Shown piece after piece: positions 1-64,000 of a stretch of 64,000 nt of DNA. The notes below the pieces were generated by a model. That model was not told the DNA's origin, searched no databases, and saw only the letters and a list, made by a program, of their open reading frames with translations. The position numbers and the translations under genes were made by a program. Within the stretch, counting starts at the first letter, position 1, and each line of letters starts with the position of its first letter. The DNA is from Paenibacillus sp. MMS20-IR301 (GTDB lineage: Bacteria > Bacillota > Bacilli > Paenibacillales > Paenibacillaceae). The stretch spans positions 6,291,501 to 6,355,500 of the forward strand of contig NZ_CP135275.1 of the NCBI RefSeq assembly GCF_032302195.1, read 5' to 3'.

Positions 1-35
1 GGCTAGGCTACCGGCTGGAGGGGGGAGCAGAATGA
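1..35 (+). CDS. response regulator, OmpR-like, 3' end only
   Basis: Only the last ten codons are inside the window, read from base 3: LGYRLEGGAE followed by TGA at 33-35. A Gly-Tyr-Arg/Lys close to the C-terminus is typical of the winged-helix hairpin of OmpR/PhoB-type response regulators. The reading frame overlaps the start of the downstream histidine kinase by four bases (ATGA, 32-35), which is the usual translational coupling of a two-component pair. The assignment rests on this tail and on the neighbour; the receiver domain is outside the window. Confidence 0.6.
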   Translation, partial: LGYRLEGGAE

Positions 36-1087
36 GCAGGCTCTGGACGGCACTTAAGGTAATTGCCAATTTTGCCGGCGTACTTACCGTACTCTTCCTC
101 TCCTGGAACGGAAGCTATTTCGGATCACGGCTGCTGGTGCAGCACTTCGGCTGGTCGTTCCCGGATTACGGCTATCATATGCTTATTATGGCCATGCAGG
201 TCGTGCTCTTTATTTGCATCGGAGGGATTATCGCCTTCGCAACCCGCGGCCAGGAGCACCGGTTCTATATGCCGATTCTGACGGCCATGCAGCAGATTTC
301 CAAGGGGAATTTCAAAATCGAACTGGAGAACAGCAAGCAGTACCGGCAGTTCGGCGGTATTGTCGAGGGAATCAATGAGATGGCCAGCGAGCTGAGCCGG
401 ATGGAGACGATGCGCCAGGATTTCATCTCGAATGTATCGCATGAAATCCAGTCACCGCTGACCTCCATCCGCGGATTCGCTGCCGCACTTCAGGATAACA
501 GCCTCAGCCCGGAGAGCCGCAAGCATTATCTGGATATTATTGAAGCGGAGAGCCGCCGCCTGTCCGGCCTGAGTGATAACCTGCTGAAGCTGTCGGCGCT
601 GGAGGCGGAGAGCTTCCCGTTCGAGCGTAAGCCCTACCGGCTCGACAAGCAGCTGCGGGAGATGATTCTGGCTTCAGAGCCGCAGTGGCTCGGCAAGGAG
701 ATTGAGGTGGAGGCGGAGCTTGCAGAGACTACCGTAGTGGCTGTAAAAGATCTTCTAAGCCAGGTATGGACCAACCTGCTGCATAACAGCATCAAATTCA
801 CGCCGCAGGGCGGAGTGATTACGGTCTCACTGCGGATGACAGAAGAGTGGATTGAGGTGGAGGTTAAAGACAGCGGAATTGGTATTGCCGAAGAGGACCT
901 GAAGCGGATCTTTGAGCGGTTCTATAAGGTGGACAAATCCAGAAGCGTTACCAGCGGCGCCGGCAGCGGCCTGGGCCTGCCGCTGGTGAAGAAGATTGTT
1001 GAACTCCACGAAGGAAGCATACAGGTAACAAGCCGTCCCGGTGAAGGGACGGCTACAACAGTCCGGCTGCCGCCCAGGGTCAGATGA
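32..1087 (+). CDS. sensor histidine kinase
   Basis: 351 residues. Two membrane segments flank a short extracytoplasmic loop (about residues 10-30 and 48-68). A HAMP-like linker follows, then the dimerisation/phosphoacceptor helix with VSHEIQSPLTSIRGF near residue 135, where the His is the autophosphorylation site. The H-box reads HEIQSPL rather than the commoner HELRTPL. The ATP-binding domain shows an N-box (LLHNSIKFTP), a G1 box (VKDSGIGI), the FERFYKVD F-box and a G2 box (GSGLGLPLV). The start is fixed by the ATGA overlap with the upstream response regulator and by the GGAGGGGGG ribosome site. The stimulus cannot be read from the short sensor loop. The 3' end overlaps the convergent SDR gene by eight bases. 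Confidence 0.93.
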   Translation: MSRLWTALKVIANFAGVLTVLFLSWNGSYFGSRLLVQHFGWSFPDYGYHMLIMAMQVVLFICIGGIIAFATRGQEHRFYMPILTAMQQISKGNFKIELENSKQYRQFGGIVEGINEMASELSRMETMRQDFISNVSHEIQSPLTSIRGFAAALQDNSLSPESRKHYLDIIEAESRRLSGLSDNLLKLSALEAESFPFERKPYRLDKQLREMILASEPQWLGKEIEVEAELAETTVVAVKDLLSQVWTNLLHNSIKFTPQGGVITVSLRMTEEWIEVEVKDSGIGIAEEDLKRIFERFYKVDKSRSVTSGAGSGLGLPLVKKIVELHEGSIQVTSRPGEGTATTVRLPPRVR

Positions 1088-1823
1088 ATCCGCCGTTGAT
1101 GCGGATCGTCTGTCCGGTGATCCAACCGGAGTCTGTACCCGCCAGGAAGCTGACAGCACCGGCGATATCCTCGGGCTCGCCCAGACGTCCGAAGGCGTTG
1201 GTCTTCTTCAGCCCTTCCAGCACGGCTTCGGATTTCCCCTCCAGGAACAGATCTGTAGCTACCGGCCCCGGGGCAACGGCGTTAATGGTGATGCCCTTGC
1301 TGCCGAACTCCTTGGCAAGCTGGCGGGTGAATTGTTCCACCGCTCCCTTGGTACCGGCATAGATGCTGTAGGCCGGGAACATCAGACCGACGACCGAGGT
1401 GGAGAAATTAATGATCCGCCCTCCCTGCTCCAGATGGAAGAAAGCCTGCTGGCAGGAGAAGTAGGTTCCTTTAACGTTGATGGCGAACTGCTTGTCGAAC
1501 TGCTCCTCGGTAGCCTCGCCAATCAGGGAATTCAGCATAATCCCCGCATTATTAACCACAATATCAATCTTTCCGTATAACGCCTTGGTATCCTTGAACA
1601 GCTGTTCAATCTGCGCAGGTTTGCTGATATCTGCCTGCAGGGCTGCGGCTGTTCCGCCTGCAGCCTGAATGGCCTGCACAGCTTCCTCAGCCTGCTTCGG
1701 GCTGTTAGAGTAGTTAATAATGACCGAAGCCCCCTGCTCCGCCAGCCTCCCGGCGACAGCCCGCCCGATTCCCCGTGATGATCCCGTAACTATAGCCACC
1801 TTGCCTTGCAGTGATAGTGTCAT
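1080..1823 (-). CDS. SDR family oxidoreductase
   Basis: 247 residues, the normal size of a classical short-chain dehydrogenase/reductase. The N-terminus carries the nucleotide-binding TGSSRGIGRA motif (about residues 13-22), then NNAG near residue 88, and the catalytic Ser...Tyr-x3-Lys (YAGTKG) near residue 152. It ends in the INGGF tail common to FabG-like enzymes. A longer frame continues upstream, but ATG at 1823 is preceded by AAGGAGGA at 8-bp spacing and matches the family N-terminus (MTLSLQGKVAIVTG). It lies 19 bp downstream of the TetR gene on the same strand and is probably its regulated target. The substrate is unknown; NADP(H) dependence is likely from the family. Confidence 0.93.
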   Translation of the reverse strand: MTLSLQGKVAIVTGSSRGIGRAVAGRLAEQGASVIINYSNSPKQAEEAVQAIQAAGGTAAALQADISKPAQIEQLFKDTKALYGKIDIVVNNAGIMLNSLIGEATEEQFDKQFAINVKGTYFSCQQAFFHLEQGGRIINFSTSVVGLMFPAYSIYAGTKGAVEQFTRQLAKEFGSKGITINAVAPGPVATDLFLEGKSEAVLEGLKKTNAFGRLGEPEDIAGAVSFLAGTDSGWITGQTIRINGGFI

Positions 1824-1842
1824 TCGTGTGTCCTCCTTAAGT

Positions 1843-2442
1843 TTATCGCGGTGAGAGTCCCTGCTCCAGCAGTGTCCAGAGCTGCCTGAATTGCTGCCTG
1901 ATCTCCGGGCTGCGCCATTCATAGGCATGGGCCGGATGGTGGAAGCGGGCTGTGGCATAGAAGACAGAGCGCGCGAGTATCGCAGCATCCGTATTTCCCG
2001 TAATTTGCTGCTGTTCTATACCTCTATTGATAATCATGCTGATCTGGTCCAGAATCCGTCCGATATGTGCTTCGATCAGTCCGGCAGATTCCTCTGTGAC
2101 GGCGGCGTACATTTTGAACATCTCGCTGTCCTGCGCGGCATATTGGTACTTAAGCTCAGAGAGCTCGGCCAGATATTTGCCCAGGTGCTCAAGAGCATTC
2201 TCCGGGACTGTCCCGGCGGTCTCGCTTAGCGGGGCTACGATCTTCTCCTCCAGCCAGCGTTCTGTCACAGCCTCCCTAAGAGCAGCTTTGCTGGGAAAAT
2301 GCCTGTATAGCGTTCCGTGGCTTACGCCCAGCAGTTTGGCTACATCCGTAACCGAGGCCTTGTCCGGCCCGTACCTGCGCAAGGTTTGCTCTGCGGCATT
2401 CAGTATTTCGGTTTTGCTCAAAAAAGGTCCTGATTTATTCAC
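1843..2442 (-). CDS. TetR/AcrR family transcriptional regulator
   Basis: 199 residues. The N-terminal helix-turn-helix spans about residues 10-55 with the signature VAKLLGVSHGTLYRHFPSKAAL. The C-terminal helical ligand/dimerisation domain has the features of the TetR_C subfamily that often controls oxidoreductases. It is first in a two-gene operon with the SDR oxidoreductase. A 36-bp palindrome 43-78 bp upstream is the likely autoregulatory operator. Ligand-induced release of the repressor, with induction of the oxidoreductase, is inferred from the family. AGGAAGGGGA stands upstream of the chosen ATG. Confidence 0.92.
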   Translation of the reverse strand: MNKSGPFLSKTEILNAAEQTLRRYGPDKASVTDVAKLLGVSHGTLYRHFPSKAALREAVTERWLEEKIVAPLSETAGTVPENALEHLGKYLAELSELKYQYAAQDSEMFKMYAAVTEESAGLIEAHIGRILDQISMIINRGIEQQQITGNTDAAILARSVFYATARFHHPAHAYEWRSPEIRQQFRQLWTLLEQGLSPR

Positions 2443-2484
2443 GGATTAAATCCCCTTCCTGTGAAAAAAGTCTAGCATAAACAG

Positions 2485-2520
2485 AAACAAATAACAAATA
2501 ATATTATTTGTCATTTGTTT
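2485..2520. promoter_or_regulatory. TetR operator-like palindrome
   Basis: Two 18-bp arms (left begins AAACAAAT, right ends ATTTGTTT) are complementary at all but one position and meet at the centre AATATT with no spacer. The site lies between the TetR gene and the end of the MocR gene, where the promoter of the TetR-SDR operon must be. Length and symmetry suit two TetR dimers or one extended operator. Both arms also contain a repeated ACAAAT half-site. Confidence 0.75.
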
Positions 2521-2562
2521 CTTGGACTGGCTTGAGAATATTCGTACTCCTAAATTAACGGG

Positions 2563-4128
2563 TTATCTGATTAATTCAGCCAGCAGGGCAATTCCGCGCT
2601 CCAGCTCTGCCGGGGAGGCGTAGGCGTACGAGAGCCTGAGATGACGGGCATCGCTGCGGTCATAGAGGTCGCCTGTGTTGAGCAGCAATCCGGCCTGGAG
2701 TGCTGCCGTGAAGAGCTTGCGCGGAGCCGCGGGACGGTGCAGGGTCAGCCAGATATAGAAGCCCCCGGCCGGAATATTCCAGCTGGCAAGACCCGTGCAG
2801 TGAACGGCCAGCAGCTCAAGCAACAGCCTGCGCCGTTCGCGGAGTCTGCTGCGCAGCACCTGAAGATGCTCCTCATGATAGCCGCCCTCCAGCCAGCGGG
2901 CTGCGGCCAGCTGTGACAAGGAGCTTGCGCCGTAATCGGTCTGCATCTTGATATCGGCCAGCCGCCGGACTACCGGCTCCGGGCCGACAATCCAGCCGAT
3001 GCGCAGGCCGGGGCTGGCCGCCTTAGACAGTGTGCCCAGATGCAGCACCCGTCCCTCGCGATCCAGCGCCTTAAGCGGGGGCGGCGGCGGCGTATCCAGC
3101 CACAGCTCCTGATAGGCCCCGTCTTCGAGAATGGGCAGACCCAGGCTGCCCGTAATCTGCATGAGCTCGCTGCGCCGCTGCTCATTCATCAGAATCCCGG
3201 TGGGATTGTGGAATGAGGGGATGCTGTAGAGCATCGCCGCCCGGCTGCGGACAGCCTCGGCGGCAAGCTGCTCCGGGATCAGCCCGTGCCCGTCCATAGG
3301 CAATCCGCTGAATTTCACTCCGGCAGACTGGAAGGCATGAATGGAGTAGAGATAGGAGGGCTTCTCCAGCAGGATAGTCGAGCCCCGCGGCAGAAGCCCC
3401 AGTGCAATAAGCTGCAGCCCCTGCAGCGCCCCCGAGGTGATGAGGATGGAGGCCGGATCGGCAGTAATGCCGGTTGCCGCCAGCGTCCGGCTTACCGCAG
3501 CGCGCAGCCCCGGATTGCCGAGCGGCTCCTCATAGGACAGCGGCGGAAGCTTCTGCCGGGAGAGCCCGGCCAGCACCCGGTTTATTGCCGGGCCGGGCAG
3601 CAGCTCCGGGGCAGGCTCACCGGTGCCAAGCCGGATCAGCCCGGGCTCGTACTCCAGCCTGTTGATGTCCTGCACAGTCGGCAGATTAGGATAATAGCTG
3701 CCTTCCTCCACATAATCATTCCAGTTGCCGGCAGGCTGAGCCTCATCCTGATCCGGAACGGCTGCGGGGCCGGCAGGGGAACGGACTGCGGCTCGTCCGC
3801 CAGCGATTACAGTTCCGCCGCCCCGCCTTCCTTCAATCAGGCCCAGTGCAGCCAGCTGCCCCAGAGCCGTCACTACGGTGCTGCGGTTGACGCCAAGCCG
3901 GCGGGCCAGCTCGCGCTGCGGGGCGAGGCGCATGCCGGCAGGCCAGGCTCCGCTGCTGATCTTGCCCAGGAAGTAGGCCGAGATCTGGCTGTGCAGCGGC
4001 CGCGGTGAGGCAGGGTCAGGCGCCCAGGCTCCAAACGGCACGGAAGCGGACGCGTGCTCCTGTTTCTGCCGGAAAGAGGAAGATTCAGTGCCAGCAGGCG
4101 GATGCTCTGGCGGGAATTGTTGTGTCAC
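2563..4128 (-). CDS. MocR/PdxR-like GntR regulator with aminotransferase domain
   Basis: 521 residues from GTG 4128. The N-terminal winged helix-turn-helix of the GntR family (about residues 45-110: LHSQISAYFLGKI, LAPQRELARRLGVNRSTVV) is fused to a fold-type I aminotransferase domain. That domain shows SGALQGLQL, SIPSFHNPTG, the PLP-lysine region LGTLSKAASPGLRIGW and RLSYAYA near the end. An upstream ATG (4230) exists, but GTG 4128 has AGAGGAG eight bases before it and removes a non-conserved leader. MocR proteins bind PLP and control vitamin B6, GABA or transport genes. This one is divergent from a LysE-type exporter, a frequent MocR partner, which is the likely target. Confidence 0.9.
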   Translation of the reverse strand: MTQQFPPEHPPAGTESSSFRQKQEHASASVPFGAWAPDPASPRPLHSQISAYFLGKISSGAWPAGMRLAPQRELARRLGVNRSTVVTALGQLAALGLIEGRRGGGTVIAGGRAAVRSPAGPAAVPDQDEAQPAGNWNDYVEEGSYYPNLPTVQDINRLEYEPGLIRLGTGEPAPELLPGPAINRVLAGLSRQKLPPLSYEEPLGNPGLRAAVSRTLAATGITADPASILITSGALQGLQLIALGLLPRGSTILLEKPSYLYSIHAFQSAGVKFSGLPMDGHGLIPEQLAAEAVRSRAAMLYSIPSFHNPTGILMNEQRRSELMQITGSLGLPILEDGAYQELWLDTPPPPPLKALDREGRVLHLGTLSKAASPGLRIGWIVGPEPVVRRLADIKMQTDYGASSLSQLAAARWLEGGYHEEHLQVLRSRLRERRRLLLELLAVHCTGLASWNIPAGGFYIWLTLHRPAAPRKLFTAALQAGLLLNTGDLYDRSDARHLRLSYAYASPAELERGIALLAELIR

Positions 4129-4389
4129 AGGACCGGCTCCTCTTAATTGAAATATAAGACCTCTTCTTGCTATTGAACTTACGAATGTAACCTGGCGGAT
4201 GCAACCGGCTTCTTTCCTAAAGTGTACCATGATTTACTTTGATTCTTTAAGCTTGGTTGGGAGTAAGGAAGGTCATTTGGATGGTTACGGCTGCTGCTGC
4301 AGCAGAGTACGATCAGTTAGTGCCGGCAAGGGAACAAATAATGCCTGCTGCCGGCGCCATTTCATGGCTTGGATAGAGGGGGAAATATA

Positions 4390-5001
4390 ATGGCAGAAGC
4401 CATCGTGCATGGTATTATATTGGCCTTTGGGCTTATTTTGCCGCTGGGCGTGCAGAATATATTCGTATTCAATCAGGGGGCGCAGCATCCGAGGTTCCGC
4501 AGCGTACTGCCGGTTGTGTTAACGGCATCCTTATGTGACACCCTGCTTATCGGGGGGGCCGTGGGCGGTGTCTCGCTGGTGATTGTGTCCCTGGACTGGG
4601 TCACCCCGGTGATATACAGCGCAGGGATTCTGTTTCTTCTCTTCATGGGCTGGAGAATCTGGCGCTCTGCTCCGGCCACCGCCGAGGGGAAACGCCTGTC
4701 ACCGAAAGGACAGATAGCCTACGCACTGTCGGTGTCGCTCCTCAATCCGCATGCACTGCTGGATACAGTGGGTGTTATCGGGACAAGCTCACTGCAATAT
4801 GACTCAGCGGAGCGCTGGGTGTTTGCGGCAGCAACGGCGGCAGTCTCCTGGATCTGGTTTCTCAGTCTTGCCGCCGCCGGCCGGATACTTGGCAGGGTGG
4901 ATTCAAGCGGCCGGATCATCCGGGGATTAAACAGCGTTTCAGCCCTGCTGGTCTGGGCGATCGCTGTGTATATGGGAGTTCAGCTGTGGAGGGTATTTTG
5001 A
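4390..5001 (+). CDS. LysE/ArgO family amino acid exporter
   Basis: 203 residues and about six hydrophobic segments, typical of the LysE/RhtB superfamily. The first segment reads LILPLGVQNIFVFNQGA, the form seen in ArgO/LysE proteins (GPQN in many members; here GVQN), and the conserved LNPHALLDT follows near residue 123. ATG 4390 is preceded by AGAGGGGGA at 7 bp; a TTG in the same frame at 4369 has no ribosome site. The divergent MocR regulator probably controls it. Basic amino acid export is inferred from the family and not proven. A perfect 11-bp inverted repeat begins 25 bp after the stop. Confidence 0.88.
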   Translation: MAEAIVHGIILAFGLILPLGVQNIFVFNQGAQHPRFRSVLPVVLTASLCDTLLIGGAVGGVSLVIVSLDWVTPVIYSAGILFLLFMGWRIWRSAPATAEGKRLSPKGQIAYALSVSLLNPHALLDTVGVIGTSSLQYDSAERWVFAAATAAVSWIWFLSLAAAGRILGRVDSSGRIIRGLNSVSALLVWAIAVYMGVQLWRVF

Positions 5002-5025
5002 GCCTGTCAGGCCATATTCCGAAGC

Positions 5026-5048
5026 GTTTGGCAACCCGGTTGCCAAAC
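5026..5048. repeat. perfect 11-bp inverted repeat between lysE-type gene and receptor gene
   Basis: The arms GTTTGGCAACC and GGTTGCCAAAC are separated by a single C. The hairpin could terminate the upstream exporter gene, but no T-run follows. It could instead be a regulator binding site, since it lies about 70 bp upstream of the promoter of the AloR-like gene. Confidence 0.6.
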
Positions 5049-5094
5049 TGTTCACGAAACTTCACACTTTCATTATTTATCTGAATCTAGTCTA

Positions 5095-5123
5095 TTGACC
5101 AATGGAATGCCAACGCCTACTAT
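5095..5123 (+). promoter_or_regulatory. sigma-A-like promoter of the AloR-like receptor
   Basis: TTGACC (5095-5100) and TACTAT (5118-5123) are separated by 17 bp. The expected transcription start near 5130 leaves a leader of about 45 nt before the TTG start at 5177. Confidence 0.65.
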
Positions 5124-5176
5124 TACAGATATAAACACAAAGTTCTAAATACTGGTATTATAAAGGTGGTGTTTCA

Positions 5177-6571
5177 TTGGGGCCGACAGCCATGATTCGA
5201 GATCAGCTAGCGAACTATTTATCCCTACACGGGATGTCTATCAATCAATTTGCTATAAGATCCGGCATTAATTCCGGAACATTAAGCCGGATTATTAATG
5301 GCCATCAGCCGATTGCCATGAGCCATCTGGAATTAATTACTGCGGGAATGGGGGTGAGCGAGGATTATTTTTACAGCCTGTATGTAGATGAATGCTTCTT
5401 TCACTCGGCACCAACCTGGCGGCGGCTGCGCCCGTTCATTATCCGTTGTGCCGAGCTTGGGCGTATGGATTGTATCGAGCGTTTGGTACATAACCTGCTC
5501 GATAATCTCACCTATGTTCCTCTTCTGTTTGAAGTAGCCGAAGGGCTGTTCAGGCAGGGACACTTCCAGGCAGCTGCAGTGCTCTATGAGAATGTGAGCG
5601 CCAGCGAGAAATATCAGTATTCCGAAAGGCTGGCTACCTGCCAGTACCGCCTGTTCCGGATTGCGCTCGGGAATGACCAGAATACGAATCTGCGCGCGGC
5701 AACCTTGTTTGAGAGCTATATCCCGCGTCTGGATGAGGCGGAGCAATTGGATGCTTTGAAGGATCTGGCTAATGTATATAACTCACTTCACAGATGGAAT
5801 AAAGTTGATGAGCTCGCCAGCGAGTTGCACCGGATTGCCTCTATTCAATACGAACTTCAATACTCGTTGCACCAGAACCGGAAAGTGTACAAGCAGTCAT
5901 CAAGGCCGATTTATGGATATATCTTATATTCTTATCTCTTAAGGTCTTTAGTCTGCGAAGAGCAGGGGGATTATGCTGAGGCTCTAGAGCTTGTCAGTAA
6001 ATATGCTGATGGCAGCTGGATTCGGGAACAAACGGATGAATCCAGACAGACAATTGCCCAGTTTCAAGAGTGGGCAATTGCGAATAATTACCTATACCGG
6101 ATTCTGAATGGTTGTCATGATGTCTTAGCAGAATATGTGGAATATATTTCGGTTAGAGAAAGTGAGATCTTTACCGGAGTATTCAAAATTATTCAGGCTG
6201 CAAACGAATATGCCTGGGATATAGATGATATTCTGGAGCAATTCTCGGACTACCTGCCATTTCGGACATATTCTACGATTCTTGGCGACTACAATACGCA
6301 AGTAACAGCAGATCATTACGCACAGTTTCTTATAGAATTTGCTACCTATCTTCTAAATCATAAACGGAACGAAGGCATACAGGCTATATTGCAAAGCCTG
6401 GAATACTCTATCAAAATCAACAGTGAAGGAAAAGTTATTAAGTGTATAGATTTGTTTGAACAGCATCGTGACAAAGCGAATAATGAACAAAAGCAACAAT
6501 ACAAAAATTCTATTAGTGAGGGGCGAAGTCATTATGAAAAGAAAAGGGATATTATTTCTAGTTATGTGTAG
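5177..6571 (+). CDS. RRNPP-type HTH-TPR peptide receptor (AimR/AloR-like)
   Basis: 464 residues. Residues about 6-65 form an XRE-like helix-turn-helix (SINQFAIRSGINSGTLSRII). The rest is all-helical with repeated helix pairs that look like TPR units (AAVLYENVSASEKYQYSERL, LDALKDLANVYNSLHRW). This is the plan of RRNPP quorum-sensing receptors such as PlcR, AimR and the AloR proteins described in Paenibacillus polymyxa; identification is by architecture from memory. The TTG start has AAAGGTGGT at 6 bp, and it aligns exactly with the start of the paralogue at 7212. The last 38 bp overlap a small secreted-peptide gene, the arrangement of Rap-Phr and AimR-AimP pairs. It probably acts as a transcription factor in the cytoplasm that binds the re-imported peptide. 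Confidence 0.85.
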   Translation: MGPTAMIRDQLANYLSLHGMSINQFAIRSGINSGTLSRIINGHQPIAMSHLELITAGMGVSEDYFYSLYVDECFFHSAPTWRRLRPFIIRCAELGRMDCIERLVHNLLDNLTYVPLLFEVAEGLFRQGHFQAAAVLYENVSASEKYQYSERLATCQYRLFRIALGNDQNTNLRAATLFESYIPRLDEAEQLDALKDLANVYNSLHRWNKVDELASELHRIASIQYELQYSLHQNRKVYKQSSRPIYGYILYSYLLRSLVCEEQGDYAEALELVSKYADGSWIREQTDESRQTIAQFQEWAIANNYLYRILNGCHDVLAEYVEYISVRESEIFTGVFKIIQAANEYAWDIDDILEQFSDYLPFRTYSTILGDYNTQVTADHYAQFLIEFATYLLNHKRNEGIQAILQSLEYSIKINSEGKVIKCIDLFEQHRDKANNEQKQQYKNSISEGRSHYEKKRDIISSYV

Positions 6572-6686
6572 TATGGTTGCTCTGCTCATTGCTCCTGTAG
6601 CGTACGGGGATCCGGTTATTGGGACAACTGTCACTACCTCCACACCAACAGTTCAACCCTTAGGGCACGGCAGTGGCGGATATTAA
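6534..6686 (+). CDS. putative secreted signalling pro-peptide of the AloR-like receptor
   Basis: 50 residues. A basic N-terminus (MKRKG) and a hydrophobic core (ILFLVMCSMVALLIAPVA) are followed by AYG-DP, a plausible signal peptidase I site. A Thr/Ser-rich spacer precedes the C-terminus VQPLGHGSGGY. Small size, a Sec signal and a short distinctive tail are the hallmarks of Phr/PapR/AimP-type pro-pheromones. It starts inside the end of the receptor gene, with GAGGGG about ten bases before ATG 6534. The mature peptide is presumably the last 5-11 residues; the exact ends are not visible. A second copy of the tail follows in frame after the stop. No other function suggests itself. Confidence 0.75.
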   Translation: MKRKGILFLVMCSMVALLIAPVAYGDPVIGTTVTTSTPTVQPLGHGSGGY

Positions 6687-6728
6687 ATAATAGTTCAACC
6701 AATGGGACATGGTGCTGGCGGATTATAA
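6651..6728 (+). repeat. tandem duplicate of the pheromone C-terminus behind a stop codon
   Basis: Two 36-bp units (6651-6686 and 6693-6728), each ending in TAA, are separated by ATAATA and are in the same frame. They encode VQPLGHGSGGY and VQPMGHGAGGL. Codon by codon, five are identical, four differ only at a silent third position (Pro, Gly, His, Gly) and three give Leu/Met, Ser/Ala and Tyr/Leu. The second unit lies outside the annotated pro-peptide unless the first TAA is read through. Confidence 0.85.
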
Positions 6729-6782
6729 GCCTATGGGGACAATTATTGTAGAACCTGTATGATTTCAACAATATTAAGATTC

Positions 6783-6815
6783 CGGCGTTCCTGCTAACTC
6801 AGGAGCGTCTTTTTT
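6783..6815 (+). terminator. Rho-independent terminator after the receptor-peptide pair
   Basis: The stem GCGTTCCTG / CAGGAGCGT (with a G-T pair) has a six-base loop and is followed by six T. It closes the first receptor-peptide unit, so the Spo0E-like gene has its own promoter. Confidence 0.8.
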
Positions 6816-6935
6816 ATGAACAATTTCCGTAGTTATGCGCATTTATTGTCCTGTTTCAGCAGGTGATGCACCCAGGCTAATATTTTATAATTTTACATAA
6901 ATATCTATAATATTGCATGAGGAGGCGGAATTTAC

Positions 6936-7115
6936 ATGTATAATCCGGCAAGTGTCAGAATTCGTATTGAAAGGGCAAGAAGCAGGCTCCACCAGCTGCA
7001 GACCCGGCATGGGGGATTTGGACATCCGGAGGTGCTGCGGCAGTCTGTTGTGCTGGACGAACTGCTCAATACTTATGATAATGTTTACCGGATTAAGAAA
7101 AGGCCGCCTGCGTAA
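6936..7115 (+). CDS. Spo0E-like aspartyl-phosphate phosphatase (small)
   Basis: 59 residues, beginning MYNPASVRIRIERARSR and ending YRIKKRPPA. Two amphipathic helices flank a loop, and the second helix contains Q-S-V-V-L-D-E-L-L, which fits the S-x-x-x-D signature of the Spo0E family (Ser37, Asp41). Spo0E-type proteins dephosphorylate Spo0A~P and delay sporulation. AGGAGG lies ten bases before ATG. Two TATAAT-like boxes (6886 and 6906) stand in the AT-rich leader. It sits 96 bp upstream of the second AloR-like receptor on the same strand and may be co-transcribed. The placement suggests that the peptide system acts on the sporulation phosphorelay, which is inference. Confidence 0.8.
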   Translation: MYNPASVRIRIERARSRLHQLQTRHGGFGHPEVLRQSVVLDELLNTYDNVYRIKKRPPA

Positions 7116-7211
7116 GCTGATCTCGGGATTAAGTGAAATAACGGGGCATTTGAACGGATGCCTTAAAGCATCGGAAATGAACGGGAAGCGTGTGAAAAGG
7201 ATGATTATAGA

Positions 7212-8534
7212 GTGAAGCATACAATCAAAATCCGGGACGAAATTGCAGCTTATCTCTCGGAGCATGATCTGTCCAATAATCAGTTCGCCATCATCTGCGG
7301 GATTCATTCCGGTACGCTCAGCCGGGTTATGAAGGGCCAGCAGGCGCTGGCGATGAACCATCTTATCCGGATTACACGGGCCATGGGGCTTGCAGAGGAT
7401 TATTTTTACGGTAAATATGTAGATGAAATTATGGTTGATTCCGCTCCTACGTGGCGGCGTTTGCGGCCTTTTCTGCTGCAATGTGCTTCACTCTCGCGCC
7501 TGGACTGTATTGAAGCCATCGTACAGAACCTGCTGGATAATCTTTTGTATGTGCCGCTGCTTTTTGAGGTAGCCGAGGAATTATATCAGCAGGGACACTT
7601 ACAGGCTGCGGCCTTAATCTATGAGAATGTGGGGGCCAGTGAGAAATATCAGCATTCCGAACGGCTGGCGCTCTGTCAATATCGTTTGTTCTTAATGGCT
7701 CTCGGCGACGATCCGCACAATAATCTAATTGCGGCCGTCTTGTTTGAGAATTATGTAAGTAAGCTGGATGAGCTGAATCAGCTGGATGCCCTGAAGCAGC
7801 TGGCGCATACGTACTCTTCTCTTCATCAATGGCAGAAGGTAAGCGAACTCGCCGATGAGCTGCTCCGGCTGGCTTCGCTGCAGTATCAGCTGCTTAAAGG
7901 CGGCAGCCGCACAGCGGATCATGGGCGGGTCGCCCAAAGACCGGTGTACGCATATATTTTGTATGCCCAGCTTCTCCGCGCCAATGTGCTTGAGGAATGC
8001 GGTGACCATAAAGCTGCTCTGGAACTGATTCCTGTATATATGGACGCAGGCTGGATACGGGAAGATGATGAAGAGGCCAGAAGGATTATTGCGCAATATC
8101 AGGTTTGGGGGACAGCAAATATCTATTTAAACCGGCTGATGGACGGACAGATTGAGGTGCTTGACGAGTATGTTGAATACATCTCGGTCCGGGAAAGTGA
8201 GATTTTCACAGCCTTATCCAAAATCGTCCAGTCCGCTAACCGCTACAATTGGAATGTGGATTCTATTCTGCGGAGATTCGCGGCTTACATTCCCTACCGG
8301 CAATATTCCAGTATTTTCGGTGTAAGCAACAAACTGATAATGAACGATAATTATACCCGGTTCTGCAAAGAACTGGCTGCTTATTACTTGTCACGCAGGC
8401 GTTACAATAATGATGATGTCAGCATGCGGGGTGTAGACCTGTCCGTCAAACTCGACAATACCCAGAATGTGATCCGGGGGACCTTGTCCGTGGATTTCGA
8501 AATTCTTCTTTCCGATTCCACCTGGCTTAATTAA
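7212..8534 (+). CDS. second RRNPP-type HTH-TPR receptor (paralogue, no cognate peptide seen)
   Basis: 440 residues, clearly homologous to the receptor at 5177 from the first residue onward: IRDEIAAYLSEHD against IRDQLANYLSLHG, then APTWRRLRPF, LLFEVAEELYQQGH and EYVEYISVRESEIF in both. The helix-turn-helix lies at about residues 5-60 and TPR-like helices follow. GTG is the start; an ATG is absent nearby and the paralogue aligns here. The C-terminal 50 residues differ from the first receptor. No signal-peptide ORF overlaps or follows its 3' end; the next 40 bp lead into a dispersed repeat. It may be an orphan receptor that responds to the neighbour's peptide, or it may control spo0E. Confidence 0.82.
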   Translation: MKHTIKIRDEIAAYLSEHDLSNNQFAIICGIHSGTLSRVMKGQQALAMNHLIRITRAMGLAEDYFYGKYVDEIMVDSAPTWRRLRPFLLQCASLSRLDCIEAIVQNLLDNLLYVPLLFEVAEELYQQGHLQAAALIYENVGASEKYQHSERLALCQYRLFLMALGDDPHNNLIAAVLFENYVSKLDELNQLDALKQLAHTYSSLHQWQKVSELADELLRLASLQYQLLKGGSRTADHGRVAQRPVYAYILYAQLLRANVLEECGDHKAALELIPVYMDAGWIREDDEEARRIIAQYQVWGTANIYLNRLMDGQIEVLDEYVEYISVRESEIFTALSKIVQSANRYNWNVDSILRRFAAYIPYRQYSSIFGVSNKLIMNDNYTRFCKELAAYYLSRRRYNNDDVSMRGVDLSVKLDNTQNVIRGTLSVDFEILLSDSTWLN

Positions 8535-8576
8535 GCGTTGATAACGTGGAGTATACTACCTTGAACTATAAAATAC

Positions 8577-8632
8577 CCCCACAAAGTGGGGCTTCCGCTT
8601 CGAGGTTGACTCAGGTACTTTGCGTGGACCCC
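8577..8632 (-). repeat. 56-bp dispersed intergenic element, copy 1
   Basis: Reads on the minus strand as GGGGTCC-CGCAAAGTACCTGAGT...GAAG...CCCCACTTTGTGGGG. The ends CCCCRCAAAGT and ACTTTGTGGGG are complementary, so the unit can fold into one long hairpin, and the distal end also folds as CCCCAC-TTT-GTGGGG. Five further copies lie in the plus orientation in this window. Confidence 0.85.
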
Positions 8633-8655
8633 GAAACATATACATTCTAGTCTTT

Positions 8656-8697
8656 ATAAAAAACGGCTGAGATTCCTCCGGGAATGCTCAGCCGTTT
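8656..8697 (-). terminator. terminator of moaA (probably bidirectional)
   Basis: AAACGGCTGAG (8661-8671) pairs with CTCAGCCGTTT (8687-8697). On the minus strand a T-rich stretch follows. It lies between the convergent moaA and second receptor gene. Confidence 0.85.
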
Positions 8698-8730
8698 CTG
8701 TTTGTGCCGGCAGATGATGGCGGGCGGCAG

Positions 8731-9732
8731 TTAGCCGCCGATCTGTGACATCCGGCGGGTGGTAGGGGTATGGCTTTGCGCCTTCCGCTCCAGCGCCAGC
8801 GCCATTTCATGATTATGCGGCTTGTTGCCCAGTGCCTGGCGGAACAGTGCCTGTACCGCAGCCGGATCGCTTATCAGCGGACGCACATTATATTCATCTG
8901 CCCAATAGAGGCAGGCCTTGATATTACCGTCGGCGGTGAGCCGCAGCCGGTTGCAGTTGTCGCAGAAATGCTCGCTTACCGGATGAATCAGTCCGAAGGT
9001 ACCCTTGGCTCCGGCAACCCGCCTGTTTTGCGAAGGGCCGTTGCCGGAAGGCATGTCGGCTTCCTCGGTGCTCCAGCCGGCTTCATTGCATGCTGCTACT
9101 ACAGTTTCGAGCGGAAGGTAGGTCTGCCGCCAGGCATCGCTGCTGCTGCCGATCGGCATATATTCAATAAAACGTACATTCAGCGGGCTGTCCAGCGTTA
9201 GCGCGATGAAATCCTTAATCTCATCATCATTTATCCCCTTCATCAGCACGACATTGAGCTTGATGGGGGAGAGACCGGCAGCCTCCGCAGCTTCAATGCC
9301 TTTCAGTACTTTGATTACCTCGCCCCCGCGGGTAATCATAGCGAAGCGGTCCTGCCGCAGGGAGTCGAGGCTGATGTTCACCCGTGACAAGCCTGCCTGC
9401 TTCAGGGATGCGGCCTTCATGGGCAGCAGCAGACCGTTTGTGGTCAGCGAAATATCGTCAATGCCCGGAATAGCGGCGATCATGGAGACCAGCTTCTCCA
9501 GCTCCCTGCGCACCAGCGGCTCGCCTCCGGTCAGCCGGACCTTACGCAGTCCGAGCGGTGCCAGCGCCTGCACTACGGCGGCAATTTCCTCATAGCTCAT
9601 AATCTCGTCCTGCGGCTGGAATTGCATTCCTTCCGCAGGCATACAATAAATACAGCGCAGGTTGCAGCGGTCTGTAACCGAAATCCGGAGATAATCATGC
9701 AGGCGTCCAAAAGGGTCCGTCAGCGGCTCCAT
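8731..9732 (-). CDS. moaA: GTP 3',8-cyclase MoaA
   Basis: 333 residues. Radical SAM enzyme of molybdenum cofactor synthesis: it converts GTP to 3',8-cyclo-dihydro-GTP, the first step with MoaC. The N-terminal cluster motif CNLRCIYC (Cys23, 27, 30) binds the SAM 4Fe-4S cluster. LTGGEPLVR is the SAM-binding GGE motif. The C-terminal [13 protein letters not shown]...C supplies the second cluster. The chain ends in Gly-Gly (SQIGG), as required in MoaA. AAGGGAG stands 7 bp before the ATG. No other moa/moe gene is in the window. The TorD-type chaperone gene, divergent at 10113, also belongs to molybdoenzyme biology. Confidence 0.97.
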
Positions 9733-10112
9733 GGCGTTGCTCCCTTCATCTGTGAGGTTTTGCTTTAAATTTTAGTGAATATCCTTTTCGCAGTCAATCT
9801 TCGGGTACGGAAATCCGGTGGAATCAGCAGCTCAGAAGGAGGGGGAAGGCTTTATAAACGGACAAACTGAATCATATGCGGCACAGAATAAAAGGCCCAG
9901 GCTAATTTTGACAAATGTACGACAATTTCAGGGAATGGTCATAGAATGCTCACCGAAAGCGCTTTACATTTTCGATATAATTTAAGTGCGGAAGATTACA
10001 ACTTTATAACCTATCACTTTTGCGAAGAGCACAGCTATGATACCGGAACGCTCAGGCGGCAATCCGAGGGGATGCCCCGGCGCCCGGCAAACCAATAGGG
10101 AGGATTTGCAAA
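9733..10112 (+). other. 380-bp divergent intergenic region with structured leader
   Basis: Between divergent moaA and the TorD-type gene. A TATAAT box is at 9976-9981 with a weak -35. The following ~125-nt leader of the TorD-type gene is GC-rich near 10055-10090 and contains a GGGGATGCCCC hairpin within a larger pairable region, followed by GGGAGG (ribosome site). A TTGACA lies at 9908 without a well-spaced -10. A cofactor- or redox-sensing leader is possible, but I could not match it to a known riboswitch consensus. Confidence 0.4.
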
Positions 10113-10808
10113 ATGACTATACCTACAGTTCCATCACTTGTCGTGCCGGAGGCGTTCAGCCGCTGGTTGGAGAGTCGGGGATTAATATATCAGCTGCTTG
10201 TTGATTTCTATGGAAGAAAACCATCGCTTTCCCTGGTCGCTGAATGGAGAGGCAAACGCGAAATGAGCTTTGCTGCGGAGATGACCGAAGGCGGGCGGGA
10301 GATCAAGCGGTACCTGTGCAGCCAGGAGCCTGCAATGTTACGTTCCATCTGCGAGAAGGAGAAGCTCGAATATACACGCCTGATGAATGAGCATGCGGTC
10401 AGCCCTTTCGTAGCCCGTGAAGCGGCTCAGCTGGGCCGTGAGGAAGAATTCTGCAATGTGATTTCGGATGTATATGCTTCGGCGGGAGTCGTCTTCAAGA
10501 AATGCGGCGGCGAAGCTGATGATCATATTGCCATTGAGCTGGAATTCATGGCGGTTATGCATGAACGGATGCTGTATAACAGCTTCTCTATCCGCAGCGC
10601 GATGGAGCTGCTGGAGATTCAGGAGAACTTCCTGGAGGAGCATCTGCTGAAATGGACGCCGCAGTTCTGCAAGAAGCTGAATGCTGCGACCGACAGTCCG
10701 TTATATCTTGGACTCAGCCATATGCTGGAGGAATTCCTGCCGCAGGATCTGCATATGCTGCGCGCCTGGAAATCTTCGCTGGAGAGCAGCGCGGCAGCAA
10801 TGGTGTAA
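10113..10808 (+). CDS. TorD/NarJ-family molybdoenzyme chaperone
   Basis: 231 residues, all helical. The C-terminal half carries the family pattern H-x-A-x-E-L-x-F-M (HIAIELEFMAVM, near residue 141) and F-L-x-x-H-x3-W (NFLEEHLLKWTPQFC, near residue 175). These are typical of TorD/DmsD/NarJ cytoplasmic chaperones that bind the Tat signal of a molybdopterin oxidoreductase and help cofactor insertion. ATG is preceded by GGGAGG. No molybdoenzyme gene is adjacent, so its client is elsewhere in the genome. Proximity to moaA supports the molybdenum link. Confidence 0.85.
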   Translation: MTIPTVPSLVVPEAFSRWLESRGLIYQLLVDFYGRKPSLSLVAEWRGKREMSFAAEMTEGGREIKRYLCSQEPAMLRSICEKEKLEYTRLMNEHAVSPFVAREAAQLGREEEFCNVISDVYASAGVVFKKCGGEADDHIAIELEFMAVMHERMLYNSFSIRSAMELLEIQENFLEEHLLKWTPQFCKKLNAATDSPLYLGLSHMLEEFLPQDLHMLRAWKSSLESSAAAMV

Positions 10809-10821
10809 TATCTGAAGCAGC

Positions 10822-10856
10822 AAGGCGCCCTTCGAATTTAGAAAGGCGCCTTATTT
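10822..10856 (+). terminator. terminator of the TorD-type gene
   Basis: AAGGCGCC (10822-10829) pairs perfectly with GGCGCCTT (10845-10852) and is followed by a short T-rich stretch. Confidence 0.75.
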
Positions 10857-11004
10857 GTGTTGTAATTTGCCTCTGCATAGAGGTTACAGTTTTGTAGCTA
10901 TTTCAGTTTAGACAAGGATTCCAGTAGGAAGAAACCGCTTCTTCGTGTAATATAAAAATGTGTCATTTTAGTGATGAACGGCGAAACGAGAAGGTAGGTT
11001 GTAT

Positions 11005-12513
11005 ATGAGAAGAGGACTGCAGGCTATAGTTATCATAGGGGCTTTGCTGGCTTTTTACTATTTTGGATTCGGGATTTTCGGCAGCACGGCCGGGACGGTT
11101 ATCAGTATTTTTTCCACGCTGACCGTCATCTCCATCGGGCTGGGGATTTTCATGGAGAACCGCAATCCGTCGACAACGATGTCCTGGATTCTGCTGCTGG
11201 CCCTGATTCCGGTGCTGGGACTCGTCTTCTATTTCCTGTTCGGGCAGAATGTGTTCAAACGGCGCAAATACGACAAGAAAGCCCAGCGCGATCTGATGGC
11301 CTATGAGCGGATTGAGAATGATGCCCTGCGCATGCATCAGGACTGGTCCGTGTTCAGTCCGGCGCGCCAGAAGCTGATTGGTTTATCACAGCGGCTGGGA
11401 CGTACACCGATTTCCTTCAGCTCGGAGACGCGGATTCTCACCAACGGCGAAGAAACCTTCGGCACGCTGCTGCTTGAGCTGCGGCAGGCGCAGCATCATA
11501 TTCATATGGAATATTATATATTCCGGGCGGATCATATCGGTACGCGCATTCAGCAGATTCTGATCGAAAAGGCGCGCGCAGGGGTAGCTGTCCGGTTCAT
11601 GTACGATGCGGTCGGCAGCATTCAGCTCTCCAAGGCCTTCCTTAAGGAGCTGAGCGATGCCGGAGTACAGGTGGCCGCATACGGCAACTCAACCTCCTTC
11701 TTCTCCAGCCGGGTGAACTACCGGAACCACCGTAAGATCGTGGTCATTGACGGTGATGTCGGATTCATGGGCGGACTTAATGTCGGGGACGAGTATTTGA
11801 GCCGCAGCAAGACTTACGGCTTCTGGCGCGATACGCATATGCTGCTGAGAGGCGAGGCGGTGCGGACGATGCAGATTATTTTCCTGCAGGACTGGATGCA
11901 TACCACCGGCGAGAAAATACTGGAGCAGGATTATCTCTCCCCGCAGCTGCGGTTTACAACCGGAGACGGGGCCGTGCAGATTATTGCCAGCGGGCCGGAT
12001 AATGAGCGGCGTGCGCTGAAGAATATCTTTTTCTCCATGATCACCTCTGCGGAGAAATCGGTGTGGATCGCCAGCCCCTACTTCATCCCCGATGAGGACA
12101 TCCTGACCGCCCTGCGTGTGGCGGCAATGTCAGGTCTGGATGTACGGCTGCTATTCCCGGCCAAACCGGATAAATGGCTGCCGTTCCTGGCTTCGCACTC
12201 CTACTTTCCGGCGCTGCTGGAATCCGGGGTGAAGATCTATGAATATGAGAAGGGCTTTATTCATTCAAAGCTGCTGATTGCCGACGGGGAGATCGCCACG
12301 ATTGGCACAGCCAACATGGATATGCGCAGCTTCCATCTTAACTTTGAGGTGAATGCGCTGCTGCTGCAGACCGAGAGCGTCTCGCGGATCGTCGCGGACT
12401 TCGAGCGGGATTTGCTCTCCACCCGGGAGATTATCCATGAGACCTTCATGGATAAGCGGCTGCTGGAGCGGCTGCTGGAATCGGCCGCCCGGCTGATGTC
12501 CCCGCTGCTGTAA
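11005..12513 (+). CDS. cls: cardiolipin synthase
   Basis: 502 residues. Two N-terminal membrane helices (about residues 5-25 and 30-75 region, including MSWILLLALIPVLGLVFYFLFGQN) precede two phospholipase D domains. Their HKD motifs are NHRKIVVIDGD...GGLN in the first half and IHSKLLIADGE...GTANMDMRS in the second, both intact. It condenses two phosphatidylglycerol molecules (or PG with a phosphatidyl donor) to cardiolipin at the membrane. ATG 11005 follows AAGGTAGG by 6 bp; an in-frame TTG at 10999 directly abuts the ribosome site and is not used. A strong terminator follows. Confidence 0.95.
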   Translation: MRRGLQAIVIIGALLAFYYFGFGIFGSTAGTVISIFSTLTVISIGLGIFMENRNPSTTMSWILLLALIPVLGLVFYFLFGQNVFKRRKYDKKAQRDLMAYERIENDALRMHQDWSVFSPARQKLIGLSQRLGRTPISFSSETRILTNGEETFGTLLLELRQAQHHIHMEYYIFRADHIGTRIQQILIEKARAGVAVRFMYDAVGSIQLSKAFLKELSDAGVQVAAYGNSTSFFSSRVNYRNHRKIVVIDGDVGFMGGLNVGDEYLSRSKTYGFWRDTHMLLRGEAVRTMQIIFLQDWMHTTGEKILEQDYLSPQLRFTTGDGAVQIIASGPDNERRALKNIFFSMITSAEKSVWIASPYFIPDEDILTALRVAAMSGLDVRLLFPAKPDKWLPFLASHSYFPALLESGVKIYEYEKGFIHSKLLIADGEIATIGTANMDMRSFHLNFEVNALLLQTESVSRIVADFERDLLSTREIIHETFMDKRLLERLLESAARLMSPLL

Positions 12514-12524
12514 CTGAACAATAT

Positions 12525-12565
12525 AAGACCGCCGGAGAAGCAGAGCTTCCGGCGGTCTTTTTTTG
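12525..12565. terminator. bidirectional terminator between cls and the PLD-like gene
   Basis: AAGACCGCCGGA (12525-12536) and TCCGGCGGTCTT (12548-12559) form a perfect 12-bp stem followed by a T-run. It lies between two convergent genes and can serve both. Confidence 0.9.
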
Positions 12566-12577
12566 CAGGAGGAGGAT

Positions 12578-14122
12578 TCAGAATGTGGTAAATCCGAGAC
12601 GGGTCTGCAGCCGGTAGATGATGTATTTCAACCAGGTGATTTCGCTCTGATAGTCCTCCAGCGGCAGGCTGTACCGGGCATCCTCGTTGTTCCACAGACG
12701 GGTGAAATAGCTTTCTACTTCCGTATACAGCGGCTGATCCCGCGGAACGGATACAAAGAGATTGTTCTCAAGATTATAGTCATCCAGATTGCGGGCCGTG
12801 AAATTGGTTGATCCGCCGAGGACGATGGAATTGCCTGACGCTTTGGCAATGAACATCAGCTTGCTGTGATATTGCTCCTGGCCTGTGTTATACCAGCGGA
12901 TGGCAATCCGGCCATTAGAGCGCCGGTTCAGATCCATGGCTACCGGACGGTTCGGAATGCCGATCTTGTCCCGGCCGAAGGCGTTCTGATTCGGATCGAG
13001 CAGCAGCCTTACCTCGGCTCCGCGTTTGTCAGCGGCAAGCAAGGCGTCGATAATCCGGTCATCTGCCAGATAGAACATGCCCATCCAGATGATATCGCCG
13101 CGGCCTGCTGCACCGAGGCTCTCCAGCGCGGATGTATATACTTTACCTTCGGTCAAATAACGGACTTCCAGCGCAGCTTCTGGGGAGGAATTAACCTCCT
13201 GCCGGAATTGGGGCGGCTTGCTTAATAGCGGGCCTGCCCCCGACAGATCGGCTGCAGCCTGCTCGCTCTGCAGAATGTCTGCCAGTATAGGACCCTGCAC
13301 TTCGAGGGCAATATTGGAATGATAGGCGCTGGCGTCATGCACATTCCCGGAGGAGATGAGGGCAGTGCTCTCGCTGAGCACTACCTTGCGGTGGTTGGCT
13401 TTGACATTCAGCAGCTTCAGATAGGAACGCGCCGTAATGTCCGGTCCGCCGCTGGCCATCAGATTCGGAATCCAGCCCCGGCCGGATTGGCCGAACCACT
13501 GGATGAAGGTACGCCAGACTGCAGAGTAGGCCGGGGTTGAATCGCGCAGATCATCGACATCGGTCATAACCACCCGGATCCCGGCGGCTTTCATATCCTC
13601 CAGCAGCTGATTGGGGGCAGAACCGTAATTCGTATTTACCTCATCGGTAATGAAGGCGATCTCCATTCCGGGATATGCTGATTTCTGGGCAATAAGCTTA
13701 TCGGCCAGCTTCCGGCTCACCGGGGGAAACTGCTGGTCAACATGGGTATAATCATTGAACAGAAACAGATCGATGACGAGGAATTCTCTGGAGTCCTCTA
13801 CAATCTGCAGGATCCGCGGAAGAATCTGCTCCTCCCTGACAGCGGCCCCGCCAGCGTCCTGATAAGTCAGATCATGCCAGAAGTCGACGCTGCTCACCTT
13901 ATACAGGGGACTTTCTGCGGACAGGCCGGGCGGCAGCGGTTTATGGGTCTGATACAGCATCACACCGGCCAGCCATAGAAAGAGCAGCAGGAAGGCTGTC
14001 ATTACCTTGAAGCGGCGGGGCCGGAGAACACGGGATTTCCGCTTGCCGGGCGGCTTAACCGCACCGGAAGCTATAGTTAGCTGTGATTGTTCGGATGTAA
14101 TGGAGCGGCTGCCTTGCATCAT
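12578..14122 (-). CDS. membrane-anchored phospholipase D-like protein with altered HKD motifs
   Basis: 514 residues. A basic cytoplasmic tail and one membrane helix (about residues 39-58) precede two PLD-type domains. The first motif is H244-R-K246-x4-E251 with SSGN, and the second H419-S-K421-x4-A426 with GGSTNF. His and Lys are kept, but the acidic residue is Glu in the first motif and is lost in the second. The catalytic His pair could still act; activity may be altered. It is convergent with cls, and both genes belong to the same superfamily, so an ancient relation or a lipid-linked role is possible. AGGAGGA lies 8 bp before ATG. The substrate is unknown. Confidence 0.85.
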   Translation of the reverse strand: MMQGSRSITSEQSQLTIASGAVKPPGKRKSRVLRPRRFKVMTAFLLLFLWLAGVMLYQTHKPLPPGLSAESPLYKVSSVDFWHDLTYQDAGGAAVREEQILPRILQIVEDSREFLVIDLFLFNDYTHVDQQFPPVSRKLADKLIAQKSAYPGMEIAFITDEVNTNYGSAPNQLLEDMKAAGIRVVMTDVDDLRDSTPAYSAVWRTFIQWFGQSGRGWIPNLMASGGPDITARSYLKLLNVKANHRKVVLSESTALISSGNVHDASAYHSNIALEVQGPILADILQSEQAAADLSGAGPLLSKPPQFRQEVNSSPEAALEVRYLTEGKVYTSALESLGAAGRGDIIWMGMFYLADDRIIDALLAADKRGAEVRLLLDPNQNAFGRDKIGIPNRPVAMDLNRRSNGRIAIRWYNTGQEQYHSKLMFIAKASGNSIVLGGSTNFTARNLDDYNLENNLFVSVPRDQPLYTEVESYFTRLWNNEDARYSLPLEDYQSEITWLKYIIYRLQTRLGFTTF

Positions 14123-14326
14123 GAATTAGTCCTCCTGGGGGCAGAGCCAAGCAACACTTCCTTGGACTCCGGCATGGTAACTATTTATTAACGCCCTCCG
14201 GAGAGAAGTGAAGCAGCTGGCCCGCAATTATCCGGATGGTCTATTGTTGCTGGAATCACTGAATTTATACGGAATCGCTGCTGCGAAACGGGCTGCACAA
14301 GCCCTGATGACATAAGACACCAGCAA

Positions 14327-14370
14327 TTGTATAATGAGTGTAAATAATTTGTATAAGGTTTGAATATTCA
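14327..14370 (+). promoter_or_regulatory. CarH-type operator/promoter of the MerR-B12 regulator
   Basis: Four consecutive 11-bp direct repeats: TTGTATAATGA, GTGTAAATAAT, TTGTATAAGGT, TTGAATATTCA. The same repeat with the same period precedes the crt operon. The first unit offers a -35-like TTGTAT and the third a -10-like GTATAA 18 bp later, so bound repressor would block RNA polymerase. Autoregulation is inferred. Confidence 0.75.
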
Positions 14371-14398
14371 AAGTATTCAGTGTAACTAGGAAAAGAGA

Positions 14399-15328
14399 GT
14401 GAGAACCATCGTGTATTCCATCAAACAGGTCGTCGAAATGCTCGATATTCCTTCGGTTACTCTGCGGGCATGGGAGAACAGATACCAAGCTGTCGTTCCG
14501 GAACGTACCGAATCCGGCTACAGGCTGTACAGCCAGGAGAATATTGAGGACCTTCGCTGGTTGAAGGAACAGACGGAGAAGCAGGGTATCAGCATCTCCC
14601 ATGCCGTGCGGATGCTTAAGCTGCAGAGACAGAAGCAGCTGGAGGAACGCCTCACTGCAGCAGGCGGAGATTCCAGGGATGCCATCGACAAGATGAAGCA
14701 GCAGATCTATACAGCATTGTACGAGATCCAGGGCGAGCGGGCAGATGCGTTAATCGACTTCGGTTTCTCATTGTACGGGTATGAAGCTATGGTGCATCAG
14801 GTGCTTGTGCCGGTACTAATCAGGGTGGGCGACGCCTGGGAAGCAGGAACAGCAACGGTAGCCCAGGAGCATTATATGACGCATATGGTCTCGAACCGGC
14901 TGTCGCAGTTTTTTCATGTGTTTCCCGTTTATGCGCATTTGCCGAAGGTGCTTGCCTTCTGTCCGGCAGGGGAGCATCACCAGGTCGGACTGCTGCTATT
15001 CTCCCTTTTTCTGCGTAAAAACGGGGTTGAAGTCATCTACCTGGGAGCCAATACGCCCGAAGAAGGCGTCCTGAATATGCTGGAGAAGCAGAGCCGGATC
15101 GGAGCGGTCTGCCTTTCGGTTACCGATAGCGGACTTGTGCCTTACTGTGAAGGGTTGTTTGAACGGCTCAGCCGCAGCTATCCGGAGATGAAGTTTATTG
15201 CCGGAGGTAAAGGTTATGAGACGGCGGAGCCGGAGGTTACCAAGGCAACCTACAGGATGAGCGGGGCTCCAGAGCAGTGGCAGGCCTGGTATGACCAGGA
15301 GTTTGCCGGCATGCGGCAAGGAATGTAG
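14399..15328 (+). CDS. CarH/LitR-like MerR transcriptional regulator with B12-binding photosensor
   Basis: 309 residues. The MerR winged HTH covers about residues 5-75 (SIKQVVEMLDIP, TLRAWENRYQ). A four-helix B12-binding cap follows with W147-x9-E157-H158, the motif that marks light-sensing CarH/LitR proteins. A Rossmann-type cobalamin domain carries E192-x-H194-x2-G, where the His is the expected lower ligand. In characterised CarH proteins a tetramer holding adenosylcobalamin represses in the dark, and light breaks the Co-C bond and releases DNA. The residue after Trp147 is Glu; as I recall, T. thermophilus CarH has a His there that ligates cobalt after photolysis. GTG 14399 has AGGA at 7 bp; GTG 14411 is an alternative start. 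The carotenoid operon directly follows. Confidence 0.92.
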   Translation: MRTIVYSIKQVVEMLDIPSVTLRAWENRYQAVVPERTESGYRLYSQENIEDLRWLKEQTEKQGISISHAVRMLKLQRQKQLEERLTAAGGDSRDAIDKMKQQIYTALYEIQGERADALIDFGFSLYGYEAMVHQVLVPVLIRVGDAWEAGTATVAQEHYMTHMVSNRLSQFFHVFPVYAHLPKVLAFCPAGEHHQVGLLLFSLFLRKNGVEVIYLGANTPEEGVLNMLEKQSRIGAVCLSVTDSGLVPYCEGLFERLSRSYPEMKFIAGGKGYETAEPEVTKATYRMSGAPEQWQAWYDQEFAGMRQGM

Positions 15329-15375
15329 CTGAGGCTGGAGCTGTAGCCGGGAATTTAATAGACAGTAATATTTTA

Positions 15376-15420
15376 GAATCGACGGGACCCTCCTGCGGGC
15401 GGCCTGCCGGTTCTTTTTTT
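15376..15420 (+). terminator. terminator of the CarH-like gene
   Basis: GAATCGACGGG pairs with CCTGCCGGTTC (one mismatch, two G-T pairs) and is followed by seven T. It isolates the regulator from the crt operon, which has its own promoter. Confidence 0.75.
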
Positions 15421-15489
15421 ATGCCGGTAGAAGCATATGACCGAATTTATGGAAGCCGGGGTGAAGACATTTACACGGCGCTGCAAAGC

Positions 15490-15533
15490 CTGTATGATAT
15501 TTGTATCATTATTGTATAGTTCTTGTATAATGT
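15490..15533 (+). promoter_or_regulatory. CarH-type operator and promoter of the carotenoid operon
   Basis: Four direct repeats at an exact 11-bp period: CTGTATGATAT, TTGTATCATTA, TTGTATAGTTC, TTGTATAATGT. The last contains a perfect -10 TATAAT (15526-15531). TTGTAT of the second unit is 19 bp upstream and can serve as -35. The transcription start near 15538 excludes upstream start codons for crtN and supports TTG 15584. Confidence 0.8.
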
Positions 15534-15583
15534 TTGAGAGCTGTTATTGGCCTGCAGATCGACAGGGAGAAGGAGGAAAGGGC

Positions 15584-17134
15584 TTGACTGGACCCAAACG
15601 TACCGCGAAAGTTGCAGTGATTGGCGCAGGACCGGGAGGACTGGCCGCAGCTATGCTGCTTGCCGCCGAAGGATTTGCAGTGGACCTTTACGAGAAGCAG
15701 GAGACGGTTGGCGGAAGATCGGGGGAGCTCAGACTGGGCAGCTACCGGTTTGACCGGGGCGCTACCTTTTTGATGATGCCGCATCTGCTGGAGGAGCTGT
15801 TCGCTCTGGCCGGGCGTTCCGTGCACGATTATGCTGTATTGAAGCCGCTGGATCCGCTGTATTCGCTGCATTTCGGAGATACCGTATTTACCCCCTCAAC
15901 GGATCAGAAGCAGACTGCCGAGGAGATTGAGCGGCTGTTTCCCGGCAATGGCAGCGGCTACCGGCGGTTCATGGCCGACGAGGGCGATAAGCTGGAGCGG
16001 GTGATTCCGCTGCTGCAGCGTCCGTTCCAATCCGTAGGCGATTATATGAAAAAAGATGTACTGCACGCGCTGCCTAAGCTGAATGCCGCAGATAATGTGT
16101 ACAACCGGCTGTCGCGGTATTTTGATGATGAACGGCTGCGTTACTCGTTTACTTTTCAGGCGAAATATCTTGGCATGTCACCCTGGGAATGTCCCGGCAC
16201 ATTTACTATCCTCTCCTACATGGAGCATCGTTACGGCCTGTACCATCCGGTGGGCGGAATTAACCGTGTTCTGCAGGCGATGGCTGAGGTCATTCAGGAG
16301 CATGGCGGGCGGGTGCACACTTCAAGCGGAGTACAGCGGATATTGGTCAAGAACGGGCATGCCGCGGGGCTGCTGCTGGAGAACGGAGACAAGGTGGATG
16401 CGGATTATGTTGTAATCGGAGCAGACTTCGGCTCAGCGATGACGCAGCTGTTCGAGCCTGGCATTCTGAAGAGATATACCCCTAGTAAACTGGCCCGTAA
16501 AAGATATTCCTGCTCAACGGCCATGCTCTATCTGGGCGTCGATGGAGAGGTGGAGCTGGATCATCATTCCGTTCATTTCGCAGCAGACTACCGGCGTAAT
16601 GTCGAGGAGATCACTAAGCTTGGGGTATTATCCGAGGATCCCTCCATCTACGTCCATAATCCGTCAGTGACCGATAAGACGCTGGCACCGCCGGGCAAGT
16701 CCTCGCTCTATGTGCTAATGCCGGTTCCGAACCTGCAGGCCGGAGTGGACTGGCAGGAGGAGGGAGCCGGGGTTGAAGCCCAGATGATGGAACGGCTGCA
16801 GCAGATTCCGCAGCTGGCCGGGCTGAAGGCAAGGGTAGAAGAGCGGCTGTTCTTCTCGCCGCTGGACTGGCAGAGCAAGCTGAATGTATATAACGGTGCG
16901 ACCTTCAATCTGGCGCATAATCTCGGGCAGATGATGCATCTGCGGCCGCACAACACCTTTCAGGAGGTGCGCGGCATCTGGCTGGTCGGAGGCGGAACCC
17001 ATCCGGGCAGCGGCCTGCCGACAATCTTCGAGTCGGCGAAGATCAGTACGCGGCTGCTGCGGGAGCATGACCAGGCTCTGCACGGCAGATTCACCATGCG
17101 GGCCGGCGCTCCCGGTGCGGGGGTTCCGTTATGA
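15584..17134 (+). CDS. crtN: CrtN-type carotenoid desaturase (4,4'-diapophytoene desaturase-like)
   Basis: 516 residues from TTG 15584, which has AAGGAGG at 7 bp. The open frame extends to 15437, but that region holds the promoter. The N-terminal FAD-binding motif is VIGAGPGGLAAAM, then YEKQETVGGRSGE. The C-terminal phytoene-desaturase signature is LVGGGTHPGSGLPTIFESAK. It is the first gene of a seven-gene operon with overlapping stops and starts. Together with CrtM it is likely to introduce double bases of conjugation into 4,4'-diapophytoene, giving diaponeurosporene or diapolycopene. Which of the three CrtN-type proteins does desaturation and which oxidises is inferred only from the first one's CrtN-like C-terminus. 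Confidence 0.85.
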   Translation: MTGPKRTAKVAVIGAGPGGLAAAMLLAAEGFAVDLYEKQETVGGRSGELRLGSYRFDRGATFLMMPHLLEELFALAGRSVHDYAVLKPLDPLYSLHFGDTVFTPSTDQKQTAEEIERLFPGNGSGYRRFMADEGDKLERVIPLLQRPFQSVGDYMKKDVLHALPKLNAADNVYNRLSRYFDDERLRYSFTFQAKYLGMSPWECPGTFTILSYMEHRYGLYHPVGGINRVLQAMAEVIQEHGGRVHTSSGVQRILVKNGHAAGLLLENGDKVDADYVVIGADFGSAMTQLFEPGILKRYTPSKLARKRYSCSTAMLYLGVDGEVELDHHSVHFAADYRRNVEEITKLGVLSEDPSIYVHNPSVTDKTLAPPGKSSLYVLMPVPNLQAGVDWQEEGAGVEAQMMERLQQIPQLAGLKARVEERLFFSPLDWQSKLNVYNGATFNLAHNLGQMMHLRPHNTFQEVRGIWLVGGGTHPGSGLPTIFESAKISTRLLREHDQALHGRFTMRAGAPGAGVPL

Positions 17135-18654
17135 GCCGCGTTGCGATTGTGGGCAGCGGAATCGGCGGACTGACCGCAGCGCTGCTGCTTACCCGGCAGG
17201 GGCACGAGGTTGTAATGTATGAGCGTGCTGCACAGGTAGGCGGGCGTGTCGCTTTTGAAGAAGAGGCGGGCGGCTACCGGATTGACCAAGGGCCGACCAT
17301 CGTACTGCTGCCGGAGATGCTGCTGGATATTCTGGAAGAAGGCGGTTTGCCGCGCAGCAGCCTTACGTTGCTGCGCTGTGATCCGCTCTACCGGGTTCAC
17401 TTCCGGAGCGGCCGCACCTTGACCAAATATGCCGGAGCTGCGAAGCAGGCAGAGGAGATTGAACGGCTGTACCCCGGAGAAGGCAAAGGCTTTCTGCGGT
17501 TTATGAACGACATGTCGCTGCTGTACCCGAAGGGCAGGGCTTCGTTCCTTGAAAGGGGATATAGAAGCAAGCGTGAGTTCTTCAGTCCGGGAAATCTGGC
17601 ACTGATGATCCGCCTGCGTGCATACAGAAGCCTGCGCTCAGCCATCGGGCAATATTTCCGGCATGAGGAGCTCAGGGACGCGTTCTCCCTGCAGAGCCTC
17701 TATATCGGCGGTGCGCCCTTCCGCACACCGGGAATCTACACGATGCTTCCCTATGCGGAGCATGCCTTCGGCATCTGGATGGTGAAGGGCGGGTACGGCA
17801 GGCTTCCGCAGATTATGGCCCGGGAGCTGGAAAGCCGCGGAGTGCCGATTCATACCAGCACAGAAGTAGAGTCGCTGATCGTAGAAGACGGGCACTGCCG
17901 CGGGGTGGCCGTTCAAGGCAGGCAGATTTCCTATGATGCCGTGCTGTATAACGGTGATTTCCCGCATGTGGAGGCATTGCTTCCGGCTGGTCTATTCCAG
18001 CAGGAGAGGAGTGCTGCCGGGATTGCGGCTAAGCCGGGCGGTGCGCCTGACAAACGGCTTCCGCGCGGAAGCTACAAGCCTTCCTCGGGCTGTCTGCTGA
18101 TTTATGCAGGGGCAGCCAAGCGGTGGCCGCAATCTCAGATCCACCAGTTTTTTCTGCCGGACAGCCTGAACCAAAGCCTTCACGAATTGTTTGACCGCGG
18201 GCAGGTTCCTGCAGATTCTTCTTATTATGTATTTAATCCGGTAGTGCTGGATGACAGTGCGGCTCCGCCGGGAGAAAGTGTGCTGTATTTCCTTATTCCT
18301 GTTCCGGCTGTGCCGGATAAGGATTGGGAGCATATCGCTGAAGCATTGGCTGATAAAGTGCTGCGGGATGCCGAAAGCCGGGGTTTTCCGGGGCTAACAG
18401 CCAGTATAGTCTGGCGGAGGCTGAGAACACCGGCGGATGCCCGGAAAGAAGGGCTGTTCGGCGGCGGCAGCTTCGGCATTGCCCCGCTGTTAAGCCAGTC
18501 GGGTGTATTCCGGCCCCAGCCGAAGCCTTATTCCATAAAAGGGCTGTATGCGGCAGGCGCATCCGTGCATCCCGGCGGCGGGGTACCGATTGTTATGCAA
18601 GGCGCAAAGCTGGCAGTCCAAGAATTGATAAAGGAGATGAGCGGTCATGAATGA
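17131..18654 (+). CDS. CrtN-type FAD-dependent carotenoid desaturase/oxidase (second copy)
   Basis: 507 residues. FAD motif VGSGIGGLTAALLL at residues 5-18 with YERAAQVGGR, and C-terminal AAGASVHPGGGVPIVMQGAKLA. Overlaps the first crtN by four bases (ATGA), so it is translationally coupled. It is divergent enough from the first copy to be a separate function rather than a recent duplicate. Firmicute C30 carotenoid clusters often hold several CrtN paralogues that act as desaturase, terminal methyl oxidase (CrtP-like) and aldehyde oxidase. This one cannot be assigned from sequence alone. Confidence 0.85.
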   Translation: MSRVAIVGSGIGGLTAALLLTRQGHEVVMYERAAQVGGRVAFEEEAGGYRIDQGPTIVLLPEMLLDILEEGGLPRSSLTLLRCDPLYRVHFRSGRTLTKYAGAAKQAEEIERLYPGEGKGFLRFMNDMSLLYPKGRASFLERGYRSKREFFSPGNLALMIRLRAYRSLRSAIGQYFRHEELRDAFSLQSLYIGGAPFRTPGIYTMLPYAEHAFGIWMVKGGYGRLPQIMARELESRGVPIHTSTEVESLIVEDGHCRGVAVQGRQISYDAVLYNGDFPHVEALLPAGLFQQERSAAGIAAKPGGAPDKRLPRGSYKPSSGCLLIYAGAAKRWPQSQIHQFFLPDSLNQSLHELFDRGQVPADSSYYVFNPVVLDDSAAPPGESVLYFLIPVPAVPDKDWEHIAEALADKVLRDAESRGFPGLTASIVWRRLRTPADARKEGLFGGGSFGIAPLLSQSGVFRPQPKPYSIKGLYAAGASVHPGGGVPIVMQGAKLAVQELIKEMSGHE

Positions 18655-19504
18655 ACGGATATTGCAGCAATGTGAAGAATTAATGAAAAAGGGGTCCACT
18701 TCATTTCATAAGGCATTTGATGTTCTGCCAAGCCCCAGGCGTGAAGCAGTACATGTTATTTATGCCTTTTGCCGGATTATTGATGACAGTGTGGATGAGC
18801 CCGGCCAATCGCCGTACAGCATTCATGAACTGATGGCGCATTTCAGCAACCTGGAGCAGGCGGAAGGCCATTTTATCTGGCCGGCGCTGCGCTGGCTGTT
18901 CAGCAGCTTCCCGCAGCTGCGGCAGGAGCCGTTCCAGCTGCAGATGGAAGGCCAGCTCAGGGATCTCTCTTTTACCCAGTACCAAAGTATGCAGCAACTG
19001 GAGAGCTATTGTTATCTCGTGGCCGGGACTGTCGGTGAGATGCTGCTGCCCGTTCTGCGCGAGGACCAGAATGAAGCTGCGCAGGCTGCAGGGATATCAC
19101 TGGGCATCGGCATGCAGCTAGTCAATATTATCCGCGATGTCGGCGAGGACCTGCGGCGGGGGCGGAGATATGTGCCGCTGGAAGTGATGGAGAGGAACGG
19201 CTACAGCCAGCAGGAGCTTGAGAATGGAGAAATCAATGAGCAGTTTATCGCTGTGCTTCATGAACTCAAGGCAGAGGCGCTTAAGCAGTTTGAAAAAGGC
19301 CTGGTGAATGTGCATACGTATCCTTGGGAGAGCGGTCTGGCGATTGAACTTGCAGCCTCCTTCTATGCCGCCATTCTCGATGCTGTGGAGGCGGACGGCT
19401 ATGACGTATTCCGCAAGCGGTCATATGTCAGTGATGAAGCGAAGCTCCGGCTGTTCCGGCGCGTGGTAGTACGCTACACCGGTGTACAAACTGTGGTGGT
19501 GTAA
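18647..19504 (+). CDS. crtM: 4,4'-diapophytoene synthase / squalene-phytoene synthase family
   Basis: 285 residues, the usual length. The two Asp-rich prenyl diphosphate-binding motifs are D46-D-S-V-D50 and D164-V-G-E-D168, in FCRIIDDSVDE and NIIRDVGEDLRRGRRYVP. Head-to-head condensation of two farnesyl diphosphates to C30 4,4'-diapophytoene is expected in a Firmicute; a C40 (GGPP) substrate is not excluded. It overlaps the preceding gene by eight bases, with AAGGAG ten bases upstream of ATG. Confidence 0.92.
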   Translation: MNERILQQCEELMKKGSTSFHKAFDVLPSPRREAVHVIYAFCRIIDDSVDEPGQSPYSIHELMAHFSNLEQAEGHFIWPALRWLFSSFPQLRQEPFQLQMEGQLRDLSFTQYQSMQQLESYCYLVAGTVGEMLLPVLREDQNEAAQAAGISLGIGMQLVNIIRDVGEDLRRGRRYVPLEVMERNGYSQQELENGEINEQFIAVLHELKAEALKQFEKGLVNVHTYPWESGLAIELAASFYAAILDAVEADGYDVFRKRSYVSDEAKLRLFRRVVVRYTGVQTVVV

Positions 19505-19506
19505 GC

Positions 19507-20292
19507 ATGATCAGAACCCTTTTTTGGATCTGGTATACCATCGGCGCTCTGCTGCTGATCTGGTTCGGGATTCCGGAAAGCCTGCGTTTCTCTAGCGGTT
19601 TGTTTCTCGTGTTCTATGCAGCGTATGCCATGGATTTACTATCGAAGGGTGAGGCCCGGCCTTTCATGTCTGACTGGTCAGTCAGTAAAGAGGGCTTCCG
19701 GTGCAATATCCCTATCTGGTACGCTGCCGGCCTGATTTGGCTTGGAGGAATGGCTGTCGAATGGGTGGGGGTTCATACCGGAAAACTGTTTGGGGAATAT
19801 AGTTACTCTACCGTACTTGGGCCTTTGTTATCCGGCGTACCGGTTACGCTCGGTTTCGCCTGGATCGCGGTAGTGTGTAACGCTGCACTAATCAGCTATG
19901 ATTTCGGACTGCGCGGCCTACGCCTGCGGCTGCTGAGGGCGGCGCAGGTCGGCTGCTGGACAGTGCTGCTGGATCTGGTGCTTGACCCGGTGGCCCATGC
20001 CAGGGGCTTCTGGAACTGGGAAGGCGGCGGGGGCTTCTATTATGTGCCCTGGAGCAATTTCGGCGGCTGGCTGATTGCCGGTGCCGCCTTGTCTCTGCTG
20101 TTACCGGCTGTACCCGTTACCCGTACCGCTGCCCGCCGGGGGACGCGCCTATATCAGGCCGTATTGATTTTGTTTGGCCTCATAAGCCTTACAGAGGGCT
20201 TACCGGTCTGTGCAATTATCGCCGGAGCGGGCAGCGCTCTGGCTGAAGGGAGCTTGCGTTATGCTGGAGGCCGCCAAGTCGGGAAGCTTTGA
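19507..20292 (+). CDS. CruF-like carotenoid hydratase (carotenoid biosynthesis membrane protein)
   Basis: 261 residues, about seven hydrophobic segments. The region GKLFGEYSYSTVLGPLLSGVP, the segment LDLVLDPVAHARGFWNWEGG and YYVPWSNFGGWLIAG match the CruF / bisanhydrobacterioruberin hydratase family (formerly DUF422). CruF adds water across the C-1',2' double bond of acyclic carotenoid ends, giving a tertiary hydroxyl that can be glycosylated. It starts two bases after the crtM stop. Its 3' end overlaps the acyltransferase gene by 32 bp. Presence of a hydratase beside CrtN/CrtM enzymes suggests a hydroxylated C30 product. Confidence 0.82.
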   Translation: MIRTLFWIWYTIGALLLIWFGIPESLRFSSGLFLVFYAAYAMDLLSKGEARPFMSDWSVSKEGFRCNIPIWYAAGLIWLGGMAVEWVGVHTGKLFGEYSYSTVLGPLLSGVPVTLGFAWIAVVCNAALISYDFGLRGLRLRLLRAAQVGCWTVLLDLVLDPVAHARGFWNWEGGGGFYYVPWSNFGGWLIAGAALSLLLPAVPVTRTAARRGTRLYQAVLILFGLISLTEGLPVCAIIAGAGSALAEGSLRYAGGRQVGKL

Positions 20293-21004
20293 CCGCTTGT
20301 TCTACCGCTATAATTCACTTTACTTGCTGCGCAGGCATTTTCATTCCATTGGAATCAGCGGAGAATTGCAGCCCCCGGCGGCCGCAGGCAGAGGCATCTT
20401 CTACCTGATGAACCACAGCTCGTGGTGGGATGGCCTGCTCGCATACCATGCAGCAGGGAAGCTGCCCGGAAGCAGGCATTATTTCATGATGGAAGAGGAG
20501 CAGCTGCGCAAATATGCCTTCTTCCGGAGGCTTGGCGCTTATTCCATTAACCCTGGCAGTCCGGGAGATTCGCGGGCTTCCCTGCGTTATACGGCCGGGC
20601 TGCTGCAGGCGGGAGAGCGGGTCTGGATGTATCCGGAAGGTGAAATTCTGCCGCTGGAGCACCGTCCGCTGAGCTTGAAAGAAGGGGCTGCCCTGGTTCT
20701 ACGGCTCAGTCCGCAGGCTGCCGTAGTGCCGGTAACGCTGTATCACGGCTTGTTCCGTCATACCAAACCGGAGGCAACCCTGCTGGCTGGTGATCCGCTG
20801 ATCTTCCCTTGGGCGGGGATGGAACGTGCAGATATTGCCCGCAGACTTGAGGCTGTTCTCAGTGAACAGCTGGAGGCGCACCGCAGCAGGATTGTTAATA
20901 ATCGGGGCTATATGCCGGCCGAATTCAAGCCGCTCCTTAGGAAGGGGAGGTCAACCCATGAATGGTATGATCTCCTGCGGCGGGGCGGGAGGAGCCAGTC
21001 ATGA
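20261..21004 (+). CDS. PlsC-like acyltransferase of the carotenoid operon
   Basis: 247 residues. The HX4D catalytic motif is NHSSWWD (near residue 51), and the second conserved block is WMYPEGEIL (PEG near residue 127). These are typical of lysophospholipid/glycerol-3-phosphate acyltransferase-fold enzymes. ATG 20261 has AAGGGAG at 8 bp; a longer frame would lie entirely inside cruF. By position it probably acylates the sugar of the glycosylated carotenoid, as CruD or CrtO do, though it is not related in sequence to the small staphylococcal CrtO. A role on a phospholipid is the alternative. Confidence 0.8.
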   Translation: MLEAAKSGSFDRLFYRYNSLYLLRRHFHSIGISGELQPPAAAGRGIFYLMNHSSWWDGLLAYHAAGKLPGSRHYFMMEEEQLRKYAFFRRLGAYSINPGSPGDSRASLRYTAGLLQAGERVWMYPEGEILPLEHRPLSLKEGAALVLRLSPQAAVVPVTLYHGLFRHTKPEATLLAGDPLIFPWAGMERADIARRLEAVLSEQLEAHRSRIVNNRGYMPAEFKPLLRKGRSTHEWYDLLRRGGRSQS

Positions 21005-22158
21005 TCATCGTCTTGCAGATTATAACCGGTATGCTGCTGCTCCAGCTGCTGTTTGCGTTATGGAATGCAGCGCAGCTGCCGAAGCTGGGGGCTGGAGCGG
21101 ACCAGAGTGTTCCAGAAGCGCTCCCGGTGAAGGCCGCTCCAGAAGGACGGCGCTTGTCGGTGCTGATTCCCGCCCGGAATGAGGCGCATAATATTGCCAA
21201 TTGTCTTTCCTCAGTGCTGGCCTGCAGCAAGGGCGGAATCGGACCGGAGATTATCGTGCTGGATGATTCCTCATCAGACGGAACCGGGGCGGTTGCTGCT
21301 GCGGCCGGGGGAGTAAGAGTGCAGGTTCTGCAGGGTCAGGAGCTGCCGGAAGGCTGGCTGGGCAAATCCCATGCCTGCGCTCAGCTCGCCAAGGCAGCAG
21401 AAGGCGAATGGCTGCTGTTTCTGGATGCCGATGTCCGCCTGCAGCCGCCCGCTCTGCAGGCTGCCCTCTCCACGGCCTATGCCCAGGGAGGCGGCATGGT
21501 CACGGGATTTCCCCGGCAGGATACCGGGACATGGCTGGAGCGGCTGGTTGTTCCCCTGATGGTCTTTACAGTTATCTGCCATCTGCCGGTTCCGCTCGTC
21601 CGCGGTTCAAGGGACCCGCGTTTTGTTGCGGCCCACGGCGGCTTCATTCTGATCCACCGGGACTGCTACGCCCGCTGCGGTGGCCATGAAGCGATCCGCA
21701 GTGAACTGGTGGATGACATGGCACTGGCGCGGGCGGTGAAGCGGGCGGGAGAGCCTGTGTGCCTCGCAGATATTACAGACTACGTAAGGGTGAGGATGTA
21801 CCGCAGCGCAGGCGAAGTATGGAACGGCTACCGCAAAAATATTTACGCCGGCACCGGCCGCAGCCCCCTGCTGCTTCTGGCTGTACTTATAATGTACTTC
21901 TTATTCTACCTGCTGCCGCCGGCAGCAGTTCTGTATTATTGCCTGACCGGGCAGCCGGGCGCTGCACTTCTGCCGGCGGCGGCTGTGCTAACCGGGATTG
22001 CCATCAAGCGGATCAGTGATGCTGCCGGCAGACAGCCGGTCTGGTTCTGCTTCCTTCTGCCGGCCGGCATATTCTGCTTATCTCTGATTGCAGCAGCATC
22101 CTGGCGCGGAAGCGGGTCCCGCCGGGGCTACGAATGGAAAGGAAGGCGTTATTCATGA
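21001..22158 (+). CDS. glycosyltransferase family 2, carotenoid glycosyltransferase-like (CrtQ/CruG-like)
   Basis: 385 residues. An N-terminal membrane helix is followed by a GT-A catalytic domain with VLIPARNEAHNI, VLDDSSSDGT, LFLDADVRL (the DXD metal motif) and ELVDDMALARAVKRAG (acceptor base region). Three hydrophobic segments follow at the C-terminus (about residues 293-370). The plan matches CrtQ and CruG carotenoid glycosyltransferases. It starts on an ATGA overlap with the acyltransferase and ends on an ATGA overlap with the third CrtN-type gene. It probably transfers glucose from UDP-glucose to a hydroxyl or carboxyl end of the carotenoid. Confidence 0.82.
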   Translation: MIIVLQIITGMLLLQLLFALWNAAQLPKLGAGADQSVPEALPVKAAPEGRRLSVLIPARNEAHNIANCLSSVLACSKGGIGPEIIVLDDSSSDGTGAVAAAAGGVRVQVLQGQELPEGWLGKSHACAQLAKAAEGEWLLFLDADVRLQPPALQAALSTAYAQGGGMVTGFPRQDTGTWLERLVVPLMVFTVICHLPVPLVRGSRDPRFVAAHGGFILIHRDCYARCGGHEAIRSELVDDMALARAVKRAGEPVCLADITDYVRVRMYRSAGEVWNGYRKNIYAGTGRSPLLLLAVLIMYFLFYLLPPAAVLYYCLTGQPGAALLPAAAVLTGIAIKRISDAAGRQPVWFCFLLPAGIFCLSLIAAASWRGSGSRRGYEWKGRRYS

Positions 22159-23630
22159 AACCGAAAGCTGTAATTATCGGTGCCGGCTTCGGGGGGCTGT
22201 CCTGTGCGGTAACACTGGCCGTCAAAGGCTGGGAAGTAACTGTGCTGGAACGGCAGGAGCAGCCGGGCGGCAAGCTGCAGCGGGTAGAGGCGGGAGGATA
22301 CATGTTCGACCGTGGCCCGAGTACCATTACCATGCCGCATGCTTTCCGCTCACTGTATGAGCTTGCCGGAACCCGCATGGAGAAGTACGTGCAGCTGTAT
22401 GAGCTGGAGCCGCGCACGCGGAATGTGTTTGCTGACGGCAAGACCGTCGACTTCTCGCGGAATACCGGGGCGATGCAGGAGCAGATTGCCGCCTACAGCT
22501 CACGCGACGCTGCGCGGTACCCGGAGTTTCTGGCCGAAGCGGCACAGCTGTACCGGCTCAGCGAGAAGCAGTTTCTGAACAGGCTGCTGCTGTCCTGGAG
22601 GGATAAACTATCACCGTCCCTCGCGCGGGATTTGCTGCGCACAAGGCCCTTTGTCAGTCTGCATGCCTTGCTGCTAAGGTATTTCAGCCATCCGAATACC
22701 CTGGCTATGCTGGGCCGTTATGCCACCTATGTCGGCTCCTCGCCCTACCTTGCCCCTTCGATATTTGCCATGCTTGGACACGTGGAGATTATGGAGGGGG
22801 TATACGGTGTCAGGGGCGGAACCTATGAGCTAATCAGAGGCTTAACTGCACTGGCCCGTGAACTGGGCGTTCAGCTGGTTACAGGCACGGAGGTTACCCG
22901 GATTTCAGTCGTATCCGGTGCTGTGGAAGGCGTCGATACGGCGCAGGGATTCTATCCGGCGGCGACAGTCATCGCTGGCGGTGATGTGCTGAGCATGAAC
23001 CGGATGCTGCTGCCCGAAGCGGACCGTCCGCGGATGACGAACCGCCGGATCGAGGCCTATGAGCCCTCCCTGTCAGGCTTGATAACGCTGGCGGGAGTGC
23101 CGCGCACCTATGCCGGTCTGCTGCATCATACCGTATTTTTTCCTGAGCATTATGAGCAGGAATTCAAGGATATCTTTGAGCATAAACGCCCTCCGCAGCA
23201 GCCTGCGGTCTATGTATGCCACTCGGGCTACTCCGAGCCCGGGCTGGCGCCGCCTGGCGGCAGCAATCTATTTATACTGGCTAATGCGCCGTACTTGAGT
23301 CCTGCCTGTGACTGGAGCGAAGAAGCTTCCGAATACGGGGAACGTGTACTGTCGGTGCTGGAGGGTCATGGCATTACAGGTCTGTCCGGAGCGGATGTCC
23401 TGCAGCGCTATACCCCGCAGGATATATCCGCTGATACTTTGGCCCACCGCGGGGCCATCTACGGCATATCCTCAAATTCAGTCCGGCAAACCTTCTTCCG
23501 CCCCGCCAACCGCTCGAAGGATGTTAAAGGGCTTTGGTATGTGGGCGGAACGACGCATCCCGGCGGCGGGACCCCGGTAGTGTCATTATCGGGAAGGCTG
23601 GTAGGTGAATTTATTGCCGGCCTGCGTTAA
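22155..23630 (+). CDS. CrtN-type carotenoid oxidase/desaturase (third copy, CrtP-like)
   Basis: 491 residues. FAD motif IIGAGFGGLSCAV with LERQEQPGGKL, and C-terminal YVGGTTHPGGGTPVVSLSGR. The tail with THPGGGTP resembles CrtP-type terminal oxidases, so oxidation of the end methyl groups is a reasonable guess. ATG 22155 was chosen over an in-frame ATG at 22134 because it gives an ATGA overlap and has GGAAGG at a proper distance. It is the last gene of the operon. A CCGCCT/AGGCGG hairpin follows. No separate aldehyde dehydrogenase is present in the cluster. Confidence 0.83.
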   Translation: MKPKAVIIGAGFGGLSCAVTLAVKGWEVTVLERQEQPGGKLQRVEAGGYMFDRGPSTITMPHAFRSLYELAGTRMEKYVQLYELEPRTRNVFADGKTVDFSRNTGAMQEQIAAYSSRDAARYPEFLAEAAQLYRLSEKQFLNRLLLSWRDKLSPSLARDLLRTRPFVSLHALLLRYFSHPNTLAMLGRYATYVGSSPYLAPSIFAMLGHVEIMEGVYGVRGGTYELIRGLTALARELGVQLVTGTEVTRISVVSGAVEGVDTAQGFYPAATVIAGGDVLSMNRMLLPEADRPRMTNRRIEAYEPSLSGLITLAGVPRTYAGLLHHTVFFPEHYEQEFKDIFEHKRPPQQPAVYVCHSGYSEPGLAPPGGSNLFILANAPYLSPACDWSEEASEYGERVLSVLEGHGITGLSGADVLQRYTPQDISADTLAHRGAIYGISSNSVRQTFFRPANRSKDVKGLWYVGGTTHPGGGTPVVSLSGRLVGEFIAGLR

Positions 23631-23643
23631 AATCAGCGTGAAT

Positions 23644-23668
23644 CCGCCTGCTGGCAACGGTTAGGCGG
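23644..23668 (+). terminator. possible terminator after the crt operon
   Basis: CCGCCT (23644-23649) pairs with AGGCGG (23663-23668) across a 13-base loop. The T-tract after it (TCTTGTG) is poor, so some read-through into fni is possible. Confidence 0.4.
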
Positions 23669-23676
23669 TCTTGTGC

Positions 23677-23682
23677 TATAAT
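23677..23682 (+). promoter_or_regulatory. -10 box upstream of fni
   Basis: A perfect TATAAT preceded by TGTGC; the -35 region is weak. It would give fni a promoter independent of the crt operon. Confidence 0.45.
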
Positions 23683-23769
23683 GAAATGTACTTGCGCTTA
23701 AACAGCAGATTAGTGGCGCCTCTCGCTACCCGACATATATAAATAAAGGTTAGAACGGAGGAAGACAGC

Positions 23770-24909
23770 ATGAATCAGATGCCGCAGGACGGTGAGCTGC
23801 AGAATTCAGGGAAGCAGCCGGACACACGCGCGGAGTCAGAGCCGCAGGCTGCCGGCGCTTCAGGCCATAAATCCCTGCTGCCTGACTCCAGAACAGGGGA
23901 ACGGAAGATTGAGCATGTACGCCTCTGCCTGAACGAAGATGTGGCGGCAAGCGGAATCACGACCGGCTTCGAGCAGTACCGCTTCCGGCATAATGCGCTG
24001 CCGGAGCTGAACTTTGCAGACATCTCGCTGAGCGCGGAATTTCTCGGGCGGGAGCTGCGCACACCGCTGCTGATCAGCTCCATGACCGGCGGGAGCCAGG
24101 CTACCGGGCATATTAATGCCCGGCTCGCCGAAGCGGCAGAGCGCCGGGGCTGGGCGCTTGGTGTCGGATCGGTCCGGGCCGCTGTTGAGCGTGCGGAGCT
24201 GGCTTCCACCTTCCAGGTGCGTGACAAGGCTCCTACAATTCCGGTGATTGCCAACGTCGGGGCGGTACAGCTCTCTTACGGCTTTGGTGTGGACGAATGC
24301 CGCCGGGCTGTGGAGATTGCCGGAGCGGACTGGCTGGTACTGCATCTGAACGGCTTGCAGGAGGTGTTCCAGCCGGAGGGGGATACCGGCTTCGCCTCGC
24401 TGCTTGAGCGGATAGCGGAGCTATGCCGGAAGCTCGAAGTGCCGGTCGGCGTGAAAGAGGTCGGCTGGGGCATCGACGGAGAAACTGCCGGCCTGCTGTA
24501 TCAGGCCGGCGCTTCCTTTATCGACGTCGCCGGAGCGGGCGGTACCTCCTGGAGCCAGGTGGAGAAGTTCCGCAGCAGCGACCCGGTGCGGCGTGCAGCG
24601 GCGGAAGCTTTCGCGGACTGGGGCATTCCGACGGCGGAATGCATTGCCGAGGTGCGGGCAGCCGCTCCTCAAGGCGCACTTATCGGCAGCGGCGGGCTGA
24701 AGCACGGCGTAGATGCTGCGAAGGCGCTGGCGCTTGGCGCCGATCTGGCCGGCTTCGGGCGGAATCTGCTCGGCCCGGCAGTGGCATCCGAGGAAGCGCT
24801 GGATCAGGCGCTGGCCCAGGCGGAGCTTGAGCTGCGGACGGTGATGTTCGGCATTGGCGCACCTGATATTAAGGCACTGCGCGGAACCCGCCGCCTGGTC
24901 CGGAAGTAA
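23770..24909 (+). CDS. fni: type 2 isopentenyl-diphosphate delta-isomerase
   Basis: 379 residues. FMN-dependent IDI-2: TIM-barrel with [10 protein letters not shown] at the start of the core, MTGG (ISSMTGGS), [21 protein letters not shown] and GSGGLKHG, all conserved in the family. It interconverts IPP and DMAPP, the precursors of farnesyl diphosphate. The first ~40 residues are a non-conserved hydrophilic extension compared with the ~340-residue enzymes. GGAGGA lies before the ATG. Position immediately after the crt operon suggests precursor supply to carotenoid synthesis, although no CarH-type operator precedes it. Confidence 0.95.
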
Positions 24910-24951
24910 GAGCAAGCTGATGATTACGGAAGTAGAGGAAGGGCTAAAATC

Positions 24952-25422
24952 ATGATCAGACTGGTCCAGATGGACGAATCCGCATTTCAATTTTTTTTAA
25001 AGCAATCGACCCGTGATTACGCTGAGGACAAAATCAAAGCCGGGACCTGGGATGCCGAGACAGCCATGCAGCTGTCCAAGGATGCGATGACGCGCTTCCT
25101 GCCCAAAGGGCTCTACACAGAGGGGGCATATCTCTACTCCGTAGTGGAAGCGGAGAGCGGGGCCCAGGCTGGTTACATCTGGTTTAATATGAGTGAAAGC
25201 CGGGGCATCCGCGAAGCGTTTATTTATGATTTTTACATTTTTGAGCCGTTTCAGAGCAAAGGCTACGGCAAGCAGGCACTGGCGCTGCTGGACGAGGAAG
25301 CCCGCAAGATGAATGTGACCAGGATCGGGCTGCATGTTTTTGGACAGAATGACCGTGCTTTCGAGCTGTATAAGAAGATGGGCTTTACCGTTACGGATAT
25401 TACGATGTCAAAGACGCTTTAG
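24952..25422 (+). CDS. GNAT family N-acetyltransferase
   Basis: 156 residues. The acetyl-CoA binding block is IFEPFQSKGYGKQALALLDEEA (R/Q-x-x-G-x-G/A form, near residue 95-115), followed by the typical LHVFGQNDRAFELYKKMGF of GNAT C-termini. The acceptor substrate cannot be told. It lies 42 bp after fni on the same strand, with AGGAAGGG before the ATG, and may be co-transcribed. A dispersed 56-bp element follows it. Confidence 0.88.
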   Translation: MIRLVQMDESAFQFFLKQSTRDYAEDKIKAGTWDAETAMQLSKDAMTRFLPKGLYTEGAYLYSVVEAESGAQAGYIWFNMSESRGIREAFIYDFYIFEPFQSKGYGKQALALLDEEARKMNVTRIGLHVFGQNDRAFELYKKMGFTVTDITMSKTL

Positions 25423-25488
25423 GTGCGGGTCCGGAAATAGCGGTATATTAAGACACTATGTGGTTTTTTACATCATTTGCAGAGTTCT

Positions 25489-25544
25489 GGGGTCCCCGGA
25501 AAGTATCTGATTAATCATCGAGGTTAAAGCTCCACTTTATGGGG
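25489..25544 (+). repeat. 56-bp dispersed intergenic element, copy 2
   Basis: GGGGTCCCCGGAAAGTATCT at the left and TCCACTTTATGGGG at the right, with ATCGAGGTTAAAG between. Same length as the other copies, with several substitutions. It lies between the GNAT gene and ychF. Confidence 0.8.
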
Positions 25545-25663
25545 CGGCGTCCCCTTGACATCCGCTGTTGCTGGTGGTTTTGTTCTAATATATAATGGTT
25601 TAGATCAGAGCGGTAATTCAGGCGTTGATTAATTCAACCGAAAATAGGAGTTGTCATATAAAA

Positions 25664-26764
25664 ATGGCTTTGAAAGCTGGTATTGTTGGACTTCCAAATG
25701 TTGGTAAATCGACATTATTTAATGCTATAACGCAAGCAGGGGCAGAATCAGCCAACTATCCTTTCTGCACGATCGATCCGAACGTGGGTGTTGTAGAAGT
25801 TCCGGACGAGCGTCTGGATAAGCTGGTGGAGCTGGTGCAGCCGAACAAGACGGTTCCGACTGCCTTTGAATTCGTAGATATTGCCGGACTTGTGCGCGGC
25901 GCGAGCAAGGGAGAAGGCCTTGGCAACAAATTCCTGGCCCATATCCGTGAGGTGGACGCGATTGTTCATGTCGTACGCTGCTTCGTGGATGAGAATGTTA
26001 CCCATGTGGACGGCAAAGTGAACCCGATCAGTGACATCCAGACGATTAACCTGGAGCTGATTCTGGCTGACCTTGAAAGTGTGGAGAAGAAGATCGAGCG
26101 CTCCCGCAAAAATATCAAGGGCGGCGACAAGAAATTCGCTCAGGAAGTTGAAGTACTGGAGCGCGTCAAGGAAGCTCTGTATCTGGACCAGCCAGCGCGC
26201 AGCTTAGAATTGTCTGATGATGAGCGCCTGATTATCCGCGACCTCCACCTGCTCACACTGAAGCCGGTGCTGTATGCGGCAAATGTGGGTGAGGATGAAG
26301 TGGCGACTGCCGAAGAGAATCCTTATGTGAAGCAGGTCCGCGAGTTCGCTGCAGCGGAGAACGCTGAAGTTGTGCCGATCAGTGCCAAGGTAGAAGCGGA
26401 GATTGCGGAGCTGGAAGGCGAAGACAAGGCGATGTTCCTGGAAGAGCTGGGCCTGCAGGAGTCCGGGCTGAACCGTCTGATCAAAGCGGCTTACAAGCTG
26501 CTTGGCCTATACACCTACTTCACTGCAGGTGTACAGGAGGTCCGTGCCTGGACCATCCGCAAGGGAACCAAGGCTCCGGGAGCAGCCGGAGTCATTCATA
26601 CCGACTTCGAACGCGGCTTCATCCGGGCCGAGGTTGTGGCCTATACCGATCTGGTAGCTGCAGGTTCGATGAACGGCGCCAAGGAACGCGGCCAGCTGCG
26701 GCTGGAAGGCAAGGAATATCTGGTGCAGGACGGCGATGTTATGCACTTCCGGTTCAATGTATAA
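25664..26764 (+). CDS. ychF: redox-regulated ATPase YchF (Obg-like)
   Basis: 366 residues, the standard length. P-loop GLPNVGKST (residues 8-16), switch-2 [10 protein letters not shown] (near residue 66), and a C-terminal TGS domain ending HFRFNV. YchF/OLA1 proteins bind ATP rather than GTP because the usual NKxD is changed and associate with ribosomes. ATG 25664 matches the family N-terminus [16 protein letters not shown]; the frame upstream is not conserved. AGGAG lies about 13 bp upstream, slightly far. A terminator follows. Confidence 0.97.
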
Positions 26765-26800
26765 CGTATAACTGTTTTATTAATGAAGAATATTAGAGGG

Positions 26801-26842
26801 ACCATCCAAGAGTAGTGTTTTTACTTGCTGGATGGTTTTTTT
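26801..26842 (+). terminator. terminator of ychF
   Basis: ACCATCCA (26801-26808) pairs with TGGATGGT (26829-26836), followed by a T-run to 26842. Confidence 0.85.
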
Positions 26843-26984
26843 AAAAGATAAGAATTCCGGCTGCTTATATTGTAGCCAATTAGCATGAATGGTGGTATAA
26901 TATAAAGTCGTATATCTATTTCTGTTGTATCAACAATTTGAAGTATTATAACTGAAGAAATTGAATCAGGAGAGGTGAATTCCC

Positions 26985-28052
26985 TTGTTGGACCGATTGC
27001 AATCATTGGCGGACCGCTATGAGAAACTCAGTGAACTGCTTTGTGACCCGGATGTTGCAAACGACAGTAAGAAACTGAGGGACTATTCCAAAGAACAATC
27101 TGACTTGCAGCCCGCCTTTGAGGCGTATAGCGAATATAAAAATGTTATGGAAGAGCTTGAAGCCGCCAAGATGATGCAGGCTGAGAAGCTTGATGATGAA
27201 ATGAAGGAAATGGTCAAGATGGAGATCGAGGACCTGTCCTCACGCCAGACTGTGTTGGAGGAGAAGATCCGTCTGCTCCTGCTCCCTAAGGACCCTAATG
27301 ATGATAAGAATGTAATCGTGGAAATCCGCGGCGCAGCCGGCGGGGATGAAGCGGCGTTATTCGCCTCCGACCTGTACCGGATGTATACCCGTTATGCCGA
27401 CACCCAAGGCTGGCGCGTAGAGCTGATGGATGTCAACACGAACGATCTGGGCGGATTCAAGGAAGTGATTTTCCTGATCAACGGCCGCGGCGCTTACAGC
27501 AAAATGAAGTTCGAAAGCGGCGCGCACCGTGTGCAGCGTATCCCTACAACCGAATCCGGCGGACGTATTCATACTTCAACCTCTACCGTTGCGGTTATGC
27601 CGGAAGCGGAAGAATTCGAAATCGAAATTCACGATAAAGACATCCGTGTCGATACATTCTGCTCCAGCGGCGCCGGCGGCCAGTCGGTTAATACGACCAA
27701 GTCTGCCGTACGTGTAACCCACGTGCCTACCGGGATTGTGGCTACCTGTCAGGACGGCAAGTCCCAGAACTCCAATAAAGAGAAGGCGCTGCAGGTACTG
27801 CGCGCCCGGATCTCGGATCTGAAACGCCAGGAAGAGGAAGCCAAGTATTCCGGGGAACGGAAGAGCAAGGTGGGAACCGGGGACCGCAGTGAGCGTATCC
27901 GTACCTACAACTTCCCGCAGAGCCGTGTAACCGATCACCGGATCGGCCTTACCCTGCACCGTCTGGATCAGGTTATGAACGGGGATATCACCGAGATTAT
28001 CTCGGCACTGTCGATTGCGGAACAAGCGGAATTGATGGAAAAAGGAGAATAA
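26985..28052 (+). CDS. prfA: peptide chain release factor 1
   Basis: 355 residues. Class I release factor for UAA and UAG. The GGQ loop that triggers peptidyl-tRNA hydrolysis is SGAGGQSVN (near residue 230). The codon-recognition P-x-T is present as PTT in [18 protein letters not shown] start at 26985 (LLDRLQSL) has AGGAGAGGTG about 8 bp upstream and no usable ATG nearby. It forms a conserved pair with prmC, whose product methylates the GGQ glutamine; the genes are four bases apart. Confidence 0.97.
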
Positions 28053-28056
28053 TGCT

Positions 28057-29139
28057 TTGACACAGGACTCTTATGTCATGCCTCACCTGCAAAGCATCCG
28101 GGAAGCCTTTGCGGAGGCTTCTTCTTTTTTGGCCGGAGCCGGGGTGAGTGAACCGCAGCGCAGCAGCCAGCTGCTGCTGGAGCATCTGCTGGGCTTGTCA
28201 GGGGCGGCTTATTATATGGCGCTGGCTGATCCTTTTCCGCAGGCACGCAGAGCGGAGTGGGAGGCGCTGGTCACCCGCCGCGCCGCCGGTGAGCCTGCGC
28301 AGTATATTATAGGCGAGCAGGAATTCTACGGCCGCCCGTTTGAAGTGACGCCGGAGGTGCTGATTCCCCGCCCCGAGACGGAGCTGCTAGTTGAGGCGAT
28401 TCTGCGCTACGGCGCGGAGCTGTGGCCGGACGGAACGGCGGCGGTGCGCGGCGCGGCCGGGCCTGGCGATAGCGATGGAGCTGCCCCGGAAGCAGGCGGG
28501 CTGACGGGTGGAACTGTCGCGGGCCGTGATGCGGCGGAATATGCGCGGGGCGGAGCCGCGCAAGCGGGCAGTATCGCTGCAGATACAGCAGCGGGAAGTA
28601 GTGCCGGAGCAGGCAACGCGCGCGCCGTGCGTCCGCTGACCGCCGTCGACATCGGCGCCGGCAGCGGAGCGATCTCCGTCACGCTGGCGGCCGAAGCGCC
28701 GGCGTGGCGGGTCTGCGCCGGCGACATCTCGCCCGGCGCGCTGGCCGTGGCCGGGCGCAATGCGCAGCGGCTCGGCGCGGCTGTGGACCTGCGGCTCGGC
28801 GACCTGCTGGAGCCGTTCGCGGGGATGGAGACGGATATACTCGTCTCCAACCCGCCGTATATCCCCGGCGGGGACATCGCCGGGCTGCAGCGCGAGGTGC
28901 GCGACCATGAGCCGCGCACGGCACTGGACGGCGGCGGGGACGGGCTTGATCCCTACCGCCGCATGATGGAGCAGCTGACGCTGCTCCCGGCGCCGCCGCG
29001 CCTCATCGGCTTCGAGCTCGGCCAGGGACAGGCCGGGCAGGTGGCCGGCCTGCTGCAGGCCGCCGGCCACTGGGGCGAGATCATCACCATTGAGGATCTC
29101 GCCGGGATTCCCCGGCATGTGCTGGGAATCGCGCGCTAG
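28057..29139 (+). CDS. prmC: release factor glutamine methyltransferase PrmC (HemK)
   Basis: 360 residues, against roughly 280-290 for most bacterial PrmC. SAM motif I is VDIGAGSGAISVTLA (residues 197-211), and the catalytic NPPY is at 265-268 (VSNPPYIPGG). Residues about 122-192 are an Ala/Gly-rich, low-complexity insertion between the N-terminal substrate domain and the methyltransferase fold, which explains the extra length. The GC content of that stretch is visibly higher. TTG start with AAAGGAGAA 8 bp upstream, directly after prfA. It methylates the GGQ Gln of RF1 and RF2. Confidence 0.95.
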   Translation: MTQDSYVMPHLQSIREAFAEASSFLAGAGVSEPQRSSQLLLEHLLGLSGAAYYMALADPFPQARRAEWEALVTRRAAGEPAQYIIGEQEFYGRPFEVTPEVLIPRPETELLVEAILRYGAELWPDGTAAVRGAAGPGDSDGAAPEAGGLTGGTVAGRDAAEYARGGAAQAGSIAADTAAGSSAGAGNARAVRPLTAVDIGAGSGAISVTLAAEAPAWRVCAGDISPGALAVAGRNAQRLGAAVDLRLGDLLEPFAGMETDILVSNPPYIPGGDIAGLQREVRDHEPRTALDGGGDGLDPYRRMMEQLTLLPAPPRLIGFELGQGQAGQVAGLLQAAGHWGEIITIEDLAGIPRHVLGIAR

Positions 29140-29891
29140 TGCCCTGTTACGCATCCGGGCAGGCTCAGCACTGCGGCGGATGGACTTTAAAGTTAGCAGC
29201 TGGCGCGCTGCGGTTGTTCCAAGTTCAGCTGGATTTTTGACATTTCACAGCGGGCTTCTGCGCGCTGTTTCGATAACAGACGGATTAATGGACCTGTGGC
29301 AAGAAGGTAGACGCTCTGGCAAGATTTCAGACGGTTAAACAAGCCTTTTCAGGTTAATTGCTTAGCGTTACGGACAGGAGAGGCGTTATGCCTGCGAATA
29401 ACGCTTAGTGCCGGTCCTTGCGGACACCAGCGCCGTTATTTTGCCGGAAAAGTGGAGATAACGCATGAAAGGTAACAAATAAGGGCCGTGGTGTCCGTTA
29501 CCCCGCCAAATAGGCTGATTATGAGCAGATAAGGGCTGTGGTGTCCGTTTAGCGAGCCGCAGTGGGCCCGGTTAAATGACATTAGCGGCATTTTGTCCTC
29601 TATGCTCCGCTCCAACACCACATTTCGCTTACATAGCGGGATGTTTCCCTCTATGTCCCGCGTTGGCGCCACATCCCAGCTCACTTGGCAGGGAAATTGG
29701 ACATTTATTTCTGCACATATTGCCCGAATCCGCTTGCGGGGACGGAATGAAGTGCAGCCTCGCGGACATGGCGAATGATGAAATTGTATTTATGCTGCCC
29801 CTTCCTTTACAATAGCAATAACGGGACTTCTGCGCGCATGCGGTAACGGAGTGCTGTGAAGAAGAACCAGTACGGAGTAAGGAGACAGAGT
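29140..29891. repeat. 750-bp intergenic region of degenerate short repeats
   Basis: No supported gene. ATAAGGGCYGTGGTGTCCGTT occurs at 29479-29499 and 29529-29549, 50 bp apart. A module GCTTAG...CGGACA...GCGTTAT is seen twice between 29360 and 29440. A TCYCTCTATG...CACAT module occurs twice between 29596 and 29675. The units are short, diverged and partly inverted, as in decayed repeat islands. Promoter signals for the downstream rodA-like gene were not clear. Confidence 0.6.
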
Positions 29892-31076
29892 ATGCTTCAG
29901 AAGATTAAGAAGATAGACGGTATTATTGTGGTCATTCTTGCACTGCTGATGGTGGTCAGCATTTTCTCCATATACAGTGTTACCCACGGGCGTGACAAGC
30001 TGGACGGATCGCATATCAAAATGATCAAATTTTATATCCTGGGCTTCATTGCCTTTTTCGGGCTGACCTTCCTCGATTACCGCCTGCTCGTTAAGTATGC
30101 GCTGTATGTGTATATAACGGGTATCAGTATTCTGGTGCTGGTCAGCTTTATCGGTACGGAACAGAATGGTGCGCAGGGCTGGCTTAAATTCGGGGGCTTC
30201 AGTCTGCAGCCAGCAGAGATGTTCAAGATTATTCTGATTCTTTTCCTGGCTGCTGTACTTGTCCGTAAGAATAAGAACAGGCTGCTCTTCTGGAGGGATG
30301 TTGTGCCTCTGGGACTGATGAGCCTGCTGCCGTTTCTGATTGTAATCAGCCAGAATGACCTCGGGAATGCGCTCTCCTATATCGTGATTCTGGTTGGCCT
30401 GCTCTGGATCGGCAATATCAAGTTTACCCATGCGCTGATCGGGCTGCTGATTATAGGGGGCAGTGCGGCCGGGGCGATTATGAGCTACATCCATTATCAT
30501 GATGAAATCAAGACGTTCCTGACAGATATCAACCGCTCGCACTGGGTTGAACGGTTTGATCCGTGGCTGGTTCCTGAAGCGGCTACGGCTAAGGCCAGCT
30601 ATCATACCAAAAATGCCAAAATGGCCATCGCTTCCGGCGGGATGAGCGGCGAAGGGTACATGGAAGGCAGCTCGGTGCAGAGCGACCGTGTGCCGTATAC
30701 CTACTCTGACTCTATCTTTGTACAAATTGCCGAGGAATTCGGCTTTGTCGGGTCGGCGCTGGTGCTGCTGCTGTACTTTATTCTGATACACCGGATGATA
30801 CTGATAGCGCTGGAATCGAAGGACAGGGGCGGGCCGTTCCTCATAGTCGGGGTGGTCGCGATGATGCTGTATCAGATATTTGAGAATATCGGAGCCTTCA
30901 TCGGCCTGATGCCGCTGACCGGAATCACCCTGCCGTTCATCAGCTTCGGCGGAACCTCGCTCCTGATCAATATGGCGAGCATCGGCCTGGTTATGAGCGT
31001 GCGGCTGCATGGCCAGGAGGTAGAGGAAGATCTGCCGAGTCCTGCTGGTTACGTTACTCCGGCCAAACAAAGTTAA
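29892..31076 (+). CDS. FtsW/RodA/SpoVE family protein (RodA-like), copy 1
   Basis: 394 residues with about ten membrane segments. SEDS signatures seen are QPAEMFKII, NDLGNALSY (with the key Asp of the large loop region) and TGITLPFISFGGTS. SEDS proteins are peptidoglycan glycosyltransferases that work with a class B PBP in cell elongation (RodA), division (FtsW) or sporulation (SpoVE). The short length and the sequence MLQKIKKIDG favour the RodA side. ATG 29892 has AAGGAGA at 7 bp; an upstream TTG/GTG frame at 29856 lacks a ribosome site. A close paralogue follows at 31311, separated by a terminator. Confidence 0.92.
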   Translation: MLQKIKKIDGIIVVILALLMVVSIFSIYSVTHGRDKLDGSHIKMIKFYILGFIAFFGLTFLDYRLLVKYALYVYITGISILVLVSFIGTEQNGAQGWLKFGGFSLQPAEMFKIILILFLAAVLVRKNKNRLLFWRDVVPLGLMSLLPFLIVISQNDLGNALSYIVILVGLLWIGNIKFTHALIGLLIIGGSAAGAIMSYIHYHDEIKTFLTDINRSHWVERFDPWLVPEAATAKASYHTKNAKMAIASGGMSGEGYMEGSSVQSDRVPYTYSDSIFVQIAEEFGFVGSALVLLLYFILIHRMILIALESKDRGGPFLIVGVVAMMLYQIFENIGAFIGLMPLTGITLPFISFGGTSLLINMASIGLVMSVRLHGQEVEEDLPSPAGYVTPAKQS

Positions 31077-31139
31077 CAGCTCGTTGTAATCGTGATCTGT
31101 TGCATATAATACATTAGAATGCTCAGCTCCTGCATATTG

Positions 31140-31173
31140 AAGCTCCTCACTTATGAGGAGCTTTGTTTTTTTT
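31140..31173 (+). terminator. terminator between the two RodA-like genes
   Basis: AAGCTCCTC (31140-31148) pairs with GAGGAGCTT (31155-31163), followed by a T-run with one G. Confidence 0.85.
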
Positions 31174-31310
31174 AGGGGAAAAAACGGCACACAGGCTGAA
31201 TTGGTATTAAGCTCTATTTTGCCTTACAATGGAAATTAGTGGATTCCGGCCCGGGATTGTCACTACTAAACGGGCGGGCATCTAATCCGGCGGATTAAGG
31301 AGCATATATC

Positions 31311-32507
31311 ATGTTGCAGAGGATTAGACGGATCGACGGTTCCATTGTGCTGATTCTGTTCATGCTGATGGGTGTCAGTATTTTATCGATATACAGCGTG
31401 ACCCACGGAAGAGGCGAGTTGGACGGTACACATATAAAGATGATCATATATTACGGACTGGGCTTTATTGCGTTTATGCTGCTGGCCCTGTTTGATTACC
31501 GCCTGATTGTCCGGTACGGGCTTTATATTTATATCCTCGGTATCGGTATTCTGCTGCTGGTCAGCCTGATCGGTAAGGTGAAGAACGGCGCGCAGGGATG
31601 GATAGGGATTGGAGACCTGAGCATTCAGCCGGCAGAGCTGTTTAAGCTGATTCTGATTATTTTTCTGACCACAGTACTCGTACGCAAAAATAGAAATCCG
31701 CTGCGTTTCTGGCGTGATGTGCTGCCGCTCGGCCTGATCGCCTTAATGCCCTTTGCACTGGTCATTATCCAGAACGATCTGGGCAATGCACTCAGCTATA
31801 TCGTGATCCTGGTTGGGCTTTTGTGGATTGGAAATGTCAGGTTCTCCCACGCCCTGATTGGGCTGATTGTAGCGGGGGGCGCTGTGCTGGGCTTCATTCT
31901 GTGCTATATCAACTATCATGAGCAGACGGTAGATTTTATAGAGCAGACGCTGGGCAGGGATCACTTCGTCAGGCGCTTTGATCCTTGGCTGGTGCCGGAC
32001 CTGGCAAGCAGTGATGCCAGCTATCAGACCAGAAATGCCAAGACGGCGATTGCCTCGGGCGGCCTGGGCGGGGAGGGATATCTGCAGGGAGGTACAGTGC
32101 AGAGCGACCGGGTGCCCTATCTGTACTCTGAATCAATCTTTGTGCAGATCGGCGAAGAGTTCGGCTTTCTGGGTTCGGCTGCGGTACTCATGCTCTTTTT
32201 CATTCTGATCCACAGGTTAATCCTCATTGCCCTCGATTGCAGGGACCGCGGCGGCCCCTTTCTGATTGTGGGAATTGTCGCGATGCTGCTCTATCAGATC
32301 CTGGAGAATATCGGGGCAATGATCGGTCTGATGCCGCTGACGGGAATTACGCTGCCGTTCATCAGCTACGGGGGGACATCCCTGTTGATCAATATGGCCT
32401 GTATGGGTATTGCCATGAGTGTAAGGCTGTACGGACAGGATGTGGACGATGGTCTGCCGCTGCCGTCCGGCGGAAATAAGGGTGAAGCCGCATTATTTAA
32501 ACTATAA
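31311..32507 (+). CDS. FtsW/RodA/SpoVE family protein (RodA-like), copy 2
   Basis: 398 residues, collinear with copy 1 throughout: MLQRIRRIDG against MLQKIKKIDG, then YSVTHGRGELDGTHIKMI, QPAELFKLI, NDLGNALSYIVILVGLLWIGN and GITLPFISYGGTS. About ten membrane helices. A tandem duplication separated by a terminator implies separate regulation. AAGGAG lies nine bases before ATG. The next gene, spoIIR, raises the possibility that one copy is used during sporulation, but no sporulation promoter was recognised here. Confidence 0.92.
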   Translation: MLQRIRRIDGSIVLILFMLMGVSILSIYSVTHGRGELDGTHIKMIIYYGLGFIAFMLLALFDYRLIVRYGLYIYILGIGILLLVSLIGKVKNGAQGWIGIGDLSIQPAELFKLILIIFLTTVLVRKNRNPLRFWRDVLPLGLIALMPFALVIIQNDLGNALSYIVILVGLLWIGNVRFSHALIGLIVAGGAVLGFILCYINYHEQTVDFIEQTLGRDHFVRRFDPWLVPDLASSDASYQTRNAKTAIASGGLGGEGYLQGGTVQSDRVPYLYSESIFVQIGEEFGFLGSAAVLMLFFILIHRLILIALDCRDRGGPFLIVGIVAMLLYQILENIGAMIGLMPLTGITLPFISYGGTSLLINMACMGIAMSVRLYGQDVDDGLPLPSGGNKGEAALFKL

Positions 32508-32549
32508 GTGCACCTATGCGCCTCTGCTTGAAAAATCATAGATTACTAG

Positions 32550-32578
32550 GTTTGCAGTCTCTCATTCCTGGACATACT
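32550..32578 (+). promoter_or_regulatory. candidate sigma-F promoter of spoIIR
   Basis: GTTTG (32550-32554), 15-bp spacer, GGACATACT (32570-32578), close to the sigma-F pattern GYWTA-N15-GGNRANANT with two deviations. Transcription would start near 32585, consistent with ATG 32618. Confidence 0.4.
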
Positions 32579-32617
32579 GGGAGCATAAGAGTTTCAGAGG
32601 GAGAGGGGCTGCGGAAG

Positions 32618-33400
32618 ATGGAGACAGGATTTTCGGGTAAAGGTGATTCCTTACGGACTACATTTAAGTATACTGCCATATTAATTTGTTTTTTTATGAT
32701 TGTAATGATGGCCTGGGAAGGGCAAAAAAGCGATGCCGCTGTAGCAGAGGTATCTATACCGCAGGAATCGATCCGGCTGCGTATCCTGGCGAATTCGGAC
32801 GGTGCAGGCGACCAACTGGTGAAGCGCCAGATCCGCGACAGTGTAGTGGAGCAGATTAACCGTTGGGTGGCCGGACTGGAGGACCCCCAGAGTCTGGACC
32901 AGGCGCGTACGCTAATCCGCGGTCATTTGCCGGAGCTGAACGCGCTTGTATCCGCAGAGCTGAAGCAGCGGGGAATTGATTACAGCTATAATGTGGAACT
33001 GGGGACAGTACCTTTTCCGACTAAAATGTACGGCGGCCGCGTATATCCTGCCGGGGAGTATGAAGCCTTGCGTATTACGCTTGGTGCCGGTAAGGGACAG
33101 AACTGGTGGTGTGTGCTGTTTCCGCCGCTGTGCTTCATAGATGCCGGCCCGGGTGATGCAGCTGCCGCGCCTGCCGAGAAGAAAGAAGCTTCTGCTGCTT
33201 CTGCCAAGGCTGGCGGAAATGGAGCCAAGGTGGCGCCGGTAAAGGGAGGGGCGGCGTCATCTGCTGCAGCTCTTAGTGCCTCAGCTGGCACAAACGGGAA
33301 TGCCGGTACGGATGCAGGCGGGGAAACGCCGAAGGTAAAGTTCTTTGTATGGGAGCTGCTGCAGAAGCTGTGGAGCTGGATTTGCGGGCTGTTTGCCTGA
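32618..33400 (+). CDS. spoIIR: stage II sporulation protein R
   Basis: 260 residues. One membrane/signal segment (about residues 17-35) precedes the SpoIIR core: IPQESIRLRILANSD, QIRDSVVEQINRWV and NWWCVLFPPLCF. The protein is made in the forespore, is exported to the intermembrane space and triggers SpoIIGA to process pro-sigma-E. Between LCFIDAG and the conserved tail KVKFFVWELLQKLWSW lies an Ala/Gly/Lys-rich stretch of about 55 residues that is unusual. ATG 32618 follows GAGGGAGAGGGG; the upstream frame from 32516 is not conserved and would contain the promoter. Confidence 0.93.
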   Translation: METGFSGKGDSLRTTFKYTAILICFFMIVMMAWEGQKSDAAVAEVSIPQESIRLRILANSDGAGDQLVKRQIRDSVVEQINRWVAGLEDPQSLDQARTLIRGHLPELNALVSAELKQRGIDYSYNVELGTVPFPTKMYGGRVYPAGEYEALRITLGAGKGQNWWCVLFPPLCFIDAGPGDAAAAPAEKKEASAASAKAGGNGAKVAPVKGGAASSAAALSASAGTNGNAGTDAGGETPKVKFFVWELLQKLWSWICGLFA

Positions 33401-33485
33401 GCTGGCCGCTGCGGCAGATTTTGAAATCTACAGTTTTCATGCCGGATATGGTACGATGAAGGCTGAACCTAGAGCAGATTGATTG

Positions 33486-33511
33486 CGGCTCCGCTAGCTG
33501 GAGCCGTTTTT
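33486..33511 (+). terminator. terminator of spoIIR
   Basis: CGGCTCC (33486-33492) and GGAGCCG (33500-33506) with a seven-base loop and five T. Confidence 0.85.
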
Positions 33512-33562
33512 GGTCATTTCTGCTTCTGCTGCAAATGATCATAGAGGAAAGCTTGTGATGAG

Positions 33563-34792
33563 ATGACAGAATTTAAGGATTCTCCGTTTGCGGCCCAGCG
33601 CCGGAGCGGACATATAGATTCGACACTGTACTGGTGTCTGGCTGCCGGTGAAGTGGAAGAAGCGGCTAAGAGTGAGGAAGCTACAGCGGCCTTGCTGAGC
33701 GGAAGTGACCGGGAAGCGATTGCTGAGGCGGCAGCCTTGCTGCAAAGCGGAAGTACGGTGGCTTTTCCAACGGAAACGGTGTACGGCCTGGGTGCGGATG
33801 CGCGGAATACCTCCGCCGTAGAGGCGGTATTCGCCGCCAAGGGCCGTCCTTCGGACAATCCGCTGATTGTACACATCGCCCGGCGCAGTGACCTGGAGCT
33901 TCTGGCTACGGAGGTGCATCCGGTAGCGGCGCTGCTGATCGATGCCTTCTGGCCCGGACCGCTGACGCTGGTGCTGCCTGTCCGTCCCGGCGTGCTCTCG
34001 CCGCTCGTTACGGCGGGGCTTGATACGGTTGGCGTGCGGATGCCGGACCACCCGGTGGCGCTGGCGCTGCTGCGCGCCGCCGGTTGTCCGGTTGCCGCGC
34101 CCAGCGCCAACCGCTCCGGGCGGCCGAGCCCTACGCTGGCTGCCCATGTGATGGAGGACCTCGCCGGGTATATCGGCGGGGTGCTGGACGGCGGCGCCTC
34201 GGGAGTCGGCCTCGAGTCGACCGTGGTGCAGGTGCAGCCGGACGGGACGGTAGCTGTGCTCCGTCCCGGCGGCATCACCGCCGAGCAGCTCGCGGCGGTG
34301 ACCGGCACTGCCGCGGCCGGCGCGGAGCCGGAGAGTCCTGCGGACACGGCCGCCGGACTCTCCGGCGGCGCGTCCGTGCCTGCGGCCGGCGGCGACAGCA
34401 GCCCGGCGCCGCGCGCGCCGGGCATGAAGTACACGCACTACGCCCCGCGCGGCGCGCTCAGTGTAGTCCGCGGCTCCTCCCCGCAGCGCGTGGCGGATAC
34501 CGCCGCAGATCTGCTGCAGGCGGCGCAGCAGGCCGGCGGGATCACAGGGCTGCTCCTCTTCGAGGAGCATAGAGCCCTGTATCCCGCCAGCCCGGCTGCC
34601 TGCGTGGTGACTCTCGGCCCGCTCAGCTCGCCGGAGGAAAGTGCCCGCTCCCTGTATGCCGCGCTGCGGCGCTTCGATGAAGCGGGAGCGACCTACATTC
34701 TGGCCGAGGCCTGCCCGGTCACGGGCCTCGGCGCGGCCATCATGAACCGGCTGATGAAAGCCGCCGGTGAAGCAGTGATCGACGCGGGGTAA
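33563..34792 (+). CDS. ywlC: threonylcarbamoyl-AMP synthase (Sua5/YwlC)
   Basis: 409 residues, against about 345 in B. subtilis YwlC. The YrdC domain shows VAFPTETVYGLGADA, KGRPSDNPLIVHI and SANRSGRPSPT (K-x-R and S-x-N substrate motifs). After LESTVV...LRPGGIT comes the linker and the Sua5 domain (from about residue 290, MKYTHYAPRG). The linker holds an Ala/Gly/Pro-rich expansion of about 40 residues. The enzyme makes L-threonylcarbamoyl adenylate for t6A modification of ANN-decoding tRNAs. The ribosome site is weak (GAGG 15 bp upstream). Position between spoIIR and mntP is as in Bacillus. Confidence 0.93.
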   Translation: MTEFKDSPFAAQRRSGHIDSTLYWCLAAGEVEEAAKSEEATAALLSGSDREAIAEAAALLQSGSTVAFPTETVYGLGADARNTSAVEAVFAAKGRPSDNPLIVHIARRSDLELLATEVHPVAALLIDAFWPGPLTLVLPVRPGVLSPLVTAGLDTVGVRMPDHPVALALLRAAGCPVAAPSANRSGRPSPTLAAHVMEDLAGYIGGVLDGGASGVGLESTVVQVQPDGTVAVLRPGGITAEQLAAVTGTAAAGAEPESPADTAAGLSGGASVPAAGGDSSPAPRAPGMKYTHYAPRGALSVVRGSSPQRVADTAADLLQAAQQAGGITGLLLFEEHRALYPASPAACVVTLGPLSSPEESARSLYAALRRFDEAGATYILAEACPVTGLGAAIMNRLMKAAGEAVIDAG

Positions 34793-35280
34793 GCTGTAAT
34801 GTCCCTTCAGCTGATGGGTTTCTGCGCTGCTGCATGACAGAACCTTAATCCGTACGGATTGAGTTCTGTTGATATAAGCGGATTCCCGCTGCCTACAGGA
34901 CACTTCTCATATGCAGAAGATAACTGCATTCCGTACAATTAAATAACGTCGAATCTCCCGGTTTGTTCCCTTAACTGCATTCTTTACAACTAAAAACAGC
35001 AAAAAGTGTCCCCGACAGGAAAATTGGCTTATCTAAGTGTACAGAATACAACTATAGCGCTCATTTTACGGCAGTTGCCGGTTATAGTTGTACTAAATAC
35101 AGTTAAGTCCAGGCGGGGGATTTCCCGCTGCACCAGATTCTTAGTGTAGCTCCATACTCAGCACAACCAGGCCGATAATCAGAGTAGCCCCTGTGCCTTC
35201 CATCCACCTTACAGTCATGATTACCTTCTTGTCCGCATATCGTTGTTGTACAAGAACTTACGGACTTTGGGGGTATATAC
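34793..35280. repeat. 490-bp intergenic region with inverted TAACTGCATT-type repeats
   Basis: No gene is supported. A near-perfect palindrome CAGAACCTTAATCCGTACG...GTTCTG spans 34838-34868. Units of the type TAACTGCATTCYKTACAAYTAAA start near 34921 and 34975. A related unit begins near 35038 (TACAGAATACAACTATAG), and an inverted one lies at 35080-35105 (TTATAGTTGTACTAAATACA). No Mn-responsive yybP-ykoY riboswitch could be recognised before mntP. Confidence 0.6.
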
Positions 35281-35853
35281 ATGGGCATAGGCGGAGTATA
35301 TGAAGGCTGGGGCCAGCTTGTAACGATTGCCATTATGGCAGTTGCACTGGGGATGGATGCATTCTCACTCGGTGTAGGAATCGGGATGAAGGGGATCCGT
35401 CTTTTGCATGTGCTGCAGCTAAGTCTGCTCATTGCTTTCTTTCATGTACTGATGCCGCTCCTGGGGTTGTTTACGGGGAGTTATGTCGGACATCTGCTTG
35501 GCCAGGTGACTACTTATGCTGCAGGCGGCCTGCTTGTTTTGCTCGGCGGACATATGATTGTGAATTCCTTCCGCAAGGATGAGGGCGGGGGCCGGGGGAT
35601 GGATCACCGGACCTTCTGGGGCATGCTGCTGATTTCACTCAGTGTGAGTGTGGATTCTTTTTCTGTGGGAGTCTCTCTGGGAATGTTCGTGAATAGTATC
35701 ATTCTTACGGTGCTTGCCTTCGGTGCCTGCGGGGGCGTAATGTCCATAACCGGACTGCTGCTGGGCAGAAGAGTGAGCCGCGGACTCGGGGATTACGGGG
35801 AGGCGCTTGGCGGAGCGATACTTTTAGCGTTTGGCTTGCTGTTCATCTTTTGA
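35281..35853 (+). CDS. mntP: manganese efflux pump MntP
   Basis: 190 residues, six membrane segments. Two homologous halves carry the key Asp motifs ALGMDAFSLGVGIG (near residue 25) and SVSVDSFSVGVSLG (near residue 122). Family members export Mn2+ and protect against manganese intoxication. It corresponds to YwlD in the conserved ywlC-ywlD-ywlE order. The ribosome site is GGGGGT only. The upstream 480 bp is repeat-rich and holds no recognised Mn riboswitch. Confidence 0.92.
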   Translation: MGIGGVYEGWGQLVTIAIMAVALGMDAFSLGVGIGMKGIRLLHVLQLSLLIAFFHVLMPLLGLFTGSYVGHLLGQVTTYAAGGLLVLLGGHMIVNSFRKDEGGGRGMDHRTFWGMLLISLSVSVDSFSVGVSLGMFVNSIILTVLAFGACGGVMSITGLLLGRRVSRGLGDYGEALGGAILLAFGLLFIF

Positions 35854-35956
35854 TACAATAACGGCAATACAAATGAATCTGCTGCCGGATTGATAATGTT
35901 CTTTCATAGCTGCAATGCCTGTACAACATAAATTATTTTTACCGGAGGTGGAAAGT

Positions 35957-36544
35957 ATGCTGCATATTTTATTCGTCTGCACAGGGAACACCTGCCGCAG
36001 TCCTATGGCTGAAGCACTGATGCGGAAGCTGGCGAAGGAGCGGGGAATGGATGTGGAGGTGCGGTCTGCCGGGGTTTCGGCGATTTCTGGTACTTCCATA
36101 TCCAGGCATGCTGCAGGAATTCTGCAGGATGAAGGTATTGATGACCGCCTTGTATCCTCACAGCTGACTGGAGAGGCGGTATCCTGGGCTGATCTGGTGC
36201 TGACCCTGACCGGAGGACATAAGCGGCATTTGCTGCAATATTTCCCTGGTGCGGTGAACAAGACCTATACACTCAAAGAATATGTACAGACACAGGAATC
36301 GGTAGATGCGGATATCCGTGAGCTGGACAGCCTGTATGCCGATGCGGAGCTGAGCATTGCCCTCGGCGGGGAGCCGAGTGCTGCGGATCTGCAGCGGATT
36401 ATTGAGATCCGCCAGCGGATTCCGAGCTTTGACATCAGCGATCCGTTTGGCGGCTCCCGCGAGGATTACGAGCTGACGGCAGCTGAGATCCGGACAGCGC
36501 TATACAGTCTGCTGGATAAACTGGAATCCCTGCGCCTGCCCTAA
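35957..36544 (+). CDS. ywlE: low-molecular-weight protein arginine phosphatase YwlE
   Basis: 195 residues. The P-loop FVCTGNTCRSPMAEAL near the N-terminus has the C-x5-R-S catalytic motif. Thr within CTGNT is the residue that favours phosphoarginine over phosphotyrosine in YwlE. The general acid Asp lies in SFDISDPFGGS near residue 162. It reverses McsB protein arginine phosphorylation in stress control. ATG 35957 is preceded by GGAGGTG at 6 bp; the upstream frame is not conserved. A region of about 40 residues (DADIRELDSLYADAELSIALGG) is longer than in B. subtilis YwlE. Confidence 0.94.
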   Translation: MLHILFVCTGNTCRSPMAEALMRKLAKERGMDVEVRSAGVSAISGTSISRHAAGILQDEGIDDRLVSSQLTGEAVSWADLVLTLTGGHKRHLLQYFPGAVNKTYTLKEYVQTQESVDADIRELDSLYADAELSIALGGEPSAADLQRIIEIRQRIPSFDISDPFGGSREDYELTAAEIRTALYSLLDKLESLRLP

Positions 36545-36670
36545 GTGGTTGATTTTTCGCCGCCTATCCCTTAAGATGAAATAAATATTATCCGGTTCCG
36601 GTGTAACTGGCGACAAGTGTGGATCAAACCACGATGGAGCACTGGAATAAACGGCCGGTCGCCTGGGCAA

Positions 36671-36712
36671 AAGAGCACATCCGCAAGCGTACTTGCGGAC
36701 TGCTCTTTTTTG
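36671..36712 (+). terminator. terminator of ywlE
   Basis: Nested stem AGAGCA...CCGCAAG-cgta-CTTGCGG...TGCTCT followed by six T. Confidence 0.88.
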
Positions 36713-36759
36713 TTTAAAATGTTCTATCTGGGTATAATCAACGCTGAGGGGGCGGTAGG

Positions 36760-37413
36760 GTGGAGGAATTTCTGAAACAGGAAGCGCAGGAGGAAGCTGC
36801 TGCCGGAGTGCCATCCGCACATGTACAGCAAACGGCCGGCGGGGAGCTTTCTATATCCGCTGCCGCTGCTGCGGTAACGCGCGAACTGGCAGAAGCGGGC
36901 AGGCTCGGCCCGGGTAAAATCCTGGTCGTCGGGGCCAGTACCAGTGAAGTTGCCGGTGTGCGGATTGGTACGGGCGGCGCGCTGGAGGTGGCGCAGCAGT
37001 TGCTGGAGGGTATAACAGCGATTGCTGCCGGATACGGTTTTCATCCGGTGTATCAATGCTGTGAGCATCTGAACCGTTCGCTGGTGATGGAGCGTTCCTT
37101 ATTAGAATCGCTTGGTCTGAGGGAAGTGGCGGCTGTGCCGGTTCCCGGAGCCGGCGGCTCCATGGCTGCAGCAGCTTACCGCTCCATGACTGACCCGGTG
37201 CTGGCCGAGTCGATAGAGGCCCACGCCGGGATTGATATCGGCGAGACGCTGATTGGCATGCATCTCCGCCGGGTAGCCGTTCCGTTTCGTCCAAGCCTGC
37301 GTTATATCGGGGCAGCCCGGGTGAACGCAGCGTGGAGCAGACCGCCGTTAATCGGCGGAGAACGGGCGGTATACCGTACGCCGGAGACAAGCGGTTCGGT
37401 GAACTGCGACTGA
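36760..37413 (+). CDS. ywlG: UPF0340 family protein YwlG
   Basis: 217 residues. TIGR01440/UPF0340 family: conserved LVVGASTSEVAG (near residue 56), QCCEHLNRSLVMER and GIDIGETLIGMHLR. The function is unknown; the fold has been likened to aminoglycoside/thiolase-type acyl transfer proteins, but no activity is established. GTG start with GAGGGGGCGG upstream. In B. subtilis ywlG follows rpiB (ywlF) and precedes glyA; here rpiB is absent and ywlG sits between ywlE and glyA. The first 30 residues are a non-conserved extension. Confidence 0.92.
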   Translation: MEEFLKQEAQEEAAAGVPSAHVQQTAGGELSISAAAAAVTRELAEAGRLGPGKILVVGASTSEVAGVRIGTGGALEVAQQLLEGITAIAAGYGFHPVYQCCEHLNRSLVMERSLLESLGLREVAAVPVPGAGGSMAAAAYRSMTDPVLAESIEAHAGIDIGETLIGMHLRRVAVPFRPSLRYIGAARVNAAWSRPPLIGGERAVYRTPETSGSVNCD

Positions 37414-37505
37414 AACAACAGCTTTTCTGCAATTTCCGGAGTGTCTAAACCAAGGTTTGTCTGAACACCACATAAAACTAGAGTTACAGGGAGGAAATAA
37501 GAAAC

Positions 37506-38753
37506 ATGGAACAATTGCGTAAGAGTGACCCGGCAGTACTGGAAGCGATGGGACTTGAACTAAGCCGTCAGCGTGCGAACATTGAACTCATTGCTTCAGA
37601 GAATATTGTAAGTGAAGCCGTAATGGAAGCCATGGGCTCTGTACTGACGAATAAATATGCCGAAGGGTATCCCGGCAAACGTTATTATGGCGGTTGTGAA
37701 GATGTGGATATTGTTGAGAACCTGGCCCGTGACCGCGCCAAGCAGCTGTTTGGTGCCGAGCATGCCAATGTGCAGCCGCATTCCGGCGCACAGGCCAATA
37801 TGGCCGTATATCTTGCCGCGCTTAAACCGGGCGACACAGTTCTGGGTATGAACCTGGCGCATGGCGGCCACTTGACCCACGGCAGCCCAGTGAATGCCTC
37901 CGGCATTCTGTATAACTTTGTTGCTTATGGTGTACAGGAAGATACCTTCCTGATCGATTATGATGAAGTACGCAAGGCGGCCTTCAAACACCGCCCTAAG
38001 ATGATTGTTGCCGGAGCAAGCGCTTATCCGCGGACGATCGACTTTGCCGCACTCGGTTCTATTGCCAATGATGTTGGTGCCTTGTTCATGGTAGATATGG
38101 CCCACATTGCCGGGCTGGTTGCTGCAGGACTTCATCCGAGTCCGGTGCCGCATGCCCATTTCGTAACTACAACTACGCACAAAACCTTGCGCGGACCGCG
38201 CGGCGGGATGATCCTGTGCAGACAGCCTTGGGCGGCTGCCATTGATAAGGCGGTATTCCCGGGTTCCCAGGGCGGGCCTCTGATGCATGTGATTGCTTCC
38301 AAGGCCGTTTCGTTCGGTGAGGCGCTGCAGCCTTCGTTCAAGACCTATGCCGAGAATGTGGTCAAGAATGCCAAGGTGCTGGCGGATACGCTGATTGGCG
38401 AAGGGGTTAATATCGTCTCAGGCGGTACTGATAACCATCTGATGCTGCTGGATACCCGTAATTTGAGCATAACCGGCAAGGATGCCGAGAAGGTGCTGGA
38501 TTCCATCGGCATTACAGTCAACAAGAATGCGATTCCGTTTGATCCGACCAGCCCGTTTGTAACCAGCGGAATCCGGATCGGCACACCTGCGGTGACTTCG
38601 CGGGGAATGGATGAGCAGGCTATGGTTTCTATCGGCCGGATTATCGCGAACGTGCTGAAGAATCCGCAGGATGAAGCCAACCTGGCTCAGGCTGCCCGTG
38701 AGGTAGCGGAGCTTACAGAACAGTATCCGATCTATCCGGGACTGCAGTACTAA
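37506..38753 (+). CDS. glyA: serine hydroxymethyltransferase
   Basis: 415 residues. PLP enzyme that interconverts serine and glycine with tetrahydrofolate as one-carbon acceptor. The PLP-binding lysine is K226 in [14 protein letters not shown]. Other conserved blocks are [12 protein letters not shown] near residue 23, YPGKRYYGG and HSGAQAN. GGGAGGAAA stands before ATG. A hairpin with seven T closes the gene. Position upstream of upp is the standard Bacillus order. Confidence 0.98.
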
Positions 38754-38771
38754 TATTCCAGCCTTTGTTCG

Positions 38772-38817
38772 GCCTTTGCAGGTCCGGGTTAACCGGCCTT
38801 TGCAGAGGCTTTTTTTG
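38772..38817 (+). terminator. terminator of glyA
   Basis: GCCTTTGCA pairs with TTTGCAGAGGC around an inner CCGG/CCGG stem; seven T follow. Confidence 0.75.
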
Positions 38818-38840
38818 TTTTTTAAGAGTTTATATGTTCT

Positions 38841-38896
38841 GGGATCTCCGCAAAGGATGTGAGTTTTCCCCTAAGCGGAAGCTCTGCTTTGTGGAT
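38841..38896 (+). repeat. 56-bp dispersed intergenic element, diverged copy 3
   Basis: GGGATCTCCGCAAAGGATGT at the left, GCGGAAGCTCTGC in the middle and TTTGTGGAT at the right. It has the same length as the other copies, but pairing of the ends is weaker, so it looks decayed. Confidence 0.65.
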
Positions 38897-39257
38897 TTAT
38901 TTTGTATCCCCGTTGCATAATGTTCACAATTATCAGTCAATAAATGGCATGAATCATCATGAAAATATCATGAAAGTTCATGGAATTTTCAAAAAAAGTA
39001 GTGAAAGAAATGTGAATAGTATTAAAAGCGGGAAATGGTACAAACTATGTTTTGCTTTATATCCAGAGGTTTGGCTGTTTTTCCTGAAGTTTCCGGCAGG
39101 CCGCTTTTTTGGGGGAAGATGATTTGCCGGGCAGTTTTATATGTCTTTAGGTGAAAAGCGGTCTTGGTGATGATATAATAGACAAGATTTAGCCACTGAA
39201 GGAGCGAAGCGCTTACTCGGGCTATAAATAAGACTTACAATTACCGGAGGGACAAGA
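38897..39257 (+). other. AT-rich intergenic region and upp promoter
   Basis: No gene is supported. The stretch 38930-39060 is AT-rich with repeated ATCATGAAA-like words. A TATAAT box at 39174-39179 is the likely -10 for upp; the -35 is weak. GGAGGG precedes the upp ATG. Confidence 0.5.
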
Positions 39258-39887
39258 ATGGGAAAATTGGTGATTTGCGATCATCCATTGATTCAGCACA
39301 AATTGACATTTATTCGCGATGTGCGGACGAACACGAAAGAATTCAGAGAGCATGTTGATGAAGTAGCCACACTTATGGCTTATGAGATTACGCGTGATAT
39401 TCCGCTGGAGACGATTACTGTACAGACGCCGGTGGCAGAGACACAGAGTAAAGTGATCTCGGGAAGAATGCTGGGACTGATTCCGATTCTGCGCGCCGGA
39501 CTTGGGATGCTGGAGGGCGTTCTGAAGCTGCTGCCTGCGGCTAAGGTGGGGCATGTCGGACTGTTCCGTGATCCGGATACACTGCAGCCGGTTGAATACT
39601 ATATCAAGCTTCCTACAGATGTACAGGAACGTGAGCTGATTGTCATTGATCCGATGCTGGCTACAGGCGGTTCGGCAATTGCCGCAATTACTTCACTTAA
39701 GAACCGCGGCTGTACCCAGATTAAGATGATGAACCTGATTGCCGCTCCGGAAGGCGTTGCTGCCGTACAGGCTGCTCACCCTGATGTGGATATTTATGTG
39801 GCTGCACTGGACGATCATTTGAATGATCATGGTTATATTGTCCCGGGCCTTGGGGATGCCGGAGACAGACTATACGGAACTAAGTAA
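39258..39887 (+). CDS. upp: uracil phosphoribosyltransferase
   Basis: 209 residues, the family's usual length. PRPP-binding motif [15 protein letters not shown] (near residue 130) and the uracil-binding C-terminus [17 protein letters not shown]. It salvages uracil to UMP. GGAGGG lies 6-7 bp before ATG. It is followed by wecB and then the atp operon; in B. subtilis upp directly precedes atpI. Confidence 0.98.
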
Positions 39888-39942
39888 TATTACTATAGAA
39901 CAAACACAATATTCTGGGTCTTCAGAAGAGAGGGTAGGGGTT

Positions 39943-41103
39943 ATGTCCAAAATTAAAGTAATGACGATTTTCGGAGTGCGCCCCGAGGCGATTAAGATGG
40001 CGCCTCTGGTTCTGGAACTGAACAGGCATTCCGAGCATATTGAGTCCATTGTCTGTGTAACTGCACAGCACCGGGAGCTATTGGATCAGGTCCTGGAGGT
40101 GTTTAAGATTACACCGGACTATGATCTCGATGTCATGAAGGACCGCCAGACACTCAACGAGATCACCATCCGGGTGCTTGAGGGCCTGGAGCCGGTGCTC
40201 TGTGAGGTTAAGCCGGATCTGGTGCTTGTGCACGGGGATACACTGACCACTTTCCTGGCCAGCTATGCATCCTTCCTGCAGCAGATTCAGGTTGGGCATG
40301 TGGAAGCAGGTCTCCGGACATGGAACAAGCTGTCGCCTTATCCGGAAGAAATGAACCGCCAGCTGACCGGCGTTCTTGCTGATTTGCATTTTGCCCCGAC
40401 CGATTGGTCAGCGGGCAATCTGAGACACGAGAACAAAAAAGAATCAAGTATTTATATCACAGGCAACACCGTAACCGATGTGTTTCAATATACCGTACAG
40501 CCGGACTATCGGCATCCCGTACTGGATTTTGCTTCAGGAAAAAGACTTATTTTAATGACGGCGCACCGCAGAGAGTCCCAAGGCGAACCGCACCGTCATA
40601 TTTTCCGTGCTGTCAAAAGAATCGCTGATGAATTTGAAGATGTAGCCATTGTGTATCCTGTACATCCGAGTCCTGCAGTGAAGGAACCGGCCCATGAGAT
40701 CCTTGGCGGACACCCTAGAATTAAGCTGATTGATCCGTTGGATGTCGTTGACCTGCATAATTTTTATCCGCATACCCACCTGATATTGACCGATTCCGGC
40801 GGCCTGCAGGAGGAAGCTCCCTCCTTTGGAGTTCCTGTGCTTGTGCTGCGTGATACAACCGAGCGCCCGGAAGGGATCGAGGCCGGAACACTGGAGCTTG
40901 TGGGGACGGACGAGGAGAAGGTGTATCAACGGACACATGCTCTTTTGACCGATCAGAATCTGTATCAGTCCATGAGCCGGGCCGCCAACCCGTATGGAGA
41001 CGGCAAAGCCTCCGAAAGAATTGTCAATGCGATTTTGCACCATTTCGGTGTTGTTAATGAACGTCCGGAAGAGTTTCACAAAACGTTCACAATTAATGAA
41101 TGA
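39943..41103 (+). CDS. wecB: UDP-N-acetylglucosamine 2-epimerase (non-hydrolysing)
   Basis: 386 residues. Conserved FGVRPEAIKMAPLV near the N-terminus, VHGDTLTTF, VEAGLRTWNKLSPYPEE, TAHRRES, and SGGLQEEAPSFGVPVLVLRDTTERPE. It converts UDP-GlcNAc to UDP-ManNAc for cell wall polymers. ATG 39943 begins the family N-terminus MSKIKVMTIFG and follows AGAGGGTAGGGG; the longer frame overlaps upp in a different frame and is not real. The gene lies between upp and the atp operon. Its product would feed the ManNAc transferase TagA at 62500. Confidence 0.95.
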   Translation: MSKIKVMTIFGVRPEAIKMAPLVLELNRHSEHIESIVCVTAQHRELLDQVLEVFKITPDYDLDVMKDRQTLNEITIRVLEGLEPVLCEVKPDLVLVHGDTLTTFLASYASFLQQIQVGHVEAGLRTWNKLSPYPEEMNRQLTGVLADLHFAPTDWSAGNLRHENKKESSIYITGNTVTDVFQYTVQPDYRHPVLDFASGKRLILMTAHRRESQGEPHRHIFRAVKRIADEFEDVAIVYPVHPSPAVKEPAHEILGGHPRIKLIDPLDVVDLHNFYPHTHLILTDSGGLQEEAPSFGVPVLVLRDTTERPEGIEAGTLELVGTDEEKVYQRTHALLTDQNLYQSMSRAANPYGDGKASERIVNAILHHFGVVNERPEEFHKTFTINE

Positions 41104-41234
41104 AGGCTCGACAACTAATATACTAAAGTAAATAAAAGCAGCATACAGTGAAACTGTACGGTTTATATGGTTTTGATATTTTTTGCTGTGATTATTTTCA
41201 TGTTTTCAAGGTCTTTTGAGCAATTTTCGGTGAA

Positions 41235-41264
41235 TTGACAAAGAGTCTGGATATTCAGTAAAAT
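41235..41264 (+). promoter_or_regulatory. promoter of the ATP synthase operon
   Basis: TTGACA (41235-41240), 18-bp spacer, TAAAAT (41259-41264). The expected start near 41271 leaves a very short leader before ATG 41283. Confidence 0.6.
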
Positions 41265-41282
41265 TAGTTGGGATTGTAGCCT

Positions 41283-41516
41283 ATGCAGGAACAAAAGAAC
41301 GGGGCCGGACTGGGCCGGATCGCTTTGGTCCTCGGCAGTGCAGGCAGCTTGCTTGCCGCTTACATTATTATAGGTTTTTTTGTGGCAAGGTGGCTGCAGA
41401 ACCAGCTGGACGGACCTAAGTTTTGGCTGGCCATCGGTACAATATCCGGAATGATTCTGGGGATTGTCAATGTTGCCTTGCTAATCAAAAAATTTCTGGG
41501 GGAGCAAAATGGATAA
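41283..41516 (+). CDS. AtpZ/AtpI-family small membrane protein
   Basis: 77 residues with two membrane helices (about 10-34 and 46-68) and the family features FFVARWLQNQLDGPKFW and GxxxGIVNVALLIKKF. AtpZ proteins lie at the head of Firmicute atp operons and are linked to Mg2+ or Ca2+ handling and to stability of the ATP synthase. It overlaps atpI by eight bases. The ribosome site is poor, which with the close promoter could mean low translation. Confidence 0.85.
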   Translation: MQEQKNGAGLGRIALVLGSAGSLLAAYIIIGFFVARWLQNQLDGPKFWLAIGTISGMILGIVNVALLIKKFLGEQNG

Positions 41517-41886
41517 TATGACTCCCATGATCAATACCGTTACGCGGCTGACAGTCATTATTATGTCAGGCTTGCTAATGGGATGGGCTCTTCATCATGA
41601 AACCCGTGCTGTAACTCTGGGAATGTCGCTGGGCCTGCTGGCCGGACTGGTGAACTACCGTTATCTTGCTGTCAAGGTAAGGAATGTAACACATTCGGTT
41701 GCAAATCAGGATGGCAAGTCTTTCAGCCTTGGTTTTACTACCAGAATATGCTTTGCGATTCTGGCCACTATGTTTTCTGTCAAAATTGAGCATTTCTCAT
41801 TGGAGGCAACGATTGCCGGCCTGTTCATCCCCCAGCTTCTATCTATTCCCGTGGGGATATATTTAGGAATCAAGAATAAGCTGTAG
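41509..41886 (+). CDS. atpI: ATP synthase subunit I
   Basis: 125 residues with four membrane segments. AtpI assists assembly of the c-ring. Features include GMSLGLLAGLVNYRYL and IPVGIYLGIKNKL. It starts within the end of the AtpZ-like gene, with GGGGGAG before ATG, and precedes atpB by 29 bp. Confidence 0.88.
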   Translation: MDNMTPMINTVTRLTVIIMSGLLMGWALHHETRAVTLGMSLGLLAGLVNYRYLAVKVRNVTHSVANQDGKSFSLGFTTRICFAILATMFSVKIEHFSLEATIAGLFIPQLLSIPVGIYLGIKNKL

Positions 41887-41915
41887 CCATACTAAAGAGA
41901 AAGGGGGATGATATT

Positions 41916-42683
41916 ATGCATGAAATGCCTTTAATCTATGTCGGCGGAATACCAATTGACCTGTCCGCTGTCCTGATGCTTGTAATCAGTTCAGTGATTG
42001 TGTTCGTTCTGGTGATGCTGTCTGTCCGCAACCTGTCTGTCGAGAATCCGTCGAAGCTCCAGAACTTTATGGAGTGGGTGGTTGAATTCGTACAGGGAGT
42101 TATCAGCAGCGCCATGGATTTGAAGAAAGGAAAGCCTTACATATCACTGGGATTGACGCTGATACTGTTTATCTTCGTCTCCAATCTCCTTGGTCTGCCG
42201 TTTTCCTTTGTCACAGAAGCAGAAGGGCCGGTTAAGATTTTCGGACATGTGATTGAAGCAACCAGAAACCTGGCGCATGGTGAACATGTGGAGATTCTCT
42301 GGTACAAGTCGCCGACTGCGGATATTAATGTCACTGCCGGGCTGGCGCTTGTTGTGTTTGTACTAATGAACTATCTGGGCATTAAGCTCAATGGCAAACA
42401 TTACTTCAAACACTATATTGAGCCGTTCCCGATCTTCTTGCCGCTGAACATCATTGAGAACCTGGCAAAGCCGGTGGCGCTGGCCATCCGTCTATTCGCC
42501 AACATCTTTGCCGGTGAAGTTCTGATTACCGTTATTTTGAAGCTCGGATTATTCAGTATTCCGTTCCTGGCCGTATGGCAGGGCTTCAGTATCTTTGTCG
42601 GAGCACTTCAGGCCTTTATCTTTACGATTCTGACGATGGTATACATCGCGCAGATGACGATTCATGAGGAAGACGCGCATTAA
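41916..42683 (+). CDS. atpB: ATP synthase F0 subunit a
   Basis: 255 residues, about six membrane helices. The conserved helix with the essential Arg is LAKPVALAIRLFANIFAGE (near residue 190), and the last helix is FIFTILTMVYIAQMT. It forms the proton half-channels against the c-ring. AAAGGGGGATG lies before ATG. Confidence 0.97.
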   Translation: MHEMPLIYVGGIPIDLSAVLMLVISSVIVFVLVMLSVRNLSVENPSKLQNFMEWVVEFVQGVISSAMDLKKGKPYISLGLTLILFIFVSNLLGLPFSFVTEAEGPVKIFGHVIEATRNLAHGEHVEILWYKSPTADINVTAGLALVVFVLMNYLGIKLNGKHYFKHYIEPFPIFLPLNIIENLAKPVALAIRLFANIFAGEVLITVILKLGLFSIPFLAVWQGFSIFVGALQAFIFTILTMVYIAQMTIHEEDAH

Positions 42684-42763
42684 TGAACTGCCGTGAGGAC
42701 AAGCGGCAATGCCGGAACACTCTTCGCGGGAGATTTTTATATCATTAAGAAACTACAAAATGA

Positions 42764-43003
<240 letters not shown>

Positions 43004-43100
43004 TAAACCGTTCTTACGGTTTGGCGGGGAGGGCAAGTGCCATCCGCGCCTTACTTTTGTATATGTCCGCATGCCGCGGTAACGGAAAGGAGTGACCTCA

Positions 43101-43585
43101 GTGACTATAGTTTGGACAAATATATTGTTTTCCATTATCGCCTTCGGGATCCTGTATTTCCTGCTCAGCAAATTTGCTTTCAGCAAGCTGTTCGGAGTTA
43201 TGGACAAACGCCGCGAGATGGTGCTGCAGCAGATGGATGAAGCAGCTAAGACCAGAGAACAGGCGGTCGCTTATGTAGAAGAACAGAAGCAGGCACTTCA
43301 GCAGGCACGCCAGGAGGCTCAGGCTATCATCCAGCAGTCCCAGACTACAGGCAGCAATCAGCTGGACAAGATTCTTGAGCAGGCTCATGCCGAAGCAAGC
43401 CGTCTTAAAGATGAGGCTGTACGGGATATTGAGAACGAGAAGAACAAGGCAGTGGAAGCTTTGCGCAGCGAGCTGGGAACAGCGTCGGTCCGTATTGCCT
43501 CAAAGCTGCTTGAAAAAGAAGTGAAAGCTGACGGTGAACAGGAGCAGCTCGTTGATCAATACCTCAAAGAGGTAGGAGGCCGCTC

Positions 43586-43589
<4 letters not shown>
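43101..43589 (+). CDS. atpF: ATP synthase F0 subunit b
   Basis: 162 residues. One N-terminal membrane helix (TNILFSIIAFGILYFLLSKF) and a long charged, coiled-coil stalk rich in Gln, Glu, Ala and Lys. GTG 43101 follows AAAGGAG by 8 bp; an in-frame GTG at 43092 overlaps the ribosome site and is excluded. It overlaps atpH by four bases (ATGA). Confidence 0.96.
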
Positions 43590-45660
<2,071 letters not shown>

Positions 45661-45680
45661 TATATAGATTCACTCAGTTT

Positions 45681-45757
45681 ATGCTTACGATGTTAGCTTT
45701 GACTTGGGTCAAAGCTCAGCTAATGCTTACGAAGTTAGCTTTGGCTACGCCAAAGCT
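45681..45757 (+). repeat. two tandem hairpins between atpA and atpG
   Basis: Two direct repeats begin ATGCTTACGA (45681 and 45723) and each ends in a 9-bp stem: AGCTTTGAC-ttgg-GTCAAAGCT (45695-45716) and AGCTTTGGC-tac-GCCAAAGCT (45737-45757). The second hairpin ends just before the atpG ribosome site AAGGTGGTG. The stem change AC/GT to GC/GC is compensated, so the structure is kept. Confidence 0.85.
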
Positions 45758-45773
45758 CTAAGGTGGTGAAATC

Positions 45774-46643
45774 ATGGCAAGAAGCATGCGCGATATTAAA
45801 CGTCAAATTAAGAGTGTCCAGAACACACGGCAGATCACCAAAGCGATGGAGATGGTTGCCGCCTCCAAGCTGCGCAAGGCACAGGAGAAAGCGGAAGCTG
45901 CCCGTCCTTACGCGGAGAAGCTTAAAGAGGTGGTCTCGAGTATTGCCGCCGGTACGCAGGATGTCCAGCATCCGATGCTGGTCAGCCGGCCTGTCAAAAA
46001 AACAGGTTATCTGATCATCACCTCGGACAGAGGTCTTGCCGGGGGCTACAATGCCAACATTCTGCGTAAAGTTACAATGCTTCTCGCAGAACGGCATAAG
46101 TCCAAGGATGAATATGCGCTGTTTGTGATCGGCCGCAAAGGCCGTGACTTCCTGCGCCGCCGTGAGTACCCCATTGTAGAGGAAATTACCGAGCTGTCGG
46201 ATACCCCGAAGTTTGCTGACATCAAGTCGCTTGCTTATTCCGCGGTAAGCCAGTTCGAAACAGGCGTCTACGATGAGCTGTACATCTGCTACAACCAGTT
46301 TGTTAATGCGATCAGCCAGGTTCCGACTGTAGACAGACTTCTGCCTATGGAGGATGTAGGAGCAGGCAAGCATCATGGTGCAACAGCAGCCTATGAATAT
46401 GAACCGTCGCCGGAAGGTGTGCTGGAGGTTCTGCTTCCTAAGTACGCCGAAACTTTAATTTACGGTGCTCTTCTGAACGGTAAAGCCAGTGAGCTGGGAG
46501 CTAAGATGACAGCTATGGGCAGTGCAACGAAGAACGCGTCAAAAATGATCGGAGAACTTAGACTTACGTACAACCGTGCCCGTCAGGCGGCCATTACGCA
46601 AGAAATTACCGAGATCGTGGCTGGTGCGAACGCGCAGTCTTAA
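45774..46643 (+). CDS. atpG: ATP synthase F1 subunit gamma
   Basis: 289 residues. N-terminal coiled coil MARSMRDIKRQIKSVQNTRQ and C-terminal helix ASKMIGELRLTYNRARQAAITQEITEI, which together make the rotating shaft. The conserved TSDRGLAGGYN lies near residue 83. AAGGTGGTG lies before ATG. Preceded by the twin hairpins described separately. Confidence 0.97.
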   Translation: MARSMRDIKRQIKSVQNTRQITKAMEMVAASKLRKAQEKAEAARPYAEKLKEVVSSIAAGTQDVQHPMLVSRPVKKTGYLIITSDRGLAGGYNANILRKVTMLLAERHKSKDEYALFVIGRKGRDFLRRREYPIVEEITELSDTPKFADIKSLAYSAVSQFETGVYDELYICYNQFVNAISQVPTVDRLLPMEDVGAGKHHGATAAYEYEPSPEGVLEVLLPKYAETLIYGALLNGKASELGAKMTAMGSATKNASKMIGELRLTYNRARQAAITQEITEIVAGANAQS

Positions 46644-46743
46644 TATAAGCCGGGAGCCGGGCCTGCGGGCCTGATCCTGATTTATATTTATCCGCAGAAA
46701 CGGCTGATGCCTGTAAAGGTACGGAACGTTTCTACATATGTAA

Positions 46744-48165
<1,422 letters not shown>

Positions 48166-48228
48166 CCCTGGACATGAAAATGTTCGGGTAGCGAGCTTTA
48201 TTCTGTAAAGCTTTGAGGAGGAATGGAA

Positions 48229-48645
48229 GTGAATACCTTTTTGCTCGAAATTGTCACTCCGGAGCATCTGGTCTACTCCAAGCAAGTGAATAGCCTGACT
48301 GTACGCGGAGTGAATGGTGAACTGGGCATTTTGCCGGGACATATTCCGCTGGTGACTCCACTTCAGGTTGCTCCGCTTACCTTCAAACTGGATGGCGTAG
48401 CTACTACAATCGCCGTCCATGGCGGTTTCGTTGAGGTGCACAAAGATAAGGTAACGGTGCTCGCAGAAAGTGCAGAGCTGCCAGTAGATATTGATGTTGA
48501 GCGTGCTGAAGCGGCTAAGGAGCGTGCTGAACGCCGTCTGAAGCTGCAGAGCAAGCAGGATGAAATCGATCACCGCCGTGCGGAGCTGGCCTTGCAGCGC
48601 GCTGTAACGCGGATTAAAGTATCGACAGGTAAAGGACAACAGTAG
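48229..48645 (+). CDS. atpC: ATP synthase F1 subunit epsilon
   Basis: 138 residues. N-terminal beta-sandwich (TPEHLVYSKQVNSLTVRGVNGELGILPGH) and a C-terminal helical hairpin rich in Ala, Glu and Arg (VERAEAAKERAERRLKL), the part that can inhibit rotation. GTG 48229 follows GAGGAGG by 7 bp; ATG 48223 in frame abuts the ribosome site. Last gene of the operon, followed by a terminator. Confidence 0.96.
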   Translation: MNTFLLEIVTPEHLVYSKQVNSLTVRGVNGELGILPGHIPLVTPLQVAPLTFKLDGVATTIAVHGGFVEVHKDKVTVLAESAELPVDIDVERAEAAKERAERRLKLQSKQDEIDHRRAELALQRAVTRIKVSTGKGQQ

Positions 48646-48650
48646 TGCGT

Positions 48651-48683
48651 GAGCGGTCAAGCCCTGGGCTTGGCTGCTTTTTT
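48651..48683 (+). terminator. terminator of the ATP synthase operon
   Basis: GTCAAGCC pairs with GGCTTGGC (one G-T), extended by outer AGC/GCT, followed by six T. Confidence 0.82.
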
Positions 48684-48702
48684 AAGTTTTTAAAAGTTAA
48701 TT

Positions 48703-48757
48703 GGGCCCCCCGCAAAGTACCTGAGTAGGCGCCCTTGCAAAACCTCACTTTGTGGGG
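48703..48757 (+). repeat. dispersed intergenic element, copy 4
   Basis: GGGCCCCCCGCAAAGTACCT at the left and CACTTTGTGGGG at the right, with a changed centre (GGCGCCCTTGCAAAA). 55 bp, between atpC and ywzB. Confidence 0.82.
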
Positions 48758-48904
48758 TGGTTTGGCAGAGTATGAACATATCGTAAACACTTGACAGCTA
48801 AAGGGGATAAATGTTTAAAAATTTGTAAAAGTACTGGATTCTTTTCCCCTGCACAAGTATGATATAAGAGTCGATTTCCGAGTAACCTTACACGGGGGGC
48901 TAAC

Positions 48905-49162
48905 ATGAACACACGCTTATCCGCTGATTTGCCCGGTGCTATCGGCAGCAGCAGTATGATCTCCATGGTAATATCTTTAATCTGTGTTGCATTATCCTGG
49001 TGGGCACTTCAGAACCTTAAGCTTGATTTGCTCATAAGATATCCCAAGAGCCCTCAGGGCAGATTGCTGCATCTTCTGCTGGCTATTGTTCTTGGCCATT
49101 TTGTAGCCGGCTTCCTGCTGGATTATCTGGGCTGGAGCGGACTCATCGCAAGAATGTTTTAA
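48905..49162 (+). CDS. ywzB: DUF1146 family membrane protein (YwzB-like)
   Basis: 85 residues with two membrane helices (about 18-38 and 55-75) and the family segment LKLDLLIRYPKSPQGRLLHLLL. YwzB lies between the atp operon and murA in Bacillus too. The function is unknown. CACGGGGGG precedes ATG. A TTGACA (48791-48796) with TTTAAA 17 bp on is a candidate promoter. Confidence 0.88.
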   Translation: MNTRLSADLPGAIGSSSMISMVISLICVALSWWALQNLKLDLLIRYPKSPQGRLLHLLLAIVLGHFVAGFLLDYLGWSGLIARMF

Positions 49163-49366
49163 TGGCGGGTGGTTTGGTTATATCTGTCATAGGTTAAAAT
49201 TGCAGCGAAAAAAGTGTCGAATAATAAGATTTTATTATGTCAACACTGAAGTTTAAGGAATGTGTCTGCACATTAGGCACACTGGCGGAATATTCAATAT
49301 TTTAACTGACGAATTCTAGGCTTCAAATACTAAATTCAGAAATAATGGACGCGGAGGGAAACCGTA

Positions 49367-50752
49367 ATGAGCAAATTTATCGTCCGCGGTGGCAACAGAT
49401 TGACCGGGAGCGTGAAAGTTAGCGGCGCAAAAAATTCCGTACTACCGATCATAGCCGCCTCTCTATTGGCAGAAGAAGGAGTCAGCGTCATTGTCGACGC
49501 ACCTCCGCTAGATGATGTAATGACAATTAGCAAGGTACTGGAATCTCTGGGGGCAGGTGTTACATACCAGAACGATGTTATTGAGGTGGATGCGCGGAGC
49601 ATCACTTCCTGTGAAGCGCCTTATGAATGGGTCCGCAAAATGCGTGCGTCATTCCTGGTTATGGGTCCGCTGTTATCGCGTATGGGGCATACACGTATTT
49701 CTTTGCCTGGCGGTTGTGCCATCGGTACGCGGCCGATTGACCAGCATTTGAAGGGTTTTGAAGCGCTTGGGGCCGAGATCAGTCTGGGCCAGGGCTATAT
49801 TGAAGCGAAAAGCAACGGAAGACTGCGCGGAGCCAAGGTATATCTGGATGTGGCCAGCGTAGGTGCAACCGAAAATATAATGATGGCTGCGGCCCTTGCT
49901 GAAGGTGTCACAGTCATTGAGAATGCGGCCAAGGAACCGGAAATTGTGGACCTTGCCAATTACATTAACGGCATGGGCGGCGTTGTGCGCGGTGCGGGAA
50001 CCGGAGTCATTCGGATTGAAGGCGTGGAACGTATGCACGGCGTAAGACATCATGTTATTCCTGACCGGATTGAAGCCGGAACCTATATGGCAGCCGCTGC
50101 GATTACAGGCGGAGATGTATATGTTGATGGTGCTATTGCCGACCACCTCGGACCGGTGATTGCCAAGATGGAGGAAATGGGTGTTACCATTATTCCGGAT
50201 GAGAACGGCGTCCGTGTAATCAGTGACAAGCCGCTGAAGGCAGTGGATCTGAAGACCTTGCCTTATCCGGGCTTCCCTACCGATATGCAGTCCCAGATGA
50301 TGGCGCTGCTGCTTCGCTCGGAGGGTACCAGTGTAGTAACCGAGACCGTCTTCGAGAACCGCTTCATGCATGTGGATGAATTCCACAATATGAATGCGGA
50401 GATCAAGATTGAAGGCCGTTCTGCGATTGTAACCGGTAATGCCCGCCTTGTCGGTGCGAAGGTATGCGCCACGGATTTGCGTGCAGGTGCTGCGCTTATT
50501 TTGGCAGGGCTTGTGGCTGAAGGAACGACGGAAGTTAGCGGAACGCATCATATTGACCGCGGATATGTGCATCTGGCCGAGAAGCTGTCGGGACTTGGTG
50601 CGGACATATGGCGTATTTCCATGGAAGAATCGGCGGCTCCGGCTGTTGCTGCTGCGAAGGAAGAGATCCTCAAGCCGGAAGCGGCCAGAAGCGAATCCTT
50701 CAAGAGCGAAGAGGTTAAGCCCAGATTTCAGGTTCAGCCGTCTTGGGTATAA
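49367..50752 (+). CDS. murA: UDP-N-acetylglucosamine 1-carboxyvinyltransferase
   Basis: 461 residues, about 40 longer than usual because of a charged C-terminal tail ([18 protein letters not shown]). The PEP-reactive Cys117 lies in [13 protein letters not shown], and KNSVLPI at residues 22-28 is the substrate-binding Lys-Asn. MurA performs the first committed step of peptidoglycan synthesis and is the target of fosfomycin, which alkylates the active Cys. GGAGGG stands before ATG. It lies upstream of spoIID as in Bacillus. Confidence 0.97.
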
Positions 50753-50770
50753 TAGCAAATTTTAATCTGA

Positions 50771-50807
50771 AGAACTCTGGCTGCTTCTATGCAGCCAGGG
50801 TTCTTTT
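50771..50807 (+). terminator. terminator of murA
   Basis: AGAACTCTGGCTGC pairs with GCAGCCAGGGTTCT across a six-base loop, followed by TTT. Confidence 0.85.
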
Positions 50808-50833
50808 GGCGTGACAAGAAGTTTTGATTCTCA

Positions 50834-50889
50834 GGGCCCCCCGCAAAGTATCTGAGTTATCATCGAAGCTAAGACTTCACTTTGTGGGG
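50834..50889 (+). repeat. 56-bp dispersed intergenic element, copy 5
   Basis: GGGCCCCCCGCAAAGTATCT at the left, CATCGAAGCTAAGA in the middle and TTCACTTTGTGGGG at the right. It lies between murA and spoIID. Confidence 0.85.
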
Positions 50890-50986
50890 TTGGTTTGTGG
50901 GTAACTCTCTCATTTTTCTCGTTCTAGCAGGTGCCGGAAATTCATATCTATAAGAATCAACGGTGCTTATGGAAGGAGCCATAGAG

Positions 50987-52129
50987 ATGAAAGAGTTGAA
51001 ACTGCTGCGGCGTGTCCTTCGGCGCCCGCGCCGCTACGGCCGTGCGCGGCGCGGGGCGCCCCGGCTCAGGCGGCTCGCCCCCGCCGCCTGGCTCGCAGCG
51101 CCTCTGCTGGCGGCGCTGCTCCTGCCGCTGGCTGTTGTCCCGCTGCGCGGGGGACAGCAGCCAGTGCCCGTGCCGGAGCCGCAGGCCACGGCTGCGCCGG
51201 CACCGGCGGACCCGGCTGCTGCGGAGCAGCCGCAGCCGGACGTAACGGTCTATTTGTCGCAGAGCGGACAAATAGAAACCCTGCCGCTGGAGGACTACGT
51301 CAGCGGCGTGCTGGCGGCCGAGATGCCGGCGGACTTTGAGCTCGAAGCGCTCAAAGCGCAGGCCGTGGCCGCCCGCACCTTCATCGTGCGCCGCCTGCTG
51401 GCCGGCGACCACAGCGGGGTGCCCGTTCCCGAGGCCGATGTGAGCGATACGGTAAGCCATCAGGCTTACGTATCAAAGGCCGTCCTGGAACGGGACTGGG
51501 CGGCCGGCAGCAAGAGCGCCGGCCTGGCGAAGCTCCGCCGCGCGGTCCTTGAAACGCGCGGCACCGTAATGACCTATAAAGGCCAGCCGATTACGGCCTC
51601 CTTCTTCGCCTCCAGCGGAGGCTATACTGAGAATTCAGAGGATTACTGGACCGTAGAGGTTCCTTACTTACGCAGCGTAGCCAGCCCCTGGGAGCAGCAG
51701 ATCACACCGAATCTTGCGGTGACTTATACCTTCACTAATACTGAGCTCCGCAGCAAGCTTGGTCTGGATGATCAGGATATTCCGGCTGCTGCGGGCAAGG
51801 CTTCACAGATAGCTTCATCTTCCTCCGGCTTGCCGGCGGTGGTGCTGTCGCTGACGGCGGGCCACAGGATCGGTGAGATCTCCATCGGCGGTAAGGTATT
51901 CACAGGGCGCGAGGTCAGGGAGAAGCTGGGCCTGCGCTCGAGCCAGTTCACCTGGAAGCGGCAAGGCGGAAAGGTTCTGATCACAACCTATGGAAACGGG
52001 CATGGGGTCGGCATGAGCCAGTGGGGGGCGAACGGGATGGCGAAGCAGGGCAGCACCGCCACCCAAATTCTCAAACACTACTACAGCGGGGTCTCTTTTA
52101 CGAAAGTCTCAACTCTTCTGAAAAAATAA
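50987..52129 (+). CDS. spoIID: stage II sporulation protein D
   Basis: 380 residues. A basic, Arg-rich N-terminus and one membrane helix (about residues 34-56) precede the SpoIID/LytB domain: LPLEDYVSGVLAAEMPADF, LKAQAVAARTF, the region SSGGYTENSEDYW, and GHGVGMSQWGANGMA. SpoIID is a lytic transglycosylase of the DMP engulfment complex in the mother cell. ATG 50987 follows GGAAGGAGCC; an in-frame TTG at 50963 and ATG at 50969 lack suitable sites. The first 200 codons are very GC-rich and Pro/Ala-rich. Confidence 0.95.
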   Translation: MKELKLLRRVLRRPRRYGRARRGAPRLRRLAPAAWLAAPLLAALLLPLAVVPLRGGQQPVPVPEPQATAAPAPADPAAAEQPQPDVTVYLSQSGQIETLPLEDYVSGVLAAEMPADFELEALKAQAVAARTFIVRRLLAGDHSGVPVPEADVSDTVSHQAYVSKAVLERDWAAGSKSAGLAKLRRAVLETRGTVMTYKGQPITASFFASSGGYTENSEDYWTVEVPYLRSVASPWEQQITPNLAVTYTFTNTELRSKLGLDDQDIPAAAGKASQIASSSSGLPAVVLSLTAGHRIGEISIGGKVFTGREVREKLGLRSSQFTWKRQGGKVLITTYGNGHGVGMSQWGANGMAKQGSTATQILKHYYSGVSFTKVSTLLKK

Positions 52130-52141
52130 CTTACAAGATAC

Positions 52142-52169
52142 GTATAAAAGCGAAGCGCCCGGTAACACT
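52142..52169 (+). promoter_or_regulatory. candidate sigma-F promoter of spoIIQ
   Basis: GTATA (52142-52146), 14-bp spacer, GGTAACACT (52161-52169). Both boxes fit the sigma-F pattern GYWTA / GGNRANANT. spoIIQ is sigma-F-dependent in Bacillus. Transcription would begin just before the ribosome site at 52176. Confidence 0.7.
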
Positions 52170-52189
52170 GGTTACTGAGGTGATAAACT

Positions 52190-52924
52190 ATGAATGAACA
52201 AGACAAAAACAAAACAAACCATGATGAATCTCTCAAAAACAAGCAGGGAGATTCAGGCGCAAAGCCTTCTTCATGGAGCAGACTGTTATCGAAACGCTGG
52301 GTATTTCCGGCAGTTTACACGGCAGCGGCGGCAATTATACTAACCTTGGTGTGGGTCTATCAGGATGCCGGCACAAAGCCGCTGAATCCGGACACCGCCG
52401 CGGTAGTTTCACAGGATACCGTAACCGGCAATGAAGCCGTAACCGGTGACCCTGAAGCCCTGGAAGTTGTAGCCTCAGCCGAAAGCCTGGCCTGGCCGGT
52501 TGCAAGCCCTGGCGATGTGGAAGTCGTCAAGCCGTACTATGATGAAAATGGCACAGAAGAAAATCATGTAGCGGCAATGGTGCAGTACAACAATACCTTT
52601 GTAGCCAATACCGGGATTGATATCGCCCGTGAGGACAACAAGACATTTGAAGTGAAGGCAGCGCTCAGCGGTGAAGTTACCCGGGTAGAGGATGTGGCAG
52701 TTCTCGGCAAAGTGGTTGAGATCACCTCTCCGGGGGAACTCAAGACCGTTTACCAGAGTCTGGCTGACGTTAAAGTCAAACAGGGCGATCAAGTGAAGCA
52801 GGGTGATACGCTGGCTGCAGCGGGACAGAGTGAAATGGAGAAGGGGCTTGGCAACCACGTACACTTTGAAGTGCATGAGGATGGCAAGATTGTGAATCCT
52901 TCCGACTTGCTGCCGCAGCGTTAA
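52190..52924 (+). CDS. spoIIQ: SpoIIQ-like M23 (LytM) family protein
   Basis: 244 residues. A soluble cytoplasmic tail of about 35 residues, one membrane helix (about 36-57) and an extracellular LytM domain (about 115-240). The first zinc ligand site reads NTGIDIA, where active enzymes have His-x-Gly-x-Asp; the second motif HVHF is kept. A degenerate site is also the state of Bacillus SpoIIQ, which acts as a structural partner of SpoIIIAH across the forespore membranes. GAGGTGA precedes ATG. Located between spoIID and spoIIID as in Bacillus. Confidence 0.9.
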   Translation: MNEQDKNKTNHDESLKNKQGDSGAKPSSWSRLLSKRWVFPAVYTAAAAIILTLVWVYQDAGTKPLNPDTAAVVSQDTVTGNEAVTGDPEALEVVASAESLAWPVASPGDVEVVKPYYDENGTEENHVAAMVQYNNTFVANTGIDIAREDNKTFEVKAALSGEVTRVEDVAVLGKVVEITSPGELKTVYQSLADVKVKQGDQVKQGDTLAAAGQSEMEKGLGNHVHFEVHEDGKIVNPSDLLPQR

Positions 52925-52937
52925 GCACAGAAATTTT

Positions 52938-52961
52938 CCCAGGGGGCGAAAGCCTCCTGGG
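52938..52961 (+). terminator. possible terminator of spoIIQ
   Basis: CCCAGGGGGC-gaaa-GCCTCCTGGG forms a stable hairpin, but no T-run follows directly. The next dispersed element ends in a second hairpin with a T-rich tail (to 53040) that could complete termination. Confidence 0.45.
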
Positions 52962-52969
52962 TATGTTTC

Positions 52970-53025
52970 GGGGTCCCCGCAAAGTACCTGAGTAAACCTC
53001 GAAGCTAAAGCCCCACTTTGTGGGG
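52970..53025 (+). repeat. 56-bp dispersed intergenic element, copy 6
   Basis: Best-preserved copy: GGGGTCCCCGCAAAGTACCT, then GAGTAAACCTCGAAGCTAAAG, then CCCCACTTTGTGGGG. It is followed by a T-rich stretch. It lies between spoIIQ and spoIIID. Confidence 0.88.
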
Positions 53026-53155
53026 TTATTTTATTTTTTCCCGGAATGGACGACAAGTCTGGTTCTAACCGGACAACGGGGTTATAAAATGCCGCTAATC
53101 AGGTTGTCCCAGAAATAAAATGGGCCTTCCGAAGCTTGTCATGTCCTGAAAGCGC

Positions 53156-53183
53156 GAATATATAGGCCCGCCCCTCATATAAT
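53156..53183 (+). promoter_or_regulatory. candidate sigma-E promoter of spoIIID
   Basis: GAATATA (53156-53162), 13-bp spacer, CATATAAT (53176-53183), in agreement with the sigma-E pattern (K/M-ATAT and CATAYANT). spoIIID is a sigma-E gene in Bacillus. Confidence 0.7.
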
Positions 53184-53216
53184 GTACCAAACTATCCACA
53201 GTTGGGAGGCGGGAGC

Positions 53217-53504
53217 GTGCACGATTACATCAAGGAACGTACGATCAAAATCGGACGCTGCATCGTGGAAACCAGGCACACGGTCCGGACCATAGCCAAG
53301 GAATTTGGCGTTTCAAAAAGCACGGTGCATAAAGATTTAACCGAACGGCTGCCGGAAATCAATCCGGATTTGGCCGATCAGGTGAAGCACATTCTCGAAT
53401 ATCACAAATCCATCCGTCATCTTCGGGGGGGAGAGGCCACTAAAATTAAATATAAGAAAACGACAGGCAAAAAGCGTGAGGTAGCTGTAGCGGCAAAGCC
53501 ATAA
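53217..53504 (+). CDS. spoIIID: sporulation transcriptional regulator SpoIIID
   Basis: 95 residues. The helix-turn-helix reads TVRTIAKEFGVSKSTVHKDLTERLP (residues about 20-45), and a basic C-terminal helix/tail (KIKYKKTTGKKRE) contacts DNA. It switches mother-cell transcription between sigma-E and sigma-K. GTG 53217 follows GGAGG by 7 bp and matches the family N-terminus VHDYIKERT; TTG at 53202 overlaps the ribosome site. Confidence 0.96.
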   Translation: MHDYIKERTIKIGRCIVETRHTVRTIAKEFGVSKSTVHKDLTERLPEINPDLADQVKHILEYHKSIRHLRGGEATKIKYKKTTGKKREVAVAAKP

Positions 53505-53632
53505 GATTTTCGGAATTTTAAGTAATAATTAAGGTTTAGTGCATTGTATACTTCCCCTAAAGTATGGTATTTTTAAATTTGGTACTATCTAACTATTCTC
53601 ATTTAAAATAACACTTTGGGGGCTCTTTCATT

Positions 53633-54631
53633 ATGCTTAGCAAGGATATCGGAATTGATCTCGGCACGGCCAATGTGCTCATTCATGTCAAGGGAAGGGG
53701 AGTCGTTCTGGATGAACCTTCCGTGGTCACACTTGAAAGTGATACGAAGAGAGTCCTTGCGGTTGGTGAACAAGCGCGCCGTATGGTTGGGCGTACTCCT
53801 GGGAATATAACAACGATTCGTCCGCTCCGGGACGGTGTCATCGCTGATTTTGCCATAACAGAAATGATGCTCAAGTATTTCATTGACCGGGTGGGCGGCC
53901 GGACCTGGTACTCAAGACCCCGTATTTTGATTTGCGCACCTACGAATATTACCTCAGTGGAGCAGAAGTCCATCCGTGAAGCGGCAGAACGCAGCGGAGC
54001 CAAAGAGGTATTCATGGAGGAAGAGCCGAAAGCTGCGGCAATCGGTGCAGGAATGGATATTTATCAGCCTAGCGGAAATATGGTCGTCGATATTGGCGGC
54101 GGAACGACGGATGTAGCCGTGCTGTCTATGGGCGACGTCGTTACCGCCTCTTCGATTAAAATCGCGGGGGACAAGTTCGACGAGGCCATTTTAAAATATA
54201 TCAAACAAAAATATAAGCTGCTGATCGGTGAGCGTACAGCTGAGGATATCAAGGTATCTATCGGCTCGGTCCGTCCCGGCGGAATGCAAAGCGAGCTGGA
54301 TATCCGCGGGCGTGATATGGTGAGCGGACTGCCGCAGACCCTGACCATTACTTCAGGTGAGGTAAAGGAAGCGCTGTGGGATCCGGTTTCCTCTATTGTG
54401 GCTGCAGCCAAGTCGGTACTGGAGCGTACACCGCCGGAGCTGTCGGCAGATATCATTGACCGCGGGGTGGTGCTGACCGGCGGCGGCGCGTTGCTTAATG
54501 GGCTGGACGAGCTGCTCTCTGAACAGCTGCATGTGCCGGTCTGGGTGGCTGAGGATCCGATGCACTGTGTCGTTAAGGGGACAGGCATTATGCTTGACCA
54601 TTTGGACAAGGTTGTTAAGAAAAAGTTCTAG
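53633..54631 (+). CDS. mbl: MreB-family actin homologue Mbl
   Basis: 332 residues. Actin fold: phosphate-1 IGIDLGTANVLIHVKG at the N-terminus, phosphate-2 VVDIGGGTTDVAVLSMG (near residue 155), adenosine motif VLTGGGALLNGL (near 285). Polymerises under the membrane and guides lateral wall synthesis. The symbol is given by position: mbl follows spoIIID and precedes flhO in Bacillus. The ribosome site is weak (TTTGGGGGC). Confidence 0.95.
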   Translation: MLSKDIGIDLGTANVLIHVKGRGVVLDEPSVVTLESDTKRVLAVGEQARRMVGRTPGNITTIRPLRDGVIADFAITEMMLKYFIDRVGGRTWYSRPRILICAPTNITSVEQKSIREAAERSGAKEVFMEEEPKAAAIGAGMDIYQPSGNMVVDIGGGTTDVAVLSMGDVVTASSIKIAGDKFDEAILKYIKQKYKLLIGERTAEDIKVSIGSVRPGGMQSELDIRGRDMVSGLPQTLTITSGEVKEALWDPVSSIVAAAKSVLERTPPELSADIIDRGVVLTGGGALLNGLDELLSEQLHVPVWVAEDPMHCVVKGTGIMLDHLDKVVKKKF

Positions 54632-54680
54632 CCTGCCGATAATATAGGATAACAGCAGACTTAGGAAGGGAATGACCCCA

Positions 54681-55559
54681 ATGCTTAGAGGATTATATAC
54701 GGCCGCTGCCGGAATGGTAACGCAGCAGCGCAGACATGATACGGCGACACAGAACATTGCCAACTTAAATACAACGGGCTACAAGCAGGTAGACAGTGTG
54801 AGCCACGCTTTTCCCGAGGTGCTGATCAAGGCGATGAGCGGTGGAACCACTACAACAGTCGGCCGCCTCAATACAGGGGTTTTTGCCGAACAGTCTATTT
54901 CCCAGTATCTGCAGGGAGACCTTATTGAAAGCGGCAAAAGTACGGATTTCGCACTGTCTACAGAGCTGCAGATGGAGGACCCGGACAATGCGGGCAGCTA
55001 CCTGGCCTTTGACAGATCGGGTAAATATGTTAGCCCTGACGGTGAGGTTACCTACCGGCCGCAGGCGTTTTTTACAGTGCAGGACAGTGAGGGCAACAAT
55101 TTATATACAAGAAACGGAAGCTTCACCGTCAGTCCTACCGGGGAGGTGCTCAGCGCCGGAGGCTTTAACGTGCTGGATGCCAACGGCAATCCGCTGAGAT
55201 TGACAGAACCCCAGGATAGCCTTAAAGTGGACGGGCAGGGCAACCTTATTAATAACGCAACAGGACTGCCTTCAGGCGCCAGGATCGGAATCAGTATCGT
55301 GAATAAGCCCCAGGAGCTGGTGCGTGACGGGAACGGGGTTTTTCATGCCGATGATATAGCGGCTGCTGATATCCGTTATTCTGCCGCAACAGATAATATG
55401 CAGGTCCGGCAGGGCTTCCTGGAGAACTCCAATGTGGATGCCACCCAGGTTACCGTTGATATGAACGCAGCTTACCGTGCGTATGAAGCTAACCAGAAGG
55501 TAATCCAGTTTTATGACAGCAGCCTGCAGAAGGCTGTTAACGAAGTCGGCAGAGTGTAG
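54681..55559 (+). CDS. flhO: flagellar hook-basal body protein FlhO
   Basis: 292 residues. The N-terminal Flg_bb_rod motif MLRGLYTAAAGMVTQQRRHDTATQNIANLNTTGYK and the C-terminal SNVDATQVTVDMNAAYRAYEANQKVIQ frame a hook/rod beta domain. FlgF/FlgG-like distal rod protein. ATG 54681 follows GGAAGGGA at 9 bp; ATG 54672 is too close. Gene pair with flhP downstream of mbl as in Bacillus; other flagellar genes are not in the window. Confidence 0.93.
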   Translation: MLRGLYTAAAGMVTQQRRHDTATQNIANLNTTGYKQVDSVSHAFPEVLIKAMSGGTTTTVGRLNTGVFAEQSISQYLQGDLIESGKSTDFALSTELQMEDPDNAGSYLAFDRSGKYVSPDGEVTYRPQAFFTVQDSEGNNLYTRNGSFTVSPTGEVLSAGGFNVLDANGNPLRLTEPQDSLKVDGQGNLINNATGLPSGARIGISIVNKPQELVRDGNGVFHADDIAAADIRYSAATDNMQVRQGFLENSNVDATQVTVDMNAAYRAYEANQKVIQFYDSSLQKAVNEVGRV

Positions 55560-55621
55560 CTTGCTGCTAGCGCGGCTGCATCACTATATGGATTTTATTA
55601 AGCGTGTAGGAGGTTAGATCT

Positions 55622-56443
55622 GTGAACAACTCGACGATCGGTGCAGCTGTCTCGATGTCCAGCCTGCAGCAGCGGCTGGATATCATCGCGGATAACATTG
55701 CCAATATGAGCACGAACGGTTACAAGAGCAAAGAGGGCTCTTTCGAGGATGTGCTTACCCGTGTGCAGCAGCAGTCCAAGGATTATGACCAGCCCGGCCG
55801 GAGCATGCCGCTCGGCTTTAATATCGGCTTTGGTGTCCGTGTACCTACCGTTACAAGCAACTGGGAAGAGGGCACCCTGCAGGAAACGGGCAATCCTACC
55901 GATCTGGCGCTGCAGGGCAATGGATTGTTCGGGGTTCAAGTTAACGGAGCTACCGCCTATACCCGGCAGGGCGATTTTCATTTCGCCCCCGATCCTGCGA
56001 ATGCGGAGAATATGATACTGGTGGACAACACCGGTAATTCTGTACTGAATACAGAGGGGAATCCGCTGACCGTGCCGGCAAATGTGAGTGCCGCCATAGA
56101 TGAGACCGGCAGAGTGCTAACCAAGACAGGTGAGAATGAACCTGCTGTTGTTGCGGGGACCATAATGATTGTGGAGCCGCGGAGCATGAGTGCCCTGCAG
56201 GCTATGAATGACAACTTTTATATTCTTGCTGACGGTGTAACGGCTGCCAATGCGTTTGTACAGAGAGCGGCAGGCGAGGCTAAGGATGTAGGTGTGCGTT
56301 CAGGGTATCTGGAATCATCCAACGTGGATCTGAACAAGGAAATAACGGAGATGATGCAGATTCAGCGTACGTATCAGCTTGCTGCCCGGGCGCTGTCCTC
56401 CAGTGACCAGATGCTGGGTCTGGCCAATAACATGCGCGCGTGA
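55622..56443 (+). CDS. flhP: flagellar hook-basal body protein FlhP
   Basis: 273 residues, the second FlgG-like rod protein: N-terminal AAVSMSSLQQRLDIIADNIANMSTNGYKSKEGSF and C-terminal SGYLESSNVDLNKEITEMMQIQRTYQLAARAL. GTG start with AGGAGGT at 7 bp. 62 bp after flhO, so probably one transcript. Confidence 0.93.
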   Translation: MNNSTIGAAVSMSSLQQRLDIIADNIANMSTNGYKSKEGSFEDVLTRVQQQSKDYDQPGRSMPLGFNIGFGVRVPTVTSNWEEGTLQETGNPTDLALQGNGLFGVQVNGATAYTRQGDFHFAPDPANAENMILVDNTGNSVLNTEGNPLTVPANVSAAIDETGRVLTKTGENEPAVVAGTIMIVEPRSMSALQAMNDNFYILADGVTAANAFVQRAAGEAKDVGVRSGYLESSNVDLNKEITEMMQIQRTYQLAARALSSSDQMLGLANNMRA

Positions 56444-56452
56444 GGTGAAGGA

Positions 56453-56686
56453 ATGAGTCGTGAGAAGGGTAAGAAACCGGAAGAGGAACAACAGCAGCTG
56501 CCGGTGAAACGGCGCGGGATTTCCGCATGGACCATTATTCAATGGTTCCTGATTCCGCTGCTGCTGGTTGCTGCGCTTGGCGGCGGCCTGGTCGCCGGCT
56601 ATGTAATTCTCGGCAAGCGGGAATTCAGCGATGTGCTCTTGTGGAGCACCTGGAAGCATGTATATGATCTGGTGTTTGCACCGTGA
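56453..56686 (+). CDS. EpuA-like small membrane protein (misnamed RNA polymerase beta subunit)
   Basis: 77 residues. A charged, Lys/Glu/Gln-rich N-terminus of about 25 residues, one membrane helix (IIQWFLIPLLLVAALGGGLV) and a short outer tail ending YDLVFAP. This fits the EpuA family (PF11772), which databases often label DNA-directed RNA polymerase subunit beta without evidence. Function unknown. It begins nine bases after flhP with GGTGAAGGA before ATG. A terminator follows. Confidence 0.8.
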   Translation: MSREKGKKPEEEQQQLPVKRRGISAWTIIQWFLIPLLLVAALGGGLVAGYVILGKREFSDVLLWSTWKHVYDLVFAP

Positions 56687-56712
56687 TGATTTTTATAAAA
56701 TAGACCTGTTGG

Positions 56713-56747
56713 AAGCTCCCTTGTTGTGCAGGGGAGTTTTCTTTTTT
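56713..56747 (+). terminator. terminator after the EpuA-like gene
   Basis: AAGCTCCC pairs with GGGAGTT (one G-T) across a roughly 11-base loop, followed by TTTTCTTTTTT. Confidence 0.75.
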
Positions 56748-56760
56748 ATACTGAAAAATG

Positions 56761-56994
56761 TATAATGATGGCGTGCCCCAAGAGCGCCAAAAAGGGCCCT
56801 CTCCGCCATGCTGCCGCGTGCGGTGGAGAAAGCCCCTTATCTTAACCTCCACTGCTGCAGGTGGTGAAGGATAACTATAGTTTTTGCCGAAGCTGTCCAT
56901 ATTTATGCAGGGGCGGTGAAGAATAAAACGAAAGCGCTGCTGCAGGCGGAAGGATTGAACGACGCGGTTACATCCGAAGGGAGCTTTGCTTATT
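56761..56994 (+). other. promoter and structured leader upstream of fabZ
   Basis: TATAAT at 56761-56766 would start a transcript near 56773. The first ~110 nt can fold: GGG..CTCTCCGCC pairs with GGTGGAGA..CCC, and CCAC-TGCTGCA-GGTGG forms a second hairpin, followed by a ribosome-site-like GGTGGTGAAGG without a start codon at the right distance. From 56868 to 57056 one frame stays open but has no start codon. A leader RNA or a decayed small gene are both possible. Confidence 0.4.
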
Positions 56995-57417
56995 ATGCTG
57001 GATATCAATCAAATTCAAGAAATAATCCCCCACCGGCCCCCATTTCTGCTGGTGGATAAAATTACTGAAATCGAAATGGGCAAACGGGCAGTCGGAATTA
57101 AAAATGTAACGGTGAACGAACCGTTTTTCACCGGACATTTTCCGGGATATCCGGTGATGCCGGGTGTGCTGATCACTGAAGCCCTGGCACAGGTAGGTGC
57201 AGTGGCTATTCTGGGCGTAGAAGCTAACCGCGGTAAAATCGGCTTCCTGGCCGGCCTTGACGGCTTCCGCTTCCGCGGCCAGGTTGTGCCAGGCGATACG
57301 CTTGTGCTTGAGGTGGAGATCACCCGGCTTAAAGGCAGCATCGGTAAGGGACAGGCCACCGCTAAAGTGGAAGGCAAAGTAGTAGCTTCCGGTGAAATTA
57401 TGTTCGCGCTCAGCTAG
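56995..57417 (+). CDS. fabZ: 3-hydroxyacyl-[acyl-carrier-protein] dehydratase FabZ
   Basis: 140 residues, single hot-dog domain. Active His and Glu lie in [23 protein letters not shown] (His near residue 48, Glu near 62); [12 protein letters not shown] is the family N-terminus. Dehydrates 3-hydroxyacyl-ACP in fatty acid elongation. ATG 56995 is used with AAGGGAG about 11 bp upstream; TTG 56986 is too close to that site. It follows mbl-flhO-flhP as ywpB does in B. subtilis. Confidence 0.96.
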
Positions 57418-57464
57418 AACCTGTTATAAAATCATATATTATAGATGGAGAAGGAGAGATTTGC

Positions 57465-59183
57465 ATGACTGGATTAAGCCCGAAAGCCGCAGAAACTCTG
57501 GAACGCTGGCTGCAGGACCCTTCCGTTGACGAAAGCACCAAAAATGAACTGAAGGCACTGGCTGATGAACCCAAGGAACTGGAAGAACGGTTTTATCGAG
57601 ACCTTGAGTTTGGAACCGGGGGGCTGCGCGGAGTCATTGGTGCAGGCAGCAACCGGATGAACCGTTATACGGTGGGCCGGGCAACCCAGGGCTTCGCTAA
57701 CTACATCCTGGAACAGCATACGGGTGAAGGCAGACCGTCTGTGGTTATTGCCCATGATTCCCGCCGCTATTCGCCGGAGTTTACGTTAGAGGCTGCACTG
57801 GTGCTGGCCGGAAACGGGATCGAGACCCATCTCTTCCCTTCCCTGCGGTCTACTCCGCAGCTGTCCTTCGCTGTCCGTCATTTGCAGGCTTCCGGAGGTA
57901 TCGTCATTACGGCAAGCCACAATCCGCCTGAATATAACGGTTACAAAGTATACAATGCTACGGGCGGACAACTCGTGCCTCACGAAGCCGAGAAGGTTAT
58001 TGCGAGCATTCTGGAGGTAGACTCCTTTAATGGTGTGAAGCGTATTTCCCGTGAGGCTGCAGAGGCTGAGGGCTTGCTGCACTGGCTGGGTGCCGAAGAG
58101 GATGAAGCCTTTACGGATACCGTTGCTGCTGTCAGTGTTGCCCGTGAAGAGATTACAGCTGCACTGGGCCGTGATTTCTCCATCGTCTACACTCCGCTGC
58201 ACGGCACAGGTAATCTCCCGGTCCGCCGCGTACTGGAGAAGATCGGCTTCACCTCGGTACATGTGGTGCCTGAGCAGGAGCAGCCGGATTCTGAATTCTC
58301 GACGGTGAAGTCACCGAACCCGGAGGAGCGGGAGGCTTTTACCCTCGCTATCAAGCTTGGTGAAGAATTAAATGCCGACCTGCTGATCGGCACAGACCCT
58401 GATGCAGACCGTATGGGCGCAGTTGTGCGCGATAATGAAGGCAAGTTTGTAGTGTTGTCCGGTAACCAGTCCGGCGCGCTGATGATCCATTATTATCTGA
58501 GCCGTCTCCAGAGCCAAGGCAAATTGCCGCAGAACGGGGCCGTTGTCAAAACGATTGTAACCAGTGAGATGGGGGCGGCTGTAGCCAGCCACTACGGAGC
58601 TACCGTGTTCAACACACTGACCGGATTCAAGTACATTGGTGAGAAGATGAACCAGTTCGAGCAGTCCGGCGAATATACTTATCTGTTCGGATATGAAGAG
58701 AGCTACGGTTACCTGGCTGGCAACTATGCCCGTGATAAGGACGCTGTACTTGCTTCCATGCTGATTGCTGAAGCGGGCGCTTATTACAAGGCCCAGGGTA
58801 AAACCCTGTACAACGTACTTCAGGAGCTGTATGAGCAGTTTGGCTACTTCCTGGAGAGCCTGGAATCCCGTACACTGAAGGGTAAAGACGGGGTGGCGCA
58901 GATTCAGGGCATTATGAATGACTGGCGTACTAACCCGCCGCTTGAGATTGCCGGGGCTTCGGTTACTGAGGTTCTTGATTATTCTCTCGGGCTGGGCGGT
59001 CTGCCTAAGGAGAACGTGCTGAAATACCTGTTGTCGGACGGTTCCTGGTTCTGCCTGCGCCCTTCCGGCACCGAGCCGAAAATTAAGGTTTACTTTGCAG
59101 TCGTGGGTGAATCGCTGCAGAATGCCAAAGACAAAGTGGCTGAGCTGACAAATCAGGTTATGGCCCGTGTAGACGGGAAATAA
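57465..59183 (+). CDS. pgcA: phospho-sugar mutase, alpha-phosphoglucomutase type
   Basis: 572 residues, the length of B. subtilis PgcA. The phosphoserine loop is ITASHNPPEYNGYK (near residue 147), the metal loop DPDADRMG (near 309), the sugar-binding GYEESYGY (near 408) and the phosphate-binding RPSGTEPKIK (near 533). It interconverts glucose 6-phosphate and glucose 1-phosphate for UDP-glucose synthesis. The symbol is by length and similarity; a phosphomannomutase activity is possible. GAAGGAGAG precedes ATG. Its product could supply sugar nucleotides for the wall polymer genes that follow and for the carotenoid glycosyltransferase. Confidence 0.9.
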   Translation: MTGLSPKAAETLERWLQDPSVDESTKNELKALADEPKELEERFYRDLEFGTGGLRGVIGAGSNRMNRYTVGRATQGFANYILEQHTGEGRPSVVIAHDSRRYSPEFTLEAALVLAGNGIETHLFPSLRSTPQLSFAVRHLQASGGIVITASHNPPEYNGYKVYNATGGQLVPHEAEKVIASILEVDSFNGVKRISREAAEAEGLLHWLGAEEDEAFTDTVAAVSVAREEITAALGRDFSIVYTPLHGTGNLPVRRVLEKIGFTSVHVVPEQEQPDSEFSTVKSPNPEEREAFTLAIKLGEELNADLLIGTDPDADRMGAVVRDNEGKFVVLSGNQSGALMIHYYLSRLQSQGKLPQNGAVVKTIVTSEMGAAVASHYGATVFNTLTGFKYIGEKMNQFEQSGEYTYLFGYEESYGYLAGNYARDKDAVLASMLIAEAGAYYKAQGKTLYNVLQELYEQFGYFLESLESRTLKGKDGVAQIQGIMNDWRTNPPLEIAGASVTEVLDYSLGLGGLPKENVLKYLLSDGSWFCLRPSGTEPKIKVYFAVVGESLQNAKDKVAELTNQVMARVDGK

Positions 59184-59205
59184 TAGTAAAGGCTTCAACA
59201 TACCC

Positions 59206-59257
59206 GCGGAAACGGAGCTGCTCCTGCTGGAGGAGCCCCCGTTTCCGCTTAAATTTG
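59206..59257 (+). terminator. terminator of the phosphoglucomutase gene
   Basis: GCGGAAACGG pairs with the CGTTTCCGC end around an inner CTCCTGCTGGAGGAG hairpin; a short T-rich stretch follows. Confidence 0.75.
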
Positions 59258-59328
59258 ACTATTGCAGAAGAGCCGTGAGTCTGTGCTGATTGGAAATCAG
59301 GTTTAAAGTGAAAGAGGAGGTACTTTTG

Positions 59329-61365
59329 GTGCAGCAGAAATGGCAAGGCTGGAATATAGCTTCGCGCAAATGGTTATGGATTATCGTGGTGATTGGCTTA
59401 CTCGCCGCTCTCCCGGTTGTGTATGACCGGCTTCAGACGGAGAAGACTTCCAAAACGGTGGAATTTGTTTTTGATTACCGCGATTTGGTCGATGTAGCCA
59501 GCTACCGGGGGAACCCGCAGGATTATATCTCTGAACAGCTTGACCGGCTGAAGACTGCCGGTGTTCAGAGTATGGCAATATACGAGAGCACGCTGGAGGA
59601 TTTCCGTAAGGCCCGCCGCTTGATGATGTGGGGCGCTGCGGATATCGCGAACCTTACCGATACTGTTATTCCGGAGAATGAGAACTATACATATGTCCTC
59701 TTTACCAGCCCGAAGAACAGTGGAACGCTCTCGCCGCTCATCCGTGATTCCTTTGAAGCCCTGGGCATCACAACCAAAGAATGGGAGTACCGCGGACAGC
59801 GGGGGCTGATTATCGAAACTCCGCTGGAGAACGCAACCCTCAAACCGCTGCAGCCGGACCCGTTCACACTGGAGATGCTGAATAAGAAGGGCTTCAGTAT
59901 TGTTCCCCGTCTTGTGGATTCCCTGGCGTATAACCAGGAGGCCGTCAAGAGACTCCTTGACCGTTATGCTGAGCTTGGGGTCAAACGGATTCTTTTTGAA
60001 GGAGAGTCTGTTAAAGGTTATTCCGATGATGCACATCTGGCCAGTATTACCGCATTTGCCGACCTCTTAAAGGAACGCGGGATGGGGATCGCAGCCATAG
60101 AGAATATCAAGGTTCAGCAAAAAGGCTTCGCCAAACTGGCCTATCTGCTGGATTATAATGTAACGCGGCTGTATTCGCTCAGTGAGGCTGATTCCGGCCT
60201 GGCAACAGATGTGATTGCCGACCGCTTTGCGCTCGCTACGAAGGACCGCAATATCCGGATGATCTATCTGAATACGATTCCCTCAAGGGATACCACGAAG
60301 GCTGAGGTTACGGATACACTGGATAATCTGATTACGAGCCTTAGCGGACCTGATGGGGCCATTGCCAAAATTGAGTCTAACGGCTTTACGATGGGACAGG
60401 CTACTGCGTTTGATGTGACCGATTCTTCCTTCCAGCGGTATTTCAAATTAGTTGCCGTCGTCGGGGCGGTCGCGATGATTGCCTTGATGGTATCCTATTT
60501 CATTCCTTGGCTTACACTGCCTGTATGGGCACTGGGGCTGCTGGGAAGCGCGGGATTAATGGTTCTGAAGCCGGCGCTGTTTGAACAGGCCTTAGCCCTG
60601 GCGGTGGCTATAAGCGCTCCTACGGTGGCTATGATACTGGCTATCCGTAAAATCAATGAAATGGGACCGCCTGTACGCTCCGCTGCATCAGCCTATACTG
60701 CGATGAGCCCGCGCCGCCGCCTGACCCACAGTCTGGTTCTTTACGTAAAAACAGCATTAATCTCACTCAGCGCGGTGCCATTTGTAATTGCGCTGTTGAA
60801 TAATATTACGTATGCCCTGGTGCTTAACCAGTTCCGCGGGGTAAGTCTGCTTCATCTGGCTCCAATCGGGCTTACTGCCCTCTATGTACTGCTTTACCGG
60901 GGAGAATTTGCGTTTAATAAGACAGGCAAGCTGCTGCGGACCCCGATTACACTCGCCTGGGTGATAGCAGCCGGTGTCCTTGGTATCGTAGGGATGTATT
61001 ATTTGAGCCGGACCGGAAATAGCGGAAGTGTCAGTGCACCGGAAAAGATGCTCCGTACCTTCCTGGAGAATACGGTTGGTGTAAGACCGCGCAACAAAGA
61101 ATTTTTACTCGCGCATCCGCTCTTTATTCTTGGTGCCTTCATGGCCTATAAATACCGGAATGCTGCATTCATTATGATCATTGCCGTGATTGGCCAATTA
61201 TCGATGGTCGATACCTTCGCCCATATTCATTCGCCGGTGCTGATCTCGCTGATCCGCGGACTCCTTGGTCTTGGACTAGGCCTGATTATCGGCATTATTG
61301 CTATAGGGGTATGGCAAATTGCGGAAAGGTGTTGGAACCGATGGTCACCGCTGCTCAAAAAATAG
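59329..61365 (+). CDS. DUF5693 family multi-pass membrane protein
   Basis: 678 residues from GTG 59329 (AGGAGG at 8 bp; an in-frame TTG lies at 59326). One N-terminal helix (about 15-35) is followed by a large outer domain of roughly 340 residues and then about eight membrane helices. The outer domain begins KTVEFVFDYRDLVDVASY and contains ILFEGESVKGYSDDAH, reminiscent of TIM-barrel sugar enzymes; that is only an impression. DUF5693 proteins regularly precede csaB in Paenibacillus and Bacillus-group genomes, so a role in polymer export or modification is inferred. It overlaps csaB by 25 bp. Confidence 0.85.
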   Translation: MQQKWQGWNIASRKWLWIIVVIGLLAALPVVYDRLQTEKTSKTVEFVFDYRDLVDVASYRGNPQDYISEQLDRLKTAGVQSMAIYESTLEDFRKARRLMMWGAADIANLTDTVIPENENYTYVLFTSPKNSGTLSPLIRDSFEALGITTKEWEYRGQRGLIIETPLENATLKPLQPDPFTLEMLNKKGFSIVPRLVDSLAYNQEAVKRLLDRYAELGVKRILFEGESVKGYSDDAHLASITAFADLLKERGMGIAAIENIKVQQKGFAKLAYLLDYNVTRLYSLSEADSGLATDVIADRFALATKDRNIRMIYLNTIPSRDTTKAEVTDTLDNLITSLSGPDGAIAKIESNGFTMGQATAFDVTDSSFQRYFKLVAVVGAVAMIALMVSYFIPWLTLPVWALGLLGSAGLMVLKPALFEQALALAVAISAPTVAMILAIRKINEMGPPVRSAASAYTAMSPRRRLTHSLVLYVKTALISLSAVPFVIALLNNITYALVLNQFRGVSLLHLAPIGLTALYVLLYRGEFAFNKTGKLLRTPITLAWVIAAGVLGIVGMYYLSRTGNSGSVSAPEKMLRTFLENTVGVRPRNKEFLLAHPLFILGAFMAYKYRNAAFIMIIAVIGQLSMVDTFAHIHSPVLISLIRGLLGLGLGLIIGIIAIGVWQIAERCWNRWSPLLKK

Positions 61366-62492
61366 TTATTTCAGGCTTTTACGGCTTTCGTAACAGCGGA
61401 GACGAAGCGGTTCTGCAGTCTATTCTGAATGCTCTGCGCAAGCAGGCAACGGTATCCGGGATACCTGTTGAGCCAGTGGTGCTGTCCATAGATCCGGAGT
61501 GGACTGCGGCCACTTACGGTGTGTTATCGGTACACCGGATGAAGCTGGGGGAGGTCCGCAGGGCCATCTCAGAAAGCGCCGGACTGATCAGCGGCGGGGG
61601 AAGCCTGCTTCAGGATGTAACAGGGAATAAGACAATCCCGTATTACCTGGCTATTATTAAGCTGGCCCAGTGGATGGGGAAACCAACCTTTATTTATGCC
61701 CAGGGAATCGGGCCGGTGAACCGCAAGCTGTTTCATCCGCTGATTAAATCGGTCTTCCGCAAATGTGCTTACGTATCTGTGCGGGATGAGCAATCCCGCC
61801 AGCTGTTGCACACAATGGGCCTTAACCAGGGAAAGATTGATGTTGTCCCTGATCCGGTGATGGGACTGAAGCTGCCGGAGGATATCATGCAAGCGGAAGC
61901 TTCAAGGAACGGCGTAGACTCCAGCCAGGAAGCGGGACCGTTTACGGTGGGTATATCTGTACGGTTCTGGGAACAGTCCCGTTATGAGCTGGATGCACTA
62001 GCAGATGGGCTGCTGAAGGCTGCGGCTGAGCTGCCGCTGCATTTACGCTTCCTGCCCTTTCATCACTCCGAAGATAATGATGCTTCCCGCTATGTTATGA
62101 AGAAGCTCGGGCAGGTAACGGAGCAGTACGGGGGTTCAGTCAGCATTTGTGAGGATGCGCTCCATCCGCTTCAGATGCTACGGGAGGTTGGACAGTGCCA
62201 GGCTTTAATAGGCATGCGTCTGCACAGCCTGATCTACGCTGCAGGCAGACGGGTGCCGCTGATGGGGATCTCTTATGATCCGAAGATTGACCGTTTCCTG
62301 GAACAGATCAATTCTCGGCCTGTCGGCTCTACGACAGCGCTCAGCGCAGATGCAGTGAGCGCCGGGCTCATTCAGCTCTTGAAAGCGGATAAAGCCTGGA
62401 AGCGTGAGCGTGAGCCGCTGATTGCTGCGCTGGTTGAAGATGCCGAGGCGCCTGCCCGGCAGATTATAGAATATTTAGGCCGTAAAGGATGA
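61341..62492 (+). CDS. csaB: polysaccharide pyruvyl transferase CsaB
   Basis: 383 residues. Family features: ISGFYGFRNSGDEAVLQSIL at the N-terminus, ISGGGSLLQDVTGNKTIPYY, IYAQGIGPVNRKL and IGMRLHSLIYA (the His of the sugar-binding side). CsaB transfers pyruvate from PEP to a ManNAc of the secondary cell wall polymer, creating the ligand of SLH domains. ATG 61341 was chosen with GGAAAGGTG about ten bases upstream; an in-frame ATG at 61311 and GTG at 61329 are alternatives. It overlaps the DUF5693 gene. Confidence 0.93.
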   Translation: MVTAAQKIVISGFYGFRNSGDEAVLQSILNALRKQATVSGIPVEPVVLSIDPEWTAATYGVLSVHRMKLGEVRRAISESAGLISGGGSLLQDVTGNKTIPYYLAIIKLAQWMGKPTFIYAQGIGPVNRKLFHPLIKSVFRKCAYVSVRDEQSRQLLHTMGLNQGKIDVVPDPVMGLKLPEDIMQAEASRNGVDSSQEAGPFTVGISVRFWEQSRYELDALADGLLKAAAELPLHLRFLPFHHSEDNDASRYVMKKLGQVTEQYGGSVSICEDALHPLQMLREVGQCQALIGMRLHSLIYAAGRRVPLMGISYDPKIDRFLEQINSRPVGSTTALSADAVSAGLIQLLKADKAWKREREPLIAALVEDAEAPARQIIEYLGRKG

Positions 62493-62499
62493 TAGAACA

Positions 62500-63258
62500 T
62501 TGAAAGCAGATGGCGTAATACCGACAGTGCCGATTTTTGGCATCCGGGTATCCAAAGTAGATATGGCAGCAACGGTGTCCTATTTAACCGATGCGATTCG
62601 TGACCGTGCGGCGCATCAGGTCATCACCGCCAATCCGATCATGGTTATGGCTGCACTCGAGAATCCGGCTTATATGGAAATTATGAAATCCGCTGAGCTG
62701 GTGGTTCCCGATGGGACCGGTGTAGTCTGGGCAGCGGAATACTGCAAGCAGCCTGTAGCTGAGCGTGTAGCAGGTTTCGATCTTCTACATGAATTATTGC
62801 GCACGGGAGAAAGCTATAACTGGAGGGTGTATTTACTGGGATCAACCCCTGAGGTGATTCGCGAGACAGCTTCCCGGTTACAAACTGGATATCCCGGCAT
62901 AATTATTGCAGGATACCGTGACGGGTACTTTGGCCCGGAATCCGATGAAGAGGTCCTCACGGATATTCTGGAAGCTAAACCTGACCTCCTGTTTGTTGCC
63001 AGAGGGGCGGACAGCCAGGAGCCATGGATTGCCAAGCACAAGGCCCGGCTGCAAATCCCGGTAATGATGGGTGTCGGCGGAAGCTTTGATGTGATCTCCG
63101 GCAAGAGCCGGCGCGCACCCAAAGCGTTCCAAAAATTGCGGGCAGAATGGCTGTACCGGCTGCTCAAGGAACCAACACGCTATAAAAGAATGCTTGCGCT
63201 GCCGAGATTCGCAGTAAAAGTGGTGCGTGAGAAAGATAAAGTGACAAAAGAACAGTAA
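62500..63258 (+). CDS. tagA: WecG/TagA/CpsF family glycosyltransferase
   Basis: 252 residues. GT26 family: ITANPIMVMAALENPAYMEIM, VPDGTGVVWAA (catalytic Asp, near residue 71), AGFDLLHELL, and VARGADSQEPWI with MGVGGSFDVISGKSRRAP. It transfers ManNAc from UDP-ManNAc to undecaprenyl-PP-GlcNAc. TTG start eight bases after the csaB stop, with AAAGGATGAT as ribosome site. Between CsaB and TagO it completes the first steps of secondary wall polymer or teichoic acid linkage unit synthesis; its sugar donor would be made by WecB. Confidence 0.94.
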   Translation: MKADGVIPTVPIFGIRVSKVDMAATVSYLTDAIRDRAAHQVITANPIMVMAALENPAYMEIMKSAELVVPDGTGVVWAAEYCKQPVAERVAGFDLLHELLRTGESYNWRVYLLGSTPEVIRETASRLQTGYPGIIIAGYRDGYFGPESDEEVLTDILEAKPDLLFVARGADSQEPWIAKHKARLQIPVMMGVGGSFDVISGKSRRAPKAFQKLRAEWLYRLLKEPTRYKRMLALPRFAVKVVREKDKVTKEQ

Positions 63259-63371
63259 AATGCGGATATTTACCCGAAAAATCCGTGCAACAGCCTAAAA
63301 ACGGTATTGGAATTTGTTTTTACTTCAGCGTATAATTCAATGCGGTAGAGAAATGGGGGTCGACTGAACAA

Positions 63372-64000
63372 ATGTTAATTATATACATCGCCGGATTTAT
63401 TGTGTGCATGGGACTCGCATTGCTCTTGACGCCGCTGGTGAAGAAATTCGCCATTAAGATTGGCGCGACCGATGTGCCGAATGCCCGTAAAGTGCATACG
63501 AAGATTATGCCCCGCCTTGGCGGACTAGGCATCTTTCTGGCGTTTGTGTTAGGCCTGCTTGCCGTATTGCCGATTATTCCATATGACTTTACTCCGCGGG
63601 AGGCAAACTTCATTAAGGCGCTGCTGTGTGGCGGCGGACTGATTGTGCTGATCGGCGGTCTGGATGACCGGTTTGAGCTGTCAGCCAAAGTGAAGCTGCT
63701 GGGCCAAATTGCCGCAGCCTGTATCGTTGTTTTTGGTTTTGGAATTACTGTAGACTTTGTAAACATTCCTTTTCATAATAGCTATTCCTCGCTGGAAAGC
63801 TGGATTGCGATTCCGCTCACGATCTTCTGGATCGTCGGAGTTACCAATGCCGTCAACCTGATTGATGGCCTGGACGGGCTTGCTGCCGGCGTATCCGGTA
63901 TTGCTATTGCCACAATTGCGGTAATGGCCTTCCTGATGGGGAATACGATGGTTGCACTGCTTTGCCTGCTGCTTCTGGGCAGCATTCTCGGTTTTCTGTT
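63372..64000 (+). CDS. tagO: undecaprenyl-phosphate GlcNAc-1-phosphate transferase (TagO/WecA type), 5' part
   Basis: The first ~209 residues are in the window; the frame is open to the last base. Membrane helices alternate with the conserved cytoplasmic loops ARKVHTKIMPRLGGLG (near residue 38), GGLDDRFELS (near 100) and VNLIDGLDGLAAG (near 163), which hold the Mg2+-binding Asp pairs of the MraY/WecA family. It loads GlcNAc-1-P on undecaprenyl phosphate, the first step of the polymer completed by TagA and CsaB. The ribosome site is weak (GGGGGT, 12 bp). Confidence 0.93.
   Translation, partial: MLIIYIAGFIVCMGLALLLTPLVKKFAIKIGATDVPNARKVHTKIMPRLGGLGIFLAFVLGLLAVLPIIPYDFTPREANFIKALLCGGGLIVLIGGLDDRFELSAKVKLLGQIAAACIVVFGFGITVDFVNIPFHNSYSSLESWIAIPLTIFWIVGVTNAVNLIDGLDGLAAGVSGIAIATIAVMAFLMGNTMVALLCLLLLGSILGFL

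Follow-up and report, generated by a model that had tools for sequence, protein, structure and literature searches.

A spo0E-linked AloR-AloP locus in Paenibacillus and the probable exchange of its sensing half and pheromone gene as one cassette

It is an open question how a signal and its receptor can switch partners and remain functional. A receptor-peptide gene pair on which this question bears is located in a 64,000-nucleotide stretch of the Paenibacillus sp. MMS20-IR301 genome (contig NZ_CP135275.1), here termed the window. The initial annotation of the window interpreted this pair as a quorum-sensing system of the RRNPP type, composed of a 464-aa receptor and an overlapping 50-codon gene. 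Both sets of coordinates were verified (Table 1), with the 38-bp overlap between the receptor 3' end and the peptide gene spanning 6534-6571, and the RRNPP-type reading is supported by the association of an HTH and helical-repeat receptor with an overlapping propeptide gene and an HGxG tail, which is kept in 19/19 orthologous loci. The pair is an AloR-AloP pair and, as such, an ordinary member of a published Paenibacillus family. Both the pair and the layout of its locus are therefore already known; absent from the initial annotation were the spo0E-like gene, the second receptor gene aloR2, the pattern in which a part of the locus appears to behave as a cassette, and a second pheromone tail behind aloP.

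Table 1. Features of the alo-spo0E locus (positions in the window).
Feature	Position	Strand	Basis
aloR, receptor with HTH and TPR-like helical repeats, 464 aa	5177..6571	+	ORF, Pfam HTH_3, AlphaFold2 model, structural matches, orthologues
Constant aloR part, encoding the HTH and the first helices (residues 1 to about 195)	5177..5761	+	Follows LysE (r = 0.95); L082/L089 DNA identity
Putative exchangeable cassette, made up of aloP and the C-terminal, presumably peptide-sensing half of aloR	5762..6860 (both ends approximate)	+	Identity steps, incongruent trees, coupling of AloP and C-half
aloP, 50-aa propeptide with tail VQPLGHGSGGY	6534..6686	+	ORF (50 codons and stop), HG-tailed peptide in 19/19 loci, three relatives
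Second pheromone tail (copy 2), IIVQPMGHGAGGL followed by a stop, signal-less, in frame after the aloP stop, probably a relic	6687..6728	+	Alignment score, base comparison
Intrinsic terminator closing aloR-aloP	6784..6815	+	-15.9 kcal/mol, z -3.9
Conserved spo0E promoter region, candidate place of AloR action	6863..6925	+	Conservation, promoter scan
spo0E-like gene, 59 aa, probable target	6936..7115	+	PF09388, 41.5 bits against a cut-off of 23; orthologous place in 19/19 loci
aloR2, second AloR-like receptor, 440 aa, without aloP	7212..8534	+	ORF; orthologue in 19/19 loci

An AloR-AloP pair upstream of spo0E

The aloR gene starts at a TTG codon, with an in-frame ATG at 5192, and the N-terminus of its product matches the Pfam HTH_3 model (26.1 bits against a cut-off of 23), the TPR_2 score being below the cut-off of that model. 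The AlphaFold2 model is helical and confident (mean pLDDT 89.1, pTM 0.84), which bears out the HTH and helical-repeat receptor proposed by the annotation and corresponds to the RRNPP receptor layout, in which a TPR-like helical domain comes after an N-terminal HTH. Structural matches of the model include RRNPP receptors mixed with unrelated TPR proteins, with no Foldseek match at E <= 1e-3. By sequence, no relative of AloR was found in the PDB, where matches at E <= 1 were unrelated or limited to the HTH, and the NCBIfam and PHROGs searches yielded HTH-level or weak matches only. Membership in the AimR-AimP family was rejected on the basis of the NCBIfam AimR model, to which AloR has no match at E <= 0.1 and AloR2 a weak one (17.4 bits against a cut-off of 70), and no sequence-level relation to AloR was found for AimR-AimP (arbitrium), PlcR-PapR or NprR-NprX.

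The Sec signal and Gly/His tail attributed to the small gene are both recognizable in AloP, which combines a basic N-terminus and a hydrophobic stretch (the signal being judged by eye) with the tail given in Table 1. Three 50-aa relatives present 72, 70 and 70% identity to it, ending, respectively, in GHGSGGY, GHGSGGY and GHGDGGF. Tails of the same kind were also located beside homologous receptors, where the receptor 3' end is accompanied in 19/19 loci by a peptide of 45-50 aa whose N-terminal part is hydrophobic and whose C-terminus contains HG, and this recurrence argues that the AloP-like ORF is there by more than chance. The tails of these loci (GHGPGG, GHGTGA, SHGIGG, SHGAGD, GHGGGGA, GHGHGGY and others) have an HGxG-like signature in common. 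Homologous receptors devoid of a peptide ORF, which the annotation regarded as a counter-indication to its reading, were not found among the orthologues (19/19 with peptide), and the description holds only for the neighboring orphan receptor AloR2 (20/20 loci without); no aloP-like ORF follows aloR2 in any of these 20 loci, the 26-aa ORF ending in HNG seen in L011 not being hydrophobic.

The gene order aloR-aloP-spo0E, followed by a second receptor without aloP, is found in the window and in 19/19 orthologous loci. In the latter, Spo0E (19/19) and aloR2 (19/19) are accompanied by LysE upstream (18/19) and MoaA (17/19, one of them a piece at the end of its stretch), and the aloR orthologues are 60-76% identical. 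This set of 19 loci (7 + 12) leaves out L016, in whose flanks no LysE, aloR2 or moaA was found, L018 and L019, and the other or broken alo loci L020-L022; L001-L009 belong to the genome of the window, and L023-L061 are partly the same loci with shorter flanks. L018 and L019 have two additional AloR-like genes behind the receptor pair at the LysE-linked place; spo0E was not detected in either. Among five more distant alo-spo0E loci, spo0E is present in 4/5 and aloR2 in 0/5. The genome of the window itself contains nine AloR-like matches, one of them weak (26%), and HG-tailed peptides other than that of the window are found in it at L003, L004 and L007. Two complete tandem aloP-like ORFs with slightly different tails lie behind one receptor in L007 (2740-3170), L022 (5340-5689), L032 (2855-3180) and L039.

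Among the known systems mentioned by the annotation, AloR-AloP of Paenibacillus polymyxa proved to be the matching family, and the layout of the locus is that of its Alo13/Alo14 locus (PMC7425212). An AloP has been defined there as a short ORF of 32-50 aa, directly downstream of the receptor gene and with an N-terminal hydrophobic helix (PMC7425212); the pair studied here fits this definition by virtue of its directly downstream 50-aa ORF, hydrophobic N-terminal stretch and 38-bp overlap, and both the xHGxG tail signature and the genus are in agreement with it. AloR is also listed as one receptor subfamily in the RRNPP_detector paper, in which the spo0E context is noted (PMC10075063). The features common to the window and to Alo13-spo0E-Alo14 comprise the HTH/TPR receptor, the short propeptide overlapping its 3' end, the xHGxG tail, the Spo0E-like gene directly downstream and a neighboring second receptor that has no working peptide, aloR2 having no aloP and aloR14 a degenerate one (PMC7425212). 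The two loci differ in the tail (GHGSGGY here, SHGRGG in Alo13) (PMC7425212). It is from layout only that orthology with Alo13 may be proposed, and Alo13 was not recovered when 100 genomes of the genus were searched for the SHGRGG tail (of 15 matched places, 8 were translated and gave nothing aloP-like).

In P. polymyxa, AloR13 activates spo0E and the secreted SHGRGG peptide shuts it off (PMC7425212). By analogy, peptide-free AloR would activate the spo0E-aloR2 promoter, and Spo0E would keep Spo0A unphosphorylated. AloP would leave the cell by Sec and be trimmed; judging from AloP13, the mature peptide would correspond to about GHGSGG or GHGSGGY and not to the complete 11-mer. This peptide would then be re-imported by an oligopeptide permease, for which 12 SBP_bac_5 proteins are candidates, and would bind the C-terminal helical-repeat half of AloR; spo0E would be turned off as a result, and Spo0A phosphorylation and sporulation should proceed.

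The promoter scan places a promoter-like site (TTTATA-16-TATAAT, 6884-6911) before spo0E, and the block TTTTACATAAANATCTATAATNTTGCATNAGGAGG at 6891-6925 recurs within 5 mismatches in 20 distinct sequences of related loci, the window included. In the genome of the window this block has one site within 3 mismatches and no second copy, and hence no wider regulon is predicted. Conserved inverted arms, ATGCA and TTGCAT, lie about 40 bp apart and flank the spo0E promoter (6863-6925); that they are the AloR operator is a guess. The SGTLSR stretch, which we take to be part of the recognition helix, is present in both receptors of the window, suggesting that AloR2 may bind a site similar to that of AloR. 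At its C-terminus aloR2 is the shorter receptor (440 versus 464 aa), and it has a variable stretch of its own between species at about 7785-8010.

Identity along the locus and in the two halves of the receptor

The flanking genes and aloR2 agree among the 19 loci, whereas aloR disagrees. When AloR is split at residue 195 and the window is compared with 18 of the loci (19 rows, L015 having been dropped for want of LysE), residues 1-195 follow LysE (r = 0.95), as does AloR2 (r = 0.92), whereas residues 196-464 correlate with it at r = 0.27. AloP, in turn, correlates with the C-terminal half at r = 0.87 and with the N-terminal half at r = 0.29, and partial Mantel tests given LysE yield 0.86 (p 0.0005) for the former association and 0.13 (p 0.10) for the latter. 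At the DNA level, the identity of L082 and L089 is 93-100% between the aloR start and about 5700, drops to 44-63% at 5824-6827 and is back at 95-99% from 6966. A step near codon 194, which falls in helix 187-203 of the AloR model, is also seen in L089/L085, L012/L086, L082/L085 and L088/L011. We accordingly place the left border of the putative cassette at about 5750-5770. The right one falls within the interval from the terminator (about 6815) to the spo0E promoter (about 6890) and varies between pairs, with the terminator marking it in some and the spo0E promoter in others.

By sequence comparison, then, the N-terminal, presumably DNA-binding half of AloR and the spo0E promoter are constant, and the C-terminal, presumably sensing half and aloP vary together as one cassette, which is a pattern of the pherotype type. 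Coupling between AloP and the C-terminal half would likewise be generated if the pair had been inherited vertically, with its sensing half and peptide co-evolving fast by point mutation under diversifying selection and without recombination. We regard this explanation as unlikely, in spite of the control locus described below, at which the C-terminal half is also the faster one: the DNA identity steps fall at the same codon in several pairs, and close pairs separate into two groups of C-half identity. Specifically, in the 44 pairs with LysE identity of at least 88%, the N-terminal half is at least 88% identical in 44/44, but the C-terminal half is 46-65% identical in 29 and 70-99% identical in 15.

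The trees and the proteins with mosaic halves also speak against purely vertical descent. In an analysis of 32 rows (the window, the 19 loci and 12 proteins chosen as informative), the trees of the N- and C-terminal halves strongly disagree. AU tests, on sets defined with the trees already in view, reject a single type D clade for the N-half (p 1e-57) and, in the C-half tree, the monophyly of the groups formed by the N-half (p 5e-6, 1e-65 and 2e-52); for type B, a single clade of N-halves is rejected weakly (p 0.037). Four mosaic proteins have matching halves from different groups: P0009 (N-half 98% to L013, C-half 64% to the window), P0045 (99% to L010, 75% to L012), P0056 (99% to L092, 79% to L017) and P0052 (97% to L017, 80% to L092). 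The type D cassette is found in the window, in L082, in three proteins (P0005-P0007) and, more distantly, in P0009, and L082 carries it in an L089-like background. The window is a distant member of the set, with LysE identities of 74-81% to the other loci, and its type D cassette may be old. For type B (L088-L090), nine further proteins (P0054, P0058, P0064, P0066, P0068 and P0073-P0076) have C-terminal halves 69-78% identical to it on N-terminal halves that are just 72-77% like those of any orthologue; judged from these N-terminal halves, the donors would be receptors encoded at other alo loci.

As control we used another alo locus, present in 12 of the genomes compared. A gap of at least 25 points between N-half and C-half identity is seen in 2/66 pairs at the control locus against 41/66 at the spo0E-linked locus, and both control pairs involve the more distant genome of the window, without which the counts become 0/55 and 31/55. 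The mean gap is 11.3 points at the control locus and 25.0 at the spo0E-linked one. Since the C-terminal half evolves faster at the control locus too, part of the cassette signal must be ascribed to fast evolution; judged on these two loci, the exchange itself would belong to the spo0E-linked locus. Taken together, the sharp identity steps, the conflict between trees and the contrast with the control lead us to read the pattern as pherotype-cassette exchange, partly between paralogous alo loci. We consider it likely that the AloR-AloP pair times sporulation through the adjacent spo0E, and that the C-terminal half of AloR and aloP have undergone several joint replacements in the lineage, in part probably from paralogous loci. 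The expected effect of such an exchange would be a change of signal, and thus of pherotype, with the target retained.

Cassette exchange, indicated here by comparison, is not described for the Alo13 locus in the accessible portions of that work (PMC7425212), and we found no report of it for Alo in the open-access literature, to which the search was confined. A close parallel is offered by ComR-ComS of Streptococcus suis, in which two pherotypes have the same DNA-binding domains and vary in the C-terminal half, and in which pherotypes have been transferred experimentally (PMC4072589). Identical DNA-binding halves, C-terminal variation, joint variation of receptor and signal and a conserved target promoter are common to both systems, but ComR-ComS controls competence and comprises two types (PMC4072589), whereas the locus studied here is linked to sporulation and presents, by our grouping, at least eight C-half groups in 20 receptors, with a paralogous family as the probable cassette donor. 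With Rap-Phr, the pair has in common a helical-repeat receptor, a co-varying signal and signal duplication (PMC5199041). Rap diversification, however, works by signal duplication, which is common, and by transfer of whole pairs; receptor recombination, indicated here, was searched for among Rap homologues, and none is reported in the accessible sections of that study (PMC5199041).

The receptors compared here can be viewed as natural chimeras, in which the same DNA-binding half and target promoter are combined with different sensing halves and peptides. Such chimeras would allow specificity tests and mapping of the peptide pocket, and could be used to ask whether signalling groups divide populations in sporulation timing.

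A second pheromone tail behind aloP

The second tail of Table 1 (copy 2) has, in the accessible text on Alo13, no counterpart at that locus (PMC7425212). When aloP is aligned to the 144 bases that follow it, the score is 36; the best of 500 shuffles reaches 33. Copy 2 differs from the tail of aloP (copy 1) in 10/33 bases, 6/10 of them at third positions, and the two agree in 8/11 residues, a level of residue conservation that random changes reproduce in 0.7% of trials. Among 34 receptor loci with an HG-tailed peptide, a signal-less second tail is found in the window only (1/34), L032 having a second, complete peptide. A further degenerate repeat after copy 2 (AYGD / IIVEPV, 6729-6762) was considered and rejected, as it failed the shuffle test (p 0.36).

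Copy 2 is probably the relic of a duplicated or replaced pheromone. That it is still in use, through read-through of the TAA stop or from an ATG start of its own (MGHGAGGL), and provides a second signal is very unlikely. The core VQPxGHGxGG is intact, base differences concentrate at third positions and an in-frame ATG is present, but copy 2 lacks a signal peptide, the other 33/34 loci contain no such copy, and selection on copy 1 alone together with a young copy 2 would yield the same pattern.

As to what the relic stems from, we give only slightly less than an even chance to a tandem pheromone duplication as in Rap-Phr, rather than a replaced cassette. Complete tandem copies of aloP exist in the paralogous locus L007 of the same genome, and also in L022, L032 and L039, and signal duplications have been described for Rap-Phr and NprX (PMC5199041). 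Against this origin, no trace of the upstream portion of a second aloP could be detected (p 0.36), and the orthologous tails resemble copy 2 more closely than copy 1 in 15/19 comparisons (tied in 3, less closely in 1), the loci not being independent of each other. A broader reading, which we put forward tentatively and at somewhat below even chances, is that the spo0E-linked alo locus constitutes a chromosomal pherotype switch, with recombination at one place of the receptor gene that swaps the sensing half along with the pheromone gene, paralogous donors and a preserved sporulation target, and that copy 2 is the fossil end of the previous pheromone. If this were true, strains would change signalling group while their sporulation target remained unchanged.

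Beyond the tails themselves, the terminator-bearing stretch resembles those of cassette types A, C, G and H and, more weakly, D (p 0.01) and F (p 0.03); for the DNA that separates copy 2 from the terminator, type C is the sole match among the 19 loci (p 0.03).
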